DNA from: Mariniblastus sp.
GTDB taxonomy: Bacteria > Planctomycetota > Planctomycetia > Pirellulales > Pirellulaceae
Reading direction: 5' to 3'
Length of the DNA: 64,000 nt
Assembly (NCBI GenBank): GCA_011523945.1
Contig: WTFU01000140.1
Span: 27,613-91,612 of the forward strand
Shown here: positions 1 to 64,000 of the stretch, piece by piece
Layout of the letters: each line of letters starts with the position of its first letter
Numbering within the stretch: the stretch's first letter is position 1
Notes under the pieces: model-generated
Database searches by the model: none
Seen by the model: only the letters and a program-made list of their open reading frames with translations
What the model was told of the DNA's origin: nothing
Program-made: the position numbers and the translations under genes

Positions 1-2016
<2,016 letters not shown>

Positions 2017-2064
2017 ATAGCTTGAATTAGGTTTACGATTCGTAATCCAAAGGCATGAATCGGC

Positions 2065-2655
2065 ATGATGAGTTTTGAGGTGTCGCTCCCGAAATGGGCA
2101 ATCGAGGAGAATCTGAAATTACCCAAATTCATTCCTGATGTTGAACAGCGAATGCGGGAGGTGATTCGTTTTGCCGAGATCAATTTGAATAGAAAAACCG
2201 GCGGTCCTTTTGCGGCCGGTATTTTTGAAAAGAATTCGGGAGCCGTAATAGGAATCGGAGTTAACCGCGTGGTGCCTTCGAATAACTCTTCGGCTCATGC
2301 AGAGATTGTTGCCATTTCACTTGCTCAAAAGAAGCTCGCAACATTTGATTTGGGAGGCCCGAGAATGCCCGACCATCAAATTGTCGTGAACGGGAGGCCT
2401 TGTGCGATGTGTTGCGGAGCGCTGCCTTGGTCGGGGGTGCGAAGCCTAGTAATTGGAGCTTCAGGTGAGCGGATTGAATCATTGACCGGATTTGACGAAG
2501 GAGCGGTGCATCCCCATTGGCAGCGGGAGTTGGGAAAACGCGGAATTGAAGTTATCGAAAACGTATTGGCTGAAGAGGCGGAAGTTGTGTTTCAGCGTTT
2601 TCGAGACAACGATGAACCAGTTTACAATGGTCGTTCGGGGGACGATGTGAGGTGA
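2065..2655 (+). CDS. Nucleoside deaminase (guanine/cytidine deaminase superfamily)
   Basis: A 196-residue zinc-dependent deaminase of the CDA/tRNA-adenosine-deaminase fold. The zinc site is visible as HAE at residues 78-80 (His ligand plus the catalytic proton-shuttling Glu) and PCAMC at 112-116 (two Cys ligands). The C-terminal half (GFDEGAVHPHWQREL) resembles guanine-deaminase-like nucleoside deaminases more than TadA, so hydrolytic deamination of guanine or a related base or nucleoside is the likely reaction; the exact substrate cannot be set from sequence. ATG occurs at both 2065 and 2068, and the start could be either. The gene follows icd on the same strand and converges on treZ. It is probably cytoplasmic, with no signal peptide. 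Confidence 0.85.
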   Translation: MMSFEVSLPKWAIEENLKLPKFIPDVEQRMREVIRFAEINLNRKTGGPFAAGIFEKNSGAVIGIGVNRVVPSNNSSAHAEIVAISLAQKKLATFDLGGPRMPDHQIVVNGRPCAMCCGALPWSGVRSLVIGASGERIESLTGFDEGAVHPHWQRELGKRGIEVIENVLAEEAEVVFQRFRDNDEPVYNGRSGDDVR

Positions 2656-2733
2656 GGCGTCTCTCGGGTTGATGAGTGATCGCCGTGCTAAGTTTTGAGA
2701 TTCCCTCGAGGCAGAATTGAACCATGAACTCAG

Positions 2734-4566
2734 CTACGTCTTCGAGGTCCAAATTAAGCAATGGGAACCCGTGAGTTCGGTGGGCCGTTCCGATTCGTAG
2801 TTTGAGCTGAATAACATATCGCCAACGTCCATGGTTTCCAGGGGAAGTGGCGTGGCGTTCAGGCCCGCGAGGCGAGAGCAGATATGCAGTGAACCCCCGG
2901 CGGTTTTGTAGATCAGTTTAAAAACTGATTTCTCTAGATCTGAGTGTGTTCGTAAATTCTTGGCGATTAATGTTTCATCCTGAATCAATCGTTTTCGCAA
3001 TGACAATAGAGTTTTATACCACCGATGCGTCTCGGGATTGAGATCATTTGGCTGCGATCTGGTGCTGGAAAATGCAGTTGGGTCAGAGGGCAGGGGGGAA
3101 CCATCCCAGTCATGATGCGGGTACTCATTACGGCGTCCCTGATCGACAGCTTTACGAAGGCTTGGATCTTCAAAATCTGCGAAGAATGGAAACGGTGCGT
3201 TAGTGGACCACTCTTCTCCCATGAAAATCATGGGAATGGATGGATAAAGTAGGATCAGCCCGGCAGCGGATCGTTGGTATTGAGTTGAGGTTAGCTGGTG
3301 GAGCCTTTTACCATGAGGATGGTTTCCTACACTATCGTGTGTCTGCAATGCAATGATCAGCGAATCAACGTAATCACGCCCGTCGGTTGGATTTTGTTTT
3401 TTTCGAATTGAATCAGTGACACGAATTGCCCCCGGGGTGCTGAAGACATAGGCATGTTCAATCGCTTCGGAAAGATCATTTTCTTCGTAGTGGCGGTCGG
3501 TAAGACGGATTTCCGGGTTCCCGTGTTTATAGATCGAGTGCATTAGGCAATCAGACCAGATTGCGTCATAGTTGGGATCGCCGTTGGCTGTTGGATTGAT
3601 TAAATCCTCATCATAAATATTCGATTCGCCAATTAGATGGGTGCGGCGATTCTTAGCCGTTTCGATTTTTCGAAAAGAATCCCGAATTTCCCCAAGGATG
3701 TGGTATTCCCGATCGTCGAACATGTAGTGAACTGCATCGAGTCGAAGTCCGTCAAAATGAAATTCATCGATCCAGTAAGAGACGTTGTCGAGCACGAATT
3801 GCCTCACTTCGGCATGCTCAAAATTTAGTGCATCTCCCCAGGGGGTATTAAACTTTGGCGATCGGTAAGGTGCGAACTCGGCTAAGTAGTTACCTTCGGG
3901 GCCAACATGGTTGTAGACCACATCATTAATCACGGCCAAGCCTCGATCGTGGCAAGCGTTCACAAGGCATTTCAGTTCGTCCGGGGTCCCGAAGTTATTA
4001 CTTGGGGCAAAGTAATTCACGCCGTCATAGCCCCAATTCCAGTTCCCTGGACATTGTGCTAAGGGAAGAAATTCAACAGCGGTGATTCCTAGTTTTACCA
4101 AGTCATCCAATTGTTCAATGGCAGCAAGGTATGTCCCGGTTGGTGTGAACGAGCCCAGGTGTAATTCGTAAATGACAAGATTTTTTTTCTCAATCCCGGT
4201 CCAATGCTGATCCGTCCATTGAAAACGATCAGAATCAACAACCGCCGACGGACCGTGGACACCGTAAGGTTGAGATTTTGATCGAGGGTCGGGACGTCCC
4301 ATTCCATTGTCGAGTTGAAAACGATAGAGAGTCCCTGCGGGGCAGTCAGTGACTGTCGTGCTAAAGAATCCTTTGTTGTCTGATTCCATCGGATAGCGCT
4401 CGCGAACGGTTTCAAGGTCGCCCGAGAGCTCAATGATTTCCAAATTAACAGATTGGCAATTGGCAGCCCAGACACGGAACCGGGTTGCGTTTTCGCCGAT
4501 GAGAGTTGAGCCAAGAATCGTGTCTGAAAGCGGGGTGCTATCGAGAGGTTCATTAACAGATGACAA
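2734..4566 (-). CDS. treZ: Malto-oligosyltrehalose trehalohydrolase
   Basis: A GH13 enzyme that releases trehalose from maltooligosyl-trehalose, the second step of the TreY/TreZ route from glycogen or maltodextrin. 610 residues. The N-terminal CBM48/E-set part (about 20-110) is followed by a TIM barrel with NWNWGYDGVNYFAPS near 180, DVVYNHVGPEGNYL near 220, nucleophile Asp277 in FDGLRLDAVH, acid/base Glu314 in LIGESN, and the third carboxylate Asp411 in QTHDSVGN. The start is TTG at 4566, supported by AAGGA 8 bases upstream; no in-frame ATG precedes the conserved N-terminus. The partner treY is not in the window. It lies downstream of the lipoprotein and cupin genes on the same strand, with a 183-base gap. 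Confidence 0.92.
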   Translation of the reverse strand: MSSVNEPLDSTPLSDTILGSTLIGENATRFRVWAANCQSVNLEIIELSGDLETVRERYPMESDNKGFFSTTVTDCPAGTLYRFQLDNGMGRPDPRSKSQPYGVHGPSAVVDSDRFQWTDQHWTGIEKKNLVIYELHLGSFTPTGTYLAAIEQLDDLVKLGITAVEFLPLAQCPGNWNWGYDGVNYFAPSNNFGTPDELKCLVNACHDRGLAVINDVVYNHVGPEGNYLAEFAPYRSPKFNTPWGDALNFEHAEVRQFVLDNVSYWIDEFHFDGLRLDAVHYMFDDREYHILGEIRDSFRKIETAKNRRTHLIGESNIYDEDLINPTANGDPNYDAIWSDCLMHSIYKHGNPEIRLTDRHYEENDLSEAIEHAYVFSTPGAIRVTDSIRKKQNPTDGRDYVDSLIIALQTHDSVGNHPHGKRLHQLTSTQYQRSAAGLILLYPSIPMIFMGEEWSTNAPFPFFADFEDPSLRKAVDQGRRNEYPHHDWDGSPLPSDPTAFSSTRSQPNDLNPETHRWYKTLLSLRKRLIQDETLIAKNLRTHSDLEKSVFKLIYKTAGGSLHICSRLAGLNATPLPLETMDVGDMLFSSNYESERPTELTGSHCLIWTSKT

Positions 4567-4749
4567 GTCGCTGTCCTTCGATTAGTCAAATAGATTTAGG
4601 TGTAGAGATTATTTCCAAGCAATCCATTTGAGCCATTCATGGTCGAGGTTCCCATGGATGCCGCTCGATGAAATAGGAGATGGATTGTGTGGCCCGCATT
4701 TGGTGTTTGAAGACGGTTGATTGTGTTTTGCGGGGTAAGAAGATGAAAA

Positions 4750-5208
4750 TTAATTCTCGGTTTTTTCCGCTTCCACCACAACGAGTTCGAACTTTTCGGG
4801 GTCGTACTGATAGCGGCGGTTACCCGGAAGCACGGGCAACTGGATGTTGTTTCGTTTGATGATCTGAGACATAAATTCATCGTAGTCTTTTGGCATCCGT
4901 CCATGCTCTGCTTTAAAAAGCTGGAGCGCTTGGTTGACCGCAATTTTTGAAACTTCAGAAACTGCAAAACCATAGGCGCCGGCTGACGCATACGGGTTGG
5001 CAGAGGGTTTTACCTGCAGGTCAGCGATTTTCTCTCCGTTTTCAGGTTTGAATTCACCAATGTCCTGACTTTTTTTACCAATGATTCCTGTTTTGGAACT
5101 GGTTTCTGAAGCGGGAGGTTCGGCACATCCACTAAGGAGGGTGCAGCACACTGCAAAGAGCAGAATCGGATATTGTACTAATTTCATTTGTTTTTTTGGT
5201 AAGTACAT
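4750..5208 (-). CDS. Small lipoprotein of unknown function
   Basis: I do not recognise a family. From the ATG at 5208 the product is 152 residues: a basic start (MYLPKKQMK), a hydrophobic stretch and the lipobox LLSGC with acceptor Cys28, so it should be a lipid-anchored periplasmic or outer-membrane protein. The middle is Ser/Pro/Lys rich. The C-terminal half contains AEHGRMPKDYDEFM and ends with charged residues, a pattern common in planctomycete proteins with a short pilin-like or DUF C-terminal region. An AGGA 8 bases before 5208 favours this start over the ATG at 5187, which also keeps the lipobox. It sits 52 bases downstream of the cupin gene and may share its transcript. Confidence 0.7.
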   Translation of the reverse strand: MYLPKKQMKLVQYPILLFAVCCTLLSGCAEPPASETSSKTGIIGKKSQDIGEFKPENGEKIADLQVKPSANPYASAGAYGFAVSEVSKIAVNQALQLFKAEHGRMPKDYDEFMSQIIKRNNIQLPVLPGNRRYQYDPEKFELVVVEAEKTEN

Positions 5209-5260
5209 GTGATTTTTCCTGGATGGGAATAGTGAACAGTGCCCTGAGGATTTAATTTTT

Positions 5261-5644
5261 TTATTGTACCACAACTGTTTTTCCATTCTGTTCGGTGGAG
5301 ATGCCAAACACAATGTACTCGACTGGTTCGCCGCATTGATTGTTCATGCGGTGTATTTCGTGAGGATCAATTAAGATCGCGTCCCCATGACTCAGTTCGT
5401 GAGTTTCGTTGTCCACCGTCATTGTGACCGTGCCGTTCAAAATGACAAAGATCTCCTGCATGTCCTCATGGTAGTGAGGTTCAAAAGATTTACCATCGGG
5501 TAGCAATGACCAGTTAACCATCATTACCTGGCCACAAAACAAATTATTCTTGGTCGCAAGGACGCGTTTTAGAACTCCGGGATCATCAGGGTTTTCATGG
5601 GACGCCGGAATGAACTGGATTTCACTTCCTCTTGCGATTTGCAT
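5261..5644 (-). CDS. Single-domain cupin protein
   Basis: A 127-residue protein with one conserved cupin barrel. Cupin motif 1 is PHYHEDMQEIFVILNG (metal ligands His57, His59 and Glu64). Motif 2 is HGDAILIDPHEIHRMNN (ligand His98). The full His-His-Glu-His set implies a metal-binding protein. The fold serves many small-molecule enzymes and sugar-binding sensors, so the substrate cannot be named. No signal peptide, so cytoplasmic. ATG start at 5644 without a strong Shine-Dalgarno. It is first in a possible minus-strand group with the lipoprotein and treZ. Confidence 0.85.
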   Translation of the reverse strand: MQIARGSEIQFIPASHENPDDPGVLKRVLATKNNLFCGQVMMVNWSLLPDGKSFEPHYHEDMQEIFVILNGTVTMTVDNETHELSHGDAILIDPHEIHRMNNQCGEPVEYIVFGISTEQNGKTVVVQ

Positions 5645-5709
5645 ACCTGGATTCTCAGTGCTAGATTTTGTGGTTGATTGTGAAAACGATATCCCCGGCG
5701 AATGGTGTT

Positions 5710-7185
5710 TTACCGTGTCTTGGATTTGCGTTTTTGGTTTGTGGATTTAAAGGTTGCTCCGGCGTCCTGAGGCATCGATTGATGCCACTGAACGACTGCA
5801 GTTGTTAAGCGACGCGTGACGTTGGGGTGGTTGGAAGCGACATTGCTCGCCTCCGCACGATCCAAACGGAGGTTGTACAATTCTGCCTGAGTTCCGTCAT
5901 ATTCGCAAAGCAGTTTCCAGTCTCCTTCGCGAACGGCTAGGTCAGGGCAGTCAGAAATTCCGTAAAACGAATCTCGATCGGGTGGCCGGCGGAAAAAGAG
6001 AGGTGCGTTCCGTGATTCATTTGAATTTCCAAGAATGATCGAGTCGAGTCGCTGGCCGTCAAAGGATTTATTTGTTTTGATATTCGCAAGTGACAGAATC
6101 GACGGAACGAGATCCATCGCTGAAAACCATGAATCTACATTAACGGTTCCCGCTTTTTCGGAGTTAATCAGTCCGGGCCCCCAGGCAATCAGTGAACTGC
6201 GAATGCCACCCTCAAAGAGATGGGTTTTAAATCCGCGGAATGGGCCTGCCGAGCCCGCACCTTGTTCCGGTCCGTTATCACTGCAGATCAAAATGAGGGT
6301 GTTGTTTTTTAGGCTGGGCCTGTTTCTTACGTAGTCAAAGAGAACGCCTAATTGTTCATCCATCGTATCGAGAACGCCATGGTAGAGCGCGCGCTTGGAA
6401 CCGTCGCTCCGCCTTGCCTCTGGCGGGAAAAATGGGGAGTGAACATCATCCGGCCAGAGATTGATATAGAACGGTTTTTTTTCGGATTCAGATTTTTTGA
6501 TGAATTGAAGTGCGGACTCGGTGAACGATTGTGTGACCAGCGATCGATCGACATAGGTTATTTCGGAGGGATCACCGAGTTTGTCAGAACCAAGTGTGTG
6601 GGCGGTTACTTTCTTGCCATCGTAGGCATCTTTTAATGCCAGGACTCTTGGTCCGAGGCCTTCGAAATTGGTAAGAGATTCATCGAATCCGTATTTGGAA
6701 ATAAGTGGTGCTTCACCAACATCGCGTTGGCCGCCCATGTGCCATTTTCCAAAATGCCCAGTCGAATAACCAGCCGATTGCAAGAATCTCGCAAGCATAG
6801 GGGCGTCGGGATTTAACCATTGATCCATCCCTCTTCGCTGGTTGAGTTGGCGGTGAGCAAGGTAGGAGGTGATTTTCCAGCGAGCAGGGTACTGGCCTGT
6901 GGAAATTGCGACTCTGGAAGGCGAGCAAATTGGAGAATTAACATAAAACTGCTCGAATCGAATGCCTTCTTTTGCGAGTCGATCGATGTTCTGGGTTTCG
7001 ATCGCTTGATTTCCGAAACACGAAAAATCACCCCATCCCATGTCGTCAATAAAAACGAGAATTATATTGGGAGGCTGATCTATTTCCTGAGCATTGAGTT
7101 TGATGGGCGTGAAACAAGAGGTGGTCAATGCAATGATGAAAGACGTAAGAGAGATTGACGTTCGAAAAAGTCGGGAGCATTTCAT
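5710..7185 (-). CDS. Secreted sulfatase (arylsulfatase A-like, family S1)
   Basis: Hydrolyses sulfate esters, probably on polysaccharides outside the cytoplasm. From the ATG at 7185 it is 491 residues. The N-terminus MKCSRLFRTSISLTSFII followed by SCFTPIKLNAQ is a signal peptide. The metal-site Asp pair is in FIDDMGWGD (47-53) and the formylglycine signature CSPSR starts at Cys87, followed by the usual GQYPARW stretch. Further sulfatase signatures are GKWHMGG and CSDNGPEQGAGS. A longer frame reaches a TTG at 7206, but that start has no ribosome site and runs into the terminator hairpin at 7201-7243. Only about 15 bases separate that hairpin's T-run from the ATG. It lies directly downstream of xylA. 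Confidence 0.9.
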   Translation of the reverse strand: MKCSRLFRTSISLTSFIIALTTSCFTPIKLNAQEIDQPPNIILVFIDDMGWGDFSCFGNQAIETQNIDRLAKEGIRFEQFYVNSPICSPSRVAISTGQYPARWKITSYLAHRQLNQRRGMDQWLNPDAPMLARFLQSAGYSTGHFGKWHMGGQRDVGEAPLISKYGFDESLTNFEGLGPRVLALKDAYDGKKVTAHTLGSDKLGDPSEITYVDRSLVTQSFTESALQFIKKSESEKKPFYINLWPDDVHSPFFPPEARRSDGSKRALYHGVLDTMDEQLGVLFDYVRNRPSLKNNTLILICSDNGPEQGAGSAGPFRGFKTHLFEGGIRSSLIAWGPGLINSEKAGTVNVDSWFSAMDLVPSILSLANIKTNKSFDGQRLDSIILGNSNESRNAPLFFRRPPDRDSFYGISDCPDLAVREGDWKLLCEYDGTQAELYNLRLDRAEASNVASNHPNVTRRLTTAVVQWHQSMPQDAGATFKSTNQKRKSKTR

Positions 7186-7200
7186 AAGCTGTATCCAATA

Positions 7201-7243
7201 AAACAAAAAGGTGAGCGTGAAAACTCAATTCACACTCACCTTT
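7201..7243 (-). terminator. Rho-independent terminator after xylA
   Basis: Arms 7207-7221 and 7229-7243 pair over 15 bases with one mismatch (C/A) around a 7-base loop. On the minus strand the hairpin is followed by TTTTTGTTTT. It is placed 65 bases after the xylA stop and immediately before the sulfatase start, so it either ends the xylA message or acts as an attenuator of the downstream sulfatase. Confidence 0.8.
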
Positions 7244-7307
7244 AGTTATACCCTGACCATTGTTTGAAATCGTCCTTTAAAGTTAATTTCAATGGATCAA
7301 TTTTGTT

Positions 7308-8633
7308 TTACGTTTGATCGAGATAGCGGTTCACGATGTTTTCAAGCAATTCCTGGCGTCCACTCCTGTTGCCACTGGCTTCGCCCTTTTCGAGCATTAG
7401 GGCCTCAAGGTCGGCTAGGCCAACCTGACCATTTTCAATCTTTTGGCCAAGCTCGGAATCCCAACTTTGGTAGCGTTCGGTCACAAGGGAGTCGATGGCT
7501 TTATCGGCACGGATCGCCGCTGCAATTTTTAGCCCGCGAGCAAATGCGTCCATCCCTCCAATATGAGCATAAAAGAGATCGACCGGCTCAAAGCTCTCGC
7601 GACGGACTTTAGCATCGAAGTTGACACCACCTGGAGCAAGGCCATACTTCAGCAGGACCAGCATGGTCTGTGTAGTTAAGTAATAATCAGTTGGGAATTG
7701 ATCGGTGTCCCAGCCCAGCAGCAAGTCACCCGTATTGGCATCAATGGAACCCAGAGCTCCCTGCATTCCGGCGTACTCGAGTTCGTGCATCATCGAATGC
7801 CCCGCAAGTGTCGCGTGATTCGTTTCAATGTTTAGTTTAAAATGATCCATCAAATCATAGGCACGCAGAAAATTGAGACAGGCTGCCGCATCAGAATCAT
7901 ACTGGTGTTTGGTCGGCTCCTTTGGTTTGGGTTCGATTAAAAATTGGCCCGTGAATCCAATTTCTTTGGCGTAATCGACTGCCATGTGAAAGAACTGGCC
8001 GAGGTGATCGAGTTCCCGTTTCATGTCCGTGTTGTAAATGCTCTGATACCCCTCGCGTCCACCCCAGAAAACATAGTTCTCTCCTCCGAGTCGATGGGTG
8101 ATTTCCATCGCTTTTTTAACTTGGGCCGCAGCGTAAGTGTAAACATCTAAATTGCAGGTGGTTGCGGCACCGTGCATAAACCGTGGGTGAGAAAACATAT
8201 TGGCGGTGCCCCACAATAATTTAACACCACTTCGGTTTTGTTCGGCTTCGAGGACATCCGCAACCGCGTCAAAATGAGCATTAGATTCACGTAGTGTGTC
8301 ACCTTCGGGGGCAACATCGCGATCGTGGAACGCATAATAGGGTACATCGAGTTTTTCGAAAAACTCAAAAGCAACGCGAGCGCGGTTACAGGCATTTTCG
8401 ACCGAGTTACTGCCGTCGTCCCACGGCCGAACCATCGTTCCACTGCCGAACGGATCGGCTCCCGTGCCGCGGAAGGTATGCCAATAGCAGACGGTGAACC
8501 GAAGGTGTTCCTTCATCGTCTTGCCTTCGACAATCTCGTCGGGGTTGTACCACCGGAAGGCAAGTGGATTGTCGGAACCCGGGCCTTCGTATTGAATTTT
8601 ATTAATTTCCGGGAATGCGTTTGTTGTACTCAT
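7308..8633 (-). CDS. xylA: Xylose isomerase
   Basis: Interconverts D-xylose and D-xylulose in the cytoplasm, the entry step of xylose use. 441 residues from the ATG at 8633, matching the roughly 440 of class II XylA. Conserved sites are [10 protein letters not shown] (catalytic His103 and Asp106), [41 protein letters not shown] (metal-binding Glu234), NHATLAGH and WDTDQFP. The C-terminus [15 protein letters not shown] is typical. An upstream ATG at 8666 adds eleven non-conserved residues and is less likely, although it too has a weak GAGAA. It is divergent from xylR with a palindrome between them, and is followed by a strong terminator. Xylulokinase is not in the window. Confidence 0.96.
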
Positions 8634-8706
8634 GGCAGGCCTTGTTGTGGTAGGTTTTGCGATCATTGTTTCTCAATAAAAACCAATTGCCAGTAGGTAA
8701 TGCGTA

Positions 8707-8723
8707 AAATATCATAGATATTT
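8707..8723. promoter_or_regulatory. 17-bp palindrome, candidate operator between xylA and xylR
   Basis: The sequence AAATATCATAGATATTT is a perfect inverted repeat of 7-base arms around a 3-base centre. It lies 74 bases before the xylA ATG and 98 bases before the xylR ATG, in the shared divergent promoter region. Its position suggests a regulator binding site; AraC-type XylR usually binds direct repeats, so the binder could be another protein. No experimental support is available here. Confidence 0.45.
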
Positions 8724-8820
8724 CACCGATCCGTTTTTGGGTTGATGGAGATAGGGGAGCGGGCGTTGGTTTTTACGGGGCAAAGTGCCAGTCGTGGTTC
8801 AAGTTGGAGTCGATTTAGGT

Positions 8821-9987
8821 ATGAAGCATCGACGTTCGGTTGCTCTTTTAGTGGAAACCTCAAATGCCTACTCGCGTGGCCTGCTGGAAGGGATCATTGC
8901 ATACAACAAGCAGCATTCGAATTGGTCGATGTTCATTGCTGAGCAGGAGCGTGGCGCGGACCCTCCTCGTTGGTTACGCGAATGGAGTGGTGATGGCATT
9001 ATTGCACGAATCGAAACAGATAATATTGCGAAGGTAATTAAGAAAATTGGCCTTCCCGTCGTCGACTTGAGTGCCGCTCGCCATGTACCTGAGATTCCCT
9101 GGGCTGACACAGATGATCAGGCGATTGCAAGTTTAGCGGTCGAGCATTTTATCGAACGTGGGTTTAAGCATCTTGCGTTTTGTGGAGACCCGGCATTTCG
9201 TTGGTCTGACTCGCGGTGCGATCGATTTTCGGAGATCGTAAATCGCAAGGGCCTGAAGCTCTATACTTATCAGGCAATTTCCCGCTACGATCCAGAGTTC
9301 ACTCTCGATCGGGAAAAGCGAAGAATTGAAGACTGGTTAAGGGATCTACCTCGTCCGGTGGCAATCATGGGTTGCTATGACTACAAAGCGCAGCAGGTAC
9401 TCGATGTTTGCCGGGAATTAGATTTTGCAGTCCCAGAGGAAATTGCGGTGCTCGGGGTTGATAATGATCGATTGCAATGTGAATTCGCCAGTCCGCCGTT
9501 GTCCAGTATTATTCCCGATACCCGAAGAACTGGATTTGAGGCAGCGGAGTTACTGGATCGAATGATGTCGGGTGAAACCGTTTCGACACAGCCGTTAATT
9601 ACTAAACCGCTGGGCATTGAAACTCGAGAGTCGACGGATGTGTTGGCGATCGAGGATCGCGACGTCGCAGTCGCGTTAAAATATATTCGTGAACATGCCA
9701 ACCAAAATATACGAGTGGCGGATGTTCTTCGCGTCATTCCAATGTCGCGTCGTGTACTTGAGATTCGATTCAAGAAGGCAATTGAACGGACGCCACATCA
9801 GGAGATCCAACGCGTCCGCATTAATCGGATTGAACAACTGTTACGGGAAACCGACTTAACGATTCATGAAATCGCCGACCTGTGTGGGTTTGTGCATGCG
9901 GAATATCTTGCCGCGGTATATAAACGAGAGACTGGCCGAACCCCCAGTCAATTTCGACAACAGATTGGAGTTGTTCCTCATTTTTAA
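8821..9987 (+). CDS. xylR: XylR-type xylose-responsive regulator (AraC family)
   Basis: A 388-residue transcription factor. The N-terminal two thirds are a LacI/periplasmic-binding-like sensor (start MKHRRSVALLVETSNAYSRG; GVDNDRLQCEFASPPLSSI near the end of the domain) as in E. coli XylR, which binds D-xylose. The last roughly 100 residues are an AraC-type double helix-turn-helix (SRRVLEIRFKKAI, then LTIHEIADLCGF and the FKRETGRTPSQFR-like end). The longer frame from GTG 8785 adds twelve residues not seen in the family, so ATG 8821 is chosen. It is divergent from xylA, its expected target. Expected to activate xylose genes when xylose is bound. Confidence 0.9.
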   Translation: MKHRRSVALLVETSNAYSRGLLEGIIAYNKQHSNWSMFIAEQERGADPPRWLREWSGDGIIARIETDNIAKVIKKIGLPVVDLSAARHVPEIPWADTDDQAIASLAVEHFIERGFKHLAFCGDPAFRWSDSRCDRFSEIVNRKGLKLYTYQAISRYDPEFTLDREKRRIEDWLRDLPRPVAIMGCYDYKAQQVLDVCRELDFAVPEEIAVLGVDNDRLQCEFASPPLSSIIPDTRRTGFEAAELLDRMMSGETVSTQPLITKPLGIETRESTDVLAIEDRDVAVALKYIREHANQNIRVADVLRVIPMSRRVLEIRFKKAIERTPHQEIQRVRINRIEQLLRETDLTIHEIADLCGFVHAEYLAAVYKRETGRTPSQFRQQIGVVPHF

Positions 9988-10041
9988 ATTCGCTTCAGCG
10001 ATATTGCCAAAATTAACTTTGCCATTTCATTTTTCTTGGCA

Positions 10042-11649
10042 TTACTGAATTCGGCCGGAATCATGAATCTCTTGCATTTGCATTGCGAGAGCACTTACCA
10101 GCGGAATCAAATCCGGATCGTTCAGGCGATTGGTTTTTTCTTTCAAGTCTGTGGAGAGTTCGTACAGTTCACGAGGGTTAATTTTTCCATCGATAAGTAG
10201 TTGGTGATCTGCGAGAAGTTTCCATTGGCCCGGGAACTGTTTTCCATTGACTATCGGATTGTCGACCCGGATTGCAATCCAAGCGGCCTCTGGGTCTTTT
10301 GGTTTTTTACCCGCCTGCCGGGCTCCTTCGTTATGATCATTGTGAATGATTGGAGTTCGATTGGGCGGTGGATTTCCTTTTAGAGCGGAAAGAATGCTGA
10401 AACTATCTTCACCATTCCCGGCAGTGATGGAGGTTCCCACAATTTCAGCGAGGGTGGCTAATAAATCTACATGACAGATCGGAAAAGAAGAGGTCTGGCC
10501 TTCATTTTTTGGGTCGCCGTTTCCAATCCCCCCCAAAGGCCACGAAGCGATGAAAGGGACACGATGCCCACCTTCATAGATTGAACCTTTATTGCTGCGG
10601 AGTGGGCCAGTCGCTGTTTTTCTCTTTGACTCAGCTCCGTTATCACTTGTGAAAATAAGGAGAGTGTTGTCGATCAACGCATGACCGGAACGTCGGGGGT
10701 CATCGTGTTGTTGAAGGTAGTCGATGAGCAAGCCGAGAACGACATCATTTTCATAAATGAAGTCACTGCGTTTTCCGCCCGGGTGACTTTTTCCTTTGAC
10801 CTGTCGACCTTCAATGTTATTGCAGGGGTCGTGTGAAGTATGATTAGAGTGGCAGGCATAATAGAGAAAGAATGGTTTCTTTGAGGTATCTTGTGTGTTC
10901 AGATGAGCATCGAGAAATTTCTTTGCCATCTTATAATTGGTGGGGCCAGTTTGGTTGAGGATGTATTTCGTTCGATCCACTTGAATTCCACTCTCAGCTG
11001 CCGGAACTCGGTTACCTTCTAGCCAACCTTGGTCTTTTGAGGTGGGATGGCTGCGAGACGTTCCATGAAAGAAATCGAACCCGTGATTCAGTGGTCCATC
11101 TGCAATTCCCTTGGTAAGGTCAACGTTCTGGTAGTTTGATTCTGGGTCTCCGTTTGCGTTTCGGTAGGTTAATCCGCAGTGCCATTTACCTGACATGCCA
11201 GTTTGATATCCGTGTTTTTGAAGCAACGTGCCAAGCGTCATACGGTCTGGTTCAATCAGTGGGTCGCCTTGAGGTCCCCAGAGGACACTAAATTTTAAAC
11301 GCGTTCGCCAAGTGTATCTTCCGGTCAATAGTGCCTGACGGGTTGCAGTACACCGCGAAGAGGGGGAGTGGGCGTCGGTAAAGCGAATGCCACGTTTGGC
11401 CAATTGGGCCATTGAGGGAGTTTTGACCTGGAGCGAATCCGGATTGCCAGTCCAATCTTGATAGGCGCTGGTATCCCCAACTCCCATATCATCCGCCATC
11501 ATGATTATTACATTGGGTAGTTTTCTGTCAGCTAATTCAACTTGGGTTTGCCCAAGAGCGCTTACACTTATTGAAAAAATTGCGAGAGAAAACACAAAAC
11601 TGGTATAGCGAGCTGCGGTGTTCATTTTGGAAACAGGGCGAGAATTCAT
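10042..11649 (-). CDS. Secreted sulfatase with CTATR active-site signature
   Basis: A 535-residue exported sulfatase. Start ATG 11649 has GGAG 6 bases upstream. The signal peptide is in the first 34 residues (hydrophobic TSFVFSLAIFSISVSALGQ). The metal-binding MADDMGVGD is at 51-59. The formylglycine signature is CTATR at 100-104, with Ala at the third position instead of Pro; this C-x-A-x-R variant is accepted by formylglycine-generating enzymes in some families, so activity is plausible. GKWHCG, TSDNGAESK and a GGHRVPF metal/substrate loop follow. Many planctomycete arylsulfatases of the CTATRQALLTGRY type look like this. Convergent with xylR and divergent from the MMPL transporter. Confidence 0.9.
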   Translation of the reverse strand: MNSRPVSKMNTAARYTSFVFSLAIFSISVSALGQTQVELADRKLPNVIIMMADDMGVGDTSAYQDWTGNPDSLQVKTPSMAQLAKRGIRFTDAHSPSSRCTATRQALLTGRYTWRTRLKFSVLWGPQGDPLIEPDRMTLGTLLQKHGYQTGMSGKWHCGLTYRNANGDPESNYQNVDLTKGIADGPLNHGFDFFHGTSRSHPTSKDQGWLEGNRVPAAESGIQVDRTKYILNQTGPTNYKMAKKFLDAHLNTQDTSKKPFFLYYACHSNHTSHDPCNNIEGRQVKGKSHPGGKRSDFIYENDVVLGLLIDYLQQHDDPRRSGHALIDNTLLIFTSDNGAESKRKTATGPLRSNKGSIYEGGHRVPFIASWPLGGIGNGDPKNEGQTSSFPICHVDLLATLAEIVGTSITAGNGEDSFSILSALKGNPPPNRTPIIHNDHNEGARQAGKKPKDPEAAWIAIRVDNPIVNGKQFPGQWKLLADHQLLIDGKINPRELYELSTDLKEKTNRLNDPDLIPLVSALAMQMQEIHDSGRIQ

Positions 11650-11773
11650 TGATACTCCGTTATTTTAAAAACTCCCCAAATTTTAACCGATGCGCGATGG
11701 ATCGCCTACAATTGTTTTTCGGATGGTTAGGCAGTCGAGTGTAGGGTTAGCAAGTAGTAAAAGAGGCTGAATT

Positions 11774-14062
11774 TTGAATCGAATTGATTACTTGGGAGTG
11801 AGCTTTGCAGCCGTCTGTCTCATATTTTGTTTTTTCGGTTTCTCGCGAATTCAATCCAATACTGAAGATGTCCTTCAGTGGCTACCGGACCAATCGGCAG
11901 CCAGGTCAGATTATGATTTTTTCGAATCTAAATTCGGCTCAGATGATTTCTTGATCGTGACTTGGAAGGATTGCCGACTCGGAGATGAACGTCTCGACAA
12001 GTTCACGGATTATTTGCGCAGTCATGATTCTGCTGAGTTGATCCAAAAAGTTACCAATGGCACCGAAATTTTTGAGCGTCTTGCGCGTGATTCCGATTTC
12101 TCTCGAAGGCAGATTCTTACTCGGCTAAGAGGTGTTTTTTTTGGTGCGGATAATCCAGAGTTAACTTGCGCTTTAATCGAGCTGTCGGAACTCGGAACGG
12201 CGGATCGAACGGCGTCTATGAAATTAGTGTGGGAGGCCATTGATGCCGATTCTTCGTTGAATCGGGAGCAAGTGGTAATGGGAGGCTATCCTTTTATTGC
12301 GACTTTTATTGATGGTCAATTGAAAGACTCGTTTCGCTATCTCTTATTACCTTCCATTATTTTGTCGACTTTGATTTCGTTGTTTTGTTTGAGAAATGGA
12401 ATGTTAACTCTGATCGTATTCATTGCGGCGGTCGGAGCAGCCGCGACGAGTATTGCGTTCATACCAATCTGCAATACGAAATACGGTGGGTTGATGTCGA
12501 TCATTCCAGCGTTGGTTTTTGTATTGGCAACCTCCGGCAGCATCCACCTGATTCGATATGGCCTAGAAGCGATCGGAGACGCGCGGAAATTGCTCGCGAT
12601 TGGCTGGCGCCCCTGTTTGGTTTCCGCGGCGACGACTGCCGTAGGAATGCTTTCATTGATGCGCAGCGATTTTCCAGCGATTAGGAATTTTGGGCTGTTT
12701 TGTGCCACAGGAGTCGGTTTCGCAATGCTGTTTCAGCTGATTTTGGTTCCCTGCCTGCTTGCGAGGTTTGGGAAAAAAGGATTGCACGCATTGGCAGCCC
12801 GGAGTGAGAAAACGTCTTTTTGGACATTGCTAATGGTCTGGGTTCAACGCCGGCGGGTGGTGGTAGCCTTCGCTTTTTCAGTCGTCGTATTGGGTGGGCT
12901 TGTCGGTTTGACTCAATTGAGAGCGGAAGTTGAAGTTGAAAAGTTGTTTCGCCCGGAATCAGAAATTCTCGTTTCTATCGGAAATTTGGAAACTCAGTTG
13001 GGGCCCTTGGATCAAACGGAATTGTTAGTTGTATTCAATCGACCCACCGCGGACGGGTTTCCGGATAGAGTCGCACTGGTGAAAGAAATCCAGGCAAAGG
13101 TGGCGCGGCTCAAAGATGTTCACGTGATCTATTCACTCATCAATTTCCTCCCTAATGAGCCGTCCAAAAAAACAGCGAGAAGTATGCTGAAGAGATCCGC
13201 TTATCGCAGCATTCTGAGGCGAGAGCGAGATAATCTTGCTAATGGAAATCTGTTACATGTAGACGACGAGGCGGAGACTTGGCGGATAAGTTTGCGCTTC
13301 CCATTCGCAGAAAAAGCAAATTTCGATTATTTGATGAAAGAAGTAGAGTCGGCTGCAGAACAGGTAGTTGCTGCCTCTTATACAGCTTTGTTGTCGGACG
13401 GAAAAACGGTTGATGCAGAGGGTGATGGATCGCTGTCCGTAGAAGGGGAAGCTCGGCCTAAGTTGATCTACACCGGGAAAACGCATTTATTCCAACACGC
13501 GCAGCTAAGTTTGCTGGCTGATTTGTTTCAGAATTTCCTATTAGCTTTTGTCATCATTACACCTATTCTGATCTTAGTTTTACGATCGTTGCCGCTGGGC
13601 TTGATTGCAATGCTACCCAATGTTTTCCCAACGTTGTTAGTCTTTGGTGGTCTTGGCTGGGTAGGAATCCCGGTTGATTTGGCAATTGCAATGACGGCCT
13701 GTGTTGCCTTGGGGATTGCTGTCGATGATACAACTCACTTTTTAATTCGGTTTCGTGATTTTAACGGTCGGCTCGGCAATGTGGATGTGCCGATCATGCA
13801 AACAATTGCGCAATGTGGTCCTGCTATGTTGCACACGACATTGATTGGATCAGCGGGGTTATTAGTTTATTATTTTAGTGACATGTTGGTGGTTTCGCGA
13901 TTCGCATGGGCGATCTCCACACTTTTGGTAATTGCTTTGTTAGCCGATGTGTTGATGCTACCTGCTTTGCTGTTTCTGTTTTCGAAAACCAGTAAGGTGG
14001 TTTCCGATTTCGATTCCGAGGCCGTTGGTGACGCATTGTCGATTGATTCTGATCAGGAGTAG
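11774..14062 (+). CDS. MMPL/RND-superfamily membrane transporter
   Basis: A 762-residue inner-membrane protein with the duplicated RND layout: one helix near 8-26, a periplasmic domain to about 180, five helices between about 188 and 330, a second lone helix near 360-380, a second periplasmic domain, and five more helices to about 745. The second half carries GIAVDDTTHFLIRF, the acidic pair expected for proton coupling in MMPL/Patched-like exporters; the matching site in the first half is weaker (LATSGSIHLIRYG). At about 760 residues it fits the predicted lipid exporter (MMPL) group; the cargo is unknown. Start is TTG 11774 with GAGG 7 bases upstream. The sulfatase at 14147 follows after 84 bases. 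Confidence 0.85.
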   Translation: MNRIDYLGVSFAAVCLIFCFFGFSRIQSNTEDVLQWLPDQSAARSDYDFFESKFGSDDFLIVTWKDCRLGDERLDKFTDYLRSHDSAELIQKVTNGTEIFERLARDSDFSRRQILTRLRGVFFGADNPELTCALIELSELGTADRTASMKLVWEAIDADSSLNREQVVMGGYPFIATFIDGQLKDSFRYLLLPSIILSTLISLFCLRNGMLTLIVFIAAVGAAATSIAFIPICNTKYGGLMSIIPALVFVLATSGSIHLIRYGLEAIGDARKLLAIGWRPCLVSAATTAVGMLSLMRSDFPAIRNFGLFCATGVGFAMLFQLILVPCLLARFGKKGLHALAARSEKTSFWTLLMVWVQRRRVVVAFAFSVVVLGGLVGLTQLRAEVEVEKLFRPESEILVSIGNLETQLGPLDQTELLVVFNRPTADGFPDRVALVKEIQAKVARLKDVHVIYSLINFLPNEPSKKTARSMLKRSAYRSILRRERDNLANGNLLHVDDEAETWRISLRFPFAEKANFDYLMKEVESAAEQVVAASYTALLSDGKTVDAEGDGSLSVEGEARPKLIYTGKTHLFQHAQLSLLADLFQNFLLAFVIITPILILVLRSLPLGLIAMLPNVFPTLLVFGGLGWVGIPVDLAIAMTACVALGIAVDDTTHFLIRFRDFNGRLGNVDVPIMQTIAQCGPAMLHTTLIGSAGLLVYYFSDMLVVSRFAWAISTLLVIALLADVLMLPALLFLFSKTSKVVSDFDSEAVGDALSIDSDQE

Positions 14063-14146
14063 TTGGCTATTTCAGACAGTGGAATGGTTTGGTTTTAGGT
14101 TGGTCAAAATTTGTTTTGCTCAAGAATATTAAGTGGGTGTTTTAAG

Positions 14147-15703
14147 ATGAAGTTAAGTTCTCGACTCTCCATTGCTTCCTTTGTGATTGTAGGTTTTGCA
14201 ATGAGCGGGGCTGGATTGCCCAAGTTCTGTTTGGAAAGAGTGGCCTCAGATGAGATTCGCGATCCTTTCAAAAAGCAGCATCCCAATGTTTTGATGATTC
14301 TTGTCGACGATTTGAAACCAGCACTTGGATGTTATGGTGATACCCAGGCCAAGACACCGAATCTCGATTCGCTGGCAAAGCGAGGAATGCGGTTTGAGCT
14401 GGCTTATTGTAATCAAGCTGTTTGTGCTCCCTCTCGATTTTCTTTGATGCTTGGCTCGCACTCAACGACGACTGGTCTTTATGGATTAGGGAGTCAATTG
14501 CGGCAGGTGGTGCCAGATGCCGTTACGATTCCACAATACTTTTCAAAGCATGGCTATCGAACAGAGTCATTGGGTAAAATTTTTCATATAGGTCATGGCA
14601 ATCTTGGTGATCCGGATTCTTTTGATGTTGATCATTTTCATGAGAAGGTGATTGAATATTTGGATCCGGCAAGTACCGACGGCGGTCAATTGACGAGAGA
14701 AGAGGCTTATTTTACGAACCAGCAACTTGGGAATATTCGAGCGCTTCCACGCGGCGCGGCCTTTGAATCACCCGAGACAAGCGATGAGGGATATGCTGAT
14801 GGTCGAGTCGCGGCTGAGACAATTCGGAGGCTGGAGCACGCGAAAAAACGACTCCAGACCGATAAACAGCCGTTTTTTATCGCTGCCGGATTTGCAAGGC
14901 CTCATCTGCCTTTTAGCGCTCCAAAGAAATACTGGGATTTGCACGATCCAACAAAATTGCCGGTCCCGACCTATGAAGAATTTCCCGTGGGTTCTCCCGA
15001 AGCTGCTCATAAGCGAGGTGGAGAAATTAACAATTACAAACCAGTACCTACGGATCGTGAGATGCCTGATCCACTCAAACGAGAGCTGATTCACGGTTAT
15101 TATGCCAGTGTAAGTTATGTAGATGCTCAAATTGGAAAAGTGTTATCAGCGCTGGATCAATTGGGTTTGGTCGACAACACAATCGTTGTTCTTTGGGGAG
15201 ACCATGGATTTCACCTAGGAGATCTTGGGATCTGGACAAAGCATACGAATTACGAACAGGCGAATCGAATTCCAATTATGTTTTCCGGGCCAGGCGTGCG
15301 AGCAAATAGTCGAACGCGTCAATTGGCAGAGTCTGTCGATATTTATCCGACGCTTTGTGCGCTGGCAGGGTTGCCTGCACCTGATGTCCCCCAACGACTC
15401 GATGGAGTATCACTGGCAAGTGTGCTGGGCGATCCGGATCTGCGGGTTCGTGATCACGCCTATCATGCCTATCCAAAACGTAAACTGGGTCGCGCGATTC
15501 GGACGGATCGTTATCGATTGGTTGAATGGGCGAAACACAATGGTACGGGCGGCGATATTGATTATGAGTTGTACGATTATCAGGAGGACCCGCTTGAGAA
15601 ACAAAACATCGCAGACAAACGTCCCGAGGTGTTGAAAGAGTTGAAAGCTATTCTTGAGAATTACCCTTCGCCGGTAATCCGGTCTAAGAAAAAGAAAAAA
15701 TGA
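14147..15703 (+). CDS. Secreted sulfatase (iduronate-2-sulfatase-like)
   Basis: A 518-residue exported sulfatase. ATG 14147 gives a signal peptide (MKLSSRLSIASFVIVGFAMS); the longer TTG 14111 frame is unlikely. The metal site is LVDDLKPALGCYGD, and the formylglycine motif CAPSR starts at Cys93. LGKIFHIG, RPHLPFSAPKKYWD, WGDHGFHLGDLGIW and the C-terminal ELYDYQEDPLEKQN are hallmarks of the iduronate-2-sulfatase/choline-sulfatase-like branch common in planctomycetes. The likely role is desulfation of uronate-containing polysaccharide; the substrate is not proved. It ends in a Lys-rich tail and converges on the next sulfatase with only 19 bases between the stops. Confidence 0.92.
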   Translation: MKLSSRLSIASFVIVGFAMSGAGLPKFCLERVASDEIRDPFKKQHPNVLMILVDDLKPALGCYGDTQAKTPNLDSLAKRGMRFELAYCNQAVCAPSRFSLMLGSHSTTTGLYGLGSQLRQVVPDAVTIPQYFSKHGYRTESLGKIFHIGHGNLGDPDSFDVDHFHEKVIEYLDPASTDGGQLTREEAYFTNQQLGNIRALPRGAAFESPETSDEGYADGRVAAETIRRLEHAKKRLQTDKQPFFIAAGFARPHLPFSAPKKYWDLHDPTKLPVPTYEEFPVGSPEAAHKRGGEINNYKPVPTDREMPDPLKRELIHGYYASVSYVDAQIGKVLSALDQLGLVDNTIVVLWGDHGFHLGDLGIWTKHTNYEQANRIPIMFSGPGVRANSRTRQLAESVDIYPTLCALAGLPAPDVPQRLDGVSLASVLGDPDLRVRDHAYHAYPKRKLGRAIRTDRYRLVEWAKHNGTGGDIDYELYDYQEDPLEKQNIADKRPEVLKELKAILENYPSPVIRSKKKKK

Positions 15704-15722
15704 GATTTGAATTCAGTCACAT

Positions 15723-17396
15723 TTAGTTCTTCGTCGACTCATTCCGTTTTTTGTTTTTGGGTGATTGCTTGTTTTTCTTTTTTTGATTGAGGAACTGGTA
15801 CATGTTGAAACGCTCGGGATAAGCGACGCCGGTTTTGTCTGCCCAGGTTTTCCACATGGCAACCATTTCCTGTTGCTTGGGAGTATTGGATTTGGCGAGA
15901 TTATTCATCTCAGTACGATCTTTTGAAAGATCATAGAGTTCCCATGGTTTTTGATATTCGCGAACCAGTTTCCAGTCACCCCATCTCATAGCTGCGTTTC
16001 CCTCGTGCTCCCAGTAAACCGGTTCTTGATGAATTGGAGAATCGCTGCCCCGAAGAACGGGAACGAGTGATTTGCCAACGCAGGGGGGAAGATTTCCAGG
16101 ATAGGATGCCCCGCCCAGTTCGACGCAGGTGGCCATGAAATCCGGTAAATAGCCGAATTGTCGAACGAATTGGCCACGCTTTTCAGATGCGATCCCTTTG
16201 GGCCAGTAAGCAATCATGGGAGTCGATGCGCCGCCCTCGTGAAGGAAATGTTTGTAGAGTCGAAAGGGAGTGTTGGAAGCATTGGCCCAGGCAAGTCCTT
16301 GGCGAATACCGTCAACGGTTTCCAAAGGCGAGTCTTTTTCCCAGCCTTTTTGGTAACGACCGAGGACGCCACCTTCCTGACAGGCTCCGTTATCTGAAAG
16401 AAAAAAGATAAGTGTATTGTCTGAAACGCCACAATCTTTAAGGTGGCTGTTTAGCTTTCCAATGTTCTGATCAATGGAATCAATGCACCCTGCATAGGCC
16501 GCTTGGATGGTGTCGAGCTCATCCTGTTTTTCTTTCGAGAGGGAATCCCATTTTGGCCCGACGTGAGGCGCAGGATCAACATTTTCGGGAAACAAACCCA
16601 AGTCCTTTTGCTTTTTCAAGCGGGTTTGCATGAGCGTTTCCCAGCCATCTCGATACTTCCCTTTGTATTTTTGAAAGTCCTTAAATTTCGGTTGCAAGGG
16701 CCAGTGAGGCGCGTTGTAGGCAAGGTAAAGAAAAAAGGGACGATCGTCTTCCTCGGTTACCTGCGAGATATACCGGCAGGCTTCATCTGTAAAAGTATCA
16801 GTGCTGTAGAAATTTTCGTCGGTCTCTACGGATTGGTTGTCGCGAGACATCGTGCGTCCGTCGCCAGGTTTTATATAATTAAATGCTCCCGATAACCCGC
16901 CGTAGAAATGGTCAAATCCTCTCTGGCTTGGCCACGTATTTTTGTCATTGGCTCCCAAGTGCCATTTGCCCGTCATTAAGGTGTGGTAGCCGGAAGCTTT
17001 TAAGACCTGAGCAATTGTGGCGCAGTTGTCATTTAAATATCCCTGGTATGGCCCGGTAAATCCCAGTGGTTGATTAGGGGGAGCTGTCATGTGCCCAATC
17101 CCGGTTTGGTGGGGATGCAGGCCAGTCATTAAGCTCGCCCTTGTTGGGCAGCAGCGACCGGAATTATAGAACTGGGTGAATCGAAGCCCTTCGCTGGCGA
17201 GGCGATCAACATTGGGTGTTTCTATTTCACTTCCGTAACAGCCAATGTCAGAAAATCCCATATCGTCCACGAGGATAATTACGATGTTCGGTCGTTCATC
17301 GCTTGTTGTGGAATCCTCCCCCTTCAGGGTGCTTGAAGGGCGCCCTAAAGAGCAAAGTGTAAAAACTAAGCTGAGAGCGAAGGCCGTTGGACGCAT
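15723..17396 (-). CDS. Secreted arylsulfatase with CCPTR active-site signature
   Basis: A 557-residue exported sulfatase. Start ATG 17396 has GGAA 8 bases upstream. The first roughly 20 residues are a short signal peptide. VDDMGFSDIGCYG carries the metal-site Asp pair; the formylglycine motif is CCPTR at 82-86, followed by ASLMTGLHPHQTG. TGKWHLG, FFLYLAYNAPHWPLQ and SDNGACQEGG continue the S1 pattern, and YWEHEGNAAMRWGDWKLVRE is the usual C-terminal subdomain of the S1_4-like group. The end is unusually basic (Lys/Asn-rich after residue 535). It is divergent from a second XylR-like regulator, which is the obvious candidate to control it. Confidence 0.92.
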   Translation of the reverse strand: MRPTAFALSLVFTLCSLGRPSSTLKGEDSTTSDERPNIVIILVDDMGFSDIGCYGSEIETPNVDRLASEGLRFTQFYNSGRCCPTRASLMTGLHPHQTGIGHMTAPPNQPLGFTGPYQGYLNDNCATIAQVLKASGYHTLMTGKWHLGANDKNTWPSQRGFDHFYGGLSGAFNYIKPGDGRTMSRDNQSVETDENFYSTDTFTDEACRYISQVTEEDDRPFFLYLAYNAPHWPLQPKFKDFQKYKGKYRDGWETLMQTRLKKQKDLGLFPENVDPAPHVGPKWDSLSKEKQDELDTIQAAYAGCIDSIDQNIGKLNSHLKDCGVSDNTLIFFLSDNGACQEGGVLGRYQKGWEKDSPLETVDGIRQGLAWANASNTPFRLYKHFLHEGGASTPMIAYWPKGIASEKRGQFVRQFGYLPDFMATCVELGGASYPGNLPPCVGKSLVPVLRGSDSPIHQEPVYWEHEGNAAMRWGDWKLVREYQKPWELYDLSKDRTEMNNLAKSNTPKQQEMVAMWKTWADKTGVAYPERFNMYQFLNQKKKNKQSPKNKKRNESTKN

Positions 17397-17534
17397 GCGA
17401 GATTCCTTTATTGGTTTGGCGGTTAGAGGTCATGTGTTAGAGTTTAGAAATGATGTACGGCTGGTCCTATTCTAATCCATGAGTGTCGTTGGATTCCATG
17501 CCTTTAATCTTGATTGCCGAATTCTGGTTGATAA

Positions 17535-18716
17535 ATGCGAAGACGTTATTCCGTTGCCTTAATCGTCGAGACTTCAAGCAATTACGGAAGGAATTTGCTT
17601 GACGGAATCGTCCGTTTTAAAAAAACGCAGAGCGATTGGTCTGTGTTTCTTGAAGAACAGGATCTGCGAGGCGGCCCTCCGGAGTGGTTGATTGATTGGA
17701 ATGGTGATGGAATCATCTGCCGTTCAACGAATCCAGAAATAGCTCAAATGGTGCGGTTGCGAAACATTCCCTTTGTCGATCTTAATGATCGCCGCAGTGG
17801 AAAAAGTGAGTTTGTTACGTTGCGTTCCGACGATCATGCAATTGGTAGGCTAGGAGCGAAGCATTTGTTAGAGCGAGGCTTTCGGAGTTTTGGCTTTCTT
17901 GGATTTGATCAAGAAGCCTGGTCGCTTCGACGGGAAGAGTCGTTTGTCGAAGCGCTAAAACAGAAACGTTATGAGTGTTCCGTTTTAACATCAAAATGGC
18001 ATAGCTTGTCTAGTCTCGAGATGGAGCAACCACGAAGACTTTCACTGGCTTATGAGCGTGAGCGAATTACGGACTGGCTGAAAGGATTACCCAAACCTGC
18101 GGGTGTGATGGCCAGTAACGACATTGCTGGAAAAAATATTCTGGATTGTTGTTTGCTGGCAGAAATTGCTGTGCCGGAACAGGTTGCGGTTTTGGGGGTC
18201 GATAATAACGAGTTGATTTGCAATTTATGTGAACCACCGCTTTCAAGCGTTATGCCCAATTCCGAGCAAATTGGATTTTCTGCAGCCGAATGTTTAGCAA
18301 AATTAATGGCAGGTGAAAAAGTAACACCGCGGTTGCAGTGTTTCGATCCATTGGATGTCAGGCTTCGGCAGTCTTCCAGCGTTTATGCCATTGAAGATCC
18401 GGATTTGGCAAATGCATTAAGTTTTCTGAGAACCAATGCTTGTTTTGGTATTTCGGTAAAACAGGTTCTTGAGCATACAAAATTGTCAAGGAGTTCTCTT
18501 GAGCGCCGGATGCGAAAGCTCCTCGGCCATTCTCCCCAACAGGAAATTCGGAACTGCCAACTAAAGCAGGTTCGAAGTCTGTTGGCCAAAACCGATATGT
18601 CGATCGAGCAAATTGCAATTAACTGCGGATTCGAACATCCGGAGTACTTACATGTCGTGTTTAAAAGAGAATTAAATATGACGCCCGGTGATTACCGAAG
18701 GGCGCTTAATAAATAG
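17535..18716 (+). CDS. XylR-like AraC-family regulator (second copy)
   Basis: A 393-residue paralogue of the regulator at 8821 with the same architecture: MRRRYSVALIVETSSNYGRN starts a periplasmic-binding-protein-like sensor with GVDNNELICNLCEPPLSSV near residue 215, and an AraC helix-turn-helix pair covers about 285-390 (LSRSSLERRMRKLL, then MSIEQIAINCGF and MTPGDYRR). The effector is probably a sugar but not necessarily xylose. ATG 17535 has no strong ribosome site. It is divergent from the CCPTR sulfatase, with a 138-base gap that lacks the xylA/xylR palindrome, so its operator differs. Confidence 0.87.
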   Translation: MRRRYSVALIVETSSNYGRNLLDGIVRFKKTQSDWSVFLEEQDLRGGPPEWLIDWNGDGIICRSTNPEIAQMVRLRNIPFVDLNDRRSGKSEFVTLRSDDHAIGRLGAKHLLERGFRSFGFLGFDQEAWSLRREESFVEALKQKRYECSVLTSKWHSLSSLEMEQPRRLSLAYERERITDWLKGLPKPAGVMASNDIAGKNILDCCLLAEIAVPEQVAVLGVDNNELICNLCEPPLSSVMPNSEQIGFSAAECLAKLMAGEKVTPRLQCFDPLDVRLRQSSSVYAIEDPDLANALSFLRTNACFGISVKQVLEHTKLSRSSLERRMRKLLGHSPQQEIRNCQLKQVRSLLAKTDMSIEQIAINCGFEHPEYLHVVFKRELNMTPGDYRRALNK

Positions 18717-18782
18717 ATGTCTTACTCAAAATGCGATTGAGGAAAGCATCATATCTCAACACTATCCAACCGAACGAAGTGC

Positions 18783-21059
18783 CTATTTCGTCGGTAGAAT
18801 CTGAATTGCATCGGCGCAAAGGTGGCCAATTGAATTACCGTGGGACATAATAATTGCTGTTGGTTGACCTTTTTTGAGATCGAATTCACCGAGTGATACG
18901 AATCCATGTTCAAGTTTCGGTGCTTGAGTTAGGTCTAAGAAAATCACCTTCGATTTCAACGCCTGTTCAATTGTGATTCGTGCCTTTTGGGTCCGATTTT
19001 CATGATGTCGATAGGCCAGTCTGATCTCGCATCGCGCGTTTTTCTCTGGCTCCCAAGCAAATCGAATCGATGCATCTGTATTCGCACCGGCATACACATA
19101 GTGTTTTCCAACAAAACCTTTCAGGCCTGTTCCGGAATTCCATATTCCAGTTCGCTTTGCTGAAACATCGTCAATCACGAGTCCTGGGATTTTATTCGGT
19201 TCGATGCCCTGGTTGACGACAACGGGTTTGGGTTGCTTGGCGATTGGAACTTCGGGAATGGTTAGTTTGCCTCCAAGTGTCAGGCGGCGTGAACCGCCGG
19301 GAAGATGGAGTAGGCTTTTCAATTCCGGCAAGTGTTTCTGATAGACCTCACGCGGCGAGCATTGGTGGGTGGCGCAAAGGGAGGCAGCCTTCCCAACGAC
19401 CTCACCCATCATTCCGCAGGTCTTCATGACGCGGACTGTTCCGAGTGCTTCGTGGGTAACACTAATGCATCGCCCCGCCATGAAAAGATTATCGATGTTG
19501 GCTGAGTAAAAACAGCGGTAGGGGACGGGGTAGCCATAGCTCCTGTCGACTCCTTTTCCGTGGACCGCCTTTGAAATGAAAGGATTGTCAGGATATTTCT
19601 TCGCGTATTGTTCTTTGGGGTAATGGAGATCGATGGACCAGGTACTTGGTACAACACCATCCGGAAAGTCTCGCTTGCCAACAATATCGGCTTCCGTCAG
19701 CACGACGTCACCGAGCAGTCTTCTTGATTCACGTGGCCCTCCAATAAATGCGACCCACGTCAAAGATGCATTGGGATGTTCCGCTGCTCCATCTTTATTT
19801 TTCATCGCGTTGAACGCTCCGTAAACTGCTCGAAGATTCCAGTCACGAATTCCTTCAGCATCTGCCAACGGGTCCTTATCAAATCCACTTTCCCAAAACC
19901 ACTGACCGTGGAAGTCGCGAGGGTAGGGAAAGTCTTTCATGGTGAGGTCCAGTGCCCATGGAGTTTGGGGGAATTGGCTCGGTTCAGGGCTCTTTTCCCA
20001 GCGCCACATATTGCTCATGCCCATGCGGCCCGCGGGAGTCATGTCGTTTTTCGCTCCAGCGAGGTTTCCGATCGTGCCGTGACCAGTGCAGTCTACGAAC
20101 TGAGTGCCTGAGAATCGTTTGATTGCTCCAGATTGAGTATCAAATGCCAGAATGGATTTAATGGAATTTTCAGAAGAAAGCTCAACTTGATAAGCATGAT
20201 GGTGAAGAAACAGGTCGATGTTTTTTTCCGCACGAACCAAAGATTCTTTTTTGTCATCTTCGAATTCTTCATAAGTGCCAGGCGATTTGGTCGCCTGGTC
20301 AGAAAATTCGTTGACGATTTCCCCGATTCTCGGGTAACGTCCCCGACGAATATTCCCTTTTGCCCAGACACGAACTTCACTCGATCCATTTCCTCCCAAG
20401 ACCCCTCGGTTTTGGATCAAGGCAACGCGGCAACCCATTCTTGCGGCTGATAAAGAGGCAGCAACTCCAGCATAGCCGCCACCGATTACCACTAAATCGT
20501 AGCCACTTTGATTGATTGGTTTTTCAGAGATGTTTGCCAATTGCCGGCGCCACGATGGAAATACTACGTTCGTTGCCGGCGGGGTCCAGTTGGGGTCAAG
20601 TGAGAACGCAACAGCATCGCAACGACCATCAAATCCTGTCAGGTCATGCAGCGTCAGTTCATTTCGCTTTTTATTAATTTGGATTGTTCCGCCCTTTTGC
20701 CAAAACCAGTTTTCCCCTTTCACCCCAAACTGCTGCTCCAGCGGCACCCCGTTAATGTGCAATTCAAATTTCCCAGGTTGGCCTGGTGCTTTCCAGCGAG
20801 CTACCCAGTCTTTGGTGCGGACCCATACGGTATAACTCCCTGTTGCCGGGAAGTCGACTGTCGTTTTTGCATCAGCTACCGGTTTCCCGAGGCCGTGTGC
20901 AAGCAGGTAAGGGGACCCCATTTCGTGAATGAATTGGGTGTCGAGTTTCCAACCCCCGGGTTCTGAAAAACTCTCTGCCTCGACGAGCAACGTTTGAGCA
21001 AGGCCGGTAGAAATAAATCCCAACAAGATTGTCACGCTTAAGACAAAACGCATACCCAT
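18783..21059 (-). CDS. Secreted FAD-dependent oxidoreductase
   Basis: A 758-residue exported flavoprotein of the FAD_oxidored family. From ATG 21059 (GAGGAA upstream) the signal peptide is MGMRFVLSVTILLGFISTGL. Residues about 25-160 form a beta-rich, carbohydrate-binding-like domain (VEAESFSEPGGW to FDGRCDAVAF). The FAD Rossmann motif is YDLVVIGGGYAGVAA (GGGYAG at 193-198), and the matching C-terminal FAD motif is NLFMAGRCISVTHEALGTVR. After about 600 there is a second beta domain like the golvesin/xanthan-lyase binding region. Such proteins are abundant in planctomycetes, and the substrate is unknown, possibly a polysaccharide-derived sugar. A GTG at 21086 is an alternative start. Last gene of the minus-strand run, 38 bases after speA. 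Confidence 0.85.
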   Translation of the reverse strand: MGMRFVLSVTILLGFISTGLAQTLLVEAESFSEPGGWKLDTQFIHEMGSPYLLAHGLGKPVADAKTTVDFPATGSYTVWVRTKDWVARWKAPGQPGKFELHINGVPLEQQFGVKGENWFWQKGGTIQINKKRNELTLHDLTGFDGRCDAVAFSLDPNWTPPATNVVFPSWRRQLANISEKPINQSGYDLVVIGGGYAGVAASLSAARMGCRVALIQNRGVLGGNGSSEVRVWAKGNIRRGRYPRIGEIVNEFSDQATKSPGTYEEFEDDKKESLVRAEKNIDLFLHHHAYQVELSSENSIKSILAFDTQSGAIKRFSGTQFVDCTGHGTIGNLAGAKNDMTPAGRMGMSNMWRWEKSPEPSQFPQTPWALDLTMKDFPYPRDFHGQWFWESGFDKDPLADAEGIRDWNLRAVYGAFNAMKNKDGAAEHPNASLTWVAFIGGPRESRRLLGDVVLTEADIVGKRDFPDGVVPSTWSIDLHYPKEQYAKKYPDNPFISKAVHGKGVDRSYGYPVPYRCFYSANIDNLFMAGRCISVTHEALGTVRVMKTCGMMGEVVGKAASLCATHQCSPREVYQKHLPELKSLLHLPGGSRRLTLGGKLTIPEVPIAKQPKPVVVNQGIEPNKIPGLVIDDVSAKRTGIWNSGTGLKGFVGKHYVYAGANTDASIRFAWEPEKNARCEIRLAYRHHENRTQKARITIEQALKSKVIFLDLTQAPKLEHGFVSLGEFDLKKGQPTAIIMSHGNSIGHLCADAIQILPTK

Positions 21060-21097
21060 GCTTCCTCTTTTGTTGTTCGATGGCACGTCAAGAAAAT

Positions 21098-23113
21098 TTA
21101 CTGCTCGAAATAAGTATATCCGCGGAGACTTTCGCTAAACAGGTTCAAAATTTCACTCCGCTGAGCAACGCTGATTTTCCCATCACTCAACGCGGTGTCT
21201 GTTCGTTTTTCAAATTGAGAGAATAGTTCATCGGTTTGGTACTCAACATAACTCAAGACATCTCGAATGCTGTCGCCCTTGAGTTCGTGGACAAATTCCA
21301 ATTTCCCTTCACAGGTAACTCTAACGCTGACGACATTCGTGTCACCAAATAAATTATGCAGATCGCCGAGCGTTTCCTGGTAAGCTCCGACCAAAAATAC
21401 ACCGAGGCAGTATTCTTCACCTTCGGCAATCGGATGCAATCGAAGCGTATTGGTGTTGGATTTTGTTCCGACGAATTGATTGAGTTGGCCATCACAATCG
21501 CAAGTTAAGTCCCCAATGATGGCGTTTCGAGTTGGTTCTTCGTCGAGGCGTTGCAATGGCATGACGGGGAAGACCTGCTGGATGGCCCATGCGTCGGGTA
21601 GCGATTGAAAAACGCTGAAATTACCGTAGTAAATATCAGACAGCGAGTCTTTAATAGATTGTAGGCTTGCCGGGGGGCGGGTCATTTCGGGTACGCGGTC
21701 AGCGATCTGATGGAGGATGGTTAGGCAAATGTTTTCAGCAAGTGCCCGTTCGCGAAGGCTCAGTTCTCCAATCTGAAACGCTTTTCTTGCTTGATCGCGG
21801 TAATAAATTGCGTCATTGAAGTTCTCTTGCAGACGTCGCACTTCGATATGTCGCAGCGTGTCTATCAGAAAATCAATGGACGAATGAATGTTTTCCGGGA
21901 GCGGATCGGGAAGTAGCTGCGGTTGAAAATCATTAACATCAAGTATGTTAAACAGAAGGACGGACATTGGTGCGACCGTCCAACGACCTGACTCAGAAAT
22001 AATCGTGGGGTGAGGGATACCGTGAGGTCTGAACGCGGCCATGATGGCTTCAACAATATCGACGCAGTATTCGTCGAGGTCGTAGTTTCGACTGTGGCCA
22101 TCGATACTTGCGGATCCGTCGTAGTCGACGGCGAGTCCGCCACCAATGTCAAAATATCCCATCGGTGCACCCTCTTTAATGAGGTTGACATAAAACCGAC
22201 AGGCTTCAGTAATGCCGTCACGGACATTGCGAATATTGGGTACTTGGCTGCCAAGGTGGAAATGCAGCATCTGCAGGGAGTCCAGCATTTCAGCTTCTCG
22301 GAGGCTGTCAATAATTTCAATCAACTGCAGTGTCGTTAAACCAAAAAGGCTACGATCTCCGGCATCCCGACTCCAGTGTCCATCGACGGCGGTGGAGAGT
22401 TTCAAGCGCACGCCAATACAAGGTGTGACTCCCCAGTGTTTTGCACGGTCAAGGATCAAAGGGAGTTCTTTAGGCGTTTCGATAACGAAAAAGACCTGAA
22501 GCCCCATTGAAAGCGCCCGAAGTCCGAGGTCGATATATTCCACATCTTTGTAGCCGTTACAGATAATCAAGCTCTCAGGAGATGGAAGGGTCGCCAGAGC
22601 GATTAAGAGTTCCGCCTTGCTCCCCGCTTCGAGCCCGTAATTAAATCGCTCGCCGAATCTGGCGATTTCCGCAATGACGTGACTCTGCTGATTGACCTTG
22701 ATTGGGAAAACGCCCCGATACTCACTTTGATAATCGGACTTGGCGATGGCGGATGCAAATCCGTGATGAAGTTGCGTAATGCGATCATCGACAAGATTTT
22801 CGAACCGGAGCATGACCGGCATATCGAGTCCGCGCTGTTTGAGGCCATCGAGAATTTCGGAAAATTCAATTGTTTTGACGCCTGCCGGTGTCGGCGCTTC
22901 AACGGTCGCGTTTCCCGATTCAGAGATTCCGAAATAGTTCAGACCCCATCGCTGAATACCGTATAGTTCTCTGGCATCGTTGAGTGTCCAAGGAGACTCC
23001 GGGGGGGTGTCATTTGGATTAGTTTCGGCGCGAAGATGTGCGGGATCGCGACGCGAGGTTGGGTTTGGGAAAACTGGTTCAGAAGTTGTCAATGAATGGC
23101 CCTCGAATGCCAA
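21098..23113 (-). CDS. speA: Biosynthetic arginine decarboxylase
   Basis: Decarboxylates arginine to agmatine, the first step of the plant-type polyamine route, with PLP and Mg2+. 671 residues, close to E. coli SpeA. The PLP lysine is Lys139 in FPIKVNQQSHVI. Other family signatures are LEAGSKAELLIAL, FHLGSQVPNIRNVRDG, FDIGGGLAVDYDGS and, for the second substrate residues, GDLTCDCDGQL. The start is uncertain: TTG 23113 has no ribosome site, while an in-frame TTG at 23092 has GAGG 8 bases upstream. The conserved region begins about residue 40, so both are compatible. It lies 135 bases downstream of a DUF1501 gene in a same-strand run. Agmatine-processing genes are not in view. Confidence 0.94.
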   Translation of the reverse strand: MAFEGHSLTTSEPVFPNPTSRRDPAHLRAETNPNDTPPESPWTLNDARELYGIQRWGLNYFGISESGNATVEAPTPAGVKTIEFSEILDGLKQRGLDMPVMLRFENLVDDRITQLHHGFASAIAKSDYQSEYRGVFPIKVNQQSHVIAEIARFGERFNYGLEAGSKAELLIALATLPSPESLIICNGYKDVEYIDLGLRALSMGLQVFFVIETPKELPLILDRAKHWGVTPCIGVRLKLSTAVDGHWSRDAGDRSLFGLTTLQLIEIIDSLREAEMLDSLQMLHFHLGSQVPNIRNVRDGITEACRFYVNLIKEGAPMGYFDIGGGLAVDYDGSASIDGHSRNYDLDEYCVDIVEAIMAAFRPHGIPHPTIISESGRWTVAPMSVLLFNILDVNDFQPQLLPDPLPENIHSSIDFLIDTLRHIEVRRLQENFNDAIYYRDQARKAFQIGELSLRERALAENICLTILHQIADRVPEMTRPPASLQSIKDSLSDIYYGNFSVFQSLPDAWAIQQVFPVMPLQRLDEEPTRNAIIGDLTCDCDGQLNQFVGTKSNTNTLRLHPIAEGEEYCLGVFLVGAYQETLGDLHNLFGDTNVVSVRVTCEGKLEFVHELKGDSIRDVLSYVEYQTDELFSQFEKRTDTALSDGKISVAQRSEILNLFSESLRGYTYFEQ

Positions 23114-23248
23114 ATTAGGTTTTTAGCCTGTCCATCGTATCAGAGAAAGGCGCCTTAGCTATGGTTTTTTTGGAAATCCAAAAGCTTTCATCCGCTGAGT
23201 TAATGTGCTTTGGATCGCGGTTCTGTGTTTTCCGTCACCACCGCCAGA

Positions 23249-24715
23249 TTAAGCTAGGATTTCATGAACGACCCGACCATGGACATCGGTCAGTCGAAAT
23301 TGTCTGCCTTGGAACCGGTAGGTTAATTCCTCGTGGTTAATTCCAAGAAGATGCAGGAGCGTTGCCTGCAAATCATGGATATGAACACCATCACTGGCAA
23401 CGTTCATCGCCAATTCATCCGTTTCGCCGTAGCTCAAGCCGGGTTTGAGGCCTCCCCCCGCCATCCAGGTAGTGTAGGCATAAGGGTGATGGTCACGTCC
23501 CCATTGTTTCCGGTTGTTGATGTCTCCTTGAATAAACGGAGTACGTCCGAATTCTCCACTCCAAACAACGAGTGTGTCTTCAAGCATTCCACGTTGTTTC
23601 AGGTCCATTACCAGGGCAGCACTCGCCTGGTCGGTATCTCGGCATTGAGTATAAAATTCCGTTGTCAAACTTCGGTGTTGATCCCAGCCGGCGTGCATGA
23701 GTTGAGTGAAACTGACCCCTCGTTCGGCGAGACGACGCGCCATGAGGCAGTTGTGGGCAAACGAACCAGGTTCTTCGACTCCGGGGCCGTACATGTCAAG
23801 AATACTTCGGGGCTCATCCGACAGGTCGGTCAACTCAGGCACACTTGCCTGCATTTGAAAAGCCATTTCGTATTGAGCGATTCGGGTTGCGATTTCCGGG
23901 TCGCCGAATTCTTGAAGTTGCATTTGATTTAACTGGGCGATGTTATCGAGCCACCCGCGACGCATTTCGCGGGTGATGCCCTCGGGATTGGAAAGGTAGA
24001 GAACCGGATCGCCGGAACCGCGGAATTTAACTCCTTGGTGTTTAGAAGGTAGAAAACCGCTACCCCAGTAAAAGTCATAGAAAATTTGTCCGCAGGTCGT
24101 ATTTTTTGAAACGGAGGTCATGACGATAAAATTTGGAAGATCATCTACCTCGCTTCCCAGACCGTAATTCATCCAGCTTCCCAGAGTTGGCCGTCCCGGT
24201 ATCTGTGCGCCACTCAATAAGAAGCTAATGGCCGGAGCGTGATTAACTGCGTCGGTGTGCATGCCATTGAGAAAGGTTAATTCATCTGCGATCGAGGCAG
24301 TGTAGGGGAGCATATCACTGACCCAGGCTCCAGAATTTCCCCGCTGGTGAAACGGTTCGATAGGAGCCAGCATTAATTTTCCATCGGGTTTTCCGGTCAT
24401 CGTGCTGAAGCGTTTACCGGCAACGAATTCTTCGGGGACAGGCTGCCCGTGCATTTGAGCTAGTTTAGGTTTCCAGTCAAAGAGGTCAGCATGAGAAGGG
24501 CCACCGTTTTGAATCAATGCAATTACACGTTTGGCTTTTGGAGCAAAGTGGGGGACGCCGGGCAGGCCGTCTTTGCGAGGCACGGTTCGCCCTTCCCCTG
24601 CAAGTACCGAACGATTTAACAGGCTCGCCAACGCAGCAGTTCCAACTCCATTTGCCGTGCGACCGAAGAATTCCCGTCTGGTTGAATGCAGTTTTTGTTG
24701 TTCATGAAGATTCAT
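23249..24715 (-). CDS. DUF1501 protein with Tat signal (pair A)
   Basis: A 488-residue member of DUF1501, an alkaline-phosphatase-superfamily relative very common in planctomycetes and of unknown function. The N-terminus has a twin-arginine signal (STRREFFGR then a hydrophobic Ala/Leu stretch), so it is exported folded. QNGGPSHADLFDWKP carries the conserved His/Asp near the N-terminus, WSGEFGRTPFIQG and GRDHHPYAYTTWMAGGG supply the other putative metal ligands, and DLQATLLHLLGI near the end is the family tail. ATG 24715 is preferred to GTG 24724. It follows its PSD1 partner by 53 bases and is surely cotranscribed. Confidence 0.9.
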   Translation of the reverse strand: MNLHEQQKLHSTRREFFGRTANGVGTAALASLLNRSVLAGEGRTVPRKDGLPGVPHFAPKAKRVIALIQNGGPSHADLFDWKPKLAQMHGQPVPEEFVAGKRFSTMTGKPDGKLMLAPIEPFHQRGNSGAWVSDMLPYTASIADELTFLNGMHTDAVNHAPAISFLLSGAQIPGRPTLGSWMNYGLGSEVDDLPNFIVMTSVSKNTTCGQIFYDFYWGSGFLPSKHQGVKFRGSGDPVLYLSNPEGITREMRRGWLDNIAQLNQMQLQEFGDPEIATRIAQYEMAFQMQASVPELTDLSDEPRSILDMYGPGVEEPGSFAHNCLMARRLAERGVSFTQLMHAGWDQHRSLTTEFYTQCRDTDQASAALVMDLKQRGMLEDTLVVWSGEFGRTPFIQGDINNRKQWGRDHHPYAYTTWMAGGGLKPGLSYGETDELAMNVASDGVHIHDLQATLLHLLGINHEELTYRFQGRQFRLTDVHGRVVHEILA

Positions 24716-24768
24716 AGCCGGCACGCGTTCGTAATAGGATCGGGTTCTTAATTCAATGGTTTGCTTGC

Positions 24769-27700
24769 CTATTGCCGTGTAAGGCTTTCATCGAGATTTA
24801 AAACTGCGATACAGAGGTTGGTCCAGGAGGCTAATTCAACCGGATCAAGGTTGGAGTCGGCAGGTGATTCGCCGATCTCTAAAAAGGAAACGACATTTAT
24901 TTTGTTGGCCGCAAATTGTTGACGGTCGCGATTCAGGCCGGATAGGAGAATTGGAATTTCGTTTTCCCGAGGTAAACGCGTCAGAACCCGTTGAAAAATT
25001 TTAGCGAGCGTTTCCCGATCGGTTAGTTTTTCTTTCAACAGGCTACTGGCAAGCAGTCTAGCGGCTTCGACATAAGTTGTGTTGTTGAGGGTGTTCAAGG
25101 CGTGAAGCGGCGTGTTGGTCCGGTAAGAAATGACAGAGCATGTCATTCGGTCGGCGTTGTCGAAGATCATTGTGGGCGCCGCGATTCGCCGCCAAAATGT
25201 GTAGATCGATCGCCGGTAGAGCGCGTCTCCTGAATCCTGGCGGTAAGTTTTTTTTCCAAAACTAGCTTCTTCCCAGACTCCTTTCGGCTGATAACTGTTT
25301 ACAGGTCGTCCTCCGATTGTTCGCACAAGTCTTCCACTGGATGCAAGCGCGTAGTCACGAATCATCCACGAGGGCATTCGAAACCTCGATGCCCGGGCGA
25401 GTAGCCGATTGTTCGGGTCGAGCTCAAGTAAGTGGGGATTTGTTTTCGAGGATTGCCGATAAGTACGGCTGTTTAAAATTAAGCGGATCATATGTTTGGT
25501 ATCCCAGCCGCAATCCCGGTATTCGGCGGCCAGCCAATCCAGTAATTCTGGATGGCTAGGTGGTTCGCCCTGGACGCCAAAATCTTCTAGTGTTTTGACC
25601 AGGCCAGTGTTAAAAAATTTAGCCCAAATTCGATTGATCGAAACGCGTGGCGTCAGCGGGTTGTCGACTGAAAAAAGCCAGTTGGCAAGCGCAAGTCGGT
25701 TGGGAGTCGAATCCTTGGGAAGTGGTGCGAGCATTTCGGGTACACGCATCGAGACCTCGTTCAATGGCTCTTCGTAGGACCCTCGGTTAAGTCGATAGGT
25801 CTTTCGAAGCTTAGGTCCATCCGCCATTACCATGACCTTAGGATATCCCTTCTTTAGTGATTTGATTTGGCTGTCGATCGAGTTGATTTTTTGGACTTGG
25901 GTTTGGTAATCGGAATTGGATTCGAAGTGTTTCTGTTGAATGAGTTTAAGTTGCGCGGACGACCGAGACTCGCGTGGTTGCTTCAAGGCGGCCATTAACT
26001 TTTCTTGGTCGCCGGCAAGCGTCGGATTTTTCTGTTGGGTAAGGGAGATTCTCAGTCTCCCAATATTGTGTTGTTTGTGGATCGACTCGTGTTTGAGTAC
26101 AAGTTTGATTTTTGCATCCGGCGGCAATGTCACTGGTTTTTCGAACCAAAAAACGGCCTCGTGCTCCTGTTGCATGTTCTTATCGGGAGCCCAAACGGCC
26201 CATCCTGTTTGGGCGTTGGAATCGATGGCTAGCTGGGCCTTGTGCCCCGGCTGTTCGTAATCGGCTCGTGCGTGTTTGAATGGAAGACGGATCGGTGTCA
26301 CACCCGGTTCAATGAGATAGGCCGAAAAATCAGTCAATACAAAATTGGAACTGACCGATCGCGTGAGACCGCCGGCAGTCATTGACGCGTGTTTGAGAAC
26401 TTCGAGGCGGATTGCCTGGATGGCAGGAAGATCTGACTTTCCCGTAAGTTGGTAGTTGTCGTTGACCGGATTGGCTCCCGAGACGAGGAGCGAGCCGTCA
26501 GCAGAATATTCAAGTTTAGATTTGTCTGCGGAGTAGGTTTCAGGGTGCCAAACAGACCATATTTTTTTGTTATGTAATAGTTCAAGTTGGGTTGATTCCC
26601 AGTCACTTTGTTGCTGGTTAAGCACACCTCTAAGACGTTCTTGTTCTGACTTTAAACTGGACAATTCCTTATTTAGTTTTGCCAGTTGCAATCGCTGAGG
26701 TTGGTCGGGTACCGAAAGCACCGGCTCGGTTTGGGCATTGCCACCGGCGCCGGTTACCGGCGTTTGGTTGAAAAATGCAAACAGACTGTAATAGTCCTCC
26801 TGGGTCAGTTGATCGTATTTGTGGTCATGGCATCGGCAACAATTAAATGTGAGGCTCAACCAGACGGTGCCGGTCGTTTCCGTCATGTCCATCACATAAT
26901 CGATTCGGTTCTCCTCGGGAATCCGCCCGCCCTCACCGTTGATGGGGTGGTTACGATTGAATCCGGTTGCCAGAATTTGCTCTTCCGTTGGGTTGGTCAG
27001 CAGATCACCGGCGATTTGCCATTTTGAGAACTGATCGAATGGAAGATTGTCATTGAACGCCCGAATTACCCAGTCCCGCCACGGCCACATCGTCCGTTCG
27101 TTGTCGCCCTGGTAGCCGTTGGTATCGGCGTACCTGGCTGAATCGAGCCAGTCCCAGGCCATGCGTTCACCATAGGCAGGTGATTGGAGCATTCGCTCAA
27201 CCATTCGCTGATAGGCATCCGGTGAAGTGTCTTCGAGGAAGGTCTCGATTTGTTCAATGGTCGGTGGTAAACCGGTCAGGTCAAGACTGACGCGTCGGAG
27301 CAATGTTCGGCGATCGGCAGCCGGTGAAAATTCAAGACCTTGCTGCTGCAGTTTCTTTTGGACAAAAAAATCAATGGCGTTTCTTGTCTCGATTTCCGGT
27401 TTCACGATTGGTTTGTAGGCCCAATGCTGTCCCCATTTTCCACCTTGGTCAATCCACTTTTGAATCAATAAGATCTGGCCTGGAGTTAACCTTCGGTGAG
27501 AATCCGGCGGTGGCATTTTTTCGTCAGGATCATTTGATCGAATGCGGGAATACAATTCACTTGAATTAGCATCAAACGCAATGATGGATTGTCTGGCTTC
27601 TTCCTCAATATCGAGCCGGAGGTCTGAGACTCGCTGATTTGCGTCAGGGCCATGACAGAAATAGCAGTTTTCAGCGAGAATTGGTTGGATGTCCCTAGCG

Positions 27701-27783
27701 AAATCTATCGGTTCTTCAGCGACCGATGTTATCGAGAAGACACAGCAGAGTAATATTAAAGTGATTGAGGAATTGGATTTCAT
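24769..27783 (-). CDS. PSCyt1-PSCyt2-PSD1 planctomycete cytochrome protein (pair A)
   Basis: A 1004-residue exported protein with signal peptide (MKSNSSITLILLCCVFSITS). PSCyt1: CYFCH at 40-44 is a c-type heme motif, followed by MPPPDSHRRLT. PSCyt2 (DUF1549): about 130-340, with FLRRVSLDLTGLPPT-like sequence, WLDSARYADTNGY, and a second CxxCH (CCRCH at 315-319, then DHKYD). A central insertion (350-640) is beta-rich. PSD1 (DUF1553): about 690-960 with NRIWAKFFNTGLVKT, DFGVQGEPPSHPELLDWLA and RTNTPLHALNTLNN. The family is thought to be planctomycete-specific; its role is unknown, likely periplasmic electron transfer or binding. It precedes DUF1501 and follows another PSD1/DUF1501 pair. Confidence 0.92.
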   Translation of the reverse strand: MKSNSSITLILLCCVFSITSVAEEPIDFARDIQPILAENCYFCHGPDANQRVSDLRLDIEEEARQSIIAFDANSSELYSRIRSNDPDEKMPPPDSHRRLTPGQILLIQKWIDQGGKWGQHWAYKPIVKPEIETRNAIDFFVQKKLQQQGLEFSPAADRRTLLRRVSLDLTGLPPTIEQIETFLEDTSPDAYQRMVERMLQSPAYGERMAWDWLDSARYADTNGYQGDNERTMWPWRDWVIRAFNDNLPFDQFSKWQIAGDLLTNPTEEQILATGFNRNHPINGEGGRIPEENRIDYVMDMTETTGTVWLSLTFNCCRCHDHKYDQLTQEDYYSLFAFFNQTPVTGAGGNAQTEPVLSVPDQPQRLQLAKLNKELSSLKSEQERLRGVLNQQQSDWESTQLELLHNKKIWSVWHPETYSADKSKLEYSADGSLLVSGANPVNDNYQLTGKSDLPAIQAIRLEVLKHASMTAGGLTRSVSSNFVLTDFSAYLIEPGVTPIRLPFKHARADYEQPGHKAQLAIDSNAQTGWAVWAPDKNMQQEHEAVFWFEKPVTLPPDAKIKLVLKHESIHKQHNIGRLRISLTQQKNPTLAGDQEKLMAALKQPRESRSSAQLKLIQQKHFESNSDYQTQVQKINSIDSQIKSLKKGYPKVMVMADGPKLRKTYRLNRGSYEEPLNEVSMRVPEMLAPLPKDSTPNRLALANWLFSVDNPLTPRVSINRIWAKFFNTGLVKTLEDFGVQGEPPSHPELLDWLAAEYRDCGWDTKHMIRLILNSRTYRQSSKTNPHLLELDPNNRLLARASRFRMPSWMIRDYALASSGRLVRTIGGRPVNSYQPKGVWEEASFGKKTYRQDSGDALYRRSIYTFWRRIAAPTMIFDNADRMTCSVISYRTNTPLHALNTLNNTTYVEAARLLASSLLKEKLTDRETLAKIFQRVLTRLPRENEIPILLSGLNRDRQQFAANKINVVSFLEIGESPADSNLDPVELASWTNLCIAVLNLDESLTRQ

Positions 27784-27834
27784 AGCCGTTTATTTTAATC
27801 GATATGGATTGGCTGTGAATTCTATTCGATCGAA

Positions 27835-29334
27835 TCAGGCGAGGATATCACGAATCACTTTGCCTTCGTCGGAGGGCCCAATAAGCCGCTGTTTGAGTCC
27901 TTGGTAGGGGAAATTGAACCGTTTGGGATCGATCCCGATTTGGTGGAGAATGGTTGATTGAAGGTCGCGAATACTGACTGCATTTTCTGTAATGTAATAG
28001 CCGATGTCGTCAGTTTGACCATAAACCCCGGGTTTGATGCCGCCTCCCGCCATCCACATGGTAAAGGCATGGGGATGGTGGTCTCGGCCAATAAAACCCT
28101 TAACTAGATTCTTGCGAACGTTGTTTTGCATCATTGGCGTTCTGCCAAACTCGCCGCCCCAGATAATTAGCGTTTCATCGAAGAGACCGCGTTGTTTTAG
28201 ATCGGTAATCAAGCCTGCGACTGCTCGATCAATTTGCCGACATTTGATGGGTAGCGTCTCGTCGATCGACTCCCCGGGAGAGGAGCCATGGTGATCCCAC
28301 CCCCAGTCGTATAGCTGAACAAATCGAACGCCACTCTCGACCAGTCGCCGGGCGAGTAAACAATTGTTGGCAAAGGTTGGATCATCGCCTTTGTAGAGTG
28401 TCCGCGGGTCGGCCGCCGATTCTGCGGCGGAGACGTACCCCGGTTTTGCTCCGTAAAGGTCGAGCATTGCTTGGGACTCTCGTCCAATATCCATTACCTC
28501 GGGAACTGAGACCTGCATTTTGAAAGCAAGTTCATATTGGGCGATTCGCGTGATGGTTTCAGGGTCACCGATATGCTCATGCTGATATCGATTCAGATCG
28601 GCAATTGCATCGAGTGTCTTGCGTCGTTCACTCCGGCTAAGCCCTTTCGGATCACTGAGGAAAAGAATCGGGTCGCCACCATCGGTTCGGCATTGAACAC
28701 CTTGGTAGATTGTTGGCAAGAAACCGCTGCCCCAAAGAGATTTTCCAGCGCTCGGGGTTTTTCCACCCGACGAGAGAACCATGAATCCAGGGAGATCTTT
28801 GTTTTCGGATCCCAGACCGTACGTCGCCCAGGAGCCGATTGATGGGTAACCCAATAGCGGGTTGCCCGTTTGCATCAGCAATTGTGCGGGAGAGTGGTTG
28901 AATTGCTCCGTGTGGACTGAGCGAATCACACAGAGGTCGTCAATGATCTTGCTGAGATGCGGCAGCCGGTCACTGACCCACTGGCCACTCTCTCCGGTTC
29001 GTTGAAACTTGAATTGTGAGCCCAGCATCTTGGGCACGCCACGAATAAAAGCAAACCGTTTTCCTTCGAGATATTCCTGAGGGCATTCCGTATCGTGTAA
29101 CCGATCCAGTGCCGGCTTATGTTCGAATAATTCCAACTGGGAAGGGGAGCCTGCCATGTGCAAATATATGACAGATTTTGCTTTTGCTGGAATTCGAAAG
29201 CCAGTTGGTTCGTTTGAGCTCTCCTGATTGAGCAAAGAACTGAGCGCGATTGATCCGAGGCCTAAGCCCGTGTGGCCAAAAAATTGACGTCGCGTTGTCG
29301 CTTGAATTTTTTTTAGCGGAAGTGGTAATTTCAT
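27835..29334 (-). CDS. DUF1501 protein with Tat signal (pair B)
   Basis: A 499-residue DUF1501 protein. Twin-arginine signal TTRRQFFGHTGLGLGSIALS near the N-terminus. It belongs to the sub-branch reading HMAGSPSQLELFEHKP where pair A has QNGGPSHADLFDWKP, so the conserved His-Asp is replaced by Gln-Glu; the two copies are not recent duplicates and may differ in metal binding. Later signatures (WGWDHHGSSP, WGGEFGRTPMMQN, GRDHHPHAFTMWMAGGG, DLQSTILHQIGID) match the family. ATG 29334 is only 8 bases after the stop of its PSD1 partner, so translation is probably coupled. Confidence 0.9.
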   Translation of the reverse strand: MKLPLPLKKIQATTRRQFFGHTGLGLGSIALSSLLNQESSNEPTGFRIPAKAKSVIYLHMAGSPSQLELFEHKPALDRLHDTECPQEYLEGKRFAFIRGVPKMLGSQFKFQRTGESGQWVSDRLPHLSKIIDDLCVIRSVHTEQFNHSPAQLLMQTGNPLLGYPSIGSWATYGLGSENKDLPGFMVLSSGGKTPSAGKSLWGSGFLPTIYQGVQCRTDGGDPILFLSDPKGLSRSERRKTLDAIADLNRYQHEHIGDPETITRIAQYELAFKMQVSVPEVMDIGRESQAMLDLYGAKPGYVSAAESAADPRTLYKGDDPTFANNCLLARRLVESGVRFVQLYDWGWDHHGSSPGESIDETLPIKCRQIDRAVAGLITDLKQRGLFDETLIIWGGEFGRTPMMQNNVRKNLVKGFIGRDHHPHAFTMWMAGGGIKPGVYGQTDDIGYYITENAVSIRDLQSTILHQIGIDPKRFNFPYQGLKQRLIGPSDEGKVIRDILA

Positions 29335-29342
29335 GGTAAATC

Positions 29343-32261
29343 TTATTTCATCAGTGTTTCGTCAAGATTGAGGAGGACATTCGCAATGGCGACTAGACGA
29401 GGATCGCCCTCAGATAATGCGGAAGCTTGGAGTAGCGATTTGGCTGACTCCTCGTCGATTTCAAGAGATGCGTACAAGTCCATTAATCGCTTAGTTTCGC
29501 GCGGTGTGGGTTGCCGCACGAGTGTCATGGTAAAGCCATTCACAATTTGCTGTTCCAGGTTATCCGAGGATTGTCGCATGCGTTGCGCCAATCCTCCCGC
29601 TGCTTCCAGAAATGCCGTGTCGTTCAGCGTTACTAACGCTTGAAGAGGAGTGTTGGTTCGAATCCGACGCACTTGACAGACCTCGCCACTGCCAGCATCA
29701 AAGGTCGTCATTGCTGGATAAGGACTGGTGCGCTTGAGATATGTGTAAAGGCCCCGGCGAAAGCGATCGGGACCGTCAGCGTTTTTCCAGTCTTCACCAC
29801 TGTAAGTAGTTTTCCACACGCCACCGGGTTGGGGTGGCATGACGGATTTACCTCCAACTTGTTTCGTCAGTAAACCACTAATTGCGAGCGCCTGATCGCG
29901 AACCGTTTCGGCAGAAAGACGGAATCGTGGACCACGTGCGAGCAGGCGATTGCGAGGGTCGCGCGAAAGATGGTCCGGAGACGCGATCGCGCTTTGCTGG
30001 TAGGTGCTGGAGGTTACGATTGTTTTGAGGAGCGTCTTGATCGACCATCCCTGTTCGCGAAAATCGACTGCTAACCAATCTAGTAATTCGGGGTGGGAAG
30101 GGGGGAGGCCCTGAGATCCAAAATCTTCTTCTGTTTCGACAATCCCAACCCCAAAGATTCGCGACCAAATGCGATTGACCATTACCCGCGAAGTAAGAGG
30201 GTTTTCCGGTTGCATTAGCCAGTTTGCGACGCCAAGTCGGTTGGACGCGGCGTTTTTGGGGAAACTGCCAAATATTTCCAGAACACTGGGCGTGACCTCA
30301 TCACCGAGATCAAGAAAGTTTCCTCGATTATTGATTTTTGTTTTACGTTGCTGGGCGACAGGTAATTCTGCCATCACGGGTGTGCGGGGAACAGCTTTTC
30401 TCAAGGCTGCCAGTTTTGCTAATTCGGTCTGATAGTTTTTCTTTTTCGCAGGATATTGTGGATCGCTGAGCGACCAAAAGATCTCTTCAAAATTAGGTTC
30501 GAGTTCGGCGATTAGCCATTCCGCAGGGTAGGGGCTTACTGAAAAACGCGAGCGGGCGAGTAACAGGCCTTCGCCGTATTGTTGCTCCAGAGTGATTCTG
30601 ATAATCCCGGAGTCAATCGGTTCAGAAAAATCAAGAACACAGTTTTGAGATTCTTTGAATTTGGGTGAAAGCGCCCAACCAGCGGAGTTGTCGCCATTGA
30701 TTAGTTTGGCAACTTCCCAGCCGCGTTGGGAGAACGTTGCTCGCGGGTTGGTGAGAACGATTTTTTGGGGAGATTCGGTGTCTTGGATTTTCTCAACGGT
30801 CAGGTCGCGAATTGCCACGTTTTTGTCTGCCCAGTCACCGCCGGCGATTGATTGGGGGAAATATTCAATTCGAAGTGATTGATATTTTTTACCATCGGGC
30901 AGTGCGGGCAATTGAAAAGTGAGAGTCCAGATGTCTCGTTCCGGGCGATTCCCTGTAGCTAAAATAATCCGGTCATCTTTCTGTTCGAAACCAACCTGCG
31001 CCTCTGAGGTTGATTCCTCTAGTTTCAGGTTTTGCCAGAGTGGGATTTCTGTAAATTGCTGTTTCCAGTCAGAGAGCTTGCTGTCGAAATCGGCTGGCCG
31101 AACGTCGAGTTCCTTCTTTGACCGCGCAACTACGTTTTGTTGAGCCGCGATTCCTCTTGCTTGTTCAGCAGTAGGTGTCGGATGAAACGGGGATTCAGTG
31201 TCCCTATCTTGTGTTTGATTGAAATAGGCTAAAAACGAATAGTAATCGCTGATACTGATCGGATCGTATTTATGGGAATGGCATTTCGCACAACCCATGG
31301 TTAATCCCATCCAAACTTGCAGTGTCGTATCGACTCGGTCTTTCACTGCCGCAACTCTAAATTCTTCGTCGTCCGTTCCCCCTTCTTCGTTGGTCATCGT
31401 GTTGCGATGGAACGCTGTGGCAAGAATTTGATCGTCCGTTCTTTCGGGCAGCAGATCACCTGCCAATTGCTCTCTTGTAAATTGGTCAAACGGCATGTCT
31501 TGATTGAGGGCGGCGATTACCCAGTCTCGATAGCGCCAGATATCACGATGTCGATCCTTTTCATAACCTTTGGTGTCGGCATAACGGGCGAGGTCGAGCC
31601 ACATTCGCGCCCAATGTTCACCGAAAGCGGGAGATGCGAGTAAGAGATCGACCTCCCGTTCGTAGTTCTCAGACGATGGATCTGCCAGAAAGCGTGCGGC
31701 TGCCTCGGGCGTCGGGGGAAGGCCCGTTAGATCGAGAGCTAGCCGCCGCAAGAGTCGGGCTGGATCTGCTGGAGGGGCGGGAGCAAAATCCTGTGCCTCC
31801 ATTTTTTTTAGAATGAAGTAATCCATCGGACGTTTGGGCCAATGGGCATGTTTTACGGTCGGGATCGGTTTTTGTGTGGGGGCAACGAAAGACCAGTGAG
31901 CCGAATAGGCACCGCCTTCGGTAATCCATTGCCGAAGAAGTTTTTTTTCGGTGTCCGTTAATCGCTGCCCGCTCTCCGGGGGAGGCATCAGCACATCGGT
32001 ATCGTCTGAATAAATTCTCGTAACAAGTTCGCTTGCCTCGGGTTGGTGAGGCACGATGGCAAACCTTTCCCCAAGATCGCGTGTCGCTCCTTCGAAATTG
32101 TCGAGCCGCAACTCAGCCTCGCGGGTCGATGGGTCGAAACCGTGGCAAGCGAAGCAGTGCTTACTGAGAATGGGGCGAATTTCACGATTAAAGTCGACAT
32201 CGGAAAAAAGCGGGCACGTGGGTAGCCAGGCGAAGCAGAGGGTAATAAAGATTTTTTTCAT
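29343..32261 (-). CDS. PSCyt1-PSCyt2-PSD1 planctomycete cytochrome protein (pair B)
   Basis: A 972-residue exported protein. The start at ATG 32261 (MKKIFITLCFAWLPTCPLFS) gives a proper signal peptide; a longer frame to 32348 adds 29 unlikely residues. Heme motif CFACH at 36-40 (PSCyt1), then MPPPESGQRLT; PSCyt2 with RRLALDLTGLPPTPEAA, WLDLARYADTKGY and the second heme motif CAKCH at 324-328 followed by SHKYDP; PSD1 with NRIWSRIFGVGIVETEEDFG, SHPELLDWLA and RIRTNTPLQALVTLND. It heads the six-gene minus-strand run, 69 bases from the divergent PAS-AraC gene, whose product is a candidate regulator. Confidence 0.92.
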   Translation of the reverse strand: MKKIFITLCFAWLPTCPLFSDVDFNREIRPILSKHCFACHGFDPSTREAELRLDNFEGATRDLGERFAIVPHQPEASELVTRIYSDDTDVLMPPPESGQRLTDTEKKLLRQWITEGGAYSAHWSFVAPTQKPIPTVKHAHWPKRPMDYFILKKMEAQDFAPAPPADPARLLRRLALDLTGLPPTPEAAARFLADPSSENYEREVDLLLASPAFGEHWARMWLDLARYADTKGYEKDRHRDIWRYRDWVIAALNQDMPFDQFTREQLAGDLLPERTDDQILATAFHRNTMTNEEGGTDDEEFRVAAVKDRVDTTLQVWMGLTMGCAKCHSHKYDPISISDYYSFLAYFNQTQDRDTESPFHPTPTAEQARGIAAQQNVVARSKKELDVRPADFDSKLSDWKQQFTEIPLWQNLKLEESTSEAQVGFEQKDDRIILATGNRPERDIWTLTFQLPALPDGKKYQSLRIEYFPQSIAGGDWADKNVAIRDLTVEKIQDTESPQKIVLTNPRATFSQRGWEVAKLINGDNSAGWALSPKFKESQNCVLDFSEPIDSGIIRITLEQQYGEGLLLARSRFSVSPYPAEWLIAELEPNFEEIFWSLSDPQYPAKKKNYQTELAKLAALRKAVPRTPVMAELPVAQQRKTKINNRGNFLDLGDEVTPSVLEIFGSFPKNAASNRLGVANWLMQPENPLTSRVMVNRIWSRIFGVGIVETEEDFGSQGLPPSHPELLDWLAVDFREQGWSIKTLLKTIVTSSTYQQSAIASPDHLSRDPRNRLLARGPRFRLSAETVRDQALAISGLLTKQVGGKSVMPPQPGGVWKTTYSGEDWKNADGPDRFRRGLYTYLKRTSPYPAMTTFDAGSGEVCQVRRIRTNTPLQALVTLNDTAFLEAAGGLAQRMRQSSDNLEQQIVNGFTMTLVRQPTPRETKRLMDLYASLEIDEESAKSLLQASALSEGDPRLVAIANVLLNLDETLMK

Positions 32262-32330
32262 GCTCCAATCATATCCCAGATCCCATTGCTTGGCTTGCAC
32301 AGCCACCGCATGTTCGTGTAAAAAGTAGAT

Positions 32331-33071
32331 ATGAATAATACAAGCCATGTTCGCTCGTTTTTCTCACAAATCGATGTATCGGAGTTGTTGGATCTCTTTA
32401 ACCTGCAGCCTGAGCTAAGTTTTTTTGTGAAAGACCTTCGCGGACGTTTTCTAGCGATCAATCAAAGAGGTTGTGAATATTGCGGCGCGCTGGATCAAAA
32501 TGAGGTGATCGGAAAAACTGATTTCGACTTTTTTCCATCGCAGCGAGCTGAGAGTTATCGTCAAGATGACGAGCAGGTAATGCGAACCGGTGAACCGATA
32601 ATAAATCGTCTTGAGAGCGCACCGGAGATGGCAGGTTCTCCGCGACTGGTAATGACCAGTAAAATTCCGCTTCGCAATAGCGAAGGTGTGGTGGTCGGCA
32701 TCGCTGGATTTTCGCGGCAGGTTGATACTAAGCGGGGGGACACTAAAGACGCCAAGCGATTTGCAAATGTGGTTGAATATTTACATTCAAATTACCATCG
32801 AAAGCTCAATACATCTGAATTAGCGACAAAGGCCAAGCTCTCAATTAGCCAGTTTGAACGTCAGTTTCGTCGGGTCTTTGGGGTCTCGCCGCGACAGTAT
32901 CTTTCGCGTGTTCGACTGGAGGTCGCTTGTGAGAAATTGGCCCAGACGGATGAGACGGTGGCGACGATTGCGGTTCGCTGCGGTTTTTTTGACCATGCTC
33001 ATTTTTCGCGATGCTTTCGCAAGCAAATGAACGTCTCTCCATCCGAGTATCGCCGCAGCAAAAAATTCTGA
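32331..33071 (+). CDS. PAS-domain AraC-family regulator
   Basis: A 246-residue transcription factor. Residues about 20-125 are a PAS sensor (SFFVKDLRGRFLAINQR, EVIGKTDFDFFPSQ, then VVGIAGFSRQVD), of the type that binds small ligands or cofactors. The C-terminal 100 residues are an AraC double helix-turn-helix (LSISQFERQFRRVFGVSPRQ, TVATIAVRCGFFDHAHFSRC, then MNVSPSEYRRSKKF). This combination is typical of planctomycete and Verrucomicrobia regulators next to sulfatase or PSD1 gene sets. ATG 32331; no clear ribosome site. The divergent layout with the PSD1/DUF1501/speA run suggests that it controls that run, which is an inference from position. Confidence 0.88.
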   Translation: MNNTSHVRSFFSQIDVSELLDLFNLQPELSFFVKDLRGRFLAINQRGCEYCGALDQNEVIGKTDFDFFPSQRAESYRQDDEQVMRTGEPIINRLESAPEMAGSPRLVMTSKIPLRNSEGVVVGIAGFSRQVDTKRGDTKDAKRFANVVEYLHSNYHRKLNTSELATKAKLSISQFERQFRRVFGVSPRQYLSRVRLEVACEKLAQTDETVATIAVRCGFFDHAHFSRCFRKQMNVSPSEYRRSKKF

Positions 33072-33139
33072 TGCAGGGTCGGGGGTCGACTAAACCTACC
33101 ACCAGTATTGGTTGTTTAAGGTTGTTTTGTTTCGGATGT

Positions 33140-33919
33140 TTATGGAGTGATCCGATAGACCGTTAGGTTCTGGATGTCGACCATTCGGGGGACAGAAAAC
33201 GCGATGTTTTCTTTTGTTGGGTGTCCAATTCCCGAAGACGAAAACTGGCTGACAAATTCGTTGTCGATTTGAACGGCAATTTTCTCGCCTTCAAGTAAGA
33301 TCTTTAATTCGTGCCACTGGGAGGCCTGAGTAGCCCGTTTAGTCATGTTAGATTTGCCTTTCAGGCGCTTTGCCAGCTCTGTTTTCGAGGCTCCACTCTC
33401 TTTGAGTTTTCGGTGTTCATTCGCCATAGTTCCAGTTTTTTGGTCTTGAATGACAACTGAGGTTGTACTGACCTCCACGCGGCAAAGGTGCCCAGCGTGG
33501 ACAGTCTCGCAGTTGGGGTCATTGATGTTCACACTGAATTTTTGATTTTCAGCAAGCCGGAATTTGCAACTAATCAGAGCGTTTTGAAATTGAACTTTTG
33601 TTCTTGCGACGGCAGCATGATCAGAACCTTCGGTTCGACGAATTTGTAGAACCCCATCTTTGACGCTTGCCTGGGGAACCATTTTGTTTTTTGCAATCCT
33701 GGCCGATTTTTGAGCGCGACTATCGTTGGTCCACCAATCTTGTGCATTGAGCGGTTGGTCGAAGTTGTGGGAGAGAATAAGGTCAGCGCGTGAGACTGCA
33801 TTTTCGAACGACTGGGCATGGGTTGGTTTAATGGAGATGGTGGTTATCAGTGTCATCGCACCTAAATAAATGAGCCAATGATTTAAAAAAACATGAGGTG
33901 AGCAGTTTGAATTGAGCAT
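33140..33919 (-). CDS. Secreted DUF1080-like (concanavalin-fold) protein
   Basis: A 259-residue exported protein. The first 35 residues are hydrophobic and end in THAQS, giving a signal peptide. The mature part, about 55-255, has alternating beta strands and the closing pattern ASQWHELKILLEGEKIAVQI then FVSQFSSSGIGHPTKENIAF, which matches the DUF1080/LamG-like jelly roll found in hundreds of planctomycete proteins (some members are 3-keto-disaccharide hydrolases). I see no obvious catalytic signature here, so binding of a glycan is at least as likely as hydrolysis. ATG 33919. Convergent with the PAS-AraC gene. Confidence 0.7.
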   Translation of the reverse strand: MLNSNCSPHVFLNHWLIYLGAMTLITTISIKPTHAQSFENAVSRADLILSHNFDQPLNAQDWWTNDSRAQKSARIAKNKMVPQASVKDGVLQIRRTEGSDHAAVARTKVQFQNALISCKFRLAENQKFSVNINDPNCETVHAGHLCRVEVSTTSVVIQDQKTGTMANEHRKLKESGASKTELAKRLKGKSNMTKRATQASQWHELKILLEGEKIAVQIDNEFVSQFSSSGIGHPTKENIAFSVPRMVDIQNLTVYRITP

Positions 33920-34273
33920 GTTGAAGGCGGCCTGAAGCTTGGGAAAGGGAGAAGTAAAGCGAACGTGAGTTCGACGGATTCTAATATTTCAGCAAGTGAA
34001 GTGGAACAGATTTGTGTGTTGGTTGTTGAGAATATCTTTGATGATCTTTGTTTTTGCACTATGAGGACTTCGGGCAAGGTGTAGACTGATGGGCTGTCCA
34101 AGTTTTTCAATCCTGAAAATGGGCGCAACTCCGCTGATCTATCGTTTAATATCGGTCAGTTGGTTCCGGCAAGGGCGTCGAAGATGCCACGAATTGCGAC
34201 TTCTATTGAATCCAAGCATCGGCACTGAATTGAAATCAGTGGATGGTCTTTGCGGGTTCTTAAAGGAAAACTA
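33920..34273. other. Intergenic region, DUF1080-like gene to DEAD-box gene
   Basis: 354 bases between divergent genes. It should hold the promoters of both. Small open frames inside (for example from 34089) have no family likeness. The AAAGGA at 34263-34268 is the ribosome site of the helicase. I see no strong hairpin or tRNA. A long leader would fit cold-inducible DEAD-box helicases, which is an inference only. Confidence 0.5.
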
Positions 34274-35782
34274 TTGAAGACCTTCACCGAGTTAAATTTA
34301 ATCGAGCCGTTGCAGCGAGCGATTGCGGGGGAGAATTACAAAACCCCTACCCCCATTCAATCTCAAACCATCCCGGTTGCTCTCAAACGCCGGGACGTTT
34401 TAGGTTGTGCTCAAACGGGAACCGGTAAGACGGCTGCTTTTGCATTGCCAATTCTCAATCGGCTTGGCTTGCAGAATCGATCTGCCAAAGCGAAGCGTCC
34501 TTTTGCCCTTGTATTGGCACCGACTCGTGAATTGGCTGTACAGATCGGTGCGAGTTTTGCGACTTATGGTAAGCATTTAAAACTGCGTCACGCTTTGGTT
34601 TATGGAGGCGTCAGCCAGACCGCACAAGTGCGCTCACTCCAACGCGGCGCTCACATTGTTATCGCGACTCCGGGCCGATTGTTAGACTTGATGAATCAGG
34701 GTTTTATTCAGCTAGACAAGCTCGAAGTGTTCGTTCTTGACGAAGCGGACCGCATGCTCGATATGGGGTTTATGCCGGACATCAAACGGATTATCCGCGA
34801 ACTACCGGCGAAGCGGCAGTCATTGTTTTTTTCGGCAACAATGGCACCTGCAATTGTTGAAATAACGGACACGTTGTTAGTCGATCCCGTAAAAGTGGAT
34901 GTGACGCCGAAAACTCGAAGCGTAAAGAAGATTAAACAGCAGGTTATCTTTGTTTCTCGCAAAGGTAAGTCTGATTTGTTGCAAAAAATTCTTTCTTCGC
35001 GTGATAATTTACGCGCGATCGTTTTTACGAAAACGAAACGTTCAGCAAATTTTGTAGCTGAACGTTTAAATAAGGTGGGGCTTAAGGCTGCCGCAATTCA
35101 TGGAAATAAATCGCAGAATGCGAGGCAGCGGGCGCTCGATGCGTTTCGAAATCAATTCGTAAAGATTCTGGTAGCGACCGATGTAGCTGCTCGCGGAATT
35201 GACATTGAAGGAGTAACTCATGTTGTTAATTTCGATTTGCCCATGGAACCGGAAGCCTATGTTCATCGGATTGGCAGGACAGGCCGAGCCGGTGCGAAGG
35301 GAATTGCTATTTCATTTTGTAGTTCCGGTGATCAGGGAGATTTAAAGTCGATTGAAAAGCTGATTGATCATGAAATTCCAGTCAATCAAGAATTGTCAGT
35401 GACCTTGCCGAGGCCTAGTGCCAAGTCAACGCGAGGCCGGACGGGAAGAAAGTCTTCAGGTAGTGGCCGTTCAGGAACATCTCAAGGAGGACGATCTCGT
35501 AAGGGGGCGGGCAGTCGAAGGGCGAGAGATGAGTCGGCTGGTAGCGAAAAAGGAAAACGGACGACGAAACGTCGGCGCCGTCGCGTGCGAACGGAAAAGG
35601 CGAGTGCTGTCAAAAGTGCGAGAACAGGAGAAAGTTCTTCGAAAGAATCCGGTAAAAGAACTGCCGGAGGAATGCGGGACGCGAGTGGAACTGGGGCGAC
35701 TAAATCGAGCGCTAAACGTCGAAGACCCCAACGCAAAGGGAAGAACGCTCGAAAACGCGCAAATGCTTCTCGCTCTGAGTGA
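34274..35782 (+). CDS. DEAD-box ATP-dependent RNA helicase (RhlE-like)
   Basis: Unwinds RNA in ribosome assembly or mRNA decay. From TTG 34274 it is 502 residues and starts MKTFTELNLIEPL, as RhlE-type proteins do; GGA lies about 6 bases upstream. The TTG at 34250 is less likely. All core motifs are present: Q motif PTPIQSQTIP, AQTGTGKT at 46-53, PTRELA, ATPGRLLD, DEAD at 156-159, SAT at 187-189, and in domain 2 VATDVAARGIDIEG and HRIGRTGRAG. The last 120 residues are a low-complexity tail of Arg/Lys/Ser/Gly, an RNA-binding extension. It ends 14 bases from the convergent gene. Confidence 0.94.
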   Translation: MKTFTELNLIEPLQRAIAGENYKTPTPIQSQTIPVALKRRDVLGCAQTGTGKTAAFALPILNRLGLQNRSAKAKRPFALVLAPTRELAVQIGASFATYGKHLKLRHALVYGGVSQTAQVRSLQRGAHIVIATPGRLLDLMNQGFIQLDKLEVFVLDEADRMLDMGFMPDIKRIIRELPAKRQSLFFSATMAPAIVEITDTLLVDPVKVDVTPKTRSVKKIKQQVIFVSRKGKSDLLQKILSSRDNLRAIVFTKTKRSANFVAERLNKVGLKAAAIHGNKSQNARQRALDAFRNQFVKILVATDVAARGIDIEGVTHVVNFDLPMEPEAYVHRIGRTGRAGAKGIAISFCSSGDQGDLKSIEKLIDHEIPVNQELSVTLPRPSAKSTRGRTGRKSSGSGRSGTSQGGRSRKGAGSRRARDESAGSEKGKRTTKRRRRRVRTEKASAVKSARTGESSSKESGKRTAGGMRDASGTGATKSSAKRRRPQRKGKNARKRANASRSE

Positions 35783-35796
35783 ATCGAAATCAGGCT

Positions 35797-36342
35797 TTAA
35801 CGTTTCAAAGCAATCAATGCGACCATGCTGATAGAGCAGGCTAGGAAAATACCGCCGAGTGCCATTAGAACGTAGGACGTGTTGGTTAGGATCGCTGCTT
35901 GCTTGTTATACCGGACGTAATTTGGTTCGTACCACTCGCCGAGTCCATTATCGATTCTCAAATCTTTGTAGTAGGTGACGACTTGAGATGGTTCTAATCC
36001 GTCGACAAATTCGTCGTGCTGCTCGGTTCGCAGTTCCCGGTCAATTTCAGTCACCATGCTTGCAGCGTAACCGTACAGCCAATATCCCGATCCGCCTAAA
36101 ACTACCGCCGCAAACACGCCGATTGAGAAAAGCATGTTGAAACTACCACTTTTTTTGACTCTTTTGTTTGTGTTTTGTGCTGATTCGTCTTCGGCAAGCT
36201 CAAGGAGCTTCATTTTCCGCAGCATGGGGACTTCGGATGGTTTACCGCATTCCGGGCAGGTCAATTCCTGGCCAGCCTGTTTGGGAATGACTTCGAAACA
36301 GTGACCGCAGTGAGCACATGGAAGTGAGTATTTAGACGGCAT
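35797..36342 (-). CDS. Zinc-ribbon membrane protein, unknown function
   Basis: A 181-residue protein of a type common in planctomycetes. The N-terminus holds a zinc ribbon with Cys9, Cys12, Cys29 and Cys32 (CAHCGHCFEV then TCPECGKP), resembling the MJ0042-type zinc finger. Two hydrophobic segments follow, about 70-92 and 152-177, separated by a charged loop (EQHDEFVDGLEPSQVVTYY). Such proteins sit in the inner membrane with a cytoplasmic ribbon. The function is unknown. ATG 36342. It converges on the DEAD-box gene and is divergent from the sigma factor across a 1-kb spacer. Confidence 0.8.
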   Translation of the reverse strand: MPSKYSLPCAHCGHCFEVIPKQAGQELTCPECGKPSEVPMLRKMKLLELAEDESAQNTNKRVKKSGSFNMLFSIGVFAAVVLGGSGYWLYGYAASMVTEIDRELRTEQHDEFVDGLEPSQVVTYYKDLRIDNGLGEWYEPNYVRYNKQAAILTNTSYVLMALGGIFLACSISMVALIALKR

Positions 36343-37367
36343 TGGGTTCCAGCTTAGCTTTTCAAATAGGTTGGTTGCTAATAGTTAGTTGGCTAACTGT
36401 TCGGGGTGTCCTCTCTAGGGAAGCTCCACAGATCGGTCGGAGCCGGAAAGCTCAACCCAGTATAGCAACTGAATTGCGTGTTTTTGGGTTAACCCCGTAA
36501 TTCCTGTCGAGTTTAGCAATATCCGTTACGGATTCCACCTCTCACCCGTTCATAGAGAATCGGTTGGGAAGCGTCGAAAAAATCGTCCATCGGTGACTTT
36601 TCTGGTTGTTCGGATTGTTTTTCAGAGAAGTTGAGCAGCGTTGCGTTTTCGAATCAACCAAATTCATCACCTTCCACTGGTGGAACCGGAAGAAGTTATC
36701 ATTTAGGCCGTATCTGGGTATAAAAATACATAGATTGAAGTCTTTTTTAACTGGACTATGAATATCCGACAGTTACAATTATACAACTGCGATTCGAGAC
36801 TCTGCTGTATCCACAGTCCACCCAAGGTCTAGCGTCTTTTTAGGGCGACGCGTCTCCTTAATAAATGAGTGACATTGAATCCAACCGACCAGAAGATCTG
36901 GTCAAAACCGGTGCGAGAATTTGGTATAGATTTTACGCAGTCAGGAAATGGGACAGGACTGTTGATTCGTTTTGATGGGCTGACTTCGGCAGGCGTCGAG
37001 GCCACCTCTGCTAACCGAGTAGAGCGAGCTTATTTTAAAACGAATTGGTTAGGAAATTAAACACAAGATGTTCTTGGGGTTCGCCGTATGTTGCGATTTC
37101 TCCACGAGGATTTTGGGATTAATTCCGACGAACGGTTTAATCAGCACTTGCTGTATGCCAACCCGCTTTGCTGCTTGGAACTTGCTAAAAATTAACCTTT
37201 ACGACGGTTTCACACAAACCAAACAGTACCCTTTTAAGATTCGGTGTGAAGGCAAATTTGGATCCATCACAGTATGCATTTTGACCTGCCTCAGGTTGAG
37301 ATTGTGATTAACCGCTTCCGCCTCACAATGGAAACATTTTTAAAAACCTTTGCGCAGGAGTGCTAAA
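36343..37367. other. Long non-coding leader of the sigma factor gene
   Basis: 1025 bases without a supported gene. Open frames at 36869-37060 and 37068-37307 have no ribosome site or family features. It should carry promoters for the zinc-ribbon gene (minus) and the sigma gene (plus). One sigma-70-like candidate is TTGAAG at about 36735 with TATGAA 16 bases on. AGGAG at 37356-37360 is the sigma gene's ribosome site. No tRNA or large hairpin seen. Confidence 0.5.
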
Positions 37368-38897
37368 TTGTACGATGCACTGCTAGAAGACGATGATGCA
37401 ACACGGACACGTGTTGCCCCCAAGCGATTTGAAGAAGTAGTTGAAGCAAGCCCACCGGTTCCGGCTGACGCCACCGCCGCCAAGAGTGACGGTGAAGAGT
37501 TGGTTGCCGGCGTAGATGAAGCTGAATCATGGTCAGATGACCCGGTTCGGATGTATCTAACTCAGATGGGTGAGATTCCACTTCTGACACGAACCGAAGA
37601 AATCACGTTAGCGAAACGAATCGAAGAGACTCGACGAGAGTTTCGGACGAAATTGCTCGAATGCGATTACGTCATTCGTTACGCCTACAAGACCCTCGTA
37701 AGAGTTCACCGTGGAGAACTGCCGTTTGATCGAACGGTTCAGGTTTCGGTGACTGATCGACTAGAAAAAGAGCAGATTCTTGGTCGAATTCCCCATAACC
37801 TCAATACGCTTTCTGTTTTACTAAAACGGAATCGTCACGATTTTTTGACCGCGTTCTCAAAGTCGCACACCCAGGCTCGGCGGAAAACTGCGTGGAAAAA
37901 TCTGGCTCGCCGTCGTCGTCGAGCCGTTCGTTTGATCGAAGAACTCGGTTTGCGAACACAGCGTATCGAATTGATGATTCGTACGATTGAAGATTTTAGC
38001 GCTCGCGTCGACGAGTTAATGGGCAAGATCAAAGAGCACAAGAAGTTGCGGAAGCCCGCGATTGAGCGTGAAGCTTGGATTCAAGAAATGCGAACGATCT
38101 TGCTGGCTTGTCAGGAATCCCCCACAAGTCTGCGGAATCGAGTGAAGTACCTTCGCGATATTTACACAAAGTATCAAAAAGCAAAGCGAGAGCTTTCCGA
38201 AGGTAACCTGCGATTGGTCGTTTCGATTGCAAAGAAGTATCGTAATCGTGGCCTAAGCTTCCTGGATCTGATCCAAGAGGGGAATGCTGGATTGATGCGT
38301 GCGGTTGATAAATTTGAATACCGTCGTGGATTCAAGTTTTGTACCTATGCAACTTGGTGGATTCGTCAAGCGATTACCCGGGCTGTAGCGGATCAGAGTC
38401 GAACGATTCGTATTCCAGTGCACATGGTTGAGACCATGTCACGTGTTCGAACGGTTTCGCGGCAGTTGCTTCAGGAACTGGGGCGTGAGCCAACTCTTGA
38501 AGAAGTCGCAAGACGAAGCGAAACAACCATTGACGAAGCACGTCGTGTGCTTGCGATGAGTCGTTATCCAATCAGCCTTGATCGCCCTGTTGGAAACAGT
38601 GAAGATAGCCATTTCGGTGATCTTTTGCCTGATGGGGAAGCTGAGAGTCCGTCAATTGGTGCATCACAGGAGATGCTTCGTGGGCGGATTCAAGATGTTT
38701 TGAAGACACTTAGCTACCGCGAACGTGAGATCATTAAACTTCGCTACGGGCTTGGTGACGGATATAGCTATACGCTGGAAGAAGTGGGGCACATTTTCAA
38801 AGTGACTCGTGAGCGTATTCGCCAGATTGAGGCAAAGGCAGTTAGAAAACTTCAACAGCCAAGTCGCTCGCAAGAGTTAGTCGGGTTCCTCGATTAA
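37368..38897 (+). CDS. Primary-type sigma-70 factor (RpoD-like)
   Basis: 509 residues. TTG 37368 is chosen because AGGAG at 37356-37360 lies 7 bases upstream and the product then starts [16 protein letters not shown]; an upstream TTG at 37350 overlaps that site. Region 1.2 is [18 protein letters not shown]; a long non-conserved basic segment follows (about 105-240); region 2 has [36 protein letters not shown] and [20 protein letters not shown] (-10 recognition); region 3 follows with IRIPVHMVE; region 4 has [14 protein letters not shown] and [20 protein letters not shown]. This is a group 1/2 sigma; planctomycetes often have several RpoD-like copies, so primary status cannot be claimed. It ends at a strong terminator. 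Confidence 0.92.
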
Positions 38898-39218
38898 CGT
38901 CTGAGATGATAAGTTAAATTACCAAAAGAGGCGGGTAAATTTACCCGCCTCTTTTTTTGCGCTAATGTTTATTGACTGAAAGGTTGAGACATTGTTGGCG
39001 ACTAGTGTCGGTTTTTGAAGTTCAGGTAACCCTAGTCGATTAAGTCCTCCGGTTGGTTGCCTTAGCCTTGTGGTGGTGGAGGCTTTAGGGAGTTAACCTA
39101 GGTTTTTCTGGGAGATTTACTTTTTTTGTCTCGAAACCTGAGGTGATGCGTGTCAGTAATTATCGTCCTTTTGTCTCTTTTAGGTCTCTGGTGGCCTGTG
39201 TTTTTTTGGGGTAGGAAC
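38898..39218. other. Intergenic region, sigma factor to selenoprotein gene
   Basis: 321 bases. It contains the sigma gene terminator (38924-38958) and the upstream region of the selenoprotein gene. A perfect 10-base palindrome AACCTAGGTT lies at 39095-39104. A GTG at 39150 has a good ribosome site (GAGGTGAT) and would read in frame into the selenoprotein with a second hydrophobic segment; it is discussed with that gene. Confidence 0.5.
38924..38958 (+). terminator. Rho-independent terminator of the sigma factor gene
   Basis: A fully symmetrical inverted repeat (bases 38924-38939 with 38940-38955, core GAGGCGGGTAAA) followed by a T-run to 38958. It starts 27 bases after the sigma stop codon. 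The A-run at its left arm means that it could also act on the minus strand, though no minus-strand gene ends there. Confidence 0.93.
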
Positions 39219-40283
39219 ATGAAACATCGTCTCGCCATTACAGGGCTGTCACTCGTGTTGGTTGGAGTGGTTCTTGGAGACAGTTCAGTCTTCGGGCAGC
39301 AGAAAAGGAATAGCAGCGGTGTTGAGGTTTGGGAATACCTGAAAGACAAATATGATGCAAATGGAGATGCCCAGCTGACCGAAGGTGAATATTCTCGGGG
39401 AGCCGAAAAATTTCAACGGCTTGATGTGAACCGTGATGGAGTGATTTCAGCTAAGGACTGGACTGGTGGTAATTCTCGCAAACCGTTTTCTCGAGAACGG
39501 CAGAAACGACCTTTGGGCTCACCTAATATCTCACCTCCGGTGAAAGGGGATGTGGCTCCCGGGTTTAACTTGGCGTACGTGAATGAGCCATCTAAAACTG
39601 TCGAACTTGCCAGCTTCAAAGGCAATAAGCCCGTGGCGTTGATTTTTGGAAGTTGTTCGTGACCGCCATTTGTTCGTTCAGCTGGTCAGCTGGAGAAGTT
39701 ATTTGAAGAGTATGGCACTGATGTTCAATTTTTTATGGTCTACTGCCGCGAAGCTCATGCCATTGATGGTGATCGGCCGATGTACAACGCCATTGTCGAA
39801 GAGCCGGTTTCTACCGAAGAGCGGAATCAGATAGCCAAGGACTTTGTAGAGGCATTAGATATTAAAATCCCGACGCTTCTCGACAAAATAGACGACAAAA
39901 CAGGAACCGATTATGCAGCGCACCCCGATCGATTGTATTTAATTGGGAAAGATGGCCGCGTGGCCTACGCAGGAGGTCGAGGCCCTGCGGGTTTCAAGCC
40001 GGATGAGTTGCGAGCGGCGATTAGGGTTGAGCTTGGAGAGGAGGCGACAGGTGATTCTGGCGACAGTCAAATGAGCCCCGCGTTAGTTCGTCGTTCAAGC
40101 CTGTCCATGCCAGTGATCATCGCTTTGGATCTTAATAAAGATGGAAAATTATCGGTTGATGAAATTGAACAGGCTCCGAAGTCATTGAAAATATTGGATA
40201 AGAATTCCGACGGAGATTTATCAAGAGAAGAGTTACGTCCATCTCAGCGAAGTAGAACAAGGCGTTCGCCACGGAGCAAGTAG
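39219..40283 (+). CDS. Secreted EF-hand iodothyronine-deiodinase-like selenoprotein (UGA = Sec148)
   Basis: 354 residues if TGA 39660-39662 is read as selenocysteine. The frame is open before and after it. ATG 39219 gives a signal peptide (MKHRLAITGLSLVLVGVVLG, then DSSVFGQQ); GTG 39150 has a better ribosome site and would add 23 residues. Two EF-hand loops follow (46-57, 69-80). The thioredoxin-fold domain (about 112-275) has LIFGSCSUPPF with Cys146/Sec148, VYCREAHAIDG (His180) and DRLYLIGKDG then AYAGGRGPAGFKPDELR: the same order as in animal deiodinases (GSCTUPPF, EEAHxSDG, GGRGPDG). Two more EF-hand loops lie at 304-315 and 327-338, then a basic tail. A bacterial-type SECIS hairpin follows the UGA. 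Deiodinases reductively remove halogen; the bacterial substrate is unknown, and peroxide or other redox chemistry is also possible. A plain nonsense mutation is the alternative, but is unlikely given conservation on both sides. Confidence 0.88.
39660..39694 (+). promoter_or_regulatory. Selenocysteine UGA and bacterial SECIS-like hairpin
   Basis: UGA at 39660-39662. A stem-loop at 39677-39694 has a 7-bp stem (UUCAGCU with AGCUGGA, one G-U pair) and apical loop GGUC (39684-39687). The loop starts 21 bases after the UGA; in E. coli fdhF the same GGUC loop, recognised by SelB, starts about 18 bases after. Being inside the reading frame just 3' of UGA is the bacterial arrangement. Confidence 0.8.
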
Positions 40284-40348
40284 AACCGGTGATTGATCCA
40301 GGCCTGTTCGCGAAATTCGGAGTGGGGCGTGTGGGTCGGAAAAACGGT

Positions 40349-40362
40349 GAAACAGCTGTTTC
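40349..40362. repeat. Perfect 14-bp palindrome
   Basis: GAAACAGCTGTTTC lies 66 bases after the selenoprotein stop. It has no loop and no following T-run, so a protein-binding site is more plausible than a terminator. Confidence 0.4.
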
Positions 40363-40530
40363 GAAAATTCAACGAGCCGTCCAAACTCAGGACTCCCTCT
40401 GTCTGTTTCTATATGGGTATTTGGGCTGTATTGCCACGAATTTTCAATTGATGTCGTTAGGTTATTTAGAGGTCGGTTTCGCAATACCAGAAATGTAATT
40501 TGAGTTTTTTCAAAATTTGGGCGTCACAAC

Positions 40531-40558
40531 TTACTCCTTGCTGTTAATGAGTAAGGAG
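40531..40558. repeat. Two mutually exclusive short hairpins
   Basis: TTACTC (40531-40536) can pair with GAGTAA (40549-40554), or CTCCTT (40534-40539) with AAGGAG (40553-40558). The two stems share bases. They sit 12 bases before the TGAC tract. The role is unknown. Confidence 0.35.
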
Positions 40559-40570
40559 GAAAGCAAGTTT

Positions 40571-40625
40571 TGACTGACTGACTGACTGACTGACTGACTG
40601 ACTGACTGACTGACTGACTGACTGA
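40571..40625. repeat. TGAC tetranucleotide microsatellite, 13 full units
   Basis: An uninterrupted run of 13 TGAC units plus a partial TGA. Because the unit is 4 bases long, every forward frame meets TGA stops, so no protein can be read through it on this strand. Such tracts change length by slippage. It lies about 290 bases after the selenoprotein stop and 300 before the next gene. Confidence 0.97.
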
Positions 40626-40928
40626 AAATTCATTCGTGTATTGAAATTTGCGACCGAGAATTGGCCAGAGATTCGGTTATTCGGCTTCATTTGTCACTGT
40701 GAAAATTGAATGATTTTTATTTTAAATTGTTTCAATTAAAAGACGGTTTGCTGTATCTAGTCAGTACCACTTTCCGAAATTTAAAATAGCGTCTGATGAA
40801 CCGCTCGGGATTATTGCCAACGTTTATTCGTAAGTGCAGTGATTTGTGATGTTTCAGGTTTGTTGCGAGGCTCTGTCGTTGCGTCAGGGGCAATTTGATA
40901 CAGGGTTCTTCAATTAAGGAAAGTAAAA

Positions 40929-41615
40929 GTGACTATGTATTCAGTGGATGCCAGTGCGTTACCTGCATTTCAATTAAAAAATAAAATTCAAACCTCCATT
41001 TTTCTTGGCAAAATATATACCGCGACCGTGTTATTGATTGGTTTGGTTTCTCTTTATGATGCTTTGTTAGTTTTTCAGTACCGCGAGGTGATCGAAGAGC
41101 AGAATCCTTTCTGTGCCTGGTTAATAAGTCTTGAACCTGAGTATGTTTCTTTGTTTTTGGCTGGCAAAGGGTTGGGTACGATTTCAGTGATGGCGATTCT
41201 GTTTCTTTTGTTCCGACATTGGAGTCGATTGGCCATTCCAGTGGCTACTTCGCTAATGATATTCCAGGTGGGTCTATTGGGCTATCTGCATGGGACGGAT
41301 GGAAGAAGACCAGTGGTGGCCCAAATGGCAGTGCAGTCGAGCGATACTTTTTCTTCATTCATTGCAGAGTCCGAAAAGGCAGTCGCTTCAACGAGTGTTA
41401 AAACTGTTTCCGGCAAGCCCGCGACGTCCATGGCAAATAAACCATCGGTGGGAAAAGGGCAGCAACGCGCAACGAAGGCTCAGCGTCGTCGTTTACGAAT
41501 TCAGCGACAGAAAGACCAGATTAAAAATATTCCGGTCAATCCAGCGTACAGTAATGCAAAACGGAAGAATAATACGCGTTCAAAACAGCGGGTTTTGAAT
41601 CTTGAAGATCGGTAG
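40929..41615 (+). CDS. Small polytopic membrane protein (DUF5658-like) with basic tail
   Basis: A 228-residue protein. GTG 40929 has AAGGA 8 bases upstream; the ATG at 40935 is too far from it. Three hydrophobic helices are at about 28-48, 75-95 and 101-121. The first is followed by FQYREVIEEQNPFCAWLI, a pattern like the DUF5658 family (small membrane proteins of unknown role). After residue 130 the chain is low-complexity and strongly basic (ATKAQRRRLRIQRQKD), probably a cytoplasmic nucleic-acid-binding or phospholipid-binding tail. The function is unknown. It converges on the methyltransferase gene. Confidence 0.72.
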   Translation: MTMYSVDASALPAFQLKNKIQTSIFLGKIYTATVLLIGLVSLYDALLVFQYREVIEEQNPFCAWLISLEPEYVSLFLAGKGLGTISVMAILFLLFRHWSRLAIPVATSLMIFQVGLLGYLHGTDGRRPVVAQMAVQSSDTFSSFIAESEKAVASTSVKTVSGKPATSMANKPSVGKGQQRATKAQRRRLRIQRQKDQIKNIPVNPAYSNAKRKNNTRSKQRVLNLEDR

Positions 41616-41656
41616 TGTTTTGCGTGTAGACCGGAGTAACGGTGCCGAGTTTGTTT

Positions 41657-42442
41657 TTAGTTTTGTTTCTTTTTTAAGATGTAAACCACGTCCTCGCTCG
41701 ATGAATCAACATCGATTGGCTGATTAATGTCGTAGGTAAAGTCGTACGTTCTAACAATGTCCCAGCAGTTGGATTCTTTAATCAACGAAGCGAATTGATT
41801 TTTTGTGTAGCTTCGCATTCTCAATTCGTCACTGATTCGGAATTGTCGTGTGGGAGTGTAGACATCGAAATGCATCCCAAAGGTTTCGAGCCGTTTACGG
41901 GGAGAGCGATTAATCGTCCACATTTTCGTGATCACGGAGAGATGCCCTCGGCGGGCAGACCATGATTCCCAATCCGTGGGATTCTCAGTTTCGGGTGTTA
42001 GGTGGAACCCGATTAGATAGATTCCACCCCGCTTGGTTTGTTTGGCCATACACCTTAGGTGAGACAGTGTGGATGTTTTGTCGGTCAGGTGCCGAAAGCT
42101 ATTGACGGTATTGAATGCCAAATCCCATTTCCGTTTTGCACGGAAATCACTCATGTCAGCCACATGAGCCGTTTGAGGAAGGCCATGACGTTCGAACCGC
42201 TCGTTACTGAAGTCGATGGCCTTGCGATTTAAGTCGATCCCTTCGACCTCAAATCCACGTTTAGCGAGGCTGTACATTAATCTACCTGTTCCACAGGCAG
42301 GTTCGAACAGTCGAGTTGCTCGATTGTTGAGGTACTTGTGAATGACATCGCAGATAAAACGAGTCTCGGCAGCACAGTCTGCGCCGAATATAAGGTCGTA
42401 GTAACGTGGGTGGTTGTAAATGCTATCGTTAATAACTTCCAC
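41657..42442 (-). CDS. Class I SAM-dependent methyltransferase
   Basis: 261 residues from GTG 42442 (GGAG 7 bases upstream); the open frame reaches a TTG at 42463 with no ribosome site. Starts MEVINDSIYNHPRYYDLIFG, then motif I LFEPACGTGRLMYSLAKRG binds SAM, followed by GFEVEGIDLN with the acidic ribose ligand, and a motif IV-like region WDLAFNTVNSFRHL. The family transfers methyl from SAM to small molecules or macromolecules; the acceptor is unknown. No signal peptide. It lies downstream of the ECF sigma/kinase pair on the same strand, separated by a two-hairpin element. Confidence 0.85.
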   Translation of the reverse strand: MEVINDSIYNHPRYYDLIFGADCAAETRFICDVIHKYLNNRATRLFEPACGTGRLMYSLAKRGFEVEGIDLNRKAIDFSNERFERHGLPQTAHVADMSDFRAKRKWDLAFNTVNSFRHLTDKTSTLSHLRCMAKQTKRGGIYLIGFHLTPETENPTDWESWSARRGHLSVITKMWTINRSPRKRLETFGMHFDVYTPTRQFRISDELRMRSYTKNQFASLIKESNCWDIVRTYDFTYDINQPIDVDSSSEDVVYILKKKQN

Positions 42443-42489
42443 AAAACGGCTCCGCTGTCGCAATTGAATTTAGTACTGTCGAGCGTCGT

Positions 42490-42528
42490 GTCCCTCGATC
42501 ACGGGGGACTGTTCATTAACGGGACAGT
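42490..42528. repeat. Compact two-hairpin intergenic element
   Basis: Stem 1 is GTCCCTCG (42490-42497) with CGGGGGAC (42502-42509), 8 pairs with one G-U, tetraloop ATCA. Stem 2 is ACTGTTC (42508-42514) with GGGACAGT-side bases 42522-42528, 7 pairs, 7-base loop. The stems touch. This shape resembles REP-type dispersed repeats or a strong stem-loop terminator of the kinase gene. Confidence 0.55.
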
Positions 42529-42535
42529 TTACGAT

Positions 42536-45511
42536 TTACTTTTGGGTTGTCGAGTTCTGACGAGCCCGATACTCCGCGATCATTTCACGCAAATCATTGC
42601 GAATGCCTAAGGCCAAACGGGTGATATTTTCATCATTATTTTTCTCTGCCGCTTCAACCAGAGTGCGAAGTTGCATGCCAAGCGATAGATCGGTTTGCTT
42701 GAGTGCGGACCCATCTGGATTTAGTTTTAAGATGGACTGAAAGGCGTCTTTCGAATTTTGAAATGCGTTCAACGCTGCGTTGAGGTTTCCGGCAGTGACA
42801 AAGTTGACTGCAAGTGTGTTTTGAACGGAAATGAACAGGTAGTGATAGTCGAGGACTTTGGGGAATTGGGTTTTGAGATCGTCAGCTATTTTAATGGACC
42901 TTTCCAACATTCGTTTTCGATTTTCGTCGGAATCTGAGGGATTGCTGAGCGAATAGGCCATGGCGAGTCGGTATCGGTAGTTGGATTGGTTGGGGGATTC
43001 AGCGATTAAGGACTCAAGTTCCTTAATGGCAAGGTTTCGCATTTTTAGTGCTGCTTTTTGGTCGGGTTCGACGAAACTCGAGGCGAGACAGCAATAGCAT
43101 TCAGCCCGAGCTGATCGATAATCGACATTGTCGGGTTCTTCGGCGATGAGCTGATCGAGGATCGTGATCGCGGTGTCTGCATTTTCTTTGCTTCGCCGCA
43201 ATAGTCTTACATTGGTCTCGTGAAGTCGGGATCTGCCCGAACCGCGAGGTGCAAAACCAGCTCCCCCTTTGGGTCGATTCGTATTGAGCTTCTTTGTTAA
43301 GTCTTGACCTTTCCTTAGGGGCGGGCGTCGAAACGGAGGTCTTCCAAGATATAATTCGATCCAGTTAGGCGGTCGATGCCCTTCGTCCCGATGGTGATTT
43401 CCAGGAGCTCCTTTTTGGACGGAACGACTTTCTTCAAGACTGTCATAGATGACGGCATTGATAGCAAGACTTGAGCCAATCGAGTTAAATGTTTTCGCCA
43501 ATTCCAATTTTAGTTGGTTGTCGAGTTGTTCAACCGGGACGTCTTTTAAAAGTTGGATTGCATTTTCATTTTGAGCGATTGCTTCGGCAAGCTTGTGGTC
43601 ACGGCGGTAAGCCCGGCTGAGTTCATTTTTTGTTTGCACCAATGCAATTAACGATTCTTTGGAGTCGGGAGAATCAACGAGAACTTTGTTGTACAGGTCG
43701 ATTGATTTTTTATAAGCATCAAAGGAGCGATCAACTTCTCCTAGTAATTGATAGATATTTGCAACGCGTCGGAAGGCACGAGCTGATTCGGCTTGCAGGT
43801 CTTGGTTATCAAAGTTGTTCGTGGCAAATTTGTCGTAAAAGGAAAGAAACTCTTCCAGGAAAACCGCATCCTGTTTCGTAATTGAAGTTTCGATTCCCTG
43901 TAGGTCCTCAAGTCCATCAATGCTAAGTTCACTTGAGTTTGTTGAGTCTTTGGCGACGAGCTGTTTAAACATCCGGTCAAACGCTTGAATAGAAATCTCA
44001 ACATTCCGTTCAGCGCGTTGATATTCACTTTCTTGCTTTTTGTAAGCTGCCTGAAATTTATTGTTAGCTTTCTCGGTTTCTATGATTTGCTCTTTTAACA
44101 GGGCAGATTTTTGCGCCTCTTTTTTCAACGCGTCGCTCGTGTAGAGATAGCCAAAGGAGGTGGCTGCAGCTACGAGCATGAGCAAGATACAAGAAATGAC
44201 GGAAAGTGATGCTGCCAGTGGGTTTCGGCGTCCCCACTTACTAACCATTTCAATCGTAGACGGCGGCCGCGCGGCGATGGTTCGGTCTTCCACAAACGCG
44301 ATGAGATCCCGTTGGAGATCTCTGACAGTCGCATAGCGTTCTTCCGGATTTCTCGAAATTGACTTTTCGATAATCGTGCTTAGGTCGATCGGAATGTCGG
44401 GGCTGATTTTGCGAGGTGATGGTGGAGAAGATGTCGCAATCGCTCGGATGACCTCCGCAGTGGAGCCATTGTTGAATGCAGGTTGAAGTGTGGCAAGCTC
44501 ATAGAGTGTTAGCCCGATGCAATAGACTTCACTGCGACAATCGTACCTTCCTTCGAGCGATTCAGGTGAAAGGTATTGCGGTGTCCCAATGACGTCACCA
44601 GTTTTCGTGAGATTAATGTCGCTGCTTGTATCTTTGGCCAGGCCAAAATCAGTAATCCAGACTTGGCCTTTTTGGTCAAGGATAATATTGGAGGGTTTGA
44701 TGTCCCGGTGAAGGAGTTCGGCTTCATGGGCGAAAGCGACTGCATCTGAGATATCTGCGGCAATTCTCGCTGCCCAGCGATAGTGATTGGCTTTCTTGAT
44801 TGGACGGGTTTGAGAATTGACAGTTGAGGGGGCGGTCGTCGTTTGACTGTTCGATGTGGCTGTTGAATTTTCTAAACGGGTCGAGGCATCGAGCGCGACG
44901 GTTAGCTCGCCGCTCATATCCAAACGGGTTTCATAGCGGTCTATTTTGGTGCTGACGGGATCGGATGAATTAATCCCATTGATAACGGCTCCCAGCGTCT
45001 GGCCATCGATTAAGTCCATCACGTAATAGTGATATCCTTCACCTTCACCAACCCCGAAAACACTTACGATATTGGTATGGTGTAATCTTGCGGCCGTCTG
45101 TGCTTCTCGTTTAAATCGTTGGACAAAATTTTTGCTGTTGATGAGTGGTGTGGGCATTACTTTAATCGCAACGCGTTTTCCCAGCGATTCATGTATTGCT
45201 TCGAAAACGACTCCCATGCCCCCTCGGCCAATCTCTCCCTTTATCTTATAAGGCCCAATCCGATCAAGGCCTGAAACCTCGTCGAGAGATCTGGATTTCG
45301 AGGGTGAGTTTGTTGGATCCGATTTCAGCTGTTCGATCATTGCGACGGATGCAAGCAGATCCTCAATTTCATCTTTGTATTCAGGGTGCTTCTCTTGGTA
45401 CTCAGCGATTGCAGGATGCTCACCGGCTCGAAGACGACTGGTGAAATGATCAACAATCTTTTCGAGAATTTCAGGGTCGCTTTGCGAATTGTCAGAAGAA
45501 TTAGCTGCCAT
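42536..45511 (-). CDS. Membrane serine/threonine protein kinase with TPR-like sensor region
   Basis: A 991-residue Hanks-type (PknB-like) kinase. Glycine loop GRGGMG at 95-100, Lys117 in VAIKVM, HRDIKPSN at 268-275 and DFG at 288-290 are intact, so it should be active. There is an unusual Ser/Thr-rich insertion of about 70 residues between 175 and 245, inside the catalytic domain. One transmembrane helix is at about 431-457. The C-terminal half is alpha-helical with TPR-like repeats, interrupted by a Pro/Arg/Gly-rich stretch (about 700-770). It overlaps the upstream ECF sigma stop by 11 bases. ECF-plus-kinase pairs are a known planctomycete signalling arrangement, where phosphorylation likely controls the sigma factor. 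Confidence 0.93.
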   Translation of the reverse strand: MAANSSDNSQSDPEILEKIVDHFTSRLRAGEHPAIAEYQEKHPEYKDEIEDLLASVAMIEQLKSDPTNSPSKSRSLDEVSGLDRIGPYKIKGEIGRGGMGVVFEAIHESLGKRVAIKVMPTPLINSKNFVQRFKREAQTAARLHHTNIVSVFGVGEGEGYHYYVMDLIDGQTLGAVINGINSSDPVSTKIDRYETRLDMSGELTVALDASTRLENSTATSNSQTTTAPSTVNSQTRPIKKANHYRWAARIAADISDAVAFAHEAELLHRDIKPSNIILDQKGQVWITDFGLAKDTSSDINLTKTGDVIGTPQYLSPESLEGRYDCRSEVYCIGLTLYELATLQPAFNNGSTAEVIRAIATSSPPSPRKISPDIPIDLSTIIEKSISRNPEERYATVRDLQRDLIAFVEDRTIAARPPSTIEMVSKWGRRNPLAASLSVISCILLMLVAAATSFGYLYTSDALKKEAQKSALLKEQIIETEKANNKFQAAYKKQESEYQRAERNVEISIQAFDRMFKQLVAKDSTNSSELSIDGLEDLQGIETSITKQDAVFLEEFLSFYDKFATNNFDNQDLQAESARAFRRVANIYQLLGEVDRSFDAYKKSIDLYNKVLVDSPDSKESLIALVQTKNELSRAYRRDHKLAEAIAQNENAIQLLKDVPVEQLDNQLKLELAKTFNSIGSSLAINAVIYDSLEESRSVQKGAPGNHHRDEGHRPPNWIELYLGRPPFRRPPLRKGQDLTKKLNTNRPKGGAGFAPRGSGRSRLHETNVRLLRRSKENADTAITILDQLIAEEPDNVDYRSARAECYCCLASSFVEPDQKAALKMRNLAIKELESLIAESPNQSNYRYRLAMAYSLSNPSDSDENRKRMLERSIKIADDLKTQFPKVLDYHYLFISVQNTLAVNFVTAGNLNAALNAFQNSKDAFQSILKLNPDGSALKQTDLSLGMQLRTLVEAAEKNNDENITRLALGIRNDLREMIAEYRARQNSTTQK

Positions 45512-46142
45512 GATGTCCCTTTGCAGTTTCCATAATCTCTCGAAGTTTCTTCAGAGCTCGCAGGTACCTCTTGCTTGCGGCAGACGGCTCGATTTTTAAA
45601 ATTTCAGCGGTTTCAATATTTGAGAGTTCTTCAAAATGTCGAAGTGCAATTACTTCCCGATCTAATTCATTCATATCAGCCAGCGTTTTTTCTAAAATCG
45701 AAATTTGCTCGGCACGCTCGATCAAGCGACTTGGTGAAGTCAACTGGGCTACGATGTGGGCTGCTAGAGCCATCGAAGTTTTCCCTGATTCATTCGCTTG
45801 GCCGAGCTTTATCTCTTTTCGTATATCTCGTTTTTCTGCTCCAAAATGGTGGCGGTGGATTTCGTGTAGCTTTTGATTGACTTCCAAGCGAAGCCAGACA
45901 AAAAACGGCATGTCATCTTTGTCAAGAAAGCTGTCGATTCGTTTGGCAGCGCGAACATAGGTTTCCTGAATTACGTCCGATTCGGAAACTCGGCCGCTTA
46001 AACGATAATCAAGTCGAAAGTTTACGATTCGTTTCAAACGTCCTTGGACGATTGAAAAGTACTCAGCGAGCGCTTCTTCGCGATCCCGTTTGAGAGCGGC
46101 TACAATTTCGTCGCGGACGGGTAACAGTTGTTCGTCAACCAT
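45501..46142 (-). CDS. ECF-type sigma factor linked to the kinase
   Basis: 213 residues from ATG 46142. Region 2 has GRVSESDVIQETYVRAA and FFVWLRLEVNQKLHEIHRHH; region 4 has LADMNELDREVIALRHFEEL then SNIETAEILKIEPSAASKRY. This matches the planctomycete sigma subgroup often found next to serine/threonine kinases. A longer TTG frame to 46157 is unlikely. No anti-sigma gene is adjacent, consistent with control by the overlapping kinase. Its target promoters are not known. Confidence 0.92.
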   Translation of the reverse strand: MVDEQLLPVRDEIVAALKRDREEALAEYFSIVQGRLKRIVNFRLDYRLSGRVSESDVIQETYVRAAKRIDSFLDKDDMPFFVWLRLEVNQKLHEIHRHHFGAEKRDIRKEIKLGQANESGKTSMALAAHIVAQLTSPSRLIERAEQISILEKTLADMNELDREVIALRHFEELSNIETAEILKIEPSAASKRYLRALKKLREIMETAKGHHGS

Positions 46143-46663
46143 GGTTAGCTCGATCAAGTCCTATAGGTTTTGCACGCAAAATTCACAGAGCAGGGACATC
46201 CCCAAGCAATATTCTGCCTTTTAATTCTATTGCTTAAAAACCTCTGCCGCCGTTTAGTTCTTAATTTATATTCATAATTGAAGAATTTTACTGTCTTTTA
46301 TCCTGTTTGTTCACGTGCTCAAGATAGGGGTGTTGGGATAACGAAACAGAATTTTTAGAGAGGTTCATTGCATTGGAAATGGGTCGTTTGATGCTCGGCG
46401 TTTCCGGAGTAAATCAGGTTTGCCTGCACGATCCGGCGTCTGAAAAAAATGATTCAAAAAAACACCCGCTAAAATGGAATCTAACCAATCGGAGAGATTT
46501 GCAGATGACTCCAGAAGCGAGTAAGGGCAGGGGAGAGAACTGGGAAGCGGATAGATTTGGTGAAAAACAAACCGCTGATTTGTTTTTGAAGTGCCGGGGA
46601 CGTTCAAAAAGACGATGAGATTGTGAGTCGGGAGCCAGTGGCGAGGTTACTAAGGGAGATGAG
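46143..46663. other. Intergenic region, ECF sigma to PSD1 gene
   Basis: 521 bases between divergent genes, so both promoters should lie here. The 81-codon frame 46373-46618 is A-rich and has no family likeness; I reject it. GGAG at 46654-46657, 6 bases before the PSD1 ATG, is that gene's ribosome site. No structured RNA recognised. Confidence 0.5.
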
Positions 46664-49294
46664 ATGATCATTCAAAAAAAACAGGTCATTAAGTTATTAG
46701 TTCTTGTGTCAGTCGCGATGGGTTTGTCGCACACACTCCAAGCACAGCAGATGGAGGCAGAGTCTGCCGCGTTGACTGCGGATCAAACAAAATTTTTTGA
46801 AACAAAGATTCGCCCTGTCCTGGTTCGCGAATGTTACAGTTGTCATTCAACCCGAAGTCAAGTCAAAGGTGGTTTGTGGTTGGACACAAAATTGGGGACA
46901 TTGAGCGGTGGCGATTCGGGGCCCGCGGTTGTACCCGGGGATCTCGACGAAAGTTTACTTTGGAACGCGATCAATCATGATGATTATAAAATGCCACCGC
47001 GAAAAAAATTGTCAGATGAGATTATTTCTGATTTTCGTAAATGGATCGAAATGGGGGCGCCAGATCCACGCGTTCAAAAAGAGAGCAAGGTCAATACAAA
47101 AATTACGCCGGAGGAAATTGAGAAAGGGCGTCAGTTTTGGGCCTTTCAAAAACCCATTTCCTACTCGCCACCCGCCGTGGAGAATGAAGAGTGGCCAATT
47201 TCAAATATTGATCGTTTTGTTTTGCACGAGTTAGAGCAGCGGTCTTTGTCACCCTCACAGGATGCCGAGGCGACGACATTTTTGCGGCGATTGTCGTTCG
47301 ATCTTATTGGTTTACCTCCAACACCCGAGCAAATTCAGTGGCTTGAAAAACGTTGGGATCAAGACCGCGAACAGGCCATCTCACACATCGTGGATTCGCT
47401 GCTGGCGAAGGATGAATTTGGGGAACGTTGGGGGCGGCATTGGCTTGATGTTGCTCGATATGCCGAGTCAACCGGGAAAGAGTTAAATCTTACCTATCCC
47501 CAGGCATGGCGGTATCGCGATTATGTAATTGATGCTTTCAATTCAGATAAGCCTTACAACGAGTTCATTGAACAACAGATTGCCGGTGATCTGCTGCCGG
47601 TAAAAACGGATCAGCAGTGGTCTGAAAATCTTGTGGCGACTGGATTCTTGGCGATCGGCCCCAAAACATTGACGGAGCAAAATAGCCGTCAGTTCAATCA
47701 TGATTTGATTGATGAACAAATCGACGTTGCCACACGTGTGATCCTCGGTGTGTCCGTTGCTTGTGCTCGTTGCCATGATCATAAATTTGATCCAATTCCT
47801 CAGTCTGACTATTACGCGATGGCGGGGATTTTTAACAGCACGACGACACACTACGGAACCATTGATACTTTTCAGAATCGGCATCCAAGCAATTTACTGG
47901 TTTTGCCGACAGATGATTTGAATCCCTTTGATAAGCGAATTTCAGCAAGTGAGTTGGCTGACCTTAAATCTCAGCTTTCTGAAAAACAGAGAGAATTAAG
48001 GCAGGCACAGGCAGCCAGACGATCTCAACGCCAAGGTGATAATTCGAGTAATCCACAGGCGTCATTCGCCAGCATTGCCAGACTTTCTGCTGTGGTAGGT
48101 GGATTGAAAGCAAAAATACAACAATACGATGATCAAGGAAATCCGTATACCTATTTCATGGGTGTGCAGACAAAATCGCGACCTGAAAACGCTCGCTTGC
48201 TTGTGCGAGGAGAATTTGACAAACCTGCTCAAGAGATTGAGCGAGGTTTCCCACAAGTGTTGGTCGAGACGCCTGCTTCGATTCCCGCCAAAGCTTCCGG
48301 GCGTTTGGAATTGGGGAGGTGGATGGCAAGTGATGACAATCCACTTAGTGCACGGGTGATGGTGAATCGTGTCTGGCAGCATATGTTTGGCAATGGGATT
48401 GTTAGGTCGCCTGAAAATTTTGGAGCCACAGGTTTAGCTCCAACCCACCCTGAATTATTGGATTATCTGGCTCGTGATTTCCAAAACAACAACTGGAGTA
48501 TAAAGACACTGATCCGGAAAATTGCGACGTCAAGGATATACCGCTCGGATTCTGAATTCAGTGCATCCGGTTTTCAAGTCGATCCTGATAATCAATTCAT
48601 TTGGAGAATGGAGCCGCGGCGTTTGGAAGCAGAAGTTTTGCGGGATTCAATTTTGAGAATTAGCGGAGAGTTGGATTCTGATCGACCTCGGGGGTCATTG
48701 GTCTCAGAAATCGGAACGGCTTTAGTGAGGGACGGTGTCCTGATATCAACGGTTGGTTCGTCCAATCCGGATGTAAAAACGGGGCTGCCGAGTCTCCGTC
48801 CGGGGGGACGCTCAAGAATGAATCGGAATGGAGGAATGCAGGGCGCTGCATCGTCAACTTCCCCATCACTGGCGAAGATTGACCAACCGGTGCTCTATCG
48901 AAGTGTCTATCTACCTGTGATTCGGGATAACGTAACGCGTTCGATGGAGGTATTTGATTTTGCCGAGTCGAGCATGGTAATCGGAGTTCGGGAGACCTCA
49001 AATACTCCCGACCAAGGACTTTATTTTTTGAATAATCAATTTGTGATTCAGCAAGCCGACAAGATGGCTGCGCGTTTAATCCAAGAAGAAAGTCAAATCA
49101 AGGATCAGATCAAGCTGGCATTTTTACTTGCTTTTGGACGGCGGGCGAGCAGTAGTGAGTTGCGTGCGGCTGAGTCTTTTTATCGTAATTTTGAAACAAG
49201 CCGAACTCGATTCGGCCCGTCGTCGAGTATGCAAAAGTTAAGTGCTTTGTGTCAGGGTATTTTGGCATCGGCTGAGTTCCGTTTTGTCAATTAA
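46664..49294 (+). CDS. PSCyt1-PSCyt2-PSD1 planctomycete cytochrome protein (pair C)
   Basis: An 876-residue exported protein. Signal peptide in the first 28 residues (IKLLVLVSVAMGLSHTLQAQ). PSCyt1 has CYSCH at 57-61 and VKGGLWLD, then MPPRKKLSD in place of the more common MPPP form. PSCyt2 has RRLSFDLIGLPPTPEQIQW, WLDVARYAESTGKE and the second heme motif CARCH at 367-371 (DHKFDPIPQSDYY). PSD1 has NRVWQHMFGNGIVRSPENFG and SNTPDQGLYFLNN. It is shorter than the other two copies because the central beta insertion is reduced. DUF1501 follows after 52 bases. Gene order here is the same, PSD1 then DUF1501. Confidence 0.92.
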   Translation: MIIQKKQVIKLLVLVSVAMGLSHTLQAQQMEAESAALTADQTKFFETKIRPVLVRECYSCHSTRSQVKGGLWLDTKLGTLSGGDSGPAVVPGDLDESLLWNAINHDDYKMPPRKKLSDEIISDFRKWIEMGAPDPRVQKESKVNTKITPEEIEKGRQFWAFQKPISYSPPAVENEEWPISNIDRFVLHELEQRSLSPSQDAEATTFLRRLSFDLIGLPPTPEQIQWLEKRWDQDREQAISHIVDSLLAKDEFGERWGRHWLDVARYAESTGKELNLTYPQAWRYRDYVIDAFNSDKPYNEFIEQQIAGDLLPVKTDQQWSENLVATGFLAIGPKTLTEQNSRQFNHDLIDEQIDVATRVILGVSVACARCHDHKFDPIPQSDYYAMAGIFNSTTTHYGTIDTFQNRHPSNLLVLPTDDLNPFDKRISASELADLKSQLSEKQRELRQAQAARRSQRQGDNSSNPQASFASIARLSAVVGGLKAKIQQYDDQGNPYTYFMGVQTKSRPENARLLVRGEFDKPAQEIERGFPQVLVETPASIPAKASGRLELGRWMASDDNPLSARVMVNRVWQHMFGNGIVRSPENFGATGLAPTHPELLDYLARDFQNNNWSIKTLIRKIATSRIYRSDSEFSASGFQVDPDNQFIWRMEPRRLEAEVLRDSILRISGELDSDRPRGSLVSEIGTALVRDGVLISTVGSSNPDVKTGLPSLRPGGRSRMNRNGGMQGAASSTSPSLAKIDQPVLYRSVYLPVIRDNVTRSMEVFDFAESSMVIGVRETSNTPDQGLYFLNNQFVIQQADKMAARLIQEESQIKDQIKLAFLLAFGRRASSSELRAAESFYRNFETSRTRFGPSSSMQKLSALCQGILASAEFRFVN

Positions 49295-49346
49295 GACGAT
49301 TTCAGTGTTATTTTGGTGAGTGGAAAGTAGAAAAGGAGAGAACCTG

Positions 49347-50753
49347 ATGAATACAGAAATGAATCCTTCGCAGTTCTTGTCGAGACGTGCGATGTTGAAA
49401 ACCGTTTCTTCCGGATTTGGGTTTCTCGCTTTTTCGTCGATAGCGACTCTAGCTAGCGCACGTGATGATAAGGAGGAGAGCAAAAATCCGCTCGCCATAA
49501 AAGCTCCGCACTTTCCAACTAAAGCCAAGCGTGTGATTTTTCTTTGTATGCGGGGTGGCCCATCTCATGTGGATACCTTTGACTACAAACCAGAGTTGAT
49601 CAAGAATCACGGGAAGACAGGCAAGTTTCGCGGTTCGATACTGAAATCTCCTTGGGATTTTCCCGCTTGCGGAGAGAGTGGTCTACGCATTTCTGAGTTG
49701 TTTCCATCCCTTGGTAAACAGGCCGATAAGCTTTGCCTTTTGAAGGGGATGAACACTGATCTTCCAGTTCACCCAAGAGCGTTAACTCAAATGCATACCG
49801 GGAATGCACAATTTGTGCGTCCATCGCTCGGTGCCTGGACTCTTTATGGTTTAGGCACAGAAAATGACAGTATGCCTGGGTTTGTTTCAATTAACCCTGG
49901 AGCGGGGAATGCACAAACTTATGGCAGTTCATTTCTGCCTGCCATTTACCAAGGGACTAAGTTAGGTGGTTCTCGGGCTGGTGGAAGGATGCGGGGGCAG
50001 AGTGCGGGGGGAGGGATTCCGGATATTGCCAATCCTCGTCTGAATACGAGGCAACAACGGCAACAGTTAGAATTTATTCAGAAGCTAAATCAAGAAAAGC
50101 TCCGTCGTGAAAAAGAGCATCCCGGTGTTGAGGGAGTGATCGAGTCCTATGAACTCGCTTTTCGAATGCAAGCTGAGATGCCAGACTTGCTGGACTTATC
50201 CAAGGAAGATCAGAAAACGCTTGACCTATACGGAATTGGCCAAGGAGAAACCGATAAATTTGGAAAACAATGTTTGTTGGCTCGTCGAATGTCTGAGTCG
50301 GGTGTGCGGTTTATTGAAATTTCTCACGACAATTGGGACACTCATTTCAACATGACAACTCGATTGCCTGAGCTCTGTAACCAGATTGACAAACCTATCG
50401 CAGGCCTCCTTGAAGATCTTCAGCGTCGTGGATTGCTTGATGAAACGCTAGTGATCTGGGCGGGCGAATTTGGGCGCACTCCCTACGCGCAAGGAAGTGA
50501 CGGTCGGAATCATAATAATAAGGGCTATACAACGTGGATGGCGGGCGGAGGCGTGAAAGGCGGTTTTAGCTACGGAGGGACTGACGAATTAGGCGCGGTC
50601 GCCGTGGATGGAAAATGCCACATTCACGATTGGCATGCTACCATTTTGCATCTGTTGGGCCTCAATCATGCAGAGCTGACGTATCGTTATGCGGGGCGAG
50701 ATTTTCGCTTAACGGATGTCTACGGCAATGTGATGAAAGACATCATTGCCTAA
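49347..50753 (+). CDS. DUF1501 protein with Tat signal (pair C)
   Basis: A 468-residue exported DUF1501 protein. ATG 49347 has AGGAG about 9 bases upstream; the frame extends to a GTG at 49320 that would overlap this site. Twin-arginine signal LSRRAMLKTVSSGFGFLAFS. CMRGGPSHVDTFDYKP has the conserved His-Asp, as pair A does and pair B does not; WAGEFGRTPYAQGSDGRNHN and GYTTWMAGGGVKGG give the later putative metal ligands; DWHATILHLLGLNHAEL ends the domain. A Gly/Arg-rich loop near residue 225 (GGSRAGGRMRGQSAGGG) is peculiar to this copy. The function is unknown. Confidence 0.9.
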   Translation: MNTEMNPSQFLSRRAMLKTVSSGFGFLAFSSIATLASARDDKEESKNPLAIKAPHFPTKAKRVIFLCMRGGPSHVDTFDYKPELIKNHGKTGKFRGSILKSPWDFPACGESGLRISELFPSLGKQADKLCLLKGMNTDLPVHPRALTQMHTGNAQFVRPSLGAWTLYGLGTENDSMPGFVSINPGAGNAQTYGSSFLPAIYQGTKLGGSRAGGRMRGQSAGGGIPDIANPRLNTRQQRQQLEFIQKLNQEKLRREKEHPGVEGVIESYELAFRMQAEMPDLLDLSKEDQKTLDLYGIGQGETDKFGKQCLLARRMSESGVRFIEISHDNWDTHFNMTTRLPELCNQIDKPIAGLLEDLQRRGLLDETLVIWAGEFGRTPYAQGSDGRNHNNKGYTTWMAGGGVKGGFSYGGTDELGAVAVDGKCHIHDWHATILHLLGLNHAELTYRYAGRDFRLTDVYGNVMKDIIA

Positions 50754-50899
50754 TTCCTTCATTTCCGTAGGGAGTAAAACGATCACGTGATTGGTTAGAG
50801 ATTCCCGAAAAATCTTTTTTCGATTCGAATCTTATAGGATCATTAATCTTCCTGAATAACGTTTTCTTTTTTAGCGATTTTAGATGAAGGTGATTGACT

Positions 50900-51154
50900 C
50901 TAAAGAGTGTTCGAAAAACAGCTCCATCGCTCAATACTCGAAGAACTTAATTGCTGGGCTAGTAACTTTTCAAAAGGAGATTGCTGTGCGATCTCCTGAA
51001 TAAAGGGGAAGCGGCCTCTTTCGAGATCTGATGATTTTTGTCTTTCAGCGCGAGCTTGTAAAAAGAGAAACAAGAATAGCGCGACTGCGACGGTTTCTAA
51101 TAGAAAAGTACCAAAGAAATTAGTTATTCGTCTTGGCTTGGTTCGACGTGGCAT
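50900..51154 (-). CDS. Small single-pass membrane protein, hypothetical
   Basis: 84 residues. ATG 51154 has AAGGA 7 bases upstream, better than most genes here, which is the main support. The N-terminus is very basic (MPRRTKPRRITNFFG) and is followed by one hydrophobic helix (LETVAVALFLFLFLQ, about 19-33), then a polar tail. Orientation rules predict the N-terminus inside. No family is recognised. It lies alone between a DUF1501 gene and a helicase gene, both on the opposite strand. Confidence 0.55.
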   Translation of the reverse strand: MPRRTKPRRITNFFGTFLLETVAVALFLFLFLQARAERQKSSDLERGRFPFIQEIAQQSPFEKLLAQQLSSSSIERWSCFSNTL

Positions 51155-51393
51155 CGATATTCCTTTCTGCACGTTGTTAAAAGTTATTTCCTAATCAGGA
51201 TTGGTCGGTTGCAATAGTTGATAAGGCAAACGAAGTGCCAATTTTGCCAAGGTGCCGGTGATTGTTGTCATTAATCGATTATTTCAGTAATACTCCTGAA
51301 AATTGGGAGTCCAATTGGACAGCAGTTGCAAGTGCTGGCAAGGTCGTAACAATCAAATGTAATTGTTACAGCAATCAATTTGATAACAGTCTG

Positions 51394-53853
51394 ATGTCAG
51401 TGGAGCACACTATTTCAACGGATGAATTACAAGCCCGTCGCGACGAAATTGCAGAATTGTACTTTGATCAATTGGTCTTCGAGCCTTACCCGGTTCAGGA
51501 AGAGGCGCTCCTTTCCTGGTTTACATCGGATCAGGGTGTACTCGTTTGCGCGCCTACTGGAACGGGAAAAACACTGATAGCGGAGGCTGCCCTTTTCGAA
51601 GCCTTGAAGCTTGGGAAAACGGCGTACTATACGACCCCTTTGATTGCGCTGACGGATCAGAAATTCCGCGACATCCAGAAGACGGTAGTAGCGTGGGGGT
51701 ATTCCGCTGACGACGTTGGCTTGGTGACCGGCAATCGCAAGGTGAATCCAAACGCAAAAATTCAAGTCGTTGTTGCGGAGATATTGCTAAACCGCTTGTT
51801 GCACCCAGAGGCCTTTGATTTTGAGAATGTTTGGGCCGTCGTCATGGACGAGTTCCATAGTTTCAATGATCCGGAGCGAGGAATCGTATGGGAGTTTGGT
51901 TTGGGGTTGCTGCCATCGCATATCAAGACCTTGCTACTTTCAGCGACCGTAGGAAACTCTCGAGAATTTGGGATGTGGTTGAACCGGGTGCATGACCGCA
52001 ATCTGAAATTAGTCGAGAGTAGCGATCGAAAAGTCCCACTATCCTACCATTGGGTCGAGGACAAGATTCTTCCAGATCAAATTGAGGAGATGTTCCAGGG
52101 GGAAGAGGACGCTCGTTATACGCCGTCGTTGCTGTTTTGTTTTAATCGTGAGCAATGCTGGACTGTTGCCGAAACGCTGAAGGGAAAGAAGTGTGTCGAT
52201 CAAGAACAACGAAAACTATTAAGTGATCGATTAAACCAGTTTGATTGGTCTCAGGGGGTTGGCCCCAAGTTAAAGCAAATTCTGGTGCGTGGTATTGGGG
52301 TGCATCACGCGGGTGTTCTGCCAAGATACCGAAAAATTGTGGAAGAGTTATTTCAAGAAAAATTACTCAGTGTTTGCGTGTGTACAGAAACTCTCGCAGC
52401 GGGCATCAATTTGCCGGCACGGAGTGTTGTGTTGCCAACCTTAATCAAAGGTCCTCGTGGAAAAATGAAGTTGATCGAGCCAAGTTCGGTCCATCAGATG
52501 TTTGGCAGAGCAGGGCGGCCTCAATTCGACGACCGCGGATATGTTTTTGCACTACCTCATGAAGACGATGTGAAAATTTTTAAGTGGAAAGAAAAATACG
52601 ATCAAATCCCGGACGATACCAAAGATGTTGGCTTACGGAAGGCCAAGAAGGCATTGAAAAAGAAACAGCCAAAACGGCGCGAGGGTCAACAATATTGGTC
52701 GGAGCAACAGTTCCAGCAATTGATCACTGCCCCTTCGGCTGATTTGGCAAGCCGAGGACCTCTCCCTTGGAGACTGCTGGTATATATGCTCGATGCGTCC
52801 TCGGACGTTGCTCGAATTCGTAAATTAGTGGCTGGGCGATTGCTTGCTCCCAAGGAGCAGATTTCTGCACAAAAACGGCTGAATCAACAATTGGTTACTT
52901 TGTGGCGCGGCGGTTACTTGACGCTTGATCCCAAACCTCCCTTGGCTGAGTTGGACGAGGGGAAGTCGGTGGATTCAGAGTCGACCGGTGAAACTGAGGT
53001 GGAGGAAGAGCCTGAGTCATCCATAACACTGGATTTAGGGCAGCGGCGAGCAACGCCTGAACCCAAACCGGTGGAAACGCCAACAAGGAAAACCCAAAAA
53101 ACCGAGGATGCGGGTTCTCGTGAGGTAGAGTACCAGCCGAAAACGGCTACACCGACAGAAAAGATGGCTGATCTTCTAAAGCTACGAGGTGTGCACCCTC
53201 TTTACGCTCTATTTTTGATGAACCATCTTGGGATCGCTGATACGAATGAGCGCATTATGGCCTTCGAGAGTATTCTGCAGCTCTCCCGTTCATTAGGGAA
53301 GGCAATTCGGATTCCGCGCCCTGATATACTGCCTCCAGGGCCACTGGCAACCACGCGGCTCGATTCGCAACTTCTTAAATTGGGTCTGGCGACGGCGGAG
53401 GAATTAGGAAGTCGTGAGAAAGATGAAGACGAAGATAAAAAACGGGGATGGTATGACGAGGATGATTACGTCCCGGTTTTGAACTTGCCCCATAAGCTTC
53501 AGCGTTTATTTCAGCATGACTTTCCCGGCGTCCATGATGTCAGGATCACGCCAGTGTGGGTGGTGGGAGAACTGCTGCAATACGGGACGGATTTTAACAA
53601 GTATATCACCAGCCATAAGTTGCAAAAGCAAGAGGGCGTTATATTTCGACATCTGCTTCGATTTATATTGTTGATTGACGAGATGGCTGAGTTATGTCCA
53701 GCGGATGTAGAGCATGACGTTTGGCGAGAGGAGTTATTTGCGATCGCTGATCAGCTAGAAGAAATTTGCCGACTTGCCGATCCCAATAGCACCGACCAGT
53801 GGCTTGCGGAGGCAAGAGAAGATTCAGAAAAATCGAAAGAATCAAATTCATGA
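51394..53853 (+). CDS. Ski2-like DExH-box helicase
   Basis: 819 residues from ATG 51394. Motif I is APTGTGKT at 53-60, motif II is DEFH at 152-155 (VVMDEFHSFND), motif III SAT in LLLSATVG, motif IV region GIGVHHAGVLPRYRKIVEEL, motif V ETLAAGINLPARSVV and motif VI HQMFGRAGRPQFDDRG. The pattern matches the bacterial Ski2/Lhr-neighbour superfamily 2 group, which acts on RNA or DNA. After the core there is a Glu/Pro-rich linker (about 545-620) and a C-terminal helical domain. The frame is open back to TTG 51262, but those 44 residues look non-coding. Its stop overlaps the next gene's start (ATGA). Confidence 0.9.
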   Translation: MSVEHTISTDELQARRDEIAELYFDQLVFEPYPVQEEALLSWFTSDQGVLVCAPTGTGKTLIAEAALFEALKLGKTAYYTTPLIALTDQKFRDIQKTVVAWGYSADDVGLVTGNRKVNPNAKIQVVVAEILLNRLLHPEAFDFENVWAVVMDEFHSFNDPERGIVWEFGLGLLPSHIKTLLLSATVGNSREFGMWLNRVHDRNLKLVESSDRKVPLSYHWVEDKILPDQIEEMFQGEEDARYTPSLLFCFNREQCWTVAETLKGKKCVDQEQRKLLSDRLNQFDWSQGVGPKLKQILVRGIGVHHAGVLPRYRKIVEELFQEKLLSVCVCTETLAAGINLPARSVVLPTLIKGPRGKMKLIEPSSVHQMFGRAGRPQFDDRGYVFALPHEDDVKIFKWKEKYDQIPDDTKDVGLRKAKKALKKKQPKRREGQQYWSEQQFQQLITAPSADLASRGPLPWRLLVYMLDASSDVARIRKLVAGRLLAPKEQISAQKRLNQQLVTLWRGGYLTLDPKPPLAELDEGKSVDSESTGETEVEEEPESSITLDLGQRRATPEPKPVETPTRKTQKTEDAGSREVEYQPKTATPTEKMADLLKLRGVHPLYALFLMNHLGIADTNERIMAFESILQLSRSLGKAIRIPRPDILPPGPLATTRLDSQLLKLGLATAEELGSREKDEDEDKKRGWYDEDDYVPVLNLPHKLQRLFQHDFPGVHDVRITPVWVVGELLQYGTDFNKYITSHKLQKQEGVIFRHLLRFILLIDEMAELCPADVEHDVWREELFAIADQLEEICRLADPNSTDQWLAEAREDSEKSKESNS

Positions 53854-54785
53854 AAAATTTAATTCAACTTTCACTTGGCTTAATTGTGATGGCGCTGAAT
53901 ACGGTATCTGTTCTCGCGGTGCAGGCTGATCCACCAAAACAAGAATTGGAACTGCCTGAATGCGATATTTATCTATTCGATGTCGTGACAGCAGAGAATT
54001 CATTTTCGATTGCAAACGGCCGGAATGTGACGAAACGCGTGGGATACGACAATCAACCCTGGTTTACTCCGAGCGGTAAGTCGTTTTTGTTTACCGCAAA
54101 TTATCAACCCGATCGGACGGATGTTTATGAGTTTGAATTGGAATCAAGAGAGATTCAGCAAGTCACCGATAGTCCAGACCAAGAATATTCTCCACAAATT
54201 TCTGAAGATAATCAGACACTTTCCTTTGTGACGGATGGTGAAACTGCGAATCAGAGCATCTGGTCAATTGATCGCAACGGAAAAAATTTTACTTGGGTAT
54301 TGAAAGATCTTGGAGAGCGGGAGCCAGTCGGCTACTACGCATGGAATCGATCGACGAAACAAATTTTATTTTGGTCGCGTTACGGGTTTAGCTTGCGGTT
54401 AGTGGATCTCCAGAAAAATACAGCTCGATACATTACGGGGGATGCAATTCCTGTTTCCCCTCAAATCATCCCGGAAACCACTAATTTTAGCTTTGTCCAT
54501 CGACAAGGAAACGGAGAAGTTTGGATTAAGGAATTGAATCCGATTACCTTCGCGGTTCGTCCGTTAGTCATGATTGTTGGTACGAACCATCACTATGGCT
54601 GGACACCCTGTGGAAGCATTTTGATGGCTCAGGGGACGAAGCTACAGCAATGGAGGCCCGGTGGTAAGTGGGAGACGGTTGCGGATTTTTCAGAATATAA
54701 AATGCAGTCTCCAACGCGTTTAGCGGTTAGCCCTGACGGAAAGACGATGGCGGTCGTTGCGGCAGATACTATGTCAGGTAAATAG
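53850..54785 (+). CDS. Secreted TolB/WD40-like beta-propeller protein
   Basis: 311 residues from ATG 53850, which overlaps the helicase TGA as ATGA, so translation is probably coupled; a longer frame to 53799 lies inside the helicase gene. A signal peptide (MKNLIQLSLGLIVMALNTVS) leads into repeated blade-like segments such as NQPWFTPSGKSFLFTA, YSPQISEDNQTLSFVTDG and PTRLAVSPDGKTMAVV, which resemble TolB/PD40 blades. Exported; the function is unknown. Coupling a cytoplasmic helicase to an exported propeller has no obvious meaning. Confidence 0.8.
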   Translation: MKNLIQLSLGLIVMALNTVSVLAVQADPPKQELELPECDIYLFDVVTAENSFSIANGRNVTKRVGYDNQPWFTPSGKSFLFTANYQPDRTDVYEFELESREIQQVTDSPDQEYSPQISEDNQTLSFVTDGETANQSIWSIDRNGKNFTWVLKDLGEREPVGYYAWNRSTKQILFWSRYGFSLRLVDLQKNTARYITGDAIPVSPQIIPETTNFSFVHRQGNGEVWIKELNPITFAVRPLVMIVGTNHHYGWTPCGSILMAQGTKLQQWRPGGKWETVADFSEYKMQSPTRLAVSPDGKTMAVVAADTMSGK

Positions 54786-54811
54786 ACTTGATTTGATGAA
54801 GCCGATGAGTG

Positions 54812-56302
54812 TTATTCAATTCTTGGTTTCAATTTCTTTTTCATCTGCGGCCAAGTGGTGTTTTTAAATTGCTCTCGTTTTTCAGGTCGATCCGCATCAA
54901 CGCTATTCCAAAGTGAGATGCCGGTTTGGACCAAAGCGGCTTCGTTTTCAGGGAAAAAAACTGCTAACTTTTTCTTAGTTGACGCCGCTTCAGAGGACCC
55001 TGCAAGATTATTCCATTCATTGGGATCGTTACGGTGATCGTAGAGTTCTTCAGTTCCGTCAAAATAGCGAGTGTATCGCCAATGGTCATCTCGGAGGGAA
55101 TAATTTCCTCGTCCCCAGGTTGTGATGGCAGGAGCGGTAACCTCGGCAGCTGGATTACGAATTTGTTTTACCAAGCTGGTTCCATCCACATATTGAGGAA
55201 CCTCGATTCCGGTAAGTTCACCGAGTGTACGGTAAACATTAATGAGCGAAACTGCTTCATCGCAAATCCCAGACTTCATTTGCCCGGGCCGCGGGTCGAG
55301 GATGATAAATGGGACGCGGGTTGCTTCTTCCCATAATGAAAATTTTCGAAAACTTCGTTTTTCTCCCTGATGGAAACCGTGGTCAGACCAAAGCACGATG
55401 ATCGTGTTTTTGGCGTACCGGCTACTTTCAAGTGCATCAATGACTCGTCCTACGTTGTAGTCTGCCCAAGAATTGCACGCGAGATAAGCACGGTGGACTT
55501 TTTCCCAAGATTTATCTTTACGAAATTTGAAATCATCTCCCAGTTTGGCCATCGATCTACCAACCCAAGGAATATCCTGTAGATCATCCGCGAGAATTGG
55601 GGGGCGCTTAATTGACTCTGCCTGCATATCAAAAAATGGTTGTGGACAAATGAAAGGGAGATGAGGCTTTACAATTCCAACCGCTAAGAAAAACGGTTGT
55701 TCATGGTCTTGTTGAATGATTTTGATTCCGTAATCGGCAACTTGGTAGTCCGGGTGGTCGGCCAGCGGATTGGTCGTAGGACAAAACGACATTTTGGATG
55801 ACTTATTTTGTTGGTAGCCTTTTTCGACTGCCCGATTAAGGCCGCTAGGGGTATGGGTACGGTAGTGATCCCAGTCATCGGTGTTTTCTTTGACTCCGTG
55901 AAAAATCTTTCCTGCTCCGAACGTTTGGTAGCCATTTTGTCGAAACAGCTTCGGAAGGCTCGTGTATTTGGACAGAACTGAATCAGGTATTTTTGTCTGA
56001 TCGTAGAATGGATAGAGACCGGAATGAAAGGGTTCGACTCCGAGAAGTAATCCTAGTCGGCAGGGAGAGCATGCAGGGGCGATACAATGTGCGTTAGTGA
56101 AATTGACACCGCGTTTAGCCAGCTGATCCATGTTGGGCGTTTTCGCCTGTGGATGGCCATCGAGAAATCCAACCCAGTCGTTCATGTCATCGATGGCGAT
56201 GAATAAAACGTTAGGGGCATTTTTGTCGGCTTCTTCGTTTCCAAAAACTGGATTAACTAACAAGTTAATAAGAAAAAGGCTGTGCAGGATTAAGGATTTC
56301 AT
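54812..56302 (-). CDS. Secreted sulfatase (iduronate-2-sulfatase-like) with CSPCR signature
   Basis: A 496-residue exported sulfatase. Signal peptide MKSLILHSLFLINLLVNPVF then GNEE. Metal site FIAIDDMNDWVGFLDGHP; formylglycine signature CSPCR at 78-82, with Cys instead of Ser or Ala at the fourth position, so two Cys flank the Pro. RGVNFTNAHC precedes it. KIFHG, VGIVKPHLPFICPQPFF, WSDHGFHQGEKRSFRKFSLW and GRGNYSLRDDHWRYTRYFDGTEELYDH are iduronate-sulfatase-like. The substrate is likely a sulfated uronate polymer, not proved. It stands apart from the other four sulfatases and converges on the propeller gene. Confidence 0.92.
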   Translation of the reverse strand: MKSLILHSLFLINLLVNPVFGNEEADKNAPNVLFIAIDDMNDWVGFLDGHPQAKTPNMDQLAKRGVNFTNAHCIAPACSPCRLGLLLGVEPFHSGLYPFYDQTKIPDSVLSKYTSLPKLFRQNGYQTFGAGKIFHGVKENTDDWDHYRTHTPSGLNRAVEKGYQQNKSSKMSFCPTTNPLADHPDYQVADYGIKIIQQDHEQPFFLAVGIVKPHLPFICPQPFFDMQAESIKRPPILADDLQDIPWVGRSMAKLGDDFKFRKDKSWEKVHRAYLACNSWADYNVGRVIDALESSRYAKNTIIVLWSDHGFHQGEKRSFRKFSLWEEATRVPFIILDPRPGQMKSGICDEAVSLINVYRTLGELTGIEVPQYVDGTSLVKQIRNPAAEVTAPAITTWGRGNYSLRDDHWRYTRYFDGTEELYDHRNDPNEWNNLAGSSEAASTKKKLAVFFPENEAALVQTGISLWNSVDADRPEKREQFKNTTWPQMKKKLKPRIE

Positions 56303-56399
56303 AAAGGTGCAATTGGAGGAAAATAGTTGTGGTTAAGTCCAATGGATCTTGAACACGAGGCCAACTTAAAGAAGTCAATTAAATTTAAGAACACGATGT

Positions 56400-57143
56400 T
56401 TATTCGTCGTTCACAATTTTTAGTGCGTTCTCAGTGATGCTGGCTTGCTCGCTTGTTTTTTTCTGAATCGGCTGGAATAAAATTCGGGATGTGTGAATTT
56501 CAAACTCGTTTTTTCCACGCGTCCCGGTCAGGAAAACCTGCGTTTGGTAGGGAGTAAGTTGATTAATTGAAAACCCATTCATTGTGGCGAAGCGAAAGCC
56601 CAGCATGATTGGAATTCTCTCATCGTTCACGACCAAAATTGGCTGATTGTTTTCAATGGATAGCTTCCCGGAAAGAAATGGCTCAGTTTCAGTGGGCTGG
56701 TGATGACCGGTGTCTTCAGGTGTTAGCAGATAAAAATTGAGTCGCTTAATATCTTTCGACATGGTGGAACGCATGGTTTTTGCATTTCCGAGGCGAGATA
56801 TTAAAAACAGCTGCTTGGCTGGCAGCGGAATGCCAACCCGCTTCCATTCCTCCTCGGGTACATTTTCGTCGATGGCATCGACCACTACCTGTTGGTTTTT
56901 CCAATCGTACCACGGCCGGTTCATTTTTAAGGCAATCGCCACACCGTCGGTCAATTTTACGTCGAACTCTTGTTCATTTTGTTTGACACGAATCGAATAC
57001 TTTTTCCTTTCCGTCACGATTCCCTGAAGACGAATTGTCTCAGTTGATTTTTCTACGACCGATGACTGAGGTTGCGCTCGCAGTCTTGCTTCGCCTACCG
57101 CAAAGCTAGTAAATAGCATCAGGAAAAGAATTGTTGTTTTCAC
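56400..57143 (-). CDS. Secreted protein of unknown function
   Basis: 247 residues from GTG 57143, which gives MKTTILFLMLFTSFAVGEAR as signal peptide and has GGAA about 8 bases upstream; the open frame reaches 57269 but those residues look non-coding. The mature part contains IRLQGIVTERKKYSIRVKQ, VAIALKMNRPWYDWKNQQVV and FRFATMNGFSINQLTPYQ. I do not recognise a family. Similar short exported proteins are often planctomycete-specific. It lies 190 bases downstream of the lectin-like gene on the same strand. Confidence 0.6.
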   Translation of the reverse strand: MKTTILFLMLFTSFAVGEARLRAQPQSSVVEKSTETIRLQGIVTERKKYSIRVKQNEQEFDVKLTDGVAIALKMNRPWYDWKNQQVVVDAIDENVPEEEWKRVGIPLPAKQLFLISRLGNAKTMRSTMSKDIKRLNFYLLTPEDTGHHQPTETEPFLSGKLSIENNQPILVVNDERIPIMLGFRFATMNGFSINQLTPYQTQVFLTGTRGKNEFEIHTSRILFQPIQKKTSEQASITENALKIVNDE

Positions 57144-57333
57144 GGTTTGATTCCAATCCAGTTGGCGACTTTGCAACGGCGAAATTTTTATAATCCAATT
57201 GCATCCCAATTGAGAGAACTTGCTATCTGATGGGGATTTTTGACAGGTTGAATACGCCTTGATGTTCACGAGGAAGAAGTTTGTGGAATAACTCTCTTAT
57301 GCTAATTAAGATTTCTCGGATCAGTTAACGTGC

Positions 57334-58515
57334 TTACTTTTTACCAGGGCTAACCACGATTTTTGCTTGGTATTCCCCGGTCCATCGGTACCCATTCCCG
57401 TTGCCTGCATAGCTGTCCCGCATGGCAATTCCAAGATATAAAATGCCACTTGTTTTGGCGACGAAACTGCCGTTGGTTCCAATTGCTACGCACCGAGAAT
57501 TATCCTTGCCGACTCTGGCTGTAAGCTTGCCAGAGTTGATGCCGTTCCATTGACTGCGGTTGGTCAGGCCCTCTGGTGAACTTGTGTTGTTCCAGTTGTT
57601 CCAGTTAACAGTTCCACTCCCTCGAATGGTAATGCGGTCTCCTTTGTTGACCCTTATTTTGGTTGACTGAGGCGTCCGTTGAAAGAATGCCTCTGCGGGA
57701 ACTGAGACGGTCTTTCGCACATCCGGACCGGTTGTCTCGATACTCCGGTCTGCGAATTTGATGTCGCTCAATTCAACCTTGAGGTCGCCAAATTTACTCT
57801 TTAGGGAAAATTGCTTTTGCTGAATTTCACCAACAATGGAAAAGTCAGGAGTGACAATAGTATCCTTGAGCGCCGAAGGTTCGTCTGTCGGAAGCATTTC
57901 ATCTTCGTTGAGCTCTGCTTCTTCTTCGAAGACTTTGCGGATTTCTGCCAGTAGCTTTTTCTGATTTTCATTGGCTTGAGTTGCCAGTTGGTCGAGTAGT
58001 ATTTGATTTTTTACACCAAAAGATTGTATTTCCTTTTGCGCAGCGATTCGAGTCTTTTCATCGGCGTCTCCCATTTTTTCAAAAAGCGACGAAATCGATT
58101 CAATATAGTCTGGACGCGTGTTGAGTCCGGGCTGAAATCTAATAATTCTTGAAATCGGAATCTTGAGCATTCCATAACTGGTTTTTACATCGATGTCGGT
58201 AATCAAGAAATCACCGCCAATGATTGAGCCATCCATTAAGTGAAGCTGCGCAAACTGTTTTCCAATACTTTTCTGTTGGTTTGGCTGCGGTGTGGTACTT
58301 ATTTCGGGCTCATCCTCTTCCGGTGTTTCTGTGTTAGGTCCTGTCTGCTCTGCAACAATTTTGAGTTGTTTGACTTGAGCAGCTTCGTCTTGCACTTCGT
58401 CACTCTGCCAGGCGCTGGCCTCAGAAGGGATCGCGAGAGCGATTGCCATGATAAGAAAACTTACTTCGAAAGCGGTTCGCCCTCGAGAATTAAGATTATC
58501 GCCGCCGAACTTCAT
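57334..58515 (-). CDS. Secreted protein with C-terminal PA-IL lectin-like domain
   Basis: 393 residues; ATG 58515 with GGAG 9 bases upstream. Signal peptide AFEVSFLIMAIALAIPSEASA, although preceded by a long basic stretch. A disordered acidic/Pro segment is followed by a beta region LHLMDGSIIGGDFLITDID with KIPISRIIRF, a pattern common in planctomycete exported proteins, then a helical segment (about 150-210). The last 130 residues (VPAEAFFQRTPQSTKIRVNK, then IRGSGTVNWNNWN and GILYLGIAMRDS) resemble LecA/PA-IL galactose-binding domains. The likely role is glycan binding at the cell surface; ligand not known. Confidence 0.72.
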   Translation of the reverse strand: MKFGGDNLNSRGRTAFEVSFLIMAIALAIPSEASAWQSDEVQDEAAQVKQLKIVAEQTGPNTETPEEDEPEISTTPQPNQQKSIGKQFAQLHLMDGSIIGGDFLITDIDVKTSYGMLKIPISRIIRFQPGLNTRPDYIESISSLFEKMGDADEKTRIAAQKEIQSFGVKNQILLDQLATQANENQKKLLAEIRKVFEEEAELNEDEMLPTDEPSALKDTIVTPDFSIVGEIQQKQFSLKSKFGDLKVELSDIKFADRSIETTGPDVRKTVSVPAEAFFQRTPQSTKIRVNKGDRITIRGSGTVNWNNWNNTSSPEGLTNRSQWNGINSGKLTARVGKDNSRCVAIGTNGSFVAKTSGILYLGIAMRDSYAGNGNGYRWTGEYQAKIVVSPGKK

Positions 58516-58909
58516 GGGTGAACACTCCGAATAGGTAAAACTACAACCCTTAGTCTAACGAGTCATCCTTGGGTGATCAAAACCTATTATCCCTGCCGAG
58601 CAACGTGGTGGCAGCAATGAATTGGATTACGGTTCGGTTTTTCGCAGAATCGTCAGTAAATTCGTTTTTTACAGGATCACTGACATCGTTAGAACTGTGC
58701 CCAATAATTCACTTGGTGGCAAATCCCAAAAGGAATGAACTTTTGATATTGGGGAAAAGTTCGTTTTTTGAGCGGGTTAGAGACCCTGAGTTTAGAAAAC
58801 TCTGGAACCGAAAGTTGTCAGTAGACAATTGAAAGAATGCGATTCCAAAAAAAACTCTGGCTTAGTTGAGACCAAGCCAGAGTTGGAAATGTTCCTTCAG
58901 CAACCGAAC
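58516..58909. other. Intergenic region, lectin-like gene to fasciclin gene
   Basis: 394 bases on the way from the fasciclin stop to the lectin-like start, both minus-strand. It holds the fasciclin terminator (58845-58884) and should hold the lectin-like promoter. The forward frame 58569-58832 has a TTG start, no ribosome site and no recognisable domain. Confidence 0.5.
58845..58884 (-). terminator. Rho-independent terminator of the fasciclin gene
   Basis: A perfect 11-base stem AAGCCAGAGTT / AACTCTGGCTT (58874-58884 with 58853-58863) around a 10-base loop. On the minus strand it is followed by a run of eight T. It lies 25 bases after the fasciclin stop. Confidence 0.92.
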
Positions 58910-59896
58910 CTACTTAGGCATGATAACTGAGTCGATTACGTGAATGACACCGTTCTTGCAATCGATGTCAGTTTTGACAACGGTTGCTCCGTCGACCATG
59001 ACCTTGCCATCGACAACTTTAATCGCAACCTTCTGTCCGTTCGCTGTTTTAGCAGACGACAACTTCACTACGTCGGCGGCCATCACTTTGCCTGGAACAA
59101 CGTGGTAAGTCAAAATTGAAGCCAACTTCGCTTTGTTTTCCGGCTTTAAAAGTTCTGCGATGGTTGCAGCCGGAATCTTCTTGAATGCATCGTCGGAAGG
59201 TGCGAAAACAGTGAAGGGGCCTTCGCTCTTCAAAGTCTCAACCAAGTTCGCAGCTTTCACAGCGGCAACAAGTGTATTGAATGCACCTGCACCTACCGCA
59301 GTGTCTACAATGTCAGCCTTTTCCGGTGGCAGGATGACTGAGTCGATGACATGAATGACGCCGTTGCTGCATTTGATGTCCGTTGTTACAACCTTCGCTC
59401 CGTTGATCATCACACCACCATCGGTGACTTTGATCGCGATCGGATCACCTTGGACTGTTTTCGCGGAGGTTAGCTTGACAACGTCCGCTGCCATGACCGA
59501 ACCCGGAACGACGTGGTAGGTCAGAATGCCTTGAAGTGCCTTCAGGTTTTCTGGTTTGAGCAGTGTTTCGACAGTTCCCTTCGGAAGTTTCTTAAACGCG
59601 GCATCGGTTGGAGCAAGAACCGTAAAAGGCCCTTCACCTTTGAGGGTCTCAACCAAATCGGCAGCTTTAACAGCAGCGACCAGTGTATTAAACGAGCCAG
59701 CACCTACAGCGGTGTCGACAATGTCTTTCTCGGCAGGTGCTGCAATCGAGACGTTCATTGTCTTGCGGGCGGCTGCCATTTTCGCTTGTTGGATGGGGCA
59801 CTGATTTTGTGCACTGCTAATCGCCGGGGTTGCGATTAGTAGGAGGGCGGGGGCAACGAGCAGTTTGCCAGCGATCGTCAACGACTTCTTCAACAT
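58910..59896 (-). CDS. Secreted protein with two FAS1 (fasciclin) domains
   Basis: 328 residues from ATG 59896 (GAGGA upstream). Signal peptide [20 protein letters not shown] to ISSAQ. Two FAS1 domains lie in tandem (about 58-190 and 195-327), each with the H-box-like [18 protein letters not shown] and the closing [11 protein letters not shown]. The domains are nearly identical for long stretches ([20 protein letters not shown]), so the duplication is recent. FAS1 domains mediate adhesion or matrix binding. Cys occurs at the same place in each domain (DIKCSNG, DIDCKNG). Codon use looks more GC-rich than its neighbours. Strong terminator follows. Confidence 0.95.
58916..59314 (-). repeat. Coding repeat unit 2 (FAS1 copy 2)
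   Basis: A unit of 133 codons beginning [15 protein letters not shown]. It is offset by exactly 137 codons from unit 1 and is about 75-80 percent alike by eye. Both units end at VIHVIDSVI plus MP or LP. Confidence 0.85.
59327..59725 (-). repeat. Coding repeat unit 1 (FAS1 copy 1)
   Basis: The first FAS1 unit, beginning [15 protein letters not shown]. Compared with unit 2, differences cluster in the helix [18 protein letters not shown], where unit 2 has [18 protein letters not shown]. Confidence 0.85.
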
Positions 59897-60221
59897 ATCC
59901 AAATTCCTCTTACAATAGAGCCAATCTAATGACGCTTGTTGCGTCTGTTACGACTCGTATTCCCGCAAAAACTTCGGCAATAAATTGTAAAAAAACCAAA
60001 TTTTTAAAATTTGTTTTTGTCGGTTAAATGCCATGACATCTGTCGGTTTTCGGCACATTCCCAGAAATTGGGAATCAGAGCTTAAGTACACGTTGGGTTC
60101 ATAATATGAGACACCCAGCCGAGGATCAGCTTGATAAAAGCGTTATTAATCTTACCGTTCGCGCAACCGGGGTCGCTGCTGGCCGAGAGTTTGAGCAGTC
60201 AGATGGCAAAGGTTCTTTGAC
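59897..60221. other. Intergenic region between fasciclin and parE
   Basis: 325 bases between two same-strand genes; the fasciclin promoter should lie here. Contents: a 5-base-arm inverted repeat GACGC/GCGTC (59931-59945), and the perfect palindrome described at 60057-60075. A forward 39-codon frame (60106-60225) is unsupported. Confidence 0.5.
60057..60075. promoter_or_regulatory. 19-bp perfect inverted repeat upstream of fasciclin gene
   Basis: ATTCCCA, 5-base centre, TGGGAAT. It lies about 160 bases before the fasciclin ATG and about 150 bases after the parE stop. Operator-like; the binder is unknown. Confidence 0.35.
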
Positions 60222-62144
60222 TTAGACGTCAATTTCGCTGGCTGTTTCGGCTCGTTCCATGATGAAACGAAAGCGGGCTGATGCATCGCGTCCCATTAGA
60301 TCGCTGATGACGCGATCAGTTTCAAGTTGGTCATCGATTTCAACTTTCAAGAGGCGCCGCGTTGCGGGGTTCAGCGTGGTGCTCCAAAGGACTTTGGGCA
60401 TCATTTCGCCTAGTCCTTTAAAACGAGTAATATCTGGTTTCGAACGACCGTCGGCATGGTCTGCCAGAATTTTCAGTCTATCCTCCTCGTCAGCTGCCCA
60501 ATAGGTTTGTTTACCAATGTCAACGCGATACAAGGGGGGAAGTGCGATAAACAGCCTGCCGTCGGAAATCAACTGCGGCATGTGGCGGTAGAAAAATGTG
60601 AGCAAGAGGGTTGTAATGTGGTGACCATCGGAATCGGCATCAGCCAGCAAGATAATCCGCTCGTATCTTAATCCGGAGAGGTCAAGTTTGGGGCCGATAC
60701 CGCAGCCAATGGCGGTTACCAAATCTTGAATTTCCTTGTTCTCCATCATTTTTTTCAACGTGGCGCTCTCGGTATTGAGGACTTTTCCACGTAGTGGCAG
60801 AATTGCTTGGTTGTTACGATTTCGTCCCTGTTTTGCGGAGCCGCCAGCAGAGTCACCTTCGACGATAAAGAGTTCTGAATCGCCCCTTCCCGAATTCAGG
60901 CAATCGCTTAATTTCCCAGGAAGCATAGAACGTTTGCCACCGGTTTTCCGGGAGACTGCGGCGGATGCCGCTCTCGATGCAGCGCGAGCACGAGCGGCAG
61001 CGATAATTCTGGCAACGATTCCATCAGCGACGCTTCGATTGTTATTCATCCATTGTTCAAGCGCTGGACGGATCACGCCGTCCATCGAACTTTGGACTTC
61101 CGGATTATTGAGCCGGTCTTTGGTTTGTCCTTGAAACTGAGGCTCTGTTATGAAAATTGAGACGATTCCAACAAGACCCTCACGAATATCGTCGGGAGTA
61201 ATTTTCACACCGCGGGGAACGAGATTGTGCATATCAAAGTAGTTGCGAACCGCTTTGTTTAATCCCGAGCGAAATCCATTTTCATGGGTTCCACCATTTC
61301 CGGTTGGAATTCCATTGACATAGGATCGCAAATGTTCGTCAGTCGATTCTGTCCATTGCAGGGCCAATTCAATTCGTGCTGGATCGTCCACCCGAAGGGT
61401 GAATGCAGATTCATGGATGGGCCGCGCGTTTCGTTCTTTTAGGACTTTGCCTAGGTAGTCTACGATTCCCTGTTCATGAAAGAATGTCTCTTTTGCCTTG
61501 TTAACGTCGTCGATGAAATGGACTTTAATTCCCCGGTGAAGGAAACTGGCGATCTCGAGACGATGCCGAATCGTAGCGGTGTTAAAGTCCGTGCGCGGGA
61601 AGATCGTGGGGTCGGGCGAAAAGGTAATCGCCGTGCCGGTTCCGCGGACAGAGCCCTTTAGTTTTTTGAGTTTGGATTTCGGGTGTCCTTTAGAGAACTC
61701 CATTTTATATTGAGCGCCCCCGCGTTTAACGATAGCGACTAATTTTTTTGAAAGTGCATTGACGACAGATGCGCCAACACCGTGCAGACCACCTGCCGTT
61801 TTATAGTTATTGCCGTCAAACTTGCCACCGGCATGTAGGACCGTCAGGACTGTTTCTAAAGCGCTCTTTTTTGTTTTCGAATGCTTGTCGACTGGAATGC
61901 CACGCCCATTATCAGAGACGGTTACGGTCTCACCGTCCTTATGGAGTTGGAGTGTGATTTCCGTCGCGTGTCCATTCATTGCCTCGTCAACTGAGTTGTC
62001 GAGGATTTCCCAAATCAAGTGGTGCAGTCCAGCGGTACCTACTCCACCGATGTACATTCCCGGACGTTTTCGGACGGGTTCCAGGCCTTCGAGGACAACA
62101 ATGTTGTCGCCATCGTAGCGTTTTTTCTTGGTTGCGGTGCTCAT
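60222..62144 (-). CDS. parE: Type IIA DNA topoisomerase B subunit (ParE-like)
   Basis: The ATPase subunit of topoisomerase IV (or a second gyrase), which with ParC decatenates or relaxes DNA. 640 residues. GHKL ATPase: Glu46/Asn50 in WEILDNSVDEA, DNGRGIPVD with Asp78, and GGLHGVGASVVNALS. TOPRIM: LFIVEGDSAGGSAKQGRNR with Glu, and ILLADADSDGHHI with the Asp metal ligands. RFKGLGEMMPKVLW and the C-terminus are as in the family; the length near 640 without a large insertion fits GyrB/ParE. ATG 62144. It is 60 bases after parC, so they are one operon in the order parC-parE. ParE rather than GyrB is inferred from the partner gene. Confidence 0.92.
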   Translation of the reverse strand: MSTATKKKRYDGDNIVVLEGLEPVRKRPGMYIGGVGTAGLHHLIWEILDNSVDEAMNGHATEITLQLHKDGETVTVSDNGRGIPVDKHSKTKKSALETVLTVLHAGGKFDGNNYKTAGGLHGVGASVVNALSKKLVAIVKRGGAQYKMEFSKGHPKSKLKKLKGSVRGTGTAITFSPDPTIFPRTDFNTATIRHRLEIASFLHRGIKVHFIDDVNKAKETFFHEQGIVDYLGKVLKERNARPIHESAFTLRVDDPARIELALQWTESTDEHLRSYVNGIPTGNGGTHENGFRSGLNKAVRNYFDMHNLVPRGVKITPDDIREGLVGIVSIFITEPQFQGQTKDRLNNPEVQSSMDGVIRPALEQWMNNNRSVADGIVARIIAAARARAASRAASAAVSRKTGGKRSMLPGKLSDCLNSGRGDSELFIVEGDSAGGSAKQGRNRNNQAILPLRGKVLNTESATLKKMMENKEIQDLVTAIGCGIGPKLDLSGLRYERIILLADADSDGHHITTLLLTFFYRHMPQLISDGRLFIALPPLYRVDIGKQTYWAADEEDRLKILADHADGRSKPDITRFKGLGEMMPKVLWSTTLNPATRRLLKVEIDDQLETDRVISDLMGRDASARFRFIMERAETASEIDV

Positions 62145-62204
62145 TCTGATTTTGTGGCTGGTAGGTTATTGGGTTTCGTGACAGGCGAATTGGAGGAGTG
62201 GAAT

Positions 62205-64000
62205 CTATTTCTTTTTCAGAGGCTTTAGCTCACCGGGTGATTCCACCGGAGACCAGACGACTTTCGAAATTTTACCGTTTTTCTGAATTTCATTTCCTTT
62301 GCCACCTCGGGAGGTGACACGGTATTTAGCCGTGGAAATTGTTTTTTGCGCCCCACGATTGGTCTCAACAAGAAGCAAATCACGGTCGCCTTTGGATGGT
62401 TTGAAGCCGACCAGTCGGTCCGTTTTCGCCAGTTTGATAAGCATAACGCCTTTGCCCACGCCCGAAAGGTAATTGATGTCTTCGGCTGGACAGACCATGG
62501 CCCGGCAATCTGCAGAAATTGCAAGAATGGTTTCCGTACCCTCGACAGGATACACCCCGATCAACTCGGCGCCTGTGGAAGTTCTTGCGTATTTGCGGCC
62601 GCTTCGCGTCGAGGGTTCGACATAATTTTCAAGTCCAAATCTCAAGGCGTAGCCATTGTTTGAGGCTGCAAGTCCATGAACCTCAGGGCAATAGTCAGGC
62701 TGTTTGGGGTCAACAAAGACATTGCCGATCACACGAGGGTCAAAGGACATTGCACTGACAATTTTTTCCCCGTCTTTTAGTTTAAACAGCTTTTGAATGG
62801 GTTCGCCAAATCCTGTCGAAGCCGGAATATCAATCATTCTGGCCGTATAACAGACTCCCGTCGATGAAAAGAAGCCGACAGTATTGCGTGTTGAACCAGC
62901 GACGCAGGCGAGTACCGCGTCACCTTGTCGAAGTCGGCTTTTGGCAGGAGCGGCGATGTTACGTTGTCGTTTAACCCAGCCATCTTTTGTAATCAAAACG
63001 TGACAGTCTTCGGCGACGATGAAATCTTCCGCGTTGATCTCAACCTCACGGCCGGCTGCCTGAATGATTGTTCTTCGTTTGGATTCCGGTTGACTGCAAA
63101 AATCTTTGACGATGTCTTCGATTTCGGTTCTGACAATCTTCCAGCACCCCGAGGCGTTGGTGTCGGCTGTATCTTCTTTTAAAAGTCGACGAATTTCCCT
63201 TGCTCTTTTTTCTTTTTTCTTTAATTCGTCAGTGACTAGATTGATTTCCAGGCGTGCCAAACGATAGAGCTTCAATTCAAGAATCGCATCGGTTTGTTCG
63301 GCATCGAGCCCTTGTTGCTTTCCCCGACTCTGCTTGACTGGAAATCGCTTCATGATTTTGGCAGCGGCATCCGCTTTTCCATCACTTTTTCGAATGATGC
63401 GGATGATCTCATCGAGTGCGTCAAAAATGGTTACAAAGCCACGTAAAATGTGGATTCGCTTACTCAGCGTCTCGAGTTCGTTTTCCAGACGCTTGGTAAC
63501 AACCTCGAGACGAAATTGCAGGAAATACCAAAGTGCTTCTTTGAGACCGAGCCGCTCCGGCCGCCCCACGTCAGGGTTTTCAGTTGGAACTAAACAAGTG
63601 AGGTTGACGTTAAAGTTGGTTTGAAACTGAGTGTTTTTATACAGGAACGCCAAGACCTTTTTTTCATCCGCGTCTTTTTTCAGATGCAAGTCAATGCGAA
63701 TGTCATCGGTGGAAACGTCGCGAATTTCGACGACAAGCGGAAGTTTACCGGTGTAAACCAACTCCGAGATTCTCTCAACCAGAACTGCTTTGTTGACGGC
63801 ATAGGGGATCGAATTAATTTGTAAGATTCGCCCTGTTTTCTTATTGCCACCAATGAGCTTACTGGTGCCTCGGATTTTGATCGCCCCCTGACCTGTTCGG
63901 TAAATTTCCCTGAGCTCCTCCTTGGTGTTAATGACTTGCCCTCCTGTAGGGAAGTCAGGGCCGTGGACTGCGTCATTAGCAACCAATTGGTATGGTTTGG
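62205..64000 (-). CDS. parC: Type IIA DNA topoisomerase A subunit (ParC-like), N-terminus outside window
   Basis: The DNA-breaking subunit partner of ParE. The frame stays open to the window's end (about 598 codons visible, including PYQLVANDAVHGPDFPTGGQ), so the start and catalytic Tyr domain lie beyond base 64000. Present are the PDFPTGG stretch, the tower and coiled-coil region, LDAEQTDAILELKLYRLARLE, and a C-terminal beta-pinwheel (GWVKRQRNIAAPAKSRLRQG, TRNTVGFFSSTG, GYALRFGLENYV). I do not see a clear GyrA-box, which favours ParC over GyrA. The tail is basic (PLKKK). Confidence 0.88.
   Translation of the reverse strand, partial: KPYQLVANDAVHGPDFPTGGQVINTKEELREIYRTGQGAIKIRGTSKLIGGNKKTGRILQINSIPYAVNKAVLVERISELVYTGKLPLVVEIRDVSTDDIRIDLHLKKDADEKKVLAFLYKNTQFQTNFNVNLTCLVPTENPDVGRPERLGLKEALWYFLQFRLEVVTKRLENELETLSKRIHILRGFVTIFDALDEIIRIIRKSDGKADAAAKIMKRFPVKQSRGKQQGLDAEQTDAILELKLYRLARLEINLVTDELKKKEKRAREIRRLLKEDTADTNASGCWKIVRTEIEDIVKDFCSQPESKRRTIIQAAGREVEINAEDFIVAEDCHVLITKDGWVKRQRNIAAPAKSRLRQGDAVLACVAGSTRNTVGFFSSTGVCYTARMIDIPASTGFGEPIQKLFKLKDGEKIVSAMSFDPRVIGNVFVDPKQPDYCPEVHGLAASNNGYALRFGLENYVEPSTRSGRKYARTSTGAELIGVYPVEGTETILAISADCRAMVCPAEDINYLSGVGKGVMLIKLAKTDRLVGFKPSKGDRDLLLVETNRGAQKTISTAKYRVTSRGGKGNEIQKNGKISKVVWSPVESPGELKPLKKK

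What the first reader, a model, noticed from the sequence alone, without database searches (positions are those of the whole stretch)
39219..40283. In-frame UGA in a deiodinase-like gene: a probable bacterial selenoprotein
Seen: one frame runs from 39219 to 40283 with only TGA 39660-39662 inside. Just before it is FGSCS, just after is PPF, and further on EAHAIDG and GGRGPAG. Known: animal iodothyronine deiodinases have GSCTUPPF, EEAHxSDG and GGRGPDG in this order, with Sec at the same place. Inference: UGA is selenocysteine and the gene is normally mis-split into two ORFs. A bacterial deiodinase-like protein raises the question of which halogenated or peroxidic substrate it acts on.
Basis: partly seen in the sequence, partly recalled or inferred. 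Interest (0 to 1): 0.95.

Follow-up and report, generated by a model that had tools for sequence, protein, structure and literature searches.

The report
Bacterial selenocysteine relative of deiodinases
A planctomycete-like genome holds a gene whose internal UGA "stop" codon is likely read as selenocysteine, giving a relative of the animal thyroid-hormone deiodinases that is predicted to be exported and to work as a selenium redox enzyme; proteins of this kind were already known from ocean metagenomes, and what they act on is unknown.

Summary
In detail: frame 39219-40283 holds one stop, TGA 39660-39662, at the Sec position of a deiodinase domain (PF00837, 97 bits; best solved matches mouse Dio3 and Dio2). 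Sec decoding is very well supported. The genome holds tRNA-Sec, SelA, SelB and SelD; protein-level selection continues past the UGA; a 7-bp GGUC hairpin follows it. Across relatives a hairpin of at least 6 bp is present in 34 of 36 (family) and 50 of 59 (phylum) UGA genes but 2 of 23 Cys genes, far above synonymous recoding; all 23 family genomes with a UGA form found here have SelA. The product would be an EF-hand-flanked, thioredoxin-fold selenoprotein with a signal-like N-terminus. Relatives fused to AhpD-like (CxxC or CxxU) or thioredoxin modules make a thiol-recycled, peroxiredoxin-like reductase the likeliest role. Thyronine deiodination is not supported: the loop Trp, second His and distal Cys of animal deiodinases are missing. 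Bacterial deiodinase-like selenoproteins (2005) and their EF-hand fusion (2021) are in print, so this is a new member of a known kind. Not met in my searches: the spread through the phylum, the AhpD/thioredoxin fusions, and bacterial rows grouping with animal deiodinases.

The parts
39219..40283 (+). Whole gene: EF-hand / deiodinase-like / EF-hand selenoprotein, 354 residues, Sec at 148, stop TAG
   Evidence: translation with TGA=U; PF00837 97.1 bits, EF-hand models over cut-off
39219..39299 (+). N-terminal stretch of about 27 residues that looks like a signal peptide (by eye; no predictor was run)
   Evidence: sequence; low model confidence over residues 7-29 fits an unfolded leader
39354..39389 (+). 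EF-hand loop 1, residues 46-57
39423..39458 (+). EF-hand loop 2, residues 69-80
39546..40019 (+). Deiodinase-type thioredoxin-fold domain, residues 110-267
   Evidence: PF00837 stretch; fold matches to mouse Dio3 and Dio2
39660..39662 (+). In-frame TGA, predicted selenocysteine 148, inside GSCSUPPF (39648-39671)
   Evidence: same codon in relatives
39677..39694 (+). Predicted SECIS hairpin: 7 bp, loop GGUC (39684-39687), loop starts 21 nt after the UGA
39741..39770 (+). YCREAHAIDG: Tyr175, Glu178 and His180, invariant in 54 aligned rows
39972..39992 (+). GGRGPAG, with the Arg that matches Dio3 Arg275
40128..40163 (+). EF-hand loop 3, residues 304-315
40197..40232 (+). EF-hand loop 4, residues 327-338

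Best explanation
The UGA at 39660-39662 is very likely decoded as selenocysteine with the help of the hairpin that follows it, giving a deiodinase-fold protein that is predicted to be exported and to bind calcium, and that would use its selenolate to reduce an oxidised substrate (most likely a peroxide) and be reset by a thiol partner of the thioredoxin or AhpD type. Shown by sequence and comparison: the frame, the UGA, conservation past it, the covarying hairpin, the Sec machinery genes, the predicted deiodinase fold, the conserved Tyr/Glu/His and the EF-hand motifs. Inferred: actual Sec insertion, export, calcium binding, the direction of the redox reaction, the thiol partner (from fusions in relatives only) and the substrate class. 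My split: Sec decoding 0.97; thiol-recycled two-electron reductase 0.8; peroxide rather than another substrate 0.6.
For: Sec decoding: tRNA-Sec 67.4 bits and ARAGORN SeC(tca), SelB 369.7, SelA 588, SelD 259.3 bits, all over cut-off. pN/pS downstream of the UGA 0.155-0.190 against 0.191-0.244 upstream, versus L001, L003 and L029. Hairpin of at least 6 bp: 34 of 36 family and 50 of 59 phylum UGA genes, recoded maxima 7 and 15 in 500 draws; Cys genes 2 of 23, recoded maximum 3. Fixed registers: 32 of 36 UGA rows and 0 of 19 Cys rows. Covariation. All 23 family genomes with a UGA form have SelA over cut-off, against 86 of 149 overall. Two more UGA genes with hairpins in the same genome. Redox role: Foldseek ranks Dio3 and Dio2 first, then ResA, with AhpE also in the list; AhpE scores as high as Dio3 in the second look. 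Fusions of relatives to AhpD-like modules with CxxC (L072, L080, L092, L095, L106, L154) or CFYU (L085, L099, L103) and to a thioredoxin domain (L145, PF13899 44.1 bits).
Against: The window's own hairpin is not more stable than shuffles (z -0.27), and its stem length alone is not significant against synonymous recoding (p 0.073; 17 of 24 UGA rows reach p<0.05 by stem, 8 of 24 by energy). Rfam gives no match, and the hairpin also passes a terminator-like pattern scan. Two of five covariation measures do not exceed shuffles. The window protein carries no fused donor, the AhpD part of L099 has no match in this genome (no positive control), and no conserved neighbour gene names a partner or substrate. 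No expression, export or activity data exist here. The animal relatives are known for deiodination, not peroxide reduction.
Confidence: 0.6

Rival explanations
1. A bacterial dehalogenase: the selenoprotein reductively removes iodine or bromine from aromatic compounds, as animal deiodinases do from thyronines.
For: Closest solved structures and sequences are deiodinases; the deiodinase insertion aligns (171-180 residues against 144 for AhpE); Tyr175, Glu178, His180 and the Dio3-type Arg in GGRGP are present. One relative, L102, has the full set including DGW and QH.
Against: In the window protein the loop Trp is Asp, the second His is Pro and the distal Cys is Ile. PMC1088965 (passages) argues for a redox role other than thyroid hormone. 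Fused donors in relatives fit general thiol recycling.
Confidence: 0.2
2. A thiol-disulfide reductase of the cell envelope (ResA/DsbE-like) rather than a small-molecule reductase.
For: ResA structures follow the deiodinases in the fold search; the N-terminus looks like an export signal (by eye).
Against: There is no CxxC; the motif is CxUPPF, and the proximal Cys146 is in only 6 of 35 Sec rows. AhpE scores as high as ResA.
Confidence: 0.12
3. The gene is broken by a nonsense mutation or assembly error, or the hairpin acts as a terminator, so only a 147-residue EF-hand protein is made.
For: A mechanical ORF list splits it; the hairpin passes a terminator-like scan.
Against: The same UGA in 36 family and 60 phylum rows, selection past it, hairpins tied to UGA and not to Cys forms, and the Sec machinery.
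Confidence: 0.02
4. UGA is read as tryptophan under another code.
For: Nine metagenome proteins in A4 show Trp at this place.
Against: tRNA-Sec and SelA/B/D are present; natural alternatives at the site in genome DNA are Cys codons. Trp is what a gene caller prints if it uses table 4 (inference; DNA of those nine was not seen).
Confidence: 0.01

Closest known systems
Prokaryotic deiodinase-like selenoprotein, PF00837 (PMC1088965, 2005; PMC2398784, 2008)
   Same: Sec in a deiodinase domain, bacterial SECIS, Cys forms exist (passages)
   Different: Those were metagenome fragments without an organism; here there is a genome with its Sec machinery and relatives across the phylum
Deiodinase-like protein fused to an EF-hand domain (PMC9402790, 2021)
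   Same: EF-hand plus deiodinase-like selenoprotein (passage and figure legend read)
   Different: The window protein has two EF-hand loops on each side; the published architecture beyond Pfam13499 was not seen
NCBIfam NF038285, deiodinase family protein
   Same: Same region matches (193.7 bits)
   Different: Under the curated cut-off of 250; relative L099 is over it (399.6)
Animal iodothyronine deiodinases Dio2, Dio3 (PDB 9h48, 4tr3)
   Same: Fold, Sec motif, Tyr/Glu/His, GGRGP
   Different: No loop Trp, second His or distal Cys; EF-hands and a signal-like leader; activity unknown
Peroxiredoxins (AhpE) and AhpC-AhpD pairs
   Different: Lacks the peroxiredoxin PxxxT/SxxC Pro (Leu141 at that place) and carries the deiodinase insertion

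Membership tests
Bacterial selenoprotein gene | In-frame UGA with coding sequence on both sides | tested here: met
Bacterial selenoprotein gene | tRNA-Sec, SelA, SelB, SelD in the genome | tested here: met
Bacterial selenoprotein gene | bSECIS: loop 3-9 nt with G in the first two places, stem 4-16 bp, loop 16-37 nt after UGA (rules as in PMC13188914) | tested here: met
   7 bp, loop GGUC, 21 nt
Bacterial selenoprotein gene | bSECIS free energy of -7.5 kcal/mol or lower | tested here: inconclusive
   -6.7 for the 18-nt hairpin alone, -9.1 for a 35-nt stretch
Bacterial selenoprotein gene | Selenium found in the protein | not testable with these tools
   needs labelling or mass spectrometry
Prokaryotic deiodinase-like protein (PF00837) | PF00837 over its gathering score | tested here: met
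   97.1 bits against 27
NCBIfam NF038285 deiodinase_rel | Score over the curated cut-off | tested here: not met
   193.7 against 250
Iodothyronine deiodinase (animal type) | Thioredoxin fold with the deiodinase insertion | tested here: met
   model aligns 171 and 180 residues to Dio2 and Dio3; a predicted model
Iodothyronine deiodinase (animal type) | Tyr, Glu and first His of the proton relay (PMC11592359) | tested here: met
   Y175, E178, H180
Iodothyronine deiodinase (animal type) | Loop Trp and second His (Dio2 Trp167, His182) | tested here: not met
   Asp and Pro in the window protein
Iodothyronine deiodinase (animal type) | Distal Cys (Dio2 Cys205) | tested here: not met
   Ile217 by the alignment; Cys only at 146 and 176
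Iodothyronine deiodinase (animal type) | Removal of iodine from thyronines | not testable with these tools
   needs an assay
Peroxiredoxin | PxxxT/SxxC (or U) motif (recalled) | tested here: not met
   Ser145 at -3 fits, Leu141 at -7 is not Pro (sequence)
Peroxiredoxin | AhpC/TSA family score | tested here: met
   PF00578 27.6 bits, just over its cut-off of 26

The most novel reading that the evidence does not exclude
Animal thyroid-hormone deiodinases are a late, membrane-bound branch of an exported planctomycete-type selenoenzyme family that began as a calcium-tethered, peroxiredoxin-like reductase recycled by AhpD or thioredoxin modules; the residues that mark the animal enzymes (loop Trp, second His) already occur together in a bacterial member, L102.
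Probability: 0.22. Interest if true: 0.75.

Novelty: new member of a known kind. Interest (0 to 1): 0.42.

Why it matters
Bacterial deiodinase-like selenoproteins have been known by sequence since 2005 with no tested function that I found and mostly no organism. This one sits in a planctomycete-like genome with its Sec machinery, and relatives occur across the phylum, so a laboratory planctomycete could be assayed. The natural fusions name candidate electron donors, which makes the question of what deiodinases did before thyroid hormone testable. It is also a clear case of a gene class that automatic annotation cuts in two.

Tried and rejected
Rfam on the window at gathering score, and on 39500-39900 at E up to 1: nothing. 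Stability of the window's own hairpin against shuffles: not significant, so I moved to comparison across relatives. Conserved neighbourhood (58 loci, ORFs of 90 aa or more): the sigma-factor-like, methyltransferase-like and 228-aa neighbours (first two labels recalled from sequence) recur only in L001, L003, L058 and L059. Search of this genome with the AhpD part of L099: no match, no positive control. Plasmid collection: no match. NF038285: under cut-off. Broken gene, Trp decoding and terminator were considered and rejected as told under rivals. The structural second look lists no EF-hand chain; that says nothing about the EF-hand parts, which were barely tested.

Rows dropped. In one search, 4 of 59 loci (L098, L105, L111, L112) gave no motif hit; L067 was left out of alignment A3 for an X. 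A1 took 24 of 26 register-B rows (L076 and L094, 5 of 7 pairs each, left out) and A2 took 8 of 10 register-A rows (L068 and L079, 5 and 4 of 7 pairs, left out), so lean towards the structure; keep all rows. The two registers were read from the family rows. In one search, 2 of 69 loci (L151, L166) gave no motif hit and repeated places were counted once; one search uses 59 of the 60 after removing a repeat of a family row. One search lists matches at E 1e-15 or better; DNA was read for the 69 loci L118-L186, not for every listed place. The scan used loops of 3-6 nt that start 16-26 nt after the UGA.

Not in print, as far as searches show (open-access library only, listings and passages): a deiodinase-AhpD or deiodinase-thioredoxin fusion, or a planctomycete deiodinase-like protein. 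Searches served the SECIS rules and the Dio2 structure paper. Supplements (such as S9 Table of PMC4807772) could not be read.

Full report

Who owns it. The nearest named relatives are planctomycete assemblies: L001 (Planctomycetaceae, 85%), L002 and L003 (Mariniblastus sp., 85% and 80%). The window's genome G000 has 5.4 Mb in 208 contigs and is about 92% complete; its own name is not given.

Is the UGA selenocysteine? The genome holds tRNA-Sec (67.4 bits; ARAGORN anticodon tca), SelB (369.7), SelA (588) and SelD (259.3), all over their cut-offs. Two further UGA genes lie in it, each followed by a perfect hairpin: a redoxin with FGCLTUPPF (7 bp) and an AhpD-like gene with CFYU (8 bp). Against L001, L003 and L029, pN/pS is 0.155-0.190 downstream of the UGA and 0.191-0.244 upstream, so the downstream half is under protein-level selection.

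The hairpin. For the window alone it is not remarkable (z -0.27; stem length p 0.073), so the test is comparative. In the family set, scored in two fixed registers (loop 17 or 21 nt after the UGA), at least 6 of 7 pairs form in 32 of 36 TGA rows and 0 of 19 Cys rows; sliding the register gives at most 7 of 36. On selected rows (24 of 26 and 8 of 10) 97.6% and 100% of cells pair, with changes on both sides in 5 of 7 and 3 of 7 pairs; cells paired, cells changed on both sides and the covariation score exceed all 500 shuffles in both, while the count of such pairs (151 of 500 shuffles as high) and of pair types (55 of 500) do not stand out. In a second set from across the phylum the fixed registers fit 32 of 60 TGA rows and 0 of 4 others, with sliding controls of 0-14 of 60. 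A general scan against 500 synonymous recodings gives 34 of 36 (recoded maximum 7), 50 of 59 (maximum 15), and for Cys genes 2 of 23 (maximum 3). Hairpins thus go with UGA and not with the amino-acid sequence.

Distribution. Of 149 family genomes, the best deiodinase-type matches of 41 were fetched as 55 stretches. 23 genomes hold a UGA form and all 23 have SelA over cut-off; 16 showed only Cys forms, 7 of them with SelA; 2 (G079, G047) stayed unclassified; overall 86 of 149 have SelA. These genomes are related, so the p-values are not independent-sample tests. Of 294 genomes across the phylum, 83 match at E 1e-15 or better, most listed places with one TGA. The Cys label needs 3 changes on a 66-row tree and 4 on a 122-row tree, so Sec and Cys have been exchanged several times. 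Residue 145 is Ser in 35 of 35 Sec rows but Asn in 15 of 19 Cys rows.

How it may work. Invariant in all 54 aligned rows are F143, G144, U/C148, Y175, E178, H180, R202, D222, P236, G255 and P256. PMC11592359 (passages read) assigns the matching Tyr, Glu and His of Dio2/Dio3 to a proton relay beside Sec. The same paper names a second His and a Trp of the deiodinase loop and a distal Cys; the window protein has Pro, Asp and Ile there. Relatives are fused to likely electron donors. AhpD-like modules with CxxC occur in L072 (there on the N-terminal side), L080, L092, L095, L106 and L154; in L085, L099 and L103 the module has a second in-frame UGA giving CFYU, followed by a 6-bp GGUC hairpin. The module's name rests on motif and modest scores: Pfam CMD is over cut-off in L080 and under it in L154, and NCBIfam AhpD-type models match L099 under their cut-offs. 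L145 carries a thioredoxin domain (PF13899, 44.1 bits) with CPPC. I therefore favour a thiol-recycled, peroxiredoxin-like reductase; export and calcium binding are likely settings. The substrate is not shown.

Relation to animals. The two mouse rows group with L102 (81/81 support), and with L102, L159, L160 and L165 on the larger quick tree (SH-aLRT 89). L102 alone among the 54 rows has U, EAH, DGW, QH and GGRGP together. Sampling is Planctomycetota, eight metagenome proteins (only) and two mouse sequences, with midpoint rooting, so this is a lead only.

What was known. Sec and Cys deiodinase-like proteins with bacterial SECIS were reported in 2005 (PMC1088965: 4 Sec, 6 Cys), again in 2008 (PMC2398784: 22 Sec, 21 Cys), and in reviews (PMC9312934, PMC13188914; passages). 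The EF-hand fusion was reported in 2021 (PMC9402790). Selenoproteins in planctomycetes were reported in 2016, with no deiodinase in the main text (PMC4807772). The window gene is a new member of a known kind; the spread through Planctomycetota, the AhpD and thioredoxin fusions and the animal-grouping rows were not met in the searches listed under Tried and rejected.

Noticed in passing
L085, L099, L103; proteins P0044, P0058, P0079: Deiodinase-like proteins fused to an AhpD-like module whose CxxC is CFY-UGA, a second Sec site with a 6-bp GGUC hairpin. P0044, P0058 and P0079 begin after the deiodinase Sec place and end at CFY or CAY, so they may be pieces of double selenoproteins (DNA not seen).
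   Followed up: partly
L007 (G000:C166:33714-34118) and L066: A second UGA family in the same genome: a redoxin with FGCLTUPPF in a 564-residue frame with EF-hand-like motifs, UGA followed by a perfect 7-bp hairpin; two tandem copies beside the deiodinase-like gene of L066.
   Followed up: partly
L187 (G000:C7:107001-107561): A short AhpD-like gene with CFY-UGA-TLFH and an 8-bp hairpin, a third UGA gene of this genome.
   Followed up: partly
L145:223-2325, minus strand: UGA-form deiodinase-like protein with a C-terminal thioredoxin domain (CPPC).
   Followed up: partly
P0019, P0020, P0022, P0023, P0024, P0028, P0030, P0032, P0033: Metagenome proteins with Trp at the Sec place (FGSYTWPP), probably UGA printed as Trp by gene callers using table 4; DNA not checked.
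   Followed up: no
Alignment A3, residue 145: Ser in 35 of 35 Sec rows, Asn in 15 of 19 Cys rows: the residue three before the catalytic one changes together with Sec/Cys.
   Followed up: no
window 40571-40625: Perfect TGAC repeat, 13.8 copies, about 290 bases downstream of the gene.
   Followed up: no
window 42536-45511, minus strand: Kinase-like ORF (label recalled from its sequence) with an odd Arg/Pro/Gly-rich stretch in the middle that looks like an inserted segment.
   Followed up: no
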